Virus record (IMG/VR): IMGVR_UViG_3300025101_003436
Span: 1 to 29,430 of that record
Length of the DNA stretch: 29,430 nucleotides
Origin: a virus
Direction: 5' to 3' (one strand)
Part shown: in pieces, positions 1 to 29,430 of the stretch
Layout of the letters: every line of letters begins with the position of its first letter
Position numbering within the stretch: position 1 is the stretch's first letter
Translations under genes and position numbers: made by a program
The notes under the pieces: model-generated
Database searches by the model: none
What the model saw: the letters and a program-made list of their open reading frames with translations, nothing else
Told to the model about the DNA's origin: nothing

Positions 1-1
1 G

Positions 2-1477
2 CACACTGGCGTTGTTCCTTTCCTTAAAAAGTTTGAATCAACTGTACGATGCTGCACACAAAATGGGATTAGAGGTGGATCCGCCACAGTGCACTTCCCA
101 ATCTGGCACCAAGAAATCCAAGACATCATCGTCCTAAAGAACAATAAAGGTACAGAAGATAATAGAGTAAGGAAACTTGACTACTCCATTCAGGTTTCAA
201 AACTTTTCTACGCACGTTTCATTCAAGATGGAGAGATTAGCCTCTTCTCACCACATGACGTACCAGGTTTGTATGAAGCTTTTGGTACTGATAAGTTTGA
301 CGAGTTATATGTTTCTTATGAACAAGACGAGTCTGTTCCTAGAAAGACTGTCAAGGCACAAGAACTGATTCTGGATATCCTGAAGGAGAGAGCAGAGACT
401 GGTCGTCTGTATCTGATGAACATTGACCATTGTAACTCTCACTCCTCCTTCAAAGATAAGGTAGAGATGTCTAACTTGTGTCAGGAGATTACTCTTCCTA
501 CATATCCCCTCCAACACATCGATGACCTGGTTGGTGAGATTGCCCTGTGTATTCTCTCTGCAGTCAACATTGGTAAGATCAGAGACCTAGATGAACTAGA
601 GGACCTCTGTGACCTTGCTGTAAGGGGTCTAGACGAGTTGATTGACTATCAAGACTACCCTGTGAAGGCTGCGGAGATTGCAACTAAGGCACGTCGTTCA
701 CTGGGTATTGGGTTCATTGGTTTGGCACACTATCTGGCTAAAAATGGATATAAGTATGATGATCAAGAAGCTTGGGATGCAGTTCACGAACTAACTGAAT
801 CCTTCCAATACTACCTAATCAAGTCCTCCAATCAACTGGCAAAAGAGAAAGGTTACTGTGAATACTTTGGACGTACCAAGTACTCTGATGGAGTTCTTCC
901 TATAGATACATATAAGAAGGAAGTTGATGAGATTGTAGAACCAAACTATCGTCATGATTGGGAAGCTCTTAGAACTAGTGTTCTGGAACATGGACTTAGG
1001 AACTCAACATTGTCGGCACAGATGCCATCGGAAAGCAGTTCCGTTGTGTCAAATGCAACCAATGGGATCGAGCCTCCTCGTGGATATCTGTCCATTAAGA
1101 AATCAAAGAAGGGACCTCTTAAGCAGATCGTTCCGCAATATTCCACACTGAAGAACAACTACACACTTCTGTGGGATATGAAAGATAATGGCGGGTATAT
1201 TCGTATCGTATCTGTCATGCAAAAGTTCTTTGATCAGGCCATCAGTGGTAACTGGAGTTATAACCCAGAGAACTACCCTGACAATGAGGTTCCTGTTTCC
1301 GTAATGGCTAATGATTTCCTAACTACATATAAGTATGGTTGGAAGACTTCATACTATCAGAACACTAACGACCTCAAGTCTGATGAAGTTGAAGAGTCAC
1401 CATCATCTGAAGTAGAATCGTTGTTACAAGATCTATCAAACCTAGAGGAGGGAGAGTGTGAATCCTGCGCAGTCTGA
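2..1477 (+). CDS. nrdA: Ribonucleoside-diphosphate reductase, class I large subunit (5' end outside window)
   Basis: Catalytic alpha subunit of aerobic ribonucleotide reductase, which reduces NDPs to dNDPs for phage DNA synthesis. The frame is open from base 2 with NrdA-like sequence (HTGVVPFLKKF) before the first internal GTG at 89, so the gene enters from the left and its N-terminal third is missing. Visible family features: the SNLCQEI segment holding the equivalents of E. coli N437/C439/E441; IALCILSAVN with the C462 equivalent; MPSESSSVVSNATNGIEPPRG; the YY pair in KTSYYQNT (Y730/Y731 radical relay); and the C-terminal CESC redox cysteine pair. The partner of Cys462, Cys225, would lie upstream of the window. 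nrdB follows 40 bases downstream, the usual phage order. The call is firm. Confidence 0.97.
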   Translation, partial: HTGVVPFLKKFESTVRCCTQNGIRGGSATVHFPIWHQEIQDIIVLKNNKGTEDNRVRKLDYSIQVSKLFYARFIQDGEISLFSPHDVPGLYEAFGTDKFDELYVSYEQDESVPRKTVKAQELILDILKERAETGRLYLMNIDHCNSHSSFKDKVEMSNLCQEITLPTYPLQHIDDLVGEIALCILSAVNIGKIRDLDELEDLCDLAVRGLDELIDYQDYPVKAAEIATKARRSLGIGFIGLAHYLAKNGYKYDDQEAWDAVHELTESFQYYLIKSSNQLAKEKGYCEYFGRTKYSDGVLPIDTYKKEVDEIVEPNYRHDWEALRTSVLEHGLRNSTLSAQMPSESSSVVSNATNGIEPPRGYLSIKKSKKGPLKQIVPQYSTLKNNYTLLWDMKDNGGYIRIVSVMQKFFDQAISGNWSYNPENYPDNEVPVSVMANDFLTTYKYGWKTSYYQNTNDLKSDEVEESPSSEVESLLQDLSNLEEGECESCAV

Positions 1478-1517
1478 TTACAATTTTAAGGTTTCACCCG
1501 TTAATGGAAAAGATGTA

Positions 1518-2666
1518 ATGAATGAAGTGAAAGGAATGACGGTGTTCAACACCGAGGTTCACGACTACAAGAAACAACCAATGTTCTTCGGAAAACCTCT
1601 GGGAGTCCAGAGGTATGACTCTTACAAGTATCCTGTCTTTGAGAAACTAACCACTCAACAACTGGGATACTTCTGGAGACCAGAAGAAGTATCACTACAG
1701 AAAGATCGAGGGGACTATCATTCACTTCGTCCAGAACAAAAACACATCTATACTTCCAACCTGAAGTATCAGATCATGCTTGACTCTATTCAGGGTCGTG
1801 GTCCTGGTATGGCATTCATTCCATACTGTTCACTGCCTGAACTAGAAGCATGTATGGAAGTGTGGGGATTTATGGAGATGATCCATAGTCGTTCATACAC
1901 TTACATCATCAAGAACGTCTACGCTAATCCTGCAGATGTTCTGGATAAAATTGTTACTGATCAGAAGATTCTGGACCGTGCCAAGAGTGTAACTGAATCC
2001 TATGATGACTTTATTAACAGTGCTCATCAGTGGGACACTGGCAATATGTGGCGTGAAGAATTCAGAGGTTCACCTACATCAGAGTGGGAGATTAGAGATG
2101 TCAAAAGAAAACTCTACAGAGCAGTCGCTAACGTCAATATACTGGAAGGGATACGGTTTTATGTTTCTTTTGCTTGTAGCTTTGCTTTTGGTGAACTTAA
2201 ACTCATGGAGGGTTCTGCCAAGATCATCTCCCTTATTGCAAGAGATGAGAACCAACATCTCGCAATAACTCAGAACATCCTAAACAGATGGAAACAAGGT
2301 GATGATCCAGAGATGGCTCAAATCGCCAAGGAAGAAGAAGAGTGGGTATATGCAATGTTTGATAAGGCCGTGAACGAGGAGAAGGCTTGGGCTGACTACC
2401 TGTTCAAGGACGGTTCCATGATTGGTTTGAATGATACACTTTTGCAACAATATGTTGAATGGGTCGCCAATCGTCGTATGAAGGCGATAGGATTGAAACC
2501 TGTCTATGATATCCCTGCAAAGAACAACCCCCTCCCCTGGACCCAACACTGGATCAGTTCCAAGGGACTACAAGTTGCTCCACAGGAAACTGAAGTTGAA
2601 TCTTATGTCGTTGGAGGCATCAAACAAGATGTTAAGAAAGACACTTTCTCAGACTTTAAACTCTGA
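1518..2666 (+). CDS. nrdB: Ribonucleoside-diphosphate reductase, class I small (radical) subunit
   Basis: Beta subunit that carries the di-iron/tyrosyl radical cofactor and works with NrdA. 382 residues from the chosen ATG. Metal ligands and radical residue by alignment to E. coli NrdB from memory: Asp89 in MLDSIQGR, Glu120 and His123 in FMEMIHSRSY with Tyr127 as the radical tyrosine, Glu in EGIRFYVSFACSFAF, and Glu/His in ARDENQHLA. The radical tyrosine is kept, so this is class Ia-like. The frame stays open up to a GTG at 1458 overlapping nrdA, but ATG 1518 is preceded at a good distance by GGAAAAG; ATG 1536, nearer the T4 NrdB start, is an alternative. Co-transcribed with nrdA. Confidence 0.96.
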   Translation: MNEVKGMTVFNTEVHDYKKQPMFFGKPLGVQRYDSYKYPVFEKLTTQQLGYFWRPEEVSLQKDRGDYHSLRPEQKHIYTSNLKYQIMLDSIQGRGPGMAFIPYCSLPELEACMEVWGFMEMIHSRSYTYIIKNVYANPADVLDKIVTDQKILDRAKSVTESYDDFINSAHQWDTGNMWREEFRGSPTSEWEIRDVKRKLYRAVANVNILEGIRFYVSFACSFAFGELKLMEGSAKIISLIARDENQHLAITQNILNRWKQGDDPEMAQIAKEEEEWVYAMFDKAVNEEKAWADYLFKDGSMIGLNDTLLQQYVEWVANRRMKAIGLKPVYDIPAKNNPLPWTQHWISSKGLQVAPQETEVESYVVGGIKQDVKKDTFSDFKL

Positions 2667-2940
2667 GATTGAATCTCATTCACCATACAATGGATCTCTA
2701 TTGAGATATAAGAGGTGGTCTGATACTCTCAGACCATCTTTGAAAAATTATGCTCATAAGTTCCTTCACAAGTTCATGGAGTGGTGGTATGAGAAACCCA
2801 TCTATCTCCATCAGAAACCCATGGAGGAACAAATAAGAATCATCAGGAAAGCACACGGTTCTAAGTCTAAGAATAATGCAGTGAACCTCGATAGAGCCAC
2901 AGATTATGTGTGGGGAGGTGATGGAGACTGGCATCGATAA
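2629..2940 (+). CDS. Conserved-looking small protein of unknown function
   Basis: 103 residues from ATG 2629, overlapping the end of nrdB by 38 bases; a GGAGG lies 11 bases before this ATG. The frame is open further up inside nrdB (ATG 2605, 2506), but that part only shadows nrdB. The protein is basic and rich in aromatic residues (KFMEWWYEKPIYLHQKP), with a charged C-terminus ending YVWGGDGDWHR. No membrane segment or known motif was recognised. Its position after nrdB suggests the same transcript. No function is proposed. Confidence 0.6.
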   Translation: MLRKTLSQTLNSEIESHSPYNGSLLRYKRWSDTLRPSLKNYAHKFLHKFMEWWYEKPIYLHQKPMEEQIRIIRKAHGSKSKNNAVNLDRATDYVWGGDGDWHR

Positions 2941-2963
2941 ATATCCTCAGTTGAATTCATTAT

Positions 2964-3392
2964 GTGTGCGACTACGAGAACCCTTGGTTATATCTGGAGA
3001 AACCGTTTACGAGTGATGATATTTTAGACTTTTATGGCTTTGTGTATCTCATTACCAATCTCACAAACCAAAGACTATACATTGGAAGAAAAGTCTTCTG
3101 GTTTCATAGGAAACCTCCTGGAAAGAAACGGAGAGTAAAGAAGGAGTCAGATTGGAAATCGTACTATGGTTCATCTGACGAACTTAAAGAAGATGTTAAG
3201 ATCCTCGGGACTCACATGTTTAAGAGGGAGATTCTTTCGTTGCACAAAACAAAAGGAAAGACCAACTTTGCAGAGACAGAAGCATTATTCAAGAACAATG
3301 TCTTGACAGAATCCTTCGTAGATGGTACTCCTAGATACTATAACTCAAACATAATGAATCGTTACTACAGGAAAGATTACTTTGGCTCATGA
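2964..3392 (+). CDS. SegE-like GIY-YIG family putative endonuclease
   Basis: 142 residues. It resembles the T4-like phage family with a GIY-YIG fold annotated as SegE-like putative endonuclease: an N-terminal NPWLYLEKPFTSDDI segment, the degenerate GIY-YIG core GFVYLITN...LYIGRK (about residues 25-43), then KKESDWKSYYGSS, a pattern typical of this family, and a glutamate in FAETEALF that may be the metal-binding acid. The first G-I-Y is changed to F-V-Y, so catalytic activity is uncertain. GTG 2964 is the only reasonable start; no in-frame ATG precedes the core, and the ribosome-binding site is poor. It lies just after the nrd genes, a favoured neighbourhood for free-standing homing-type nucleases in T4-like phages. 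The next gene starts inside its stop codon. Confidence 0.75.
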   Translation: MCDYENPWLYLEKPFTSDDILDFYGFVYLITNLTNQRLYIGRKVFWFHRKPPGKKRRVKKESDWKSYYGSSDELKEDVKILGTHMFKREILSLHKTKGKTNFAETEALFKNNVLTESFVDGTPRYYNSNIMNRYYRKDYFGS

Positions 3393-3967
3393 AAAGGATA
3401 CTATTAGGCCTACTATTGTTTCCCCTTGTTATTCTAGGTGTTGATGCATTAGAACCCAAAGAGGAGTATACAGATTCAACAATAGTTGAAAAGGAACAAG
3501 TTGTTGAATCTGAAAAGAGATGGGTATGTGAAGACTGCACTGAGAATGAAAAGATTGTTCTTGAGTTCCTTCAAGAAAGAGGTATTGAGGACAAGGTTGC
3601 TCTGTCTGTAATCATGGGTAACATCAAACAAGAATCAAAGTTTCACCCAAACATCTGTGAAGGTGGAGCAAGAGTTCCCTATCATCACTGTCATAGAGGT
3701 GGGTTTGGTCTTATTCAGTGGACAACACTTGGTAGGTACAGTGGATTAGGACGGTTTGTAAACCGGCATGGTGGAGACCCATCTTCTCTGAACTCTCAGT
3801 TACAATACATGGTATCAGAAATCGAGTGGAGAAAAGTCGAATACATCTTCAAAACACCTGGTCTATCGGTTGACAAATACATGAATACAGCTTATGATTG
3901 GTTGAGATGGGGAGTTCATGGAAAAAGAACCATCTATTCTAATCAGTATCTGAATCGTCTGGTTTAG
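3389..3967 (+). CDS. Secreted tail-lysin/transglycosylase-like cell-wall hydrolase
   Basis: 192 residues beginning with a hydrophobic signal-like segment (residues 3-20, KRILLGLLLFPLVILG), then an acidic linker and, from about residue 55, a lysozyme-like domain: VALSVIMGNIKQESKF with a likely catalytic Glu, GGFGLIQWT, RYSGLGRF, and a C-terminal DWLRWGVHG. GNIKQES plus G(F/Y)GLIQW is characteristic of the phage tail-lysin (Phage_tail_lys) family. It probably cuts peptidoglycan. The signal segment suggests export or membrane anchoring, unusual for a purely virion-borne lysin. The start overlaps the previous stop (ATGA). A SAR-type endolysin role is an alternative. Confidence 0.75.
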   Translation: MKRILLGLLLFPLVILGVDALEPKEEYTDSTIVEKEQVVESEKRWVCEDCTENEKIVLEFLQERGIEDKVALSVIMGNIKQESKFHPNICEGGARVPYHHCHRGGFGLIQWTTLGRYSGLGRFVNRHGGDPSSLNSQLQYMVSEIEWRKVEYIFKTPGLSVDKYMNTAYDWLRWGVHGKRTIYSNQYLNRLV

Positions 3968-3980
3968 GTTTGATATTTGT

Positions 3981-4054
3981 GACTCGTTAGCTCAGCTGGA
4001 TAGAGCAACTGCCTTCTAAGCAGTCGGTCGTAGGTTCGAATCCTACACGAGTCG
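3981..4054 (+). tRNA. tRNA-Arg(TCT)
   Basis: A complete cloverleaf can be drawn: acceptor GACTCGT/ACGAGTC, D-arm GCTC...GAGC, anticodon stem ACTGC/GCAGT with loop CTTCTAA (anticodon TCT), T-arm GTAGG-TTCGAAT-CCTAC and discriminator G. CCA is not encoded. It reads AGA, a codon used heavily in the genes of this window. Confidence 0.97.
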
Positions 4055-4055
4055 T

Positions 4056-4080
4056 TGGGAGTTTCTCCCACTTATTGTTT
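4056..4080 (+). terminator. Hairpin after tRNA-Arg, possible terminator or processing site
   Basis: Perfect 6-bp stem TGGGAG/CTCCCA (4056-4061 with 4065-4070), a 3-base loop, then a T-rich run CTTATTGTTT. It starts two bases after the tRNA. It may end transcription weakly or help form the tRNA 3' end. Confidence 0.45.
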
Positions 4081-4091
4081 ATGATTTTATC

Positions 4092-4403
4092 ATGGATCTA
4101 AATGTTTCTAGTATTGTCCGTAGTGTGGCAATTGCAATCGTTGGTCTTCCTGTGGCACTTGGAGTTAGTGGATCTCTAGGAGCTGTATCTGAAGGTATCC
4201 GTGCTTCTACGGCAGATGCAGTATCTGGAGCACCTGTTACTCAGGTACAAAATGATGTTCGTTCTGAACTGGCTAAGCCTTGTCTCTCTTACCTCCTTTC
4301 CAAGGGTGACAGTAAGTTGGAACGTGAAGCCAAGGATGAGATCGACACCTACTTCGGTGGTGATGTGAATCACAGTGAAGTATGTAAGTGGGTCATTCGA
4401 TGA
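4092..4403 (+). CDS. Small membrane or exported protein of unknown function
   Basis: 103 residues. The N-terminal half is hydrophobic and rich in small residues (residues 8-30, SVAIAIVGLPVALGVSG), compatible with a transmembrane segment or signal peptide. A hydrophilic C-terminal half has two cysteines (CLSYLL and EVCKWVIR) that could form a disulfide if outside the cytoplasm. It sits between two tRNA genes and is followed within ten bases by a UUCG hairpin. Not recognised as a named family, though this type of short protein is common in cyanomyoviruses. Confidence 0.65.
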   Translation: MDLNVSSIVRSVAIAIVGLPVALGVSGSLGAVSEGIRASTADAVSGAPVTQVQNDVRSELAKPCLSYLLSKGDSKLEREAKDEIDTYFGGDVNHSEVCKWVIR

Positions 4404-4409
4404 TTCATT

Positions 4410-4423
4410 GGCCCTTCGGGGCC
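4410..4423 (+). terminator. GGCCC-TTCG-GGGCC hairpin
   Basis: Perfect 5-bp GC stem closed by a UUCG tetraloop, between the upstream stop codon (4403) and tRNA-Asn (4429). No T-run follows, so it is more likely an mRNA-stabilising or processing hairpin than a strong terminator. Confidence 0.45.
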
Positions 4424-4428
4424 TTCAT

Positions 4429-4501
4429 TCCTCTATAGCTCAGTTGGTAGAGCATTCGACTGTTAATCGAATTGTCCCTGGTTCGAGCCCAGGTGGAGGA
4501 G
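4429..4501 (+). tRNA. tRNA-Asn(GTT)
   Basis: Cloverleaf: acceptor TCCTCTA/TGGAGGA (one T-G pair), D-arm GCTC...GAGC, anticodon stem TTCGA/TCGAA with loop CTGTTAA (anticodon GTT), T-arm CCTGG-TTCGAGC-CCAGG, discriminator G. No encoded CCA. Confidence 0.97.
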
Positions 4502-4599
4502 TAACGGACTGGTATACATCCGTGCTCGCGTCTCCGAGAGAAAAAAGAATCGGAAATCCAACCCACGCGGGAGAGAGGTGGGACCCCTCTTGAACCCTT
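4502..4599 (+). other. Structured spacer between tRNA-Asn and tRNA-Val
   Basis: 98 bases with no convincing ORF and no cloverleaf. It holds three inverted repeats in tandem: ACGGA/TCCGT (4504-4523, extendable by two pairs past a bulge), TCCGA/TCGGA (4533-4554) around an A-rich loop, and AGAGG/CCTCT (4574-4590). It is visibly more GC-rich than its surroundings. It may be a small structured RNA, tRNA-processing leader, or remains of further tRNA genes. Confidence 0.4.
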
Positions 4600-4671
4600 G
4601 CTTGAATAGCTCAGCGGTAGAGCATCTCGTTTACACCGAGGCGGTCGGGGGTTCGATCCCCTCTTCAAGCA
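4600..4671 (+). tRNA. tRNA-Val(TAC)
   Basis: Cloverleaf: acceptor GCTTGAA/TTCAAGC, D-arm GCTC...GAGC, anticodon stem TCTCG/CGAGG with loop TTTACAC (anticodon TAC), T-arm GGGGG-TTCGATC-CCCTC with one G-T pair, discriminator A. No encoded CCA. It reads GTA, a common codon here. Confidence 0.96.
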
Positions 4672-4693
4672 TTCCCAATAAACCACACAAACA

Positions 4694-4867
4694 ATGACCG
4701 ATTCAAAGTCTGTTTCTTACATTACTGAAGAAGATTGTAAGAAAATGATTGATAAAGCCATTGACAAACACAACAAAACTGCTACACTCATTAGTGCAAG
4801 TATTGGTTCAGTTCTTCTGTTCTTCTACGCACAAGGACTATTGATTGTAGTGGGACTATGGAATTGA
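4694..4867 (+). CDS. 57-residue single-span membrane protein, unknown
   Basis: Begins MTDSKSVSYITEEDCKK and ends VVGLWN. The first 28 residues are charged; residues 30-54 (ATLISASIGSVLLFFYAQ and following) form one transmembrane helix. It starts 22 bases after tRNA-Val. A TATAAT box overlaps its stop codon and serves the next gene. No family was recognised; the start is the only in-frame ATG before the helix except an internal Met18. Confidence 0.6.
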   Translation: MTDSKSVSYITEEDCKKMIDKAIDKHNKTATLISASIGSVLLFFYAQGLLIVVGLWN

Positions 4868-4874
4868 CTATAAT
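4845..4874 (+). promoter_or_regulatory. Sigma70-like promoter (weak -35)
   Basis: TATAAT at 4869-4874 continued as AATAAA, with TTGTAG at 4845-4850 (spacer 18). Only the -10 is strong. The extended TATAATAAATAAA recurs at 21326. It lies just upstream of the Phd-like gene. Confidence 0.5.
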
Positions 4875-4899
4875 AAATAAAACCAACTGATATTCACCG

Positions 4900-5070
4900 A
4901 TGGAAGTATTTTCAGTTCAGGAATGGGAAGCTAGGTTCGATGAACTTATCGAACGAGTAGAGAAAGGAGAACACATTGGAGTTGTGAGGGAGGATGGAAA
5001 GTCCGCTGTATTCCTACCAGCAGATGATTCAATACTATCTCTCTACACAGAACACGATGAGGCCAGTTAG
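4900..5070 (+). CDS. Phd/YefM-like antitoxin-type protein (solitary)
   Basis: 56 residues. The arrangement FSVQEWEARFDELIERVEKG, then EHIGVVREDGKSAVFLPADD, matches the N-terminal DNA-binding fold of Phd/YefM antitoxins: an amphipathic helix with F-DELI-RVE-GE, followed by a strand ending G-(K)-AV-L-P. Phd proteins are usually 70-90 residues, with a C-terminal toxin-binding arm; here only about 16 residues follow the core (SILSLYTEHDEAS), and no toxin gene lies next to it. It could be a DNA-binding regulator or an antitoxin that neutralises a host toxin. The start is the first ATG after the TATAAT box. Assigned by pattern, not by alignment. Confidence 0.65.
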   Translation: MEVFSVQEWEARFDELIERVEKGEHIGVVREDGKSAVFLPADDSILSLYTEHDEAS

Positions 5071-5086
5071 ACGACCGTCTATTCAC

Positions 5087-5116
5087 TTGACTTTATCATC
5101 CACACTCTAGTATAAT
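5087..5116 (+). promoter_or_regulatory. Strong sigma70-like promoter
   Basis: TTGACT (5087-5092), 18-base spacer, TATAAT (5111-5116) followed by AAACAGG. The start of transcription would fall about 15 bases before ATG 5139. It drives the small-gene set 5139-5838, which ends at the terminator at 5890. Confidence 0.75.
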
Positions 5117-5138
5117 AAACAGGTAAACAAACAAAACG

Positions 5139-5354
5139 ATGACCGTTACTTCCAAGTTCAAGAAAGATATCTCCACACTTCGTGGAGCGGCTAAAGGAGA
5201 CTTCTTCCTGGATGTAAAGAACCCCAAACTTTTCAAGAAGGTTCGTAAGTATTATGAAAACGATGGTGTAGTATTCTCTGGTGACCCACTGGATGACTAT
5301 GACATTCTCATTGATTGTATCGCTGAAGATCTGGAACTCGTAGAGATCAACTGA
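5139..5354 (+). CDS. 71-residue acidic protein, unknown
   Basis: Soluble, charged protein (KFKKDISTLRGAAKGDFFLD near the start, acidic ...DDYDILIDCIAEDLELVEIN at the end). First gene after a strong promoter, so probably made early. The stop codon overlaps the next start (TGATG), implying translational coupling to the 78-residue gene. No motif was recognised; early phage proteins of this size often bind host factors, but nothing in the sequence shows that here. Confidence 0.7.
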   Translation: MTVTSKFKKDISTLRGAAKGDFFLDVKNPKLFKKVRKYYENDGVVFSGDPLDDYDILIDCIAEDLELVEIN

Positions 5355-5590
5355 TGAAGATCCTATTTGAACGTTTCCCCTATCGTTATGTTGAATGTGG
5401 AACCCTAGAAAATGGGTTCCCAGACTATCGTATTCAGAAAGCACATGAGTATACTAAACGATACTCAGACATGTATCTCCTTGATAACAAGATGCAACTT
5501 CTGACTGCTATTGATGACTTCCAATATACTCTCTGGCTCGACCCAGAGGGTGTTCCTTGTTATGTAAAAGATGTAGTTCGAGCAAGGTAA
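5354..5590 (+). CDS. 78-residue protein, unknown
   Basis: Begins MKILFERFPYRYVECG. Soluble, with many aromatic residues (FQYTLWLDPEGVPCYVKDV near the end). Second gene of a three-gene early-type unit; its start overlaps the preceding stop and its own stop overlaps the following ATG (TAATG). No family was recognised. Confidence 0.7.
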   Translation: MKILFERFPYRYVECGTLENGFPDYRIQKAHEYTKRYSDMYLLDNKMQLLTAIDDFQYTLWLDPEGVPCYVKDVVRAR

Positions 5591-5838
5591 TGGAAAAAGA
5601 GGCTATCCAACTAACTCTTATACATGAGTGGATGACAGTATCTGATGCTAAACTCCTACTCCACCATCAATATATGAGAGTTAGGTCTCACAAAAAGTAT
5701 GGTGGATGGAAAACAGTTCAGACTCTTATGAATATTGCATACGGCATTTATCAAAGAGAGTCTGAAGAGTTCTTAAGAGCTAGATTGGATCTCATTAAGT
5801 CACGGATGGACTCTAACAGCACTGGTCGGGATGAATAA
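5590..5838 (+). CDS. 82-residue protein, unknown
   Basis: Third gene of the unit. The frame is open from ATG 5557, but ATG 5590 overlaps the upstream stop in the same TAATG fashion as the rest of the unit and is preferred. Basic, mostly helical-looking protein (SDAKLLLHHQYMRVRSHKKY; ESEEFLRARLDLIKSRMDS). No known motif. Followed 50 bases later by an intrinsic terminator. Confidence 0.65.
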   Translation: MEKEAIQLTLIHEWMTVSDAKLLLHHQYMRVRSHKKYGGWKTVQTLMNIAYGIYQRESEEFLRARLDLIKSRMDSNSTGRDE

Positions 5839-5889
5839 TCCGGGTTTCCAATTTTTCCATAAGAATTGGTGGCGTGCATGTATCCCTCT

Positions 5890-5911
5890 GACCCCGTAAA
5901 GGGGTCTTTTT
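5890..5911 (+). terminator. Intrinsic (rho-independent) terminator
   Basis: Perfect 6-bp stem GACCCC/GGGGTC (5890-5895, 5901-5906), GTAAA loop and TTTTT (5907-5911). It ends the small-gene unit 5139-5838. Confidence 0.9.
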
Positions 5912-5915
5912 GTGC

Positions 5916-5922
5916 CTAAATA
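5916..5922 (+). promoter_or_regulatory. T4-type late promoter motif CTAAATA
   Basis: CTAAATA five bases after the terminator T-run and about 22 bases before ATG 5945. This motif has been proposed as the late promoter of cyanomyoviruses (recalled from the literature). It implies late expression of the next gene. Confidence 0.6.
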
Positions 5923-5944
5923 TCTGCAGTTATTTCTTAGAAAC

Positions 5945-6148
5945 ATGGCAGCAGGAAAAGCAGCGACATCGGCAACCGGAGCCGCTATGTCCAAGTATGA
6001 TGTAGAAGTAGAAGCTCGTTTGAAGAAGCTTGAAGCAACAGTTGCTGAACTCGCAAAGAACTGTGGTGGCAATAAAGAAGGTGGTGGTGATGTAGAAGCC
6101 AAACTAGATGATCTGGTTGCACGTTTGGGTAAACACTTTGCTCTCTGA
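5945..6148 (+). CDS. 67-residue coiled-coil protein, probably late or structural
   Basis: From ATG 5945 (an in-frame GTG at 5912 lies inside the terminator/promoter and is rejected). A small-residue N-terminus (MAAGKAATSATGAAMSK) is followed by a heptad-like helix (VEVEARLKKLEATVAELAKN), a glycine-rich hinge (GGNKEGGG) and a second helix (VEAKLDDLVARLG). Two helices joined by a glycine hinge suggest an oligomeric coiled coil. The late promoter motif suggests a virion or assembly role. Family not recognised. Confidence 0.65.
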   Translation: MAAGKAATSATGAAMSKYDVEVEARLKKLEATVAELAKNCGGNKEGGGDVEAKLDDLVARLGKHFAL

Positions 6149-6153
6149 TAGCT

Positions 6154-6159
6154 TATAAT
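6154..6159 (+). promoter_or_regulatory. -10 box ahead of the glycan operon
   Basis: TATAAT at 6154-6159 about 30 bases before ATG 6189; no good -35 at the right distance, so an activator-dependent (middle-type) promoter is possible. It is the only promoter-like site I see before the 15-kb operon. Confidence 0.5.
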
Positions 6160-6188
6160 ACATACAAGTAAATCTATAGTTATTATTG

Positions 6189-7241
6189 ATGGCGGAATAT
6201 AAGAAGACAGCACTCGTATTAGGAGCTGGTGGATTTATTGGATCTCACATGGTGAAGAGACTTCGATCAGAAGGATACTGGGTCCGTGGTGTTGATTTGA
6301 AGTACCCGGAGTTCTCTGAGACAGAGGCTAGTGAGTTTATTACTGGTGATCTTCGTGACGTAAGTTTCGTTCGTCGTTGTCTTCGTTTCAAAGGTTATCA
6401 AGGAAACTTTTACAACTCTGTTCCTGAGAGGTTTCACCTTCCTTTTGATGAAATCTATCAGTTTGCTGCTGATATGGGTGGTGCTGGATTCGTTTTCACT
6501 GGAGAGAACGACGCAGACATCATGCATAACTCTGTCACCATCAACTTGAATGTATTGGAGGAACAGAGAAAGTTTAATGAAACCGTAGGAAATCATACTA
6601 AGATCTTCTACTCTGGATCTGCTTGCATGTATCCAGAACACAATCAACTTGATCCTGATAATCCAGACTGTCGTGAAGAATCAGCATACCCAGCGAACCC
6701 AGACTCAGAATACGGATGGGAGAAACTCTTCTCCGAGCGTCTTTACTTTGCTTACCATCGTAACCATGGTATTCCTGTTCGAGTTACTCGATACCATAAT
6801 ATTTTCGGACCTGAAGGAACCTGGGATGGAGGAAGAGAGAAAGCACCAGCAGCCATCTGTAGAAAGGTAGCCTATCTTCCTGGTGTTGGTGGAACTATTG
6901 AAGTGTGGGGTGATGGGGAACAGACCCGTTCCTTCCTCTACATCGATGAATGTATTGAAGCCTCTCGTCGTCTGATGGATAGTGACTTCATTGGTCCTGT
7001 CAATATTGGTTCTGAGGAAATGGTAACAATCAATGAGTTGGTTGAAACTGCAGCAAGAGTATCTGGTAAAGTAGTCAAGAGAATGCATAAATTAAATGCA
7101 CCTCTTGGTGTTCGTGGTAGGAATAGTAACAACGATGTTGTTCGTCGTGAGTTAAACTGGGACTACGAACAAACTCTTGAAGAGGGTATTCGTAAAACTT
7201 ATGAATGGATTGAGGGACAAATCAATGAACAGAATCAGTGA
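6189..7241 (+). CDS. gme: GDP-mannose 3,5-epimerase
   Basis: 350 residues, short-chain dehydrogenase/reductase fold. The plant enzyme converts GDP-D-mannose to GDP-L-galactose (and GDP-L-gulose). Residue 12-18 GAGGFIG binds NAD. The catalytic set known from Arabidopsis GME (C145, Y174, K178, K217) appears here shifted by exactly one: Cys146 in SGSACMYPE, Tyr175 and Lys179 in EYGWEKL, Lys218 in GGREKAPAA. Other family hallmarks: FAADMGGAGF, HNIFGPEGTW, EVWGDGEQTRSFLYIDE and GVRGRNSNN near the C-terminus. A TTG three bases upstream is ignored in favour of ATG 6189. First gene of the operon; it overlaps nadE by 17 bases. No GDP-mannose synthesis gene is visible, so host GDP-mannose would be the substrate. 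Confidence 0.9.
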   Translation: MAEYKKTALVLGAGGFIGSHMVKRLRSEGYWVRGVDLKYPEFSETEASEFITGDLRDVSFVRRCLRFKGYQGNFYNSVPERFHLPFDEIYQFAADMGGAGFVFTGENDADIMHNSVTINLNVLEEQRKFNETVGNHTKIFYSGSACMYPEHNQLDPDNPDCREESAYPANPDSEYGWEKLFSERLYFAYHRNHGIPVRVTRYHNIFGPEGTWDGGREKAPAAICRKVAYLPGVGGTIEVWGDGEQTRSFLYIDECIEASRRLMDSDFIGPVNIGSEEMVTINELVETAARVSGKVVKRMHKLNAPLGVRGRNSNNDVVRRELNWDYEQTLEEGIRKTYEWIEGQINEQNQ

Positions 7242-7965
7242 CTATCTTGAACTAAAATTGAATATTGTTGAATGGTTGACTGAATATCATAAGAAGAGTG
7301 GATTGAACTGTTGGGTGATTGGTGTATCGGGAGGTATTGATTCTGCTGTTGCATCAACCCTAGCTGCAGAAACTGGTAAACCTGTATATGCAATCGGGAT
7401 GCCAATCCACCAGAATGAAGGACAAAAAGATCTATCAGAGGCACATCTGCAGTGGTTGGAACAGAAATATAACAATGTTACTACTCTGTCTTTTGATCTC
7501 ACCAATACCTTTGATACCCTTACCAGAACCATGAAAACACATGGTACAGATCGACATGCATTGGCCAACACTCGGTCACGACTTCGTATGGTGACTCTTT
7601 ATCAAGTGGCTGGAAAGTATGGTGGTCTGGTAGTTGGAACTGGTAATAAGGTTGAAGATTATGGTGTAGGGTTCTACACTAAATACGGTGACGGTGGTGT
7701 TGACATTGCACCCATCGCCGATCTTTATAAAACTGAAGTATGGGAACTTGGAAAGTTCTTGGGAGTTGACTCAAGAATTATTGAAGCAAAACCAACTGAT
7801 GGTTTATGGGATGATGGTAGAACTGATGAAGATCAACTCGGTGCCTCTTATGAGGACTTAGAGTATTCTATGGAGACTGGTACAGGACCAGCTGTACATG
7901 TACTTCATCGTTTCCATGAAATAAACAAACACAAGATGCAACCTATTCCTACATTCACACTATGA
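7225..7965 (+). CDS. nadE: NAD+ synthetase (NadE family)
   Basis: 246 residues. The N-type ATP pyrophosphatase P-loop SGGIDS is at residues 35-40; the NadE-specific region GTGNKVEDYGVGFYTKYGDG and DIAPIADLYKTEVWELGKFL follows, then WDDGRTDEDQLGASYEDLE. The enzyme adenylates deamido-NAD and amidates it to NAD+. There is no glutaminase domain, so it would use ammonia or a partner. ATG 7225 has GAGGGA just upstream, inside the end of the previous gene. In this operon it may support NAD-dependent sugar dehydrogenases and epimerases, or counter NAD depletion; both are inference. Confidence 0.88.
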   Translation: MNRISDYLELKLNIVEWLTEYHKKSGLNCWVIGVSGGIDSAVASTLAAETGKPVYAIGMPIHQNEGQKDLSEAHLQWLEQKYNNVTTLSFDLTNTFDTLTRTMKTHGTDRHALANTRSRLRMVTLYQVAGKYGGLVVGTGNKVEDYGVGFYTKYGDGGVDIAPIADLYKTEVWELGKFLGVDSRIIEAKPTDGLWDDGRTDEDQLGASYEDLEYSMETGTGPAVHVLHRFHEINKHKMQPIPTFTL

Positions 7966-9116
7966 AAATTGGAGTTATTGGGGCAGGCAGATTAGGTATC
8001 TGTTTTGCCCTACTCTGTGAACAAGCAGGGTATGATGTTCTAGTATCAGACATTCGTGAAGAATATGTCAATGACCTGAACGATAGAAAGATCACTACTA
8101 ACGAACCGGAGGTAGAAGATCTTCTTCGTGTCTCTAAGAACTTTAGAGCAACTACAAACAACAGAGAGGTGATTGATGAGTGTGATCTCATCTACACTTT
8201 GGTTGCAACTCCATCCTGTGATGATGGTAGTTATGATGTATCTGCTGTATGGCAGGTTATATCTGAGTTTGCGGATGTAACTAGTAAAAAGTATCTTGTT
8301 ATTGGTTGTACTACCAACCCCGGTGACTGTGATAACTTCCAGAAACAAGTTCCTAAGAATGTCAAGGTGATGTACAACCCTGAGTTTATTGCTCAAGGTA
8401 GTATTGTGAGTGACCTGAGAAAGGCAGATATGGTTCTCCTGGGTGTGAATCAGGAAGATGATCTCTACAACATCACCAGAGAGATTGATGATCTCTATAA
8501 AAAGATTCAAACAACCAGAGCAATTGTTTGTACCATGGGTACAAAGTCTGCAGAGATTACAAAGATTGCAATCAATTGTTTCCTTACAACTAAGATTAGT
8601 TACGCCAATATGTTGGGTGATGTTCTCAACATGGCAGGATGTGGTGATGAGATCACTGCAGTTCTGAGAGCAGTGGGTGCTGATACTCGTATTGGTAGAA
8701 AGTATCTCAACTGGGGTCTAGGATACGGTGGCCCGTGTCTTCCCCGTGACAACAGAGCCTTCGCTCACTTCGCAAAGAGTGTAGGACTGGAATACAACCT
8801 AGGGTATGTGACTGATGGTTTCAACAACGAACATGCAAAGATTGTGTGTGACTATTGGGAAACCATGAATCAGAATAGAAAACCTTTCTACATGGAATAC
8901 ATTACATATAAGAAAGGAACTGATATTCTGACAGAGAGTCAACAGTATCGTTTGGCAGTTGATCTTCTGGATAGAGGACATAAGGTCTACATCCAGAATG
9001 ACTCTAGGGTCACACCTCAGGTCTCTGAGTATCTTGACAATACCTATGGCAATCGTGTAAGGTTTGTGGATAACAAAGACAACATCAACGAAGACTATTT
9101 CATCGTAAACCTATGA
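7962..9116 (+). CDS. UDP-glucose/GDP-mannose 6-dehydrogenase family protein
   Basis: 384 residues, all three domains present. Residues 1-30 form the Rossmann start (GVIGAGRLG). Glu141 lies in YNPEFIAQGS; the central-domain lysine is in EITKIAINCFLTTKISYANM; the catalytic Cys259 is in GLGYGGPCLPRD; and a C-terminal domain begins around ITYKKGTDILTES. The enzyme oxidises the C6 of a nucleotide sugar to the uronic acid with two NAD+. The exact substrate (UDP-Glc, UDP-HexNAc or GDP-Man) cannot be read from the sequence. Start overlaps the nadE stop by four bases. Confidence 0.88.
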   Translation: MKIGVIGAGRLGICFALLCEQAGYDVLVSDIREEYVNDLNDRKITTNEPEVEDLLRVSKNFRATTNNREVIDECDLIYTLVATPSCDDGSYDVSAVWQVISEFADVTSKKYLVIGCTTNPGDCDNFQKQVPKNVKVMYNPEFIAQGSIVSDLRKADMVLLGVNQEDDLYNITREIDDLYKKIQTTRAIVCTMGTKSAEITKIAINCFLTTKISYANMLGDVLNMAGCGDEITAVLRAVGADTRIGRKYLNWGLGYGGPCLPRDNRAFAHFAKSVGLEYNLGYVTDGFNNEHAKIVCDYWETMNQNRKPFYMEYITYKKGTDILTESQQYRLAVDLLDRGHKVYIQNDSRVTPQVSEYLDNTYGNRVRFVDNKDNINEDYFIVNL

Positions 9117-10024
9117 TTGGATATGACAGACTCGGAACGAATGGTCGTTTCGGTAACCAACTATTTCAGTATGCTGCCCTAAAAGGTATCGCTTCACATC
9201 ACGGTTATGATTGGTGTATTCCTCCTGATTCTCATGAGACATACGCTAACTATGGGATGCATCATCCTTTTAACCTGACTAATATGTCTGAGAAGAATAT
9301 TGGTTTTATCAATCAGGATGTTTCTCCTGGTGCAATGAACTCCTTTATTAGTCTGGTTCAACACAATCCTCAGACAAAGAATGTAACAGAGGGTTGTTAT
9401 AGTTTTGATGAGAAACTCTTCAATAACTTTGAGGATGGAACTAACCTGGATGGTTATCTTCAGACAGAAAAGTATTTCAAACACATCCGTAAAGAACTTC
9501 TTCAAGATTTTTCATTCAAACCAGAAGTATTAGAACCGTGTAATGAATTTATCAGTAATTTTGAAAGCATTCATTTTCTGCATGTTCGCCGCGGAGATAA
9601 TGTGGGCCGTGAAAATTACTATCGGATGATGACCTTCGACTACTACGAAAGGGCACTGAAACTATTCCCAGAAGATTCATATGTTCTGGTATGTTCTGAT
9701 GATCCTGAGTGGTGTGCTGAGCAAGAGTTCTTCAATGATGATAGATTCTTGATTAATACAGATGTACCAGAGTATGATCACCTGTGTTTAGAAGGTGATG
9801 GTTCTCATCGTCGTTCTAAGGTTCCCTACACTGACCTGTGTCTTATGACCCTGTGTGATGGGGCTATCCTCTCTTCCTCCTCTCTGGGTTGGTGGGGAGC
9901 CTGGTTACAGAAAGGTAGAACACAACCCGTCGTGGTTCCTGAACACTGGTATGGACCTGTCCTAGAGGCTGTAAATGATTGTAGGGATCTCTATCCCGAA
10001 GAGTGGACTGTTATCCCCAACTAA
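9113..10024 (+). CDS. Glycosyltransferase family 11 (alpha-1,2-fucosyltransferase-like), copy A
   Basis: 303 residues. N-terminal GRFGNQLFQYAA (11-22) and His157-Val-Arg-Arg-Gly-Asp162 are the GDP-binding hallmarks of GT11; further down LCSDDPEWC and SSSSLGWWGAWL match later family motifs. GT11 enzymes move L-fucose, and in some cases L-galactose, from GDP-sugar donors. With a GDP-mannose 3,5-epimerase in the same operon, GDP-L-galactose is an attractive donor (inference). Compared with copy B it carries an insertion rich in His/Arg before the last motif (LEGDGSHRRSK). Start overlaps the previous stop (ATGA). Confidence 0.88.
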   Translation: MIGYDRLGTNGRFGNQLFQYAALKGIASHHGYDWCIPPDSHETYANYGMHHPFNLTNMSEKNIGFINQDVSPGAMNSFISLVQHNPQTKNVTEGCYSFDEKLFNNFEDGTNLDGYLQTEKYFKHIRKELLQDFSFKPEVLEPCNEFISNFESIHFLHVRRGDNVGRENYYRMMTFDYYERALKLFPEDSYVLVCSDDPEWCAEQEFFNDDRFLINTDVPEYDHLCLEGDGSHRRSKVPYTDLCLMTLCDGAILSSSSLGWWGAWLQKGRTQPVVVPEHWYGPVLEAVNDCRDLYPEEWTVIPN

Positions 10025-10025
10025 T

Positions 10026-10844
10026 ATGAACGATCTATCTGACGTAACCTTTATCATTCCTGTCCGTATCGAGTCAGAAGATCGGATGAGGAATGTTATC
10101 ACAACTCTCTGTTATCTTCTAGAGAACTTTGATACTCGTGTCATTCTCAAAGAGGTAGATAGAAGTTCTGTATTTCAGGAGAGTGTTCTCCCTCAGATCA
10201 AAGAGTATCTGGGAGATAAGATTGACAACCTGACTCACATCTTTGAGGAGTCTGATCCTGTCGATCCCACCTTCTATCGTATGAGGTATCTCAATGAGAT
10301 GATTCATATGTCTGATACTGAGATCGTAGCAAACTATGATTGTGATGTTCTTCTTCCTATCAAGACATATTTACAAGCAAGAGACTTTATTCTTCTAGGT
10401 GGATATGATGTCATCTACCCATATGGTCAAGGACCTTGGCAAAAGAAAGTATATGCAACTGATGGGATGGTATCTGATTTTCTATCCAATGATTGTCAGT
10501 TCTCGTACTTAGAGAAAAGATATGAAGTAGATAATGCAGAGAGTGGACATGCACAGTTCATTCGTAGATCTTCCTACATCGAAGCTGGTATGGAGAATGA
10601 AAACTTTAAAGCTTATTCTCCAGAAGATAAAGAAAGAATCCACAGATTTGTGACTCTGGGATACAATGTGGGTAGGATTGAGAACTGGGTATATCACCTA
10701 GAACATGCCAGGACTCCTAACTCTTGGTTAACCAATCCACACATGGAAAACAACTTCAAACTATGGGAGTTCCTAAAGACTTTGGATGAGGAAGAACTAA
10801 GACAATATTATTCTGAACAGAAGTATCTGAAGAAATACAAATGA
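10026..10844 (+). CDS. GT-A fold glycosyltransferase (galactosyltransferase-like)
   Basis: 272 residues from ATG 10026, one base after the previous stop. N-terminal strand DVTFIIPVRIESEDRMRN is typical of GT2/GT-A proteins; YDCDVLLP (a DxD-type motif) should bind the nucleotide-sugar metal. ESGHAQFIRRSSYIEAGMEN and the following EDKERIHRF resemble the acceptor half seen in bacterial chondroitin-polymerase-like galactosyltransferases. No membrane segments, so it acts in the cytoplasm. Donor and acceptor unknown. Confidence 0.75.
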   Translation: MNDLSDVTFIIPVRIESEDRMRNVITTLCYLLENFDTRVILKEVDRSSVFQESVLPQIKEYLGDKIDNLTHIFEESDPVDPTFYRMRYLNEMIHMSDTEIVANYDCDVLLPIKTYLQARDFILLGGYDVIYPYGQGPWQKKVYATDGMVSDFLSNDCQFSYLEKRYEVDNAESGHAQFIRRSSYIEAGMENENFKAYSPEDKERIHRFVTLGYNVGRIENWVYHLEHARTPNSWLTNPHMENNFKLWEFLKTLDEEELRQYYSEQKYLKKYK

Positions 10845-11641
10845 TTGGATTCAATTACCTAGGTAAACTAGGTCAACTTGGTAACCAGATGTTCCAGTAT
10901 GCTGCAGTTGTAGGAGCTGCAAACAATATTGGAACATCTTTTTGTGTGCCAAAACATGATGAAGTGGTGACGGATGTCCTTGGAAATAAACTTCGTATTG
11001 AACTATACGATGCCTTTGACATTGAACCAGAAAGAGTTGGATACGTTCCAACAAATAATAACTATCAAGAGAAAGACTTTCCTTTTGAGAATGAGGTTTT
11101 ATCCCTGGAAGGTGATTGGAATTTGATTGGATACTTCCAGACAGAAAAGTACTTCTCTCATGTATCTGATCGTATCAGAAAGGACTTTACTTTCCATGAG
11201 TGGATTCGTGAGGATTGTGATTCTATTTTGGAACAGTTTGATAACCCTGTATGTCTTCATATTCGTAGGGGTGATTATATAATCAACTCTGACAATCACC
11301 ACAACCTATCTCTGAAGTATTATGAAAAGGCACTGAAACACTTTGACTCTGATAGACAAGTTGTTATCTTCTCCGATGATCCTGGTTGGTGTCTAGAACA
11401 AAAACTCTTCAGTGATGATAGGTTCATTGTGGCAGAAGACATCGGACCATATCACTCACTCTATCTAATGACAAAGTGTAGTGACTTCATTATCGCAAAC
11501 TCAACATTTTCTTGGTGGGGTGCATGGTTGGCAAACTGTGGTAAAGTGGTAGCACCTAAGACCTGGTTTGGACCCAACAACGCACATAAATCTACAAAGG
11601 ATTTGTATCCCGAACACTGGACTATTCTTAATTACTCATGA
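10841..11641 (+). CDS. Glycosyltransferase family 11 (alpha-1,2-fucosyltransferase-like), copy B
   Basis: 266 residues. Same plan as copy A: GQLGNQMFQYAA (11-22), His140-Ile-Arg-Arg-Gly-Asp145, VIFSDDPGWC and ANSTFSWWGAWL. The copies share start (MIGxxxLG), motifs and end (DLYPEHWTIL against DLYPEEWTVI), so they are divergent paralogues separated by one GT gene. Two copies suggest two linkages made with the same GDP-sugar. Start overlaps the previous stop by four bases. Confidence 0.88.
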   Translation: MIGFNYLGKLGQLGNQMFQYAAVVGAANNIGTSFCVPKHDEVVTDVLGNKLRIELYDAFDIEPERVGYVPTNNNYQEKDFPFENEVLSLEGDWNLIGYFQTEKYFSHVSDRIRKDFTFHEWIREDCDSILEQFDNPVCLHIRRGDYIINSDNHHNLSLKYYEKALKHFDSDRQVVIFSDDPGWCLEQKLFSDDRFIVAEDIGPYHSLYLMTKCSDFIIANSTFSWWGAWLANCGKVVAPKTWFGPNNAHKSTKDLYPEHWTILNYS

Positions 11642-13227
11642 CTTGGAACCTAGTTACATTTGCTTACGGTGGTAAGTTATTCAAAAGATATCAGAAGTTT
11701 ATCTCTAACACTGTAGAGAAACAGGGTGTCAAGGCATTCCGATATGGCCTCACTGATCTGAAGAAGACAAAGACATATAAAGAGAATAAAGATTACTTTG
11801 TAGAAGAGAAGAAGTATGGGTGGTGTGGTTGGAAACCTGTTCTGATTCTGGAGGCTATGAAGTCTCTGGAAGAGGGAGATAAGATTGTCTTATGTGATAC
11901 TGAGGATGTTCTTCATCCTGATCTGTTCAAGTATGTGGACTCCATTATGGAGGACGACCCATGTCTTCTGGTGATTGGTAATACCATTCAGAAGACTGTG
12001 GTCAAGAGAGACTGTTTTGTCTACATGGATTGTGATACTGAGGATTACTGGAACTCCAGACAACTGGAGGCAGGTATCACCTTCTGGCGTGTGTGTGATG
12101 AGTCTAAGGCTATCCTAGAAGAGTGGTTGAAGTGGTGTCTAGATGAGAGAGTGAATGGTGAGGACAGTAGTTTCTCTGGAAAGGATAATTTCCCTGAGTT
12201 TGCTGGATTCTCTTCTAAGGACCAGGCTATTCTGACTAACATGGCTATCCGTGATGGTCTGTCTGTGGATGATGGAACTATCAGAAACTTTATTGAGTGT
12301 AATGCTGACTACTGGTATGAAAGATACCTGTCAACTGGTACACCTGTATATCGTCCCGTAGACAACTACATGGTAGAGATCCTAGATGAGTGTCCATACT
12401 CAGGAAACCTGAACTCCAAACACTCTTTGATCCTCACAGTTCATAATAAGGACTGGATGATTGACAAGGTCATTCAATCGATTGATGAGTTCACTGTTGG
12501 TGAGTATGAATTGATTGTGGTGATTGATGGTTGTACTGATAACTCGGAAGAAGTCATCATGAAGACCCTGGAGTCTACTGACATTGACTACACTATTGTT
12601 CATACACCTGATGTATTTGAAACCAAAGCAAACAACGCTGGTATCAAGAAAGCAACTGGTGACTATGTAATCATTATTCAAGATGATATGGTGATTCAAG
12701 AGGGTGGTTGGAACCGTAGGATGCAGAAACCATTCATCAAGTTTGATGATGTGTTTGCTGTGACAGCCAGAACCGCACACAACTTCATTGGAAACCCACA
12801 TTCTCTTCACCTTGGTATGAAGGAAGATCTGGATACATGTTGGTGTGATATTGTTCAGTCTTGTGACGAGGCTGATGCATCAAACACACCTAGAGATACT
12901 TTCGCAGTTCGTGCTACTGTAAATCGTGGTCCTCTGATGATTGACCTGAAGGATTTGAAGAAACTCAAATATTTTGATGAGGCATATTCACCACAGGATA
13001 TGGATGACCATGACTTAATGTTCAGAGCACATAAAGAACTGGGTAAGGTATGTGGTCTGTATTGGATTAACATGAGATCTGATAGTGATTGGGGTAGTAC
13101 TAGAGTAGATGGGAAACCTGCATCTTGGTTGTTGAAATCTCATCACAAGAATAGTAAAATATTCTATGAAAGAAACAAAGACATCTTAGAAGACAGGAAA
13201 ATCATTGTAAATAGGAAGGTTAGCTGA
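11638..13227 (+). CDS. Two-domain glycosyltransferase (N-terminal GT-like + C-terminal GT2)
   Basis: 529 residues, about twice a single GT domain. Residues 1-250: NLVTFAYGGKLFKRYQKFI, KYGWCGWKPVLILEAM, VLCDTEDVLH (acidic metal-binding pattern) and EAGITFWRVCDES resemble bacterial GT-A enzymes that act on surface glycans. From about residue 265: SLILTVHNKDWMIDKVIQS, VVIDGCTDNSEE and IIIQDDMVIQEGGWN are classic GT2 (QDD as the DxD-type motif), with DMDDHDLMFRAH near the end. Probably adds two sugars in succession. No membrane helix. Overlaps copy B by four bases. Confidence 0.8.
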   Translation: MTWNLVTFAYGGKLFKRYQKFISNTVEKQGVKAFRYGLTDLKKTKTYKENKDYFVEEKKYGWCGWKPVLILEAMKSLEEGDKIVLCDTEDVLHPDLFKYVDSIMEDDPCLLVIGNTIQKTVVKRDCFVYMDCDTEDYWNSRQLEAGITFWRVCDESKAILEEWLKWCLDERVNGEDSSFSGKDNFPEFAGFSSKDQAILTNMAIRDGLSVDDGTIRNFIECNADYWYERYLSTGTPVYRPVDNYMVEILDECPYSGNLNSKHSLILTVHNKDWMIDKVIQSIDEFTVGEYELIVVIDGCTDNSEEVIMKTLESTDIDYTIVHTPDVFETKANNAGIKKATGDYVIIIQDDMVIQEGGWNRRMQKPFIKFDDVFAVTARTAHNFIGNPHSLHLGMKEDLDTCWCDIVQSCDEADASNTPRDTFAVRATVNRGPLMIDLKDLKKLKYFDEAYSPQDMDDHDLMFRAHKELGKVCGLYWINMRSDSDWGSTRVDGKPASWLLKSHHKNSKIFYERNKDILEDRKIIVNRKVS

Positions 13228-13228
13228 T

Positions 13229-13849
13229 ATGACATATTCAGAACAGTTTAGTAAGAAGTTCTTTGCCCGTCTGTTGAAACCAGCGGGTAACAATCCTCAG
13301 AGGGATCGAGCATCTTCATTCACCATTGTGTTTGAAGAACTAGACAAGATGAATAAGAACGATTACACCATTGTAGAAACAGGGTGTATGAGAGAGGACC
13401 ATGGTAATCTTGCCTTTGGTGATGATGGAGCCAGTACATATATCTTTGATGACTTCATCAACTTCTATGATGGTCAAGTTATCTCAGTGGATATCTGTGA
13501 GGCCAATGTCAACTATGCAAACAAACTGACATCGGAGAGAACCACAGCCTATTGTGAGGACTCTGTTTCTTTCCTTTGGGATATGGGATTGAAAACAAAG
13601 ATTGACTTTTTGTATCTGGACTCTTATGATATTGAGAGAGACAACCCTCACCCTTCTCAATTACATCATGTCAAAGAACTCTGTGCTGTCATTAGACATC
13701 TTCGAAAAGGTTCTATCATCTGTGTTGATGATCACGATGCTTTCTTTACTGGTGGTAGGATTGGTAAGGGTAACTATGTGAAGGAGTTTATGGAAGCCAT
13801 TGGGGCTGAACTACTCTATGAGGGATACCAAATCGTCTGGAAACTATGA
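13229..13849 (+). CDS. Class I SAM-dependent methyltransferase-like protein
   Basis: 206 residues. A Rossmann-like order is visible: TIVETGCMREDHGN (motif I region), QVISVDICEANVNYANKL (acidic end of strand 2), CEDSVSFLWDM, IDFLYLDSYD and KGSIICVDDHDA. This pattern matches the Methyltransf_24/cephalosporin-hydroxylase-like group found in polysaccharide loci. A likely role is O-methylation of a glycan residue; substrate unknown. Starts just after the stop of the bifunctional GT; its own stop overlaps the deformylase start. Confidence 0.72.
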   Translation: MTYSEQFSKKFFARLLKPAGNNPQRDRASSFTIVFEELDKMNKNDYTIVETGCMREDHGNLAFGDDGASTYIFDDFINFYDGQVISVDICEANVNYANKLTSERTTAYCEDSVSFLWDMGLKTKIDFLYLDSYDIERDNPHPSQLHHVKELCAVIRHLRKGSIICVDDHDAFFTGGRIGKGNYVKEFMEAIGAELLYEGYQIVWKL

Positions 13850-14280
13850 TTCTTGATATCCTACACGATGGGGCAGAGGCACTGAGGACAGTGTCCTGCC
13901 CTACTCTTTTAACTGATGATGTCAAAGAACTAATCAAAAATATGAAAGAGACTATGCTCTCTGCAAATGGTATTGGTTTGGCGGCACCTCAGGTTGGTGT
14001 TAATCTGAGAGTTATTGTTATTAAATTGAATGACGGATCAATACAAGAACTCATTAATCCCTTAATCATTTGGTTCTCTGGTGACAGTTTTCCATTTGAA
14101 GAGGGGTGTTTAAGTATCCCAGATCATTATGTTGAGGTCATTAGACCAAGTAAGATTGGAATAAAGTTCATGGATAACAATGGTAAATACAGGAAGTGGA
14201 AACTCAAAGGACTGGAGTCAAGAGTTGTCCAACACGAAATAGATCATCTAGATGGAGTATTGATGACGGACTATGAATGA
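13846..14280 (+). CDS. def: Peptide deformylase
   Basis: 144 residues, shorter than bacterial enzymes (about 165-190), as usual for phage forms. All three motifs are intact: GIGLAAPQ (42-49), EGCLS (86-90, Cys88 metal ligand) and HEIDH (130-134, two His ligands and catalytic Glu). It removes the formyl group from new proteins. Cyanophage deformylases have been linked to D1 processing, which would tie it to psbA at the end of this window. Embedded in the glycan operon with 4-base overlap upstream and 8-base overlap downstream. Confidence 0.95.
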   Translation: MILDILHDGAEALRTVSCPTLLTDDVKELIKNMKETMLSANGIGLAAPQVGVNLRVIVIKLNDGSIQELINPLIIWFSGDSFPFEEGCLSIPDHYVEVIRPSKIGIKFMDNNGKYRKWKLKGLESRVVQHEIDHLDGVLMTDYE

Positions 14281-15004
14281 TGTAATATTGAGTGCATACC
14301 ATGGAGGACTTGGTGACAACATCCAGTTCTCCACATTACCTGAAGAGTTTTACAAACAACAGGGGAAAACAACATATATCCTTGATGGATCTACTTTTAG
14401 AAACAAAGGTATCTACCAATTGATATGGGAGTTTAATCCATATGTAAAGGGTATCAAAGCAGGTAAGTGGAACGCAGGTGACATTCCTGAGATTGAATAC
14501 TCTAATGTAGCCGGAACCTGTATCTCAAACTGGGAGAAACTACATGGTTTAGAACCAGTCAATAAGTATCCAAAGATTTATTACAAACCAAAGAGATCTT
14601 TGGATTATGGTGGTGTTTATTTGGTTGACTTCACATGTATAAGTATTGATTATAATATGGAGAAGTTGGTTGATAAACTGAAACAACTACAGAGTGAGTA
14701 TCCTGATAAGAAGTTTGTCGAAGTTACGTTCTCTGAAGACCTGAGTGGTGGTGAGAAGTTCAACCAGTATGGTGTTGACCTAGAGAAAGTTGTAATTGAT
14801 AATATCTTTGACTATTATGATGCAATCTGTAGTTGTTCTGGCCTCGTGGCACTGAGTAGTGGAGCCAGCCACATGTCTTCTGCTGCTATGGAACACAATG
14901 GATCTCTTAACAGTATTTGTATCATGGAGGAGAAGTGGTATAATTACCATGTAGACAAGGGTAACCTCTTCATTTTTGACAACATTGACTATCAAGTAAT
15001 ATGA
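14273..15004 (+). CDS. Glycosyltransferase-like protein (GT9/heptosyltransferase resemblance)
   Basis: 243 residues. N-terminal YHGGLGDNIQFSTLPEEFYK resembles the GxGD start of heptosyltransferase-type GT-B proteins. The C-terminal half has ICSCSGLVALSSGASHMSS, like the donor-binding end of GT9 enzymes, where a conserved acidic or Ser/Gly stretch precedes a His. It is shorter than typical GT9 (about 320-350). A heptose-transferring role would fit the heptose pathway genes in the same operon, but the assignment is tentative. Confidence 0.55.
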   Translation: MNDVILSAYHGGLGDNIQFSTLPEEFYKQQGKTTYILDGSTFRNKGIYQLIWEFNPYVKGIKAGKWNAGDIPEIEYSNVAGTCISNWEKLHGLEPVNKYPKIYYKPKRSLDYGGVYLVDFTCISIDYNMEKLVDKLKQLQSEYPDKKFVEVTFSEDLSGGEKFNQYGVDLEKVVIDNIFDYYDAICSCSGLVALSSGASHMSSAAMEHNGSLNSICIMEEKWYNYHVDKGNLFIFDNIDYQVI

Positions 15005-15978
15005 GATTTTTAATTACTGGCATCACTGGGTTTGCTGGACCTCACTTGGCAAACCTCCTCCATGAAAAAGGTCATGAAGTTTATGGTCTAATTCGTAGAA
15101 CCAACGGAATGGAAAGTGACATTCGTGATGTTGTCCCTGATGAGGTATACGAAAGTATTAAGTTTGTTTATGGAGATCTGACAAATTACCGCTCTCTTGT
15201 TAATATATTTAAGGACACCCAGTTCGATGGTGTGTTCCACCTTGCAGCTCAGTCACATCCACCCACAAGTTTCCGTGATCCCATTGGAACCATGGATACA
15301 AATGTGATGGGAAGTGCTAACCTCTTCCAAGTCATTCAAGACTTTCAGGATGACTGTAAGGTGATGTTCTGTTCTACTTCCGAAGTCTATGGAAATGTCG
15401 GATCTGACGGTCGTAAGATTCGTTGGGATGATACTATTCTCCCTTCTAATCCTTATGGTGCTTCTAAGGCAGCGACTGATGTTTACCTCCAAGAGAGGTT
15501 CAAAAACGGGTTCATGAAAGGGTTTATCACCCGTGCATTCTCACACACTGGTCCCCGTCGTGGTCGTATCTTCTCAATCTCCTCTGATGCTTATCAGATT
15601 GCAAGGATGATGAGAGGGTATCAAGACCCTGTGCTCTTGGTTGGAAACTTATCCACAACCCGTGTAGTGATGGATGTGAGAGATACTGTGAGAGCATACT
15701 ACCTGGCCATGGTGAACCCACTGGTGAAGGATTATATTTTCAATGTGTGTGGTGATACTCCTCGTAAGATGCAATACTTCACTGATAAGTTGATCGAACT
15801 ATCTGGTCTGAAAGATGTGGAACAGAAGATCCACGAACCCTTCTGGAGACCACATGAGATCTATTACCAACACGGTGACTCTTCTAACCTGGTCAGTGTG
15901 ACAGGTTTCAAAGAGGAATATGATATTGACACGACCCTCATGGATCTGTTACGATACTGGTATGACAAGTTGGTCTAA
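15001..15978 (+). CDS. GDP-mannose 4,6-dehydratase / GDP-sugar reductase family (SDR)
   Basis: 325 residues. NAD(P) motif GITGFAG (7-13), FHLAAQSHPPTSF (79-91), catalytic Ser/Thr in CSTSEVYG (124-131), Tyr152 and Lys156 in YGASK, and SHTGPRRG near the sugar site. These fit the GMD/RMD group acting on GDP-mannose and, in organisms such as Campylobacter and Yersinia, a GDP-heptose dehydratase (DmhA/WcbK). With heptose genes directly downstream, a GDP-heptose substrate is possible, but GDP-mannose is equally compatible. Start overlaps the previous stop. Confidence 0.82.
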   Translation: MRFLITGITGFAGPHLANLLHEKGHEVYGLIRRTNGMESDIRDVVPDEVYESIKFVYGDLTNYRSLVNIFKDTQFDGVFHLAAQSHPPTSFRDPIGTMDTNVMGSANLFQVIQDFQDDCKVMFCSTSEVYGNVGSDGRKIRWDDTILPSNPYGASKAATDVYLQERFKNGFMKGFITRAFSHTGPRRGRIFSISSDAYQIARMMRGYQDPVLLVGNLSTTRVVMDVRDTVRAYYLAMVNPLVKDYIFNVCGDTPRKMQYFTDKLIELSGLKDVEQKIHEPFWRPHEIYYQHGDSSNLVSVTGFKEEYDIDTTLMDLLRYWYDKLV

Positions 15979-16718
15979 TGAAGAAGATTCTCATTATTGG
16001 TGATAGTTGTACGGACAAGTACACATATTGTGATGTCAAACGACTGTCACCTGAGAAACCAGTTCCTGTCCTTGAGGTGGATCATGTAGATGAGATGCCT
16101 GGTATGGCTATGAATGTCTACAGGAACGTTTGTAATATGATGTCTGAGAGACATGTAGATGTAGTTACTAATGATAACTGGGAAAGTGTAATTAAGAATC
16201 GTTTTGTAGACCAGAAAAGCAACCACATGTTCTGTCGTGTGGACACCCCTCAATTTGTGGAACCCATCGATGTATTCAGTCTTAAACTTGATGACTACAA
16301 ACATGTCATCATTTCAGATTATGATAAAGGATTTATCCACATTAGCGATATTGACTGGATTTGTGCTAATCACGATTCCGTATTTCTCGACACGAAGAAA
16401 GAACTAGATTATTGGGCATCAGATGCCAAGTTCATCAAGATCAATAACTTTGAAGCCGAAAGAAGTCCTCACTTTGTTGACGCATTCACTCCCAAGATTA
16501 TTCAAACTCTTGGTGGTGATGGTGTAATGTGGGATGGTCATCTGTTCCCGGTTAAAGATAAGGTAGAAACACTAGATGTCAGTGGTGCCGGTGATACATT
16601 CATGGCAGCATTAGTTGTGGCATATTCACAAGATAGAAATGTCGTTAGAGCTATCAAGTATGCCAATCGTCAAGCAAGTAAGGTAGTATCTAAGAGAGGT
16701 ACAAGTGTCCCAGAGTAA
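15978..16718 (+). CDS. PfkB-family kinase, HldE N-domain-like (heptose-7-phosphate kinase)
   Basis: 246 residues. It starts IIGDSCTDKYTYCDVKRLSP, followed by EKPVPVLEV, the HldE/RfaE kinase signature; the anion-hole motif DVSGAGDTFMAAL contains the catalytic Asp. HISDYDKGF is also typical. It would phosphorylate heptose-7-phosphate to the 1,7-bisphosphate. It is some 60-70 residues shorter than an HldE kinase domain, and the substrate loop reads PGMAMNVYRN rather than PGGAANVA, so the substrate may differ. The next gene encodes the HldE C-domain homologue separately and overlaps it by 14 bases. Confidence 0.82.
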   Translation: MKKILIIGDSCTDKYTYCDVKRLSPEKPVPVLEVDHVDEMPGMAMNVYRNVCNMMSERHVDVVTNDNWESVIKNRFVDQKSNHMFCRVDTPQFVEPIDVFSLKLDDYKHVIISDYDKGFIHISDIDWICANHDSVFLDTKKELDYWASDAKFIKINNFEAERSPHFVDAFTPKIIQTLGGDGVMWDGHLFPVKDKVETLDVSGAGDTFMAALVVAYSQDRNVVRAIKYANRQASKVVSKRGTSVPE

Positions 16719-17127
16719 AATTGTTTGGTGTAACGGTTGTTATGATCTTCTTACTCCTGCTCATATTGAACTTTTTTCAGTTGCCAGACTCCTGGCAGGA
16801 ACTGAAGGAAAAGTCGTTGTTGGTCTCGACTCAGACACAAAGGTCAGAAATAGTAAGGGTGAATCACGACCTATCAACTCTTTTGTAGATCGAAAGATCA
16901 TGTTAGAGGCAATTAGATACATAGACTCGGTACTAGGTTTTGACGATCGTGATGGTCTGATCAACTTAATCCAGATGATCAAACCAGATATCATGTTACT
17001 TGGAGGAGATTGGAGGTATGGCGATGTGGTCGGCAGAGAATTTTGCCAAGATGTTAGGTTCCTTGATCGGAGAGAAGGGTACTCAACAACAGACATCATC
17101 AGAAGATGCAAAGATGCACGCGAGTGA
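16705..17127 (+). CDS. HldE C-domain-like nucleotidyltransferase (heptose-1-phosphate adenylyltransferase type)
   Basis: 140 residues from GTG 16705, which has AGAGAGG five bases upstream. WCNGCYDLLTPAHIELF, VVGLDSDTKVRNSKG, RPINSFVDRKIML and REGYSTTDIIRRC match the RfaE domain-II family that joins AMP to heptose-1-phosphate. The cytidylyltransferase-superfamily HxGH motif here reads T-P-A-H, missing the first His and the Gly; some relatives carry T-x-G-H, so function may survive. It cooperates with the kinase encoded just upstream. Confidence 0.8.
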   Translation: MSQSKIVWCNGCYDLLTPAHIELFSVARLLAGTEGKVVVGLDSDTKVRNSKGESRPINSFVDRKIMLEAIRYIDSVLGFDDRDGLINLIQMIKPDIMLLGGDWRYGDVVGREFCQDVRFLDRREGYSTTDIIRRCKDARE

Positions 17128-17473
17128 TCCTATCAAGTTTGTTCCAAAGGGGTGGGGATTTGAGAAGTGGTTAGTAAATTGTCCTGATTATTGTGGAAAG
17201 ATTCTATTTCTTGCCAAAGGTAAGAAGTGTTCATGGCACTATCACCTACTGAAGGATGAAGTATTCTATGTACAAAGTGGTGCAATAGAAGTTACATACT
17301 CCCATGGTAATGATGCAACGAACGCAGAAAAGATCATCCTTGTAGAGGGTGATAAATTTCATGTGCCTAAAGGTTTAAGACATCAAATGTTTGCACTTAA
17401 AGACACAGAGGTGTTTGAGTTCTCGACAACTCACTTTGATTCTGATAGTATTAGAATAGAGAAAGGAGACTGA
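17114..17473 (+). CDS. Cupin-domain protein (mannose-6-phosphate isomerase type II-like)
   Basis: 119 residues. KGWGFEKWLVN, then GKKCSWHYHLLKDEVFYV gives the first cupin motif (His, His, Glu metal ligands) and GDKFHVPKGLRHQM the second with its His. Single-domain cupins of this type sit in sugar loci as isomerases or epimerases. The frame is open to 17000, with GGAGG seven bases before ATG 17024, but those extra codons shadow the conserved end of the previous gene; ATG 17114 starts just before the cupin fold. The reaction cannot be fixed: hexose-phosphate isomerase or keto-sugar epimerase are options. Confidence 0.75.
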   Translation: MHASDPIKFVPKGWGFEKWLVNCPDYCGKILFLAKGKKCSWHYHLLKDEVFYVQSGAIEVTYSHGNDATNAEKIILVEGDKFHVPKGLRHQMFALKDTEVFEFSTTHFDSDSIRIEKGD

Positions 17474-18420
17474 TGTATATTGCTTCTTGTCCCCTGAGAG
17501 TTTCACTCTTTGGTGGTTCAACTGACAATCCACTTTTTGTAGAAAAGTATGGATATGGTTCTGTAATTAGTTTTGCATGTGACCTGAAGACTTATGTGAC
17601 TATCAGTCAGGATAAGTTTGGACTAAACAAACACGATCACAAATACATCATCAACTATTCTCAGAGAGAAGAAGTAGTAAATATAGATGATATTCAGAAC
17701 GAGGTGGTAAAAGTTGTTCTGAAGTATTTTGATATGCCACCAGTTCAAGTTACCCTAACCAGTGATGCCTACTCACAGGGAAGCGGACTCGCTTCTTCTT
17801 CCTCTTATATCATCAGCCTCATCAAAGCGTGTTGTATGTTCCACGGTATCGAAAAGACAGATACTCAAATCTGTTTTCTCGCCTACATCCTGGAACTTAA
17901 GATCAATCCTTACTGTGGTTATCAAGACCCCTATGGTTGTGGTGTGGGGGGTTTTAAGAGGATTGAGTTCTACGATATTAACACTATTAGGTATGAGTAT
18001 CTACCTACTAATATATTCAACCACTATGATACTCACCTGGTCTTTACTGGTGTTACAAGGAACTCGAAGAAGATCCTGAAAGATGTATCAGAGAACCTGG
18101 ATAGAGTGAGACCAATACTCAAGATTACTGATACTGCCTATAGTCTACTGAAGGAAAATAACTACCCACAGGTTCTACATCAATTGAATAAGGGTTGGTG
18201 TAAGAAAAAGAAAACTAGTTCATCTATTTCATCCAATCAACGTATTCAGGAGATGGATAAGGTTCTAGAAGAATGTGAAAGTGTAGTGGCACATAAACTT
18301 TGTGGAGCAGGGAATGGAGGTTTCTTCCTCACCTTCTCACATAAAGGATCATTGTCAATTCCTTATGATTGTGTTAAAATCAAGATAGTAAGTGAGGGTG
18401 TTCGTGGCGAATCCTTTTAG
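17473..18420 (+). CDS. hddA: GHMP kinase, HddA-like (D-glycero-D-manno-heptose 7-phosphate kinase)
   Basis: 315 residues. Opens with CPLRVSLFGGSTDNPLF, the HddA/GHMP start motif; the ATP-binding loop is GSGLASSSSY (about residues 103-112); CGAGNGGFFLTF near the end is the third GHMP motif. HddA enzymes make D-glycero-alpha-D-manno-heptose 1,7-bisphosphate on the way to GDP-heptose. The operon thus has two unrelated candidate heptose kinases, this one (alpha anomer route) and the PfkB protein (beta route). A strong ribosome-binding site (AAAGGAG) precedes the ATG, which overlaps the previous stop. Confidence 0.85.
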   Translation: MYIASCPLRVSLFGGSTDNPLFVEKYGYGSVISFACDLKTYVTISQDKFGLNKHDHKYIINYSQREEVVNIDDIQNEVVKVVLKYFDMPPVQVTLTSDAYSQGSGLASSSSYIISLIKACCMFHGIEKTDTQICFLAYILELKINPYCGYQDPYGCGVGGFKRIEFYDINTIRYEYLPTNIFNHYDTHLVFTGVTRNSKKILKDVSENLDRVRPILKITDTAYSLLKENNYPQVLHQLNKGWCKKKKTSSSISSNQRIQEMDKVLEECESVVAHKLCGAGNGGFFLTFSHKGSLSIPYDCVKIKIVSEGVRGESF

Positions 18421-18910
18421 TCCTTATGTTGAAGCACTCCAACATGCTCATACGGAAGATGAGTTTCAGAGGTATCAAACTGAATTTGATAGACATAGTC
18501 GCATTATTATTCTTGGGAATGGAGGTAGCAATTCTGTTGCATCCCATATTTCACAAGACTATATGAAGTTTCATCAGAAGAGGGTTTCGGTCTTCTCTGA
18601 TCCTTCTATGCTCACCATGTTGGCCAATGATTTTGGCTATGATCATGCCTACAAAGAGTTTCTAAAGTATCATGTAGAAGAAGATACTCTAGTAGTTCTG
18701 ATCAGTTCTAGTGGAGAGTCTCTAAATATCCTGAACTGTATGAGACACTGTGAACAATATGGTATTGACTATGGTGTTCTTACAGGTTTTAGTCCACACA
18801 ATAGTTTGAGACGAAACTCAGACTTCGCGAAGTTCAACTACCATGTTGACTCAGAGTCATATGGTGTGGTAGAATGTGTTCATCAAATATTCTTACATGG
18901 AGTGGTATGA
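18404..18910 (+). CDS. gmhA: Sedoheptulose-7-phosphate isomerase (GmhA-like, SIS domain)
   Basis: 168 residues from GTG 18404, chosen because GTGAGGG lies five bases upstream; GTG 18392 is possible. The SIS signature is clear: IILGNGGSNSVASHISQDY, FSDPSMLTMLANDFGYD, LISSSGESLNIL, and a C-terminal VECVHQIFLHGVV with the active-site His typical of GmhA. The enzyme isomerises sedoheptulose-7-phosphate to D-glycero-D-manno-heptose-7-phosphate, the first step of heptose synthesis. It overlaps the kinase gene by 17 bases. Confidence 0.85.
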   Translation: MANPFSPYVEALQHAHTEDEFQRYQTEFDRHSRIIILGNGGSNSVASHISQDYMKFHQKRVSVFSDPSMLTMLANDFGYDHAYKEFLKYHVEEDTLVVLISSSGESLNILNCMRHCEQYGIDYGVLTGFSPHNSLRRNSDFAKFNYHVDSESYGVVECVHQIFLHGVV

Positions 18911-19641
18911 GATATTGTTTTGATTTAGATGGGACTATATGTCACACTCCATTGAGAGGAGATGATAGAAAACCAGGTTACCTAGAGTCAACTCCTTTCC
19001 CTTACATGGTAGAGACAGTCAACCGTCTCTACGATGAAGGTAACTATATTATTATCCAGACAGCTCGTGGTCGTTCTTCTGGTATTGACTGGACTGGCCT
19101 CACAGAGAGACAACTGAATGAGTGGGGGGTGAAGTATCATGAGATAGAACCCATGTTTCACAAACCACATGCTGACATTTTTATTGACGACAAAGGAATA
19201 GACGTAGAAGATTGGAAGAAACATCAACCACTAAAGAGAGGTATTGTTGCTGGTGCCTTTGACATCATTCATCCTGGCTATGTTAGAATGTTCAGGAAAG
19301 CAAAGGAACATTGTAATCATCTGACAGTGGCTCTTCATGTCAACCCAACATCTGAGAGAAGTTGGAAACTGTCACCTATTCAATCTGTAGAAGACAGGAA
19401 AGAAATTCTATTGGCTTTAAAAGATGTTGATGAAGTTGTCACCTACGAAACTGAAAATCAGTTTCTTGATATGCTTGATAGTGGTGAATACCATCTGCGG
19501 TTCCTTGGCGATGATTACGATGACAATAGCTACAGTGGAAATAGAATCGATATACCAATCGTTTGGATTCCTAGAAAGGACCATGGATACTCCACAACTA
19601 AACTGAAAAACCTTATCTATCAATCTATTCAAAATGGTTAA
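18907..19641 (+). CDS. HAD phosphatase-cytidylyltransferase fusion protein
   Basis: 244 residues with two domains. Residues 1-105: HAD-type phosphatase (Asp6 and Asp8 in FDLDGT, TARGRSS, then ADIFIDDKG as the metal-binding acid motif), similar to capsule-locus phosphatases. Residues 110-244: cytidylyltransferase fold (RGIVAGAFDIIHPGYVRMF, PIQSVEDRKEILL, LGDDYDDNSYSG, HGYSTTKLK). The HxGH motif reads H-P-G-Y. This could join a GmhB-like step (heptose-1,7-bisphosphate dephosphorylation) with nucleotide activation in one protein. ATG 18907 overlaps the gmhA stop (ATGA); earlier in-frame ATG 18874 shadows gmhA. Confidence 0.82.
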   Translation: MRYCFDLDGTICHTPLRGDDRKPGYLESTPFPYMVETVNRLYDEGNYIIIQTARGRSSGIDWTGLTERQLNEWGVKYHEIEPMFHKPHADIFIDDKGIDVEDWKKHQPLKRGIVAGAFDIIHPGYVRMFRKAKEHCNHLTVALHVNPTSERSWKLSPIQSVEDRKEILLALKDVDEVVTYETENQFLDMLDSGEYHLRFLGDDYDDNSYSGNRIDIPIVWIPRKDHGYSTTKLKNLIYQSIQNG

Positions 19642-20533
19642 ATCATTAGTTACAGGTGCAGCAGGTTTTATTGGATCAAACCTGGTTGATTATCTCCTTG
19701 ATCATGGACATGAAATTGTTGCTGTTGACAATGAGACAGCAAACAATGATAAGTTTTATTGGAGGAAAGATCCTAGAGTTCAGAATGTTAAGGCAAATGT
19801 CTCCAAGTATAAGGAGATGAGACCTGTATTTGAAGGTGTGGACTATGTGTTCCACCTAGCAGCAGAGAGTCGTCTTCAACCTGCCATTGAGAACCCTATC
19901 AACGCAGTGAAACAGAACTGTGTAGGTACCACTGTGGTTCTACAGTGTGCTCGTGAGGCTGGTGTGAAGAGAGTTGTATACTCCTCTACATCATCTGGTT
20001 ATGGTGGTAATCCATGGCCTAATAAAGAGACACAACCTGATGATTGTCTGAACCCATACTCCGCATCTAAGATTGCAGGTGAGAAGTTCTGTAAGATGTA
20101 TACAGACCTGTATGGGTTGGAGACTGTATCATTACGATACTTCAATGTCTTTGGTGAAAGGTCTCCTTCTGTCGGCCAATATGCACCAGTCATCAGTATC
20201 TTCCAACGTCAGGCAGAATGTAAGGATGCACTCACTATTGTTGGTGATGGATCACAGAAACGTGACTTTGTTCATGTAAAAGATGTAGCCCGAGCGAACT
20301 ATCTGGCAGCTATCATGCCCATCTATGAGATGTTGGGTGAGGTATTCAATGTAGGTAGTGGTAAGAACTATTCTATTCAGGAGATTGCTAACGCCATCTC
20401 TGATAATCAGATATACTTACCTGAACGTTCTGGTGAAGCCACCACCACTCTTGCTGATATAACTAGGATTGGTGAAGTCATTGGATGGAAACCTGAAATC
20501 GATGTAATGAATTGGATCTATGACCAGAGATAA
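19634..20533 (+). CDS. NAD-dependent nucleotide-sugar 4-epimerase/dehydratase (SDR)
   Basis: 299 residues. GAAGFIGSNLVDYLL (8-22) is the NAD-binding start; VFHLAAESRLQPAIENP, SSTSSGYGG, YSASKIAGE (Tyr/Lys pair), SLRYFNVFG, DGSQKRDFVHVKDVA and NVGSGKNYS are typical of the UDP-glucose/UDP-GlcNAc 4-epimerase and UDP-glucuronate family. Substrate not determinable. It could act on the product of the 6-dehydrogenase or on a UDP-hexose. Overlaps the fusion gene by 8 bases. Confidence 0.85.
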   Translation: MVKSLVTGAAGFIGSNLVDYLLDHGHEIVAVDNETANNDKFYWRKDPRVQNVKANVSKYKEMRPVFEGVDYVFHLAAESRLQPAIENPINAVKQNCVGTTVVLQCAREAGVKRVVYSSTSSGYGGNPWPNKETQPDDCLNPYSASKIAGEKFCKMYTDLYGLETVSLRYFNVFGERSPSVGQYAPVISIFQRQAECKDALTIVGDGSQKRDFVHVKDVARANYLAAIMPIYEMLGEVFNVGSGKNYSIQEIANAISDNQIYLPERSGEATTTLADITRIGEVIGWKPEIDVMNWIYDQR

Positions 20534-21320
20534 GAATAAGTCAAAGTTTAAGTTAGAAGGTATCCCTCATATCTACTACATCAATCTGGATGATCAAACA
20601 GAGAGACGTGAGTATATGGAGGAACAGTTTAATCACTGGGGTATCACAAACTATACTAGGGTTTCTGCATACGATGGCAGAGAGGATGACCTCGGTGATA
20701 TTCTGAAGGGAAGATATCCTGAAATGGTATCCTCAGGAGAGGTGGGTTGTGTGACCTCCCACCTCAAAGCCATCAAAGAGTTCTATGATAGTGGTGAACC
20801 CTATGCAATCATGATGGAGGATGATTGTAGTTTAGATCTGGTTCAGTTCTGGAACTTTACTTGGAAAGATTTCTTTTGTAAGATTCCCTATGATTGGGAT
20901 GTAGTTCAGATTGCAATTATCTGTACTGGTGATATCACCGTAAAGATTCACAAGAGATTTGTGAATGAGTTTTCTACTGCATGTTATGTTATTACACGTC
21001 ATCATGCAGAGAAGATGATTCGTCTTCATTGTCGTAAGGACAAATATAAACTAGATAATGGTGTACGTCCACGACCTGTTGCCGATGACTTGTTATATAA
21101 TTCGGGTAATACATATGCTCTCCCGCTTTTGCTTTATCACATCCCTCTTGGGTCTAGTATTCATCCTGAGCACGTTGACGCCTTCCACAAAGGAAACTAC
21201 GACGCCCAATGGAATTTCTGGTCCCAACGAGGAGCTCAACTTTCAATCGACGATCTAATGAACTATGATCCCTACTTTGGTAGAGTTTCGGGATCAACAA
21301 ACTTGACAGAAGAACAATAG
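20520..21320 (+). CDS. Glycosyltransferase family 25 (LPS-type)
   Basis: 266 residues. IYYINLDDQTERREYMEEQF near the N-terminus, GEVGCVTSHLKAIKEF and YAIMMEDDCSLDL (the ExDD-type metal motif) define GT25, which adds galactose-type sugars to LPS. The C-terminal part has PVADDLLYNSG. Last gene of the operon; it overlaps the epimerase by 14 bases. Its end also contains the -35 box of the next promoter, so the two transcription units are packed together. Confidence 0.88.
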   Translation: MTRDKNKSKFKLEGIPHIYYINLDDQTERREYMEEQFNHWGITNYTRVSAYDGREDDLGDILKGRYPEMVSSGEVGCVTSHLKAIKEFYDSGEPYAIMMEDDCSLDLVQFWNFTWKDFFCKIPYDWDVVQIAIICTGDITVKIHKRFVNEFSTACYVITRHHAEKMIRLHCRKDKYKLDNGVRPRPVADDLLYNSGNTYALPLLLYHIPLGSSIHPEHVDAFHKGNYDAQWNFWSQRGAQLSIDDLMNYDPYFGRVSGSTNLTEEQ

Positions 21321-21331
21321 TAGAGTATAAT
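21303..21331 (+). promoter_or_regulatory. Perfect-consensus sigma70 promoter
   Basis: TTGACA (21303-21308), 17-base spacer, TATAAT (21326-21331), an exact match to the bacterial vegetative consensus. The -35 lies within the end of the GT25 gene. Transcription would start near 21338 and give a leader of about 135 bases before ATG 21474. Confidence 0.88.
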
Positions 21332-21337
21332 AAATAA

Positions 21338-21473
21338 ATCCAGTTACAAATGTAACGGACTATAACAAAACACCTCCGCAAACTTGAGAAGTTTTGGTTA
21401 GCACACACAGGGACATGTCGAGTCCCTTCCATCTGCGGGTAACCATTCCGCAAGTAAATTAGAGGTATCTAAA
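21338..21473 (+). promoter_or_regulatory. Structured 5' leader, possible RNA switch
   Basis: Hairpins: GTTAC/GTAAC (21343-21356), AAACTT/AAGTTT (21380-21394) and AGGGAC/GTCCCT (21409-21427). CCGCA at 21376-21380 can pair with TGCGG at 21434-21438, closing a three-way junction over the last two hairpins, or TGCGG can instead pair with a second CCGCA at 21448-21452. Mutually exclusive pairings of this type occur in riboswitches and other leaders. Ribosome-binding site AGAGG is at 21461-21465. No match to a known motif was established. Confidence 0.5.
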
Positions 21474-21848
21474 ATGATTAAATCTGTATTCGCAGCCGTC
21501 GCTGCTACCCCCTTTCTCGCTAGTGCTGCAGTTGCTGGCCCCTATGTGAACGTAGAAACCAACGCTGGTTGGGTTGGTGATGATTACCAAGCTGCAACGA
21601 CTGACATCCACGTAGGCTACGAGTCTGGTCTTGGTGAGTCCGCCGCTTGGTATGTCCAAGGTGGTCCCGCTCTGGTAAGCGTTGACGGTGAAGAGACAGA
21701 AACCGAGATCTCCGGTAAGGCTGGTCTGGGTGTTGATGTTACGGAGTCCGTAAATGTCTATGGTGAAATCTCCTTCCTGACTGCTGACAACTCCTTCGAT
21801 GAAGATCTGGGTGTTGGTGCTAAGGCTGGTGTTAAGTGGTCATTCTGA
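21474..21848 (+). CDS. Small outer-membrane beta-barrel (porin-like) protein
   Basis: 124 residues. Signal peptide MIKSVFAAVAATPFLASAAVAG with cleavage likely after AVA. The mature part alternates hydrophobic and polar residues (YVNVETNAGW, AAWYVQGGPALVSV, SGKAGLGVDV, SVNVYGEISF) and ends GAKAGVKWSF with a terminal Phe, the outer-membrane insertion signature. At about 100 mature residues it would form a barrel of roughly eight strands. Resembles small porin-family proteins of marine Synechococcus. Base use is richer in G/C at third positions than most of the window, as in psbA, suggesting host origin or high expression. Strong promoter and leader upstream, terminator downstream. Confidence 0.75.
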   Translation: MIKSVFAAVAATPFLASAAVAGPYVNVETNAGWVGDDYQAATTDIHVGYESGLGESAAWYVQGGPALVSVDGEETETEISGKAGLGVDVTESVNVYGEISFLTADNSFDEDLGVGAKAGVKWSF

Positions 21849-21868
21849 TCTCACTGTGATATAATATG

Positions 21869-21892
21869 GGGAACCTTCGGGTTCCCTTTTTT
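21869..21892 (+). terminator. Intrinsic terminator
   Basis: Perfect 7-bp stem GGGAACC/GGTTCCC (21869-21875, 21880-21886) with a TTCG loop and six T's (21887-21892). It ends the outer-membrane protein transcript. Confidence 0.93.
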
Positions 21893-21907
21893 ATTGCTTA
21901 TACAACT

Positions 21908-22258
21908 ATGAAAAAGTATTTCCCCCTATTAGTTCTACCTTTCCTTGTATTTTGTGGAGGTAGTCAAGCAGAAGAAGTAGTATCAGAGGAAGAACAGAAA
22001 CCAATTCCCCCTACCTATTGTATTCGTTCTGCAGAAGAAACAGAGAACGGTACTATCCTGGTAGATATACCTGGGTATCCATATGGCCAAACAGATCCTA
22101 TCCATGAAATTAGTAAAGAAGGATATGAATATATCACCACTGGACCACAAGGATCCTTAGAAGATTGTCCTGTAGATGATCCTCGTATGGGGTTGCAACC
22201 AACTGAGATTGAATGGATGGATGGGAGTGTCACTAATTTAACTGTTACATCTAATTGA
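21908..22258 (+). CDS. Exported protein of unknown function
   Basis: 116 residues from ATG 21908; the frame extends to ATG 21866, but that start lies in the terminator stem. Signal peptide MKKYFPLLVLPFLVFCGGSQA; a Cys at position 16 follows LVF, an imperfect lipobox, so lipoprotein or secreted are both possible. The mature part is acidic (EEVVSEEEQKPIPPTYC...) with cysteines that could pair, ending EIEWMDGSVTNLTVTSN. Its stop codon lies inside the -35 box of the hli promoter. No family was recognised. Confidence 0.65.
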   Translation: MKKYFPLLVLPFLVFCGGSQAEEVVSEEEQKPIPPTYCIRSAEETENGTILVDIPGYPYGQTDPIHEISKEGYEYITTGPQGSLEDCPVDDPRMGLQPTEIEWMDGSVTNLTVTSN

Positions 22259-22283
22259 CAAAACTTTATATTTCCTATATAAT
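22255..22283 (+). promoter_or_regulatory. Perfect-consensus sigma70 promoter for hli
   Basis: TTGACA (22255-22260), 17-base spacer, TATAAT (22278-22283); the -35 overlaps the upstream stop codon. ATG of the hli gene is 27 bases after the -10 box. Confidence 0.9.
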
Positions 22284-22309
22284 ATATACATATCTTTACA
22301 ATAGATAAA

Positions 22310-22513
22310 ATGACAGTCACTAGTAATGAGTTCGGGCAACAGAATATCTTTGCCAAAGAACCTCAGATGGTAGTTGAGGATTACAATCGTAAAGGTTTGG
22401 ATTCTCCTCAGCAATACGCTGAGAGATACAATGGCCGTTGGGCGATGATGGGTATTGTATCTGGATTCCTTTCCTACGCGATTACAGGTAACTTCTTCTT
22501 TGGTATCTTCTGA
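22310..22513 (+). CDS. hli: High-light-inducible protein (HLI)
   Basis: 67 residues. The chlorophyll-binding helix AERYNGRWAMMGIVSGFLSY carries the ExxNGRxAMxG motif with its Glu, Asn and Arg pigment ligands. An N-terminal extension (FGQQNIFAKEPQMVVEDYNR) of about 40 residues precedes it. One-helix thylakoid protein that binds chlorophyll/carotenoid and protects photosystem II from excess light. It has its own consensus promoter, so it should be transcribed early by host RNA polymerase. Confidence 0.95.
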   Translation: MTVTSNEFGQQNIFAKEPQMVVEDYNRKGLDSPQQYAERYNGRWAMMGIVSGFLSYAITGNFFFGIF

Positions 22514-22523
22514 TATTAAGATA

Positions 22524-22559
22524 AACACACTTGTATATTTTGTATTTGTGTGTTATATT
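22524..22559 (+). promoter_or_regulatory. Inverted repeat and promoter between hli and petF
   Basis: AACACAC (22524-22530) and GTGTGTT (22548-22554) form a 7-bp stem around a 17-base AT-rich loop. TTGTAT (22531-22536) and TATATT (22554-22559), spacer 17, make a plausible promoter overlapping the repeat. The repeat could therefore be an operator or a weak terminator of hli. Confidence 0.45.
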
Positions 22560-22582
22560 ATAAATGACTATCTTATTTACCG

Positions 22583-22876
22583 ATGTTATTTAATGTCACT
22601 GTTCGTACCCCAGCTGGTATTGAAGAAACCATCAGTGTCGAAGAAGATCAATACATTCTCGACGCTTTAGAAGAAGCAGGAATCGATGTTCCATATTCAT
22701 GTCGAGCCGGTGCATGTTCATCTTGTGCGGGTAGAGTAGTGAGTGGAACTGTCAATCAAGAAGATCAATCTTTTCTTGATGACGATCAAATAGAAGCAGG
22801 ATTCGTCCTCACTTGTGTGGCTTATCCAACTTCTGATTGTATAATCGAAACTGAAAAAGAGGAGGAACTCTACTAA
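22583..22876 (+). CDS. petF: [2Fe-2S] plant-type ferredoxin
   Basis: 97 residues, the usual ferredoxin I length. Cluster cysteines CRAGACSSC (CxxxxCxxC) plus the fourth in VLTCVAYP, and a typical start [20 protein letters not shown]. It carries electrons from photosystem I to FNR or bilin reductases; in cyanophages ferredoxin can also serve phycobilin synthesis and, potentially, ribonucleotide reduction support. Its stop overlaps the following ATG. Confidence 0.95.
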
Positions 22877-23097
22877 TGTCTTGCAATCTCCGTAAAGTAT
22901 TGTTGGATGCACTTCGTGACGAGGCAACGGGTAACATTCAAAAAGCAAAAGCTAATGTTGAAGTATATCTACATCACCCTGTAGGTATTGGAGAACACCC
23001 GGATGTTGTAGCTGCTATTCAAGATCAGCTTGATATCATTGCACACGAAGAAGAACGTATCCAGGTTATAGACAAACACTTTTTAGAACACAATTAA
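22876..23097 (+). CDS. 73-residue protein next to ferredoxin, unknown
   Basis: Begins [20 protein letters not shown], all-helical in appearance, with HHPVGIGEHPDVVAAIQDQLD in the middle and a charged end. A short conserved ORF of this type tends to accompany petF in cyanomyoviruses (recalled, not checked). Translationally coupled to petF through a TAATG-type overlap. No membrane segment. Confidence 0.7.
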   Translation: MSCNLRKVLLDALRDEATGNIQKAKANVEVYLHHPVGIGEHPDVVAAIQDQLDIIAHEEERIQVIDKHFLEHN

Positions 23098-23112
23098 CTA
23101 GAGGAAAAAACA

Positions 23113-23220
23113 ATGAACGAATCAGCAGAAAAGCTTAATGGCCGTGCAGCAATGATCGGATTTGTTGCAGCAGTTGGTGCATACCTGACCACCGGACAGA
23201 TCCTTCCCGGAGTATTCTGA
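23113..23220 (+). CDS. hli: Minimal high-light-inducible protein (35 residues)
   Basis: Short gene with GAGGAAA just upstream. AEKLNGRAAMIGFVAAVGAY contains the full ExxNGRxAMxG pigment-binding motif, followed by LTTGQILPGVF, a common HLI C-terminus. It is essentially a single chlorophyll-binding helix with only five residues ahead, at the lower size limit of the family. Second hli in the same cluster. Its stop overlaps the next ATG. Confidence 0.92.
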   Translation: MNESAEKLNGRAAMIGFVAAVGAYLTTGQILPGVF

Positions 23221-23285
23221 TGGGATTTGTAGTAGCAGCATTTGTGCTACTGATTCCAATCGCAGTAGTGGCATACAACTCATGA
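23220..23285 (+). CDS. 21-residue membrane peptide
   Basis: ATG overlaps the hli stop (ATGA). MGFVVAAFVLLIPIAVVAYN is almost wholly hydrophobic and would span the membrane once. Its size resembles tiny photosystem or cytochrome b6f subunits, but I cannot match it to one. The next gene starts inside its stop codon (ATGA), which supports real translation. Confidence 0.5.
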   Translation: MGFVVAAFVLLIPIAVVAYNS

Positions 23286-23428
23286 CTTACGATTGGGCCG
23301 TGCTCCAAACTTTAATCTTTATCATCACTCCCTTCTTTGTTATGTTGGCTTTGAGTAGTGAAGATGGAGATGACGATGATGATATGGGACCAGGTATGAT
23401 GGTCCCAGCATATCAAGGATCCCAATAG
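23282..23428 (+). CDS. 48-residue membrane protein with acidic tail
   Basis: One membrane span (WAVLQTLIFIITPFFVMLAL) followed by a run of acids (SSEDGDDDDDM) and MGPGMMVPAYQGSQ. It starts at ATG 23282, overlapping the previous stop, and its stop codon lies inside the terminator loop. Last gene of the hli/petF cluster; likely a thylakoid or inner-membrane protein. Function unknown. Confidence 0.55.
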   Translation: MTYDWAVLQTLIFIITPFFVMLALSSEDGDDDDDMGPGMMVPAYQGSQ

Positions 23429-23442
23429 GGATCTTTTTTTTT
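23418..23442 (+). terminator. Intrinsic terminator of the hli-petF cluster
   Basis: Perfect stem GATCCC/GGGATC (23418-23423, 23428-23433), AATA loop and nine T's (23434-23442). The stop codon of the last gene is within the hairpin. Confidence 0.94.
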
Positions 23443-23453
23443 ATGTTATGATA

Positions 23454-23459
23454 TATAAT
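23454..23459 (+). promoter_or_regulatory. -10 box before aldolase gene
   Basis: TATAAT followed by AAAG, 18 bases before ATG 23478; no -35 is visible because the terminator occupies that place. An activator- or phage-modified polymerase may be needed. Confidence 0.45.
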
Positions 23460-23477
23460 AAAGAAATAATAAAGAAC

Positions 23478-24533
23478 ATGACACTAGAGTACTACAAGAA
23501 ACAATTAAAAGAGACAGCAGAACAACTGTCAGTAAAAGGTAAAGGTATTCTTGCTGTAGATGAATCGACGAAAACTATTGGTAAAAGATTATCAGATATT
23601 GGAGTAGAAAATACAGAGGAAAATAGACAGTCTTATCGTGGTATGTTGTTCACCACTCCTGACTTAGGTAATTACATTAGTGGTGCAATCTTATACGAAG
23701 AAACACTCTATCAAAATCATGTTGATGGTGAAAGTATGGTTGATAAACTCAATAAACAAGGTATCATTCCAGGAATTAAAGTTGATAAAGGATTGAAACC
23801 ATTACCTGGAGCTTTGGATCATGAGACATATTGTTCCGGTCTAGATGAATTAACAGAGAGAGCTTCTGATTATTATGTTCGTGGTGCAAGATTTGCAAAA
23901 TGGAGAGCAGTTTTACAGATTACAAAAGATGGTCCATCTAGTCTTGCAATACAAGAAAATGCTTGGGGTCTTGCAAGATATGCTCGTGCAGTTCAGGAAG
24001 CTGGATTAGTTCCTATCATTGAACCAGAAATACTTATGGATGGGGATCATGATATCTTAACTACAGCTGAGATACAGGAAAAGATAATTAAGGAAGTATA
24101 CTTCGTTTGTCAACAAAATGGTGTGTACTTAGAAGGAACACTTCTAAAACCATCCATGACAGTTCCAGGTGCCGATTATAAAGGTAAGTCTGATCCTAAA
24201 ACTGTTGCACTTGCAACAGTAACTACACTACTAAGATCAGTTCCTGCCGCTGTACCAGGTATTGTATTTTTGTCTGGTGGTTTGAGTGAAGAAGAAGCAT
24301 CTTCATATCTAAATGAAATGAATCTTCTTGCTGTTGATAAACCATGGAATCTATCATTCTCATATGGTAGAGCATTGCAACACTCATGTCTTAGAGCATG
24401 GGGTGGTAGTAACGAGAAAACAGGTCAGGAATCATTACTCGAACGTGCGAAAGCAAATTCTATGGCTTCATGTGGTGTCTATGAATCTCAAGGATCTAGT
24501 GAGTCACTATTTGTATCAGATTACAAGTATTAA
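23478..24533 (+). CDS. fda: Fructose-bisphosphate aldolase, class I
   Basis: 351 residues, full family length. Schiff-base Lys224 in YLEGTLLKPSM, Lys141 in RFAKWRAV, Glu182 in IIEPEIL, Lys104 in IKVDKGL and Asp28 in ILAVDEST correspond to K229, K146, E187, K107 and D33 of animal aldolase A. It cleaves or forms fructose-1,6-bisphosphate, and class I enzymes can also make sedoheptulose-1,7-bisphosphate. ATG 23448 is in frame but lies upstream of the TATAAT box; ATG 23478 gives the canonical MTLEYYKKQL start. The gene is more AT-rich at third positions than its neighbours. As a phage gene it would steer host carbon metabolism. Confidence 0.95.
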   Translation: MTLEYYKKQLKETAEQLSVKGKGILAVDESTKTIGKRLSDIGVENTEENRQSYRGMLFTTPDLGNYISGAILYEETLYQNHVDGESMVDKLNKQGIIPGIKVDKGLKPLPGALDHETYCSGLDELTERASDYYVRGARFAKWRAVLQITKDGPSSLAIQENAWGLARYARAVQEAGLVPIIEPEILMDGDHDILTTAEIQEKIIKEVYFVCQQNGVYLEGTLLKPSMTVPGADYKGKSDPKTVALATVTTLLRSVPAAVPGIVFLSGGLSEEEASSYLNEMNLLAVDKPWNLSFSYGRALQHSCLRAWGGSNEKTGQESLLERAKANSMASCGVYESQGSSESLFVSDYKY

Positions 24534-24544
24534 TTCTGTAAATT

Positions 24545-24551
24545 CTAAATA
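24545..24551 (+). promoter_or_regulatory. Late promoter motif CTAAATA
   Basis: CTAAATA, 21 bases before ATG 24573; same motif as at 5916 and, on the other strand, at 27991. Confidence 0.6.
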
Positions 24552-24572
24552 CAGGTGCCACACCACTAAACC

Positions 24573-25004
24573 ATGGAAGAGAAGAAACCAGTTGAAGAAA
24601 AGAAGAAAGGTCTTCTAGGAAAGATCAAAGAAGCTACAGATGATAAGGAAGAACAACTAGTAATTTTATCTACATTTGTAAGATTAGGTATCTTGATTTG
24701 GTCAGGAGGTATTCTTACATTGGCATATGTTGATCTCCCACCAGCACTTCAGATTCCAAAACAAGATCTGGATCCGACTTTCATTGCCTCGGTTTTCACA
24801 GGTGTTTTAGCGACGTTCGGCGTTCAGACAACTAAGAAGGGTGCGATGAATGGTGGAGGTGGAGGAATCACCAAGGCACAGATGGAAGATATTATGTCTA
24901 AGAGTAACGGCAATGCTCAGGTTATTCGTATTGAACAAGCACCATTAGTCATCTCTGCAGTTGAACCAAATGACTCCAAGGATACGGCAAACAAGAAGTC
25001 CTAA
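24573..25004 (+). CDS. Membrane protein, possible holin-like or virion protein
   Basis: 143 residues: basic N-terminus (MEEKKPVEEKKKGLLGKIKE), two hydrophobic segments (about residues 28-52, LVILSTFVRLGILIWSGGIL; and 67-85, TFIASVFTGVLATFGVQ), a glycine patch (GGGGG) and a hydrophilic tail. Two helices with charged ends are compatible with a holin, but no motif proves this. Late promoter upstream. It overlaps the following gene by 35 bases. Confidence 0.6.
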   Translation: MEEKKPVEEKKKGLLGKIKEATDDKEEQLVILSTFVRLGILIWSGGILTLAYVDLPPALQIPKQDLDPTFIASVFTGVLATFGVQTTKKGAMNGGGGGITKAQMEDIMSKSNGNAQVIRIEQAPLVISAVEPNDSKDTANKKS

Positions 25005-25788
25005 TAATGTTATAAAGGAGATTCCACCATCAATCGTAAGTGAAGTAGAGGTGCCCTCTGTGTTGGCACCTTCTCTTCCTGTTGTGAGGGGTATTAGTCC
25101 TCCAGTAGTTAGGGTTCCTAATCCTACTATAGAGTATCCTCAGATACAGATGACTAGACCTACACCGACTGTTGAGGAAACTCAACCAGCGGCTCCTGGT
25201 GTACCATCAAATCCTGAGCAAACTAAAGGGGAAACTCCAGTAGATACTAGAGACTTACCTATCACTCCACAGATACCACCAACTCCAGAAATCCCCACAC
25301 AAACTCCTACAATAAACGTAGGAGGACTGGATATACCTTTACCTGATCCAGAACCATTGGTTGCTGCAGGATCTCTTGCTGTGGTTACTACGGTGGTGAC
25401 TCTTGGTGCCACTATTGCTGTTGGTCAGGCAAAGACTGCGCTAGAACCTGTCCTTAAAAAGATATTGGCAGAGGCTGGTAAGAAGAAAAAGATTAAGATC
25501 AAACAAGTCAAACCTGTTCTTCATTTCATTCCAAACGAAAATGGAACCACAGAATTATTAGAGTACTCTCAAAAGGGTATGAAAGTATTAGAAGGTGGCA
25601 TAGAAAAGTTAGAGCAGTATCTCAGAGATCAAGTGGAGATAAATGCCCTATGGGAATATGATAACAAAGTTATTATTGATGAGGAGTTAGGTAAACAACT
25701 CACCAAAGAGGGTCAGAAGAGATTCAAAAAGTATTTTGCTGCTCCCAAGGTGATTGCGAAGAAACTTGGGTCAAAGTTTGCATTTTAG
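24970..25788 (+). CDS. Proline-rich probable virion protein
   Basis: 272 residues. The N-terminal 120 are dominated by Pro/Thr/Val (PSVLAPSLPVVRGISPPVVR, TPQIPPTPEIPTQTP), then a hydrophobic stretch (LVAAGSLAVVTTVVTLGATI) and a lysine-rich C-terminal domain (EAGKKKKIKIKQVKP ... FAAPKVIAKKLGSKF). The proline-rich arm and late context suggest a structural or fibre-associated protein. Start uncertain: ATG 24970 (used) lies inside the previous gene; a TTG at 24961 is also open. The end meets the convergent minus-strand nuclease gene with a 4-base overlap. Confidence 0.65.
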   Translation: MTPRIRQTRSPNNVIKEIPPSIVSEVEVPSVLAPSLPVVRGISPPVVRVPNPTIEYPQIQMTRPTPTVEETQPAAPGVPSNPEQTKGETPVDTRDLPITPQIPPTPEIPTQTPTINVGGLDIPLPDPEPLVAAGSLAVVTTVVTLGATIAVGQAKTALEPVLKKILAEAGKKKKIKIKQVKPVLHFIPNENGTTELLEYSQKGMKVLEGGIEKLEQYLRDQVEINALWEYDNKVIIDEELGKQLTKEGQKRFKKYFAAPKVIAKKLGSKFAF

Positions 25789-26258
25789 ATAAGTGTTCCG
25801 TGTGCTCTACGAATCTCACGAAGTGCTTCCAGGTTCATATCCTTGGTGCCACCATCATATGCATGAGCATATCCTTCAGTAATCATTTGTTCGTTGAGGG
25901 ACACATCTGCGTCCCCAACGTATAACCAACCAAGAAGACGCCCATATTTCCCAACCCCACCAACAAGTTCAGTCCTAACAGACAACTCATCATCACCAGC
26001 GATAGTCGATTCCAGTTTCTCTTTGAGCCAGTTGGTTGCGTCGATTCCAAGTGCCTTCTCCTCTAGATTTCTCGTTCTCTTCTCTGGCGTATCAACTCCT
26101 GCAATTCTAACTCTTTCTTTCTTGTATAGATCAAAACCAAGATCAATGGTGACATCAATAGTATCGCCGTCAAGAACACGATTGATCTCCGTCACTCGAA
26201 AGTTGTAGCAACTCTTCCTGCTTGGTGGTGTCATGGCTCCCATGAGTTTCTCTTTCAT
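25785..26258 (-). CDS. Staphylococcal nuclease-like (SNase) protein
   Basis: 157 residues. RVLDGDTIDVTIDLGF holds the first metal Asp; ERVRIAGVDTPEKRT has the catalytic Arg, the second Asp and Glu; KYGRLLGWLYVG holds the second Arg (R35, D40, E43 and R87 of micrococcal nuclease). All active residues are present. A calcium-dependent DNA/RNA nuclease with no signal peptide, so it may act inside the cell (host DNA breakdown) or be packaged. A TTG directly before the ATG was ignored. Last gene of the minus-strand block. Confidence 0.88.
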   Translation of the reverse strand: MKEKLMGAMTPPSRKSCYNFRVTEINRVLDGDTIDVTIDLGFDLYKKERVRIAGVDTPEKRTRNLEEKALGIDATNWLKEKLESTIAGDDELSVRTELVGGVGKYGRLLGWLYVGDADVSLNEQMITEGYAHAYDGGTKDMNLEALREIRRAHGTLI

Positions 26259-26376
26259 CAATGCCTAGTATATAGATGACGATGTATACAACACCCACCA
26301 TCAAAATCATGATTGATATTATTACACTCCAAACGGGATCATTCAGATTCTCGTGGGGTCTCAGGATTAGATTCAT
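26170..26376 (-). CDS. Small membrane protein, unknown
   Basis: 68 residues from ATG 26376 (ATG 26409 is also in frame). One long hydrophobic helix, about WSVIISIMILMVGVVYIVIY, with a charged tail (DERETHGSHDTTKQEELLQL). It overlaps the nuclease gene by 89 bases in another frame and the preceding 55-codon ORF by 38 bases. With such overlaps the call is moderate. The position before a nuclease and the single span could point to a spanin or holin-like partner, but nothing specific shows it. Confidence 0.45.
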   Translation of the reverse strand: MNLILRPHENLNDPVWSVIISIMILMVGVVYIVIYILGIDERETHGSHDTTKQEELLQLSSDGDQSCS

Positions 26377-26506
26377 GATGATTAAATGGTGCCCAATGTT
26401 CCCACCCATATTTATGAACTAGGTCCATACCTATGATAGGAACACATATCATAGCATAACAAAGACCTCCTAGAAAGAGGTCATTTTGCATTAGTGTAGA
26501 GATCAT
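26339..26506 (-). CDS. 55-residue membrane protein, unknown
   Basis: Minus-strand ORF below the usual length cut-off. It starts at ATG 26506, preceded by AGAG about four bases upstream, and reads MISTLMQNDLFLGGLCYAMI at the start; residues 10-29 form a membrane segment. It continues with DLVHKYGWEHWAPFNHHES and ends PRESE. The aromatic/His-rich middle and the clean fit between the upstream gene and the next small membrane gene support it. Confidence 0.5.
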   Translation of the reverse strand: MISTLMQNDLFLGGLCYAMICVPIIGMDLVHKYGWEHWAPFNHHESNPETPRESE

Positions 26507-26540
26507 AGTTCTCTAGAAAACTCTATAAACTATATTAGTT

Positions 26541-27146
26541 TTACTGAGCTTCTAAGTCATCCCTCTGTGTGGGAACCACAACATCAAATGGAATAACAGG
26601 TTTAGGTTCTGGAGGTGGTGGTGTTGGTTCTACAGCTATCACCACGTCCGCACATATTGCTGCGTAAGGACTTTGGGGATGAAACATTACTCCTGATTTC
26701 ATTGCTTCACCACACTTCAACAATCTAACAAGTTCAAAATCAAGTCTAGCTTTATCTGCCTCTGCTTGTTGTCTTGCTATTTCAACTCTTGCTCTTTCTT
26801 TACAAAGTTCTAAACTTCCTCCATCAAGAGGTACCTGAACACCAAAAGATATACCCATGTTACCATTACCAGTGGTATATTGTTCTGGATCCCAGTTATA
26901 GTTTCTTGATCCAAGAATAAAAGGAGAGACCGACATAGTCGGTCCTTGACATTGAACTCCACCACCAAAAGAGTTGATAGCGAATGGTCCTTGAAGAACC
27001 TGAACAGCTTGATTGGTAACATTGCCAGTAGCTGCTGCAGAAGGTCCTGCAATATTCGTATTTTGTGGAGCTCCTTCAGCCAGTACGTTACTGGGTAAAC
27101 ACACTGACGCTAGTAGTAAAGCTCTCAATAGTCGTTGTCCTATCAA
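26541..27146 (-). CDS. Secreted protein, probable surface or virion-associated
   Basis: 201 residues. Signal peptide (LLRALLLASVCLPSNVLA) then a Ser/Gly/Asn-rich region, SVSPFILGSRNYNWDP, GNMGISFGVQVPLDGG, a helical segment CKERARVEIARQQAEADKAR, a Cys pair (LLKCGEAM; AAICADVV) and a proline-rich end (PTPPPPEPKPVIPFD). The only sensible start is TTG 27146, with GGAG seven bases upstream. It overlaps the next upstream gene by 59 bases. Function unknown; possibly an outer-membrane or secreted complex together with its two neighbours. Confidence 0.65.
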   Translation of the reverse strand: MIGQRLLRALLLASVCLPSNVLAEGAPQNTNIAGPSAAATGNVTNQAVQVLQGPFAINSFGGGVQCQGPTMSVSPFILGSRNYNWDPEQYTTGNGNMGISFGVQVPLDGGSLELCKERARVEIARQQAEADKARLDFELVRLLKCGEAMKSGVMFHPQSPYAAICADVVIAVEPTPPPPEPKPVIPFDVVVPTQRDDLEAQ

Positions 27147-27465
27147 TGCTCGTCTCCGATGCTATACCGGGACCCAAAAATGTTTCACTGAACTGAAATG
27201 GAGCCCCTTGATCTTGTATTGTATAAATCGAGTCAGGTCCTGGATTATCAGGTAAATTAATGTTAGTTCCAGAGACCGTATATGACTCACCTGTGGTGTA
27301 GTCTATTTGTCTGATTACTTCTACGACCGTAGTGGTAGAAGTAGTGTCTTGATTCACTGTCCCCCTGGTAAATGCGGGTGTGTTAGCTTCAACGGGTTGG
27401 GGGAATCCATAAAGGACTCCCAACAACCCACCGATTAGGATAGTTGCTGAGAGATTTTTATTCAT
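27088..27465 (-). CDS. Secreted protein B of a related pair
   Basis: 125 residues from ATG 27465 (longer frame to 27609 lies over the neighbour). Signal peptide NLSATILIGGLLGVLYGF ending PVEA. The mature part is Thr-rich (TVNQDTTSTTTVVEVIRQ) and contains GESYTVSGTNIN and FQFSETFLGPGIASETS, which line up with SSYSVSGSNIAV and FTFSETTLVGDTVVTS of the gene upstream. The two are therefore diverged tandem copies. Extracellular beta-rich protein, function unknown. Confidence 0.65.
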   Translation of the reverse strand: MNKNLSATILIGGLLGVLYGFPQPVEANTPAFTRGTVNQDTTSTTTVVEVIRQIDYTTGESYTVSGTNINLPDNPGPDSIYTIQDQGAPFQFSETFLGPGIASETSIDRTTTIESFTTSVSVFTQ

Positions 27466-27466
27466 T

Positions 27467-27964
27467 TTAGTTGAATACAGAGAGCTCAACAGTACGTTGA
27501 CCAATACCAGTAGATCCTGCTCCACCAGCCGTGATCGTAGGAATGCTAGTACCAGAAAGTGTACCAGCCAGAGTTCCAGCCGTTCCTCCAGTATTAGTGA
27601 CTGAATCACTATACAAGTTAGGAGCTGTGATTTGTCCTGAATTACAACAGGTCTGTGAGGTTACCACAGTGTCGCCCACAAGAGTGGTTTCTGAGAATGT
27701 GAATGCTTGTCCATCAGTCTCGATGGCATAGTCACCTGCTGAAATTGTTGCGGGTGCTGTAGCCGACGATCCTGTCAATCCACCCAATGTCGTTACTGCA
27801 ATGTTACTACCTGAAACGGAATAAGATGAACCAATCCTTGTGGATTGGACAGCTGGACCATCAACGGTAAGTTGAATAGAATCTGTGATTCTAGAAGTAA
27901 TTTCTGCAGACGACACTGGTGATACGAGAAATAAAGTAGAAGTGAGAAGAAGTAATCTCTTCAT
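27467..27964 (-). CDS. Secreted protein A of a related pair
   Basis: 165 residues from ATG 27964. Signal peptide MKRLLLLTSTLFLVSPVSSA. The mature part is Ser/Thr/Gly-rich and beta-like, with SYSVSGSNIAVTTLGG, FTFSETTLVGDTVVTSQ, a CC pair and a low-complexity end (TAGTLAGTLSGTSIPTITAG). First gene of the minus-strand block behind a late CTAAATA motif, so a late-made exported protein. Similar in layout to the next gene. The longer frame to 28069 runs through the promoter and is rejected. Confidence 0.68.
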   Translation of the reverse strand: MKRLLLLTSTLFLVSPVSSAEITSRITDSIQLTVDGPAVQSTRIGSSYSVSGSNIAVTTLGGLTGSSATAPATISAGDYAIETDGQAFTFSETTLVGDTVVTSQTCCNSGQITAPNLYSDSVTNTGGTAGTLAGTLSGTSIPTITAGGAGSTGIGQRTVELSVFN

Positions 27965-27990
27965 AAATTCATACCTTATTAGTGCTCCTT

Positions 27991-27997
27991 TATTTAG
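27991..27997 (-). promoter_or_regulatory. Late promoter motif CTAAATA (minus strand)
   Basis: CTAAATA on the minus strand, 27 bases before ATG 27964. It would drive the whole minus-strand block down to 25785. It lies in the 64-base gap between divergent genes. Confidence 0.65.
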
Positions 27998-28028
27998 AGG
28001 ATATATATATTTCAGTCTCACTAGCATT

Positions 28029-28268
28029 ATGCAAAAACTTATCAACGTCCTGGCCCTTGTTTCTTTCACTGTCAGTGCAGGTATTGTCGCAGGTGGAACC
28101 TATGTTTATCTAGAAAAAGATTCATTGATTGAATCGGCAAAAGAAAAAGTTTCTGCAGAAATTCAGGGTATTATTGAGGGTGCATTAGTAGGTGGGTTAA
28201 ATAGTAGTATGCCTGGTGGTGATGTTCCAACAACACTTCCAGCTCCTGTTCCCAATACCCCCTTCTAA
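28029..28268 (+). CDS. Small membrane-anchored protein, unknown
   Basis: 79 residues from ATG 28029 (upstream frame shadows the minus-strand gene). N-terminal anchor LINVLALVSFTVSAGIVAGG, a helical stretch (EKDSLIESAKEKVSAEIQG) and a proline-rich end (PTTLPAPVPNTPF). Divergent from the secreted-protein block. The stop overlaps the next start (TAATG). Confidence 0.65.
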   Translation: MQKLINVLALVSFTVSAGIVAGGTYVYLEKDSLIESAKEKVSAEIQGIIEGALVGGLNSSMPGGDVPTTLPAPVPNTPF

Positions 28269-28534
28269 TGTCTGGTAAAGAAGTATCTGACTTTTCTATA
28301 GAACGTAAAGAATGTCCTGTCTGTAGTGCTGTCTGGTTGAATGGTCAACACAGATGGTACACTGGAAAGGTTGGTAATGAAAAAGAGCTAAGTAACCTTG
28401 TATGTGGTCTTAAGGATGATATAAGATGTATCAATCCCCTTCACAAAAGAGGTCATATCTATGATGAAGCAGATACTTGGGAAAAAAGAAGAAAACTTAT
28501 TGATCAAAAGATGAAGGAGATTGATGATGCCTAG
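28268..28534 (+). CDS. Small putative zinc-binding protein
   Basis: 88 residues. CPVC at residues 16-19 and two later cysteines (LVCGLKDD, IRCINPLHKRGH) together with several His could make one zinc site. Helical, charged C-terminus (EKRRKLIDQKMKEIDD). Coupled upstream and overlapping the next gene by 8 bases. No known function. Confidence 0.65.
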   Translation: MSGKEVSDFSIERKECPVCSAVWLNGQHRWYTGKVGNEKELSNLVCGLKDDIRCINPLHKRGHIYDEADTWEKRRKLIDQKMKEIDDA

Positions 28535-28682
28535 AGGACCCATTACTAAGTATGAGATGGAATCTCATCTATACAAGTTGAAAAATGATTTGAAAGACAG
28601 AAAATACCTTGGAGAATCTAGGTATCTCGCTGATGAATATCTCAACAGGGTTTTAGATAAGCTTCAGGAGTTTCGTTACTGA
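28527..28682 (+). CDS. 51-residue helical protein, unknown
   Basis: Short ORF starting MPRGPITKYEMESHLYKLKN and ending LDKLQEFRY; almost wholly helical and charged. ATG 28527 overlaps the end of the previous gene. Short proteins of this pattern (MPRG-IT near the start) recur in cyanomyoviruses as far as I recall. Third gene of the 28029-28682 unit. Confidence 0.62.
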   Translation: MPRGPITKYEMESHLYKLKNDLKDRKYLGESRYLADEYLNRVLDKLQEFRY

Positions 28683-28723
28683 ACCTGTTCTGAACAAACC
28701 TATTCTAATGATATTCTTATGGG

Positions 28724-28752
28724 TTGTTAAGCTAAAACAAATATGATATACT
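28724..28752 (+). promoter_or_regulatory. Sigma70-like promoter
   Basis: TTGTTA (28724-28729), spacer 17, TATACT (28747-28752), directly ahead of the hairpin at 28755. Confidence 0.6.
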
Positions 28753-28754
28753 AT

Positions 28755-28777
28755 GGAGGTGTTAAACCTCCTTTTTT
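28755..28777 (+). terminator. Intrinsic terminator abutting a start codon
   Basis: Stem GGAGGT/ACCTCC (28755-28760, 28766-28771), GTTAA loop, six T's (28772-28777) and then ATG 28778. It terminates the unit ending at 28682; the overlapping promoter would start transcripts inside the hairpin, which breaks it. Confidence 0.82.
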
Positions 28778-29017
28778 ATGCCTGCTAAAAAGAAAGAACA
28801 CGTCGAAGCCGTCCTGCCTGTCTCAGGTGATGGTGTTGATTATGAAGTAATCAGTCGTAAGGTCACTGAGAACGCACATTTTCAGTGGCCTGATGTTCAA
28901 CAAGATGGATACGATGAAATCGTTGAGGTCAGAAAGAAAACTTGTTATGGTAATCCAGAAGAAATTTTTGAGACATTCGAGACTGTAAGATATCGTAAAT
29001 ACCATCCAGTTTCATAA
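28778..29017 (+). CDS. 79-residue protein, unknown
   Basis: Begins MPAKKKEHVEAVLPVSGDGV; soluble, mixed charge (DEIVEVRKKTCYGNPEEIFE) and ends TVRYRKYHPVS. It would be made from a transcript with almost no leader. No motif recognised. It lies between a terminator and the psbA promoter, so it is probably a one-gene unit. Confidence 0.65.
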   Translation: MPAKKKEHVEAVLPVSGDGVDYEVISRKVTENAHFQWPDVQQDGYDEIVEVRKKTCYGNPEEIFETFETVRYRKYHPVS

Positions 29018-29057
29018 CTGACCACTAGGGGTTGAATTTTCTCCCAATACACCTTAA

Positions 29058-29065
29058 TATAAATA
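29058..29065 (+). promoter_or_regulatory. psbA: T4-type late promoter TATAAATA before psbA
   Basis: Exact TATAAATA. A sigma70-like pair, TTGAAT (29032-29037) and TAATAT (29055-29060) with spacer 17, overlaps it, so psbA might be expressed both early and late. About 165 bases separate it from ATG 29233. Confidence 0.65.
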
Positions 29066-29070
29066 CATGG

Positions 29071-29232
29071 AAGAGGTGAGGAATTCCACACCTTTTCTTT
29101 TGGAGCAAAAGGACTTCGGTCCCTACCGAGACTATCCAAGTAAAATACGTCTCTAATACCAACCCTGGAGGGTAGGGTTGGAATATCATAACCAGTGTTC
29201 CCCGCACTATTACATAACCCTTTTTCAAAACA
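29071..29232 (+). promoter_or_regulatory. Structured psbA leader with terminator-like hairpin
   Basis: AGGTG-A-GG/CC-A-CACCT (29074-29093, one A/A mismatch) followed by TTTCTTTT looks like a terminator or attenuator right after the transcription start. Then GGAC-TTCG-GTCC (29111-29122) competes with TTCGGT/ACCGAG (29115-29130). A perfect 8-bp stem CCAACCCT/AGGGTTGG (29159-29181) has GGAGGGT in its loop. Conserved RNA motifs called PhotoRC have been described upstream of psbA in cyanophages and this could be one; the match was not tested. Confidence 0.55.
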
Positions 29233-29430
29233 ATGGCTACAACACTTTCAAGACAACAATCATCTACTTGGGAAAATTTCTGCGAGTGGGTAACTTCTAC
29301 CAATAACCGCCTCTATGTCGGTTGGTTCGGCGTGCTGATGATTCCAACTCTGTTGGCAGCAACCGTCTGTTTCATCACCGCCTTCGTCGCTGCTCCTCCT
29401 GTGGACATCGACGGCATCCGTGAACCAGTT
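29233..29430 (+). CDS. psbA: Photosystem II D1 protein (3' end outside window)
   Basis: First 66 codons. [20 protein letters not shown], then [20 protein letters not shown] is the well-known D1 N-terminus, running into the first membrane helix ([20 protein letters not shown]) and DGIREPV. Phage-encoded D1 replaces the light-damaged host protein so photosynthesis keeps supplying energy. Codons are more G/C-rich than in most of the window, as is usual for phage psbA taken from the host. The rest lies outside, so introns or completeness cannot be judged. Confidence 0.98.

Follow-up and report, generated by a model that had tools for sequence, protein, structure and literature searches.

A candidate cis-acting leader RNA of two conserved hairpins before the Phage_OMP gene of marine cyanomyoviruses

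Between a sigma-70-type promoter and the gene for a small outer-membrane-type barrel protein, a genome fragment from a T4-like marine cyanophage carries a leader (21338-21473) that raises the question of whether it is a regulatory RNA and, if so, of what kind. The window, as the whole stretch of DNA analysed is called here, comprises 29,430 nucleotides of the IMG/VR virus record IMGVR_UViG_3300025101_003436, and the records that rank best among its relatives are of Synechococcus and Prochlorococcus phages. A preliminary description had read the leader as a metabolite- or stress-sensing element with two mutually exclusive stems. The features on which the following argument draws are these:

21303-21331, + strand: sigma-70-type promoter TTGACA-17-TATAAT, 12 of 12 matches
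21326-21336, + strand: late-type box TATAATAAATA of T4-like phages, overlapping the sigma-70-type promoter, from reading the sequence
21339-21359, + strand: 5' hairpin by the predicted transcript start, from the fold; variable in sequence among relatives and not conserved
21360-21401, + strand: lineage-specific hairpin, from the fold, containing the upstream CCGCA (21376-21380)
21409-21427, + strand: hairpin A, stem AGGGAC/GUCCCU and loop AUGUCGA (21415-21421); stem covarying among 88 sequences
21430-21433, + strand: linker CAUC, present in all 88 aligned sequences (and also part of the search pattern)
21434-21452, + strand: hairpin B, UGCGGG/UCCGCA; 99.8% of cells paired
21462-21466, + strand: Shine-Dalgarno site GAGGU, from sequence
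21474-21848, + strand: Phage_OMP gene (PF24653, DUF680/PhCOG173), 124 aa; Pfam E 2e-47, phrog_417 E 7.7e-45
21868-21887, + strand: intrinsic terminator-like hairpin with T-tail, 3' of the Phage_OMP gene

The terminator-like hairpin makes the Phage_OMP gene look monocistronic and, taken with the promoter, suggests a single transcription unit of leader plus gene, with a transcript expected to start near 21338. The gene, annotated as DUF680 or gp222 in isolates, was present in 15 of the 16 cyanomyovirus genomes compared in Table 2 of PMC3037559, and its protein was detected by virion mass spectrometry in S-SZBM1 (PMC9146016). It has been tied to phosphate limitation, and S-TIM4 populations that evolved on Synechococcus WH8102 acquired mutations in it that often disabled it (PMC6224464); a term search within PMC10976474 found nothing on the gene.

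The proposed switch rested on three repeats that are real: CCGCA at 21376-21380 and again at 21448-21452, both able in principle to compete for TGCGG at 21434-21438. The leader does contain strong hairpins (predicted fold -34.2 kcal/mol, z -2.83, with 1 of 200 shuffles as good), and hairpin B does stop short of the ribosome-binding site, as had been claimed. The competition itself fares differently. The three-way junction form reaches only -25.7 kcal/mol against -34.2 with hairpin B, a penalty of 8.5 kcal/mol for the forced upstream stem, and the alternative has a pair probability of 0.0, where hairpin B has 0.88. Of 500 dinucleotide shuffles, 60 equal the complementarity that the upstream 75 bases have to the 5' arm of B, and among 140 distinct Synechococcus-type leaders this complementarity stands at chance (mean z -0.01, with 9 of the 140 at the 5% level). 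Moreover, the 20-base block that contains the upstream CCGCA, the core of the lineage-specific hairpin, is found in only three viral contigs, in one of which (L618/L036) hairpin B is altered to UGUGG/CCACA. By sequence, shuffles and constrained folds, the window leader has neither a U-tract after hairpin B nor a competing strand. As the alternative stem is both energetically uncompetitive and at chance, mutually exclusive pairing is unsupported in the window copy, where the either/or switch looks like chance; that the repeats nonetheless act as a switch in this leader is very improbable.

The conserved part is a core of 45 bases, consisting of hairpin A with its loop NNGUCGA, the CAUC linker and hairpin B, followed by the Shine-Dalgarno site. 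In an alignment (A1) of 88 representatives of 153 distinct cores, a few of them Prochlorococcus-type rows such as L206, L214, L250 and L261, 91.2% of the cells at 12 pairs are paired, and 239 cells are doubly changed and compensated, where shuffles give 76 (sd 11) and slid controls no more than 46; RNAalifold agrees with both stems. In all but one of 137 Synechococcus-type leaders (136, where shuffles give 10.6), hairpin A forms at least five stacked pairs, while its stem is built from 39 distinct arms, and hairpin B shows U-A/C-G and C-G/U-A swaps among relatives, with three pairs doubly changed. The compensatory changes that the preliminary description had proposed to look for in homologous leaders are thus found for hairpins A and B, whereas none supports the alternative stem.

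The GUCGA loop and the CAUC linker are unpaired and invariant in the 88-row alignment, in part because the pattern that selected its sequences required both; yet the 80 loci selected solely on protein similarity all match the pattern or the model, so that selection is not the whole reason for the invariance. The loop is not absolute, with other loops in L005, L006 and L031-L034 and with most Prochlorococcus-type A loops ending in G, and the linker is retained in Prochlorococcus-type leaders. An anticodon-loop reading of the A loop, suggested by its GUC, was dropped, as the base before GUC varies.

Leader types were assigned by the motif CGAA-N1-5-ATCG, with a few misfiled (L605, L218). Of 151 Synechococcus-type leaders, 139 have a Shine-Dalgarno motif; that of the window lies only within a weak predicted hairpin of 5 bp. 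A late-type box precedes 107 of 140 Synechococcus-type leaders, where shuffles predict 3.9, and in 22 of the 140 a -10 box ends 16-19 bases 5' of GTCGA, from which the transcript would start at the base of hairpin A. Predicted starts lie either there or farther upstream, as in the window, where a stretch of about 70 bases with two further hairpins would come before hairpin A. Many Synechococcus-type leaders also carry, upstream of hairpin A, a further conserved hairpin with an internal loop GAA/CUA and a loop CUCAAYUACUC (seen in L003, L005, L024, L042, L048, L536, L578, L596 and L616), which in some leaders lies 5' of a second promoter; eight of these nine leaders were scanned, and none gave an Rfam match to it.

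Covariation and position together argue that the core is almost certainly a conserved, sense-strand RNA structure acting in cis. Promoters do lie close by, as would suit a conserved DNA site such as a promoter or operator, but the stems vary with compensation and with insertions and deletions, and always lie on the sense strand, 3' of the predicted start. Nor does an open reading frame upstream of the gene fit any better: where the G of GUCGA closes a triplet, the commonest loops have AUG, AAG or ACG there, and a start codon is thus not retained. That either of these, instead of an RNA, accounts for the conservation is exceedingly improbable.

Among the best 80 of 542 protein relatives in IMG/VR, the pattern GTCGA-N4-16-CATC-YGYRGGT precedes the gene in 74 and a covariance-model match does so in the remaining six, which places the element before the gene in all 80. 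Pattern matches with the gene visible (194, of which 159 are distinct) were kept; another 80 were set aside and then scored by the covariance model, which matched none of 75 and showed five to be real, four with the gene visible (L105, L186, L193, L255) and one cut by the end of its contig (L256). The leader of L186 is intact; the signal-peptide region of its OMP gene is out of frame with the barrel. Loci L281-L320 include 15 further model matches, all before a Phage_OMP gene. On the window the model scores 70.2 bits (E 3.4e-16) and finds no second credible copy.

The same picture emerges from 17 whole phage records, 14 of which contain exactly one match at E <0.001, before the gene; three extra matches (E 0.12-0.46) were taken as chance. 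The element stands directly before syn9 gp222, P-SSM2 gene 246, P-SSM4 188, MED4-213 00123, S-SM2 217, Bellamy 229, S-SKS1 66, S-CAM3 213 and Syn10 176. By the covariance model, the gene stands without the element in S-RIP1, S-RIP2 and ACG-2014f, and no element was found with the podovirus-like gene relatives (S-RIP1, S-RIP2, L514, L516, L526 and L532). Nor is there a model match at the second gene copies beside pstS (P-SSM2 247, S-SM2 218, Bellamy 230); P-SSM2 g247 may have a role under phosphate control, for which no supporting paper was found. A pattern scan of bacterial genomes gave scattered chance matches, in at least 120 stretches, with no named cyanobacterium among the matches listed. 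The leader element has apparently been kept across cyanomyoviruses of two host genera.

The leader of the Prochlorococcus-phage relatives is longer and contains the same core. Loci gathered with the P-SSM2 and MED4-213 proteins number 147, of which 119 match a simple motif; the other 28 comprise 20 with a model match (for L479 at no better than E 0.024), four cut at the leader and four without the element. At E 0.01, the covariance model matched 80 of 88 Prochlorococcus-type loci and none of three element-less loci. Upstream of the core lies a strand CCCUGYG, often followed by GAUG, that is complementary to CAUC-CGCAGGG, that is, to the linker and the 5' arm of hairpin B, and a strand competing for that arm exceeds the chance expectation for 80 of 91 leaders (mean z -3.06). 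Directly 3' of it stands TTTT in 97 of 109 leaders, where composition would predict 2.5.

Pair conservation in this branch was counted in an alignment (A2) of 79 rows, made up of 78 of 80 representatives and the core only of P-SSM2 (L513 and L531, wrongly trimmed, were omitted); a model-fitted alignment (A3) was left out of the pair counts. Of the seven CCCUGYG pairs, the outermost is retained in 53 of 78 rows and each of the other six in 88-100%, with the same G faced by C or U and no double compensatory change in the 79 rows; hairpin B has one compensated row (L544). Base composition and common descent could explain part of the conservation of the competing strand. An outer helix CUCG/CGAG was likewise counted, and its variants break the helix without repair. 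When eight leaders were folded with either strand blocked, the predicted states lay about 0.4-4 kcal/mol apart. A simple terminator scan did not call the rod in this branch, the loop limit of 8 in that scan excluding such hairpins. Farther upstream, a hairpin GG-N3-CGA-AANNA-UCG-UNA-CC has its CC in common with the competing strand; the two sides of its internal loop change size in concert, from 3x3 to 2x2. A Shine-Dalgarno motif is found in only 3 of 109 Prochlorococcus-type leaders (set L470-L613); with neighbouring genes giving baselines of 11/32 and 16/34, both leader types depart from the baseline. A genuine competing strand of the kind first envisaged for the window therefore fits the Prochlorococcus-phage sister branch and not the window copy.

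We favour, with about even confidence, a reading in which a cis-acting leader RNA controls the Phage_OMP gene after transcription has started, by way of a hypothetical factor. The core, with its near-invariant GUCG(A) loop, CAUC and hairpin B, lies 5' of an open ribosome-binding site as an element dedicated to the one gene for the small barrel protein of the phage. The near-invariant unpaired bases suggest a bound factor, a hypothetical protein or RNA recruited to the conserved loop and linker, which might equally well as not change translation or decay and so set the output of the mRNA, the leader acting on the message itself. In the Prochlorococcus branch the upstream strand would pair with the 5' arm of B and give a terminator-like rod ending in a U-tract, features that suggest attenuation; control there is probably exerted in this way as well.

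The same near-invariant unpaired bases could also mark the site of a small molecule, bound either by the core, which has the conserved and covarying character of an aptamer, or by the farther-upstream hairpin of the Prochlorococcus phages, and toggling the terminator-like rod or access of the ribosome. The CC that this hairpin shares with the competing strand, the concerted changes in its internal loop and the narrow gap between the predicted states would all suit such a riboswitch. However, only Phage_OMP genes follow the element, a single gene family without genes of a common pathway, and leaders of the Synechococcus type, including that of the window, lack the competing strand and the U-tract. 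A metabolite-binding riboswitch is thus an unlikely reading, and the metabolite or stress sensing first attributed to the leader is possible but unsupported. A rather different possibility is that the two hairpins protect the mRNA passively, with no trans-acting factor, by analogy with the ompA leader. Hairpin A would then need only to remain paired, as its free variation in sequence allows, and would stand at the very 5' end of those transcripts predicted to start at its base. A passive barrier needs no near-invariant bases in loop and linker, however, and we consider this reading rather unlikely.

Beyond the favoured reading, control through a recruited factor, the two leader types invite a broader and more speculative view, which we hold only tentatively: that they are two forms of one virus-borne class of regulatory RNA, gated in Prochlorococcus phages and ungated, with a strong ribosome-binding site, in Synechococcus phages. 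If so, an upstream sensing hairpin in the Prochlorococcus phages would choose between the terminator-like rod and hairpin B and would gate an outer-membrane protein that can be costly to express, while the Synechococcus phages would have lost the gate, or not yet gained it, and placed a strong ribosome-binding site behind the same core. The pairing of attenuation with poor ribosome sites in one branch, and of strong sites without attenuation in the other, can be tested. The mutated and often disabled DUF680 genes of S-TIM4 on WH8102 indicate that the dose of the OMP seems to matter, and a dedicated leader RNA would offer a concrete handle on how abundant phages tune it.

Among known systems, transcription attenuators and terminator-type riboswitches are the general kind that the Prochlorococcus-phage branch resembles, with a predicted terminator-like stem and U-tract that exclude hairpin B. 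The branch of the window differs in having no competing strand and no U-tract, so that no terminator stem excluding another stem is found there, and no ligand or leader peptide is evident; an attenuator of the leader-peptide type is at odds with stems that vary by insertion and deletion and with the absence of a kept start codon. The 5' stabiliser of E. coli ompA is like the core in placing two hairpins before an outer membrane barrel gene whose ribosome-binding site is open; the core differs in its near-invariant loop and linker bases.

That the preliminary description could match the leader to no known class agrees with Rfam 15, in which no family reaches its gathering score at the leader and matches at E up to 10 are at chance level only; at the element in related loci (16 and 14 scanned, E up to 1) there is none, with 15 of the 16 counting because L096 is no true relative. 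A literature search covering openly accessible papers in their main text found none describing the leader. PMC9964418 and PMC2864571 place CfrI, PhotoRC-II, wcaG, manA and glnA among the cyanophage RNAs on record. Of these, the wcaG and manA RNAs (RF01761, RF01745) are likewise cis-acting leaders in T4-like cyanophages (PMC2864571, PMC9964418), but they have another gene context and no match at this leader. A manA RNA (166.6 bits) does lie 3' of the OMP gene in one locus (L571:1986-2186). PhotoRC-II (RF01717) is also a cyanophage leader RNA, but it precedes psbA-type genes (PMC2864571) and has no match here; a copy lies at the end of the window (29088-29194, + strand). Against Rfam 15 and the literature searched, the core before Phage_OMP is an undescribed leader RNA element, one that would enlarge by a family the small set of cyanophage RNAs so far reported.
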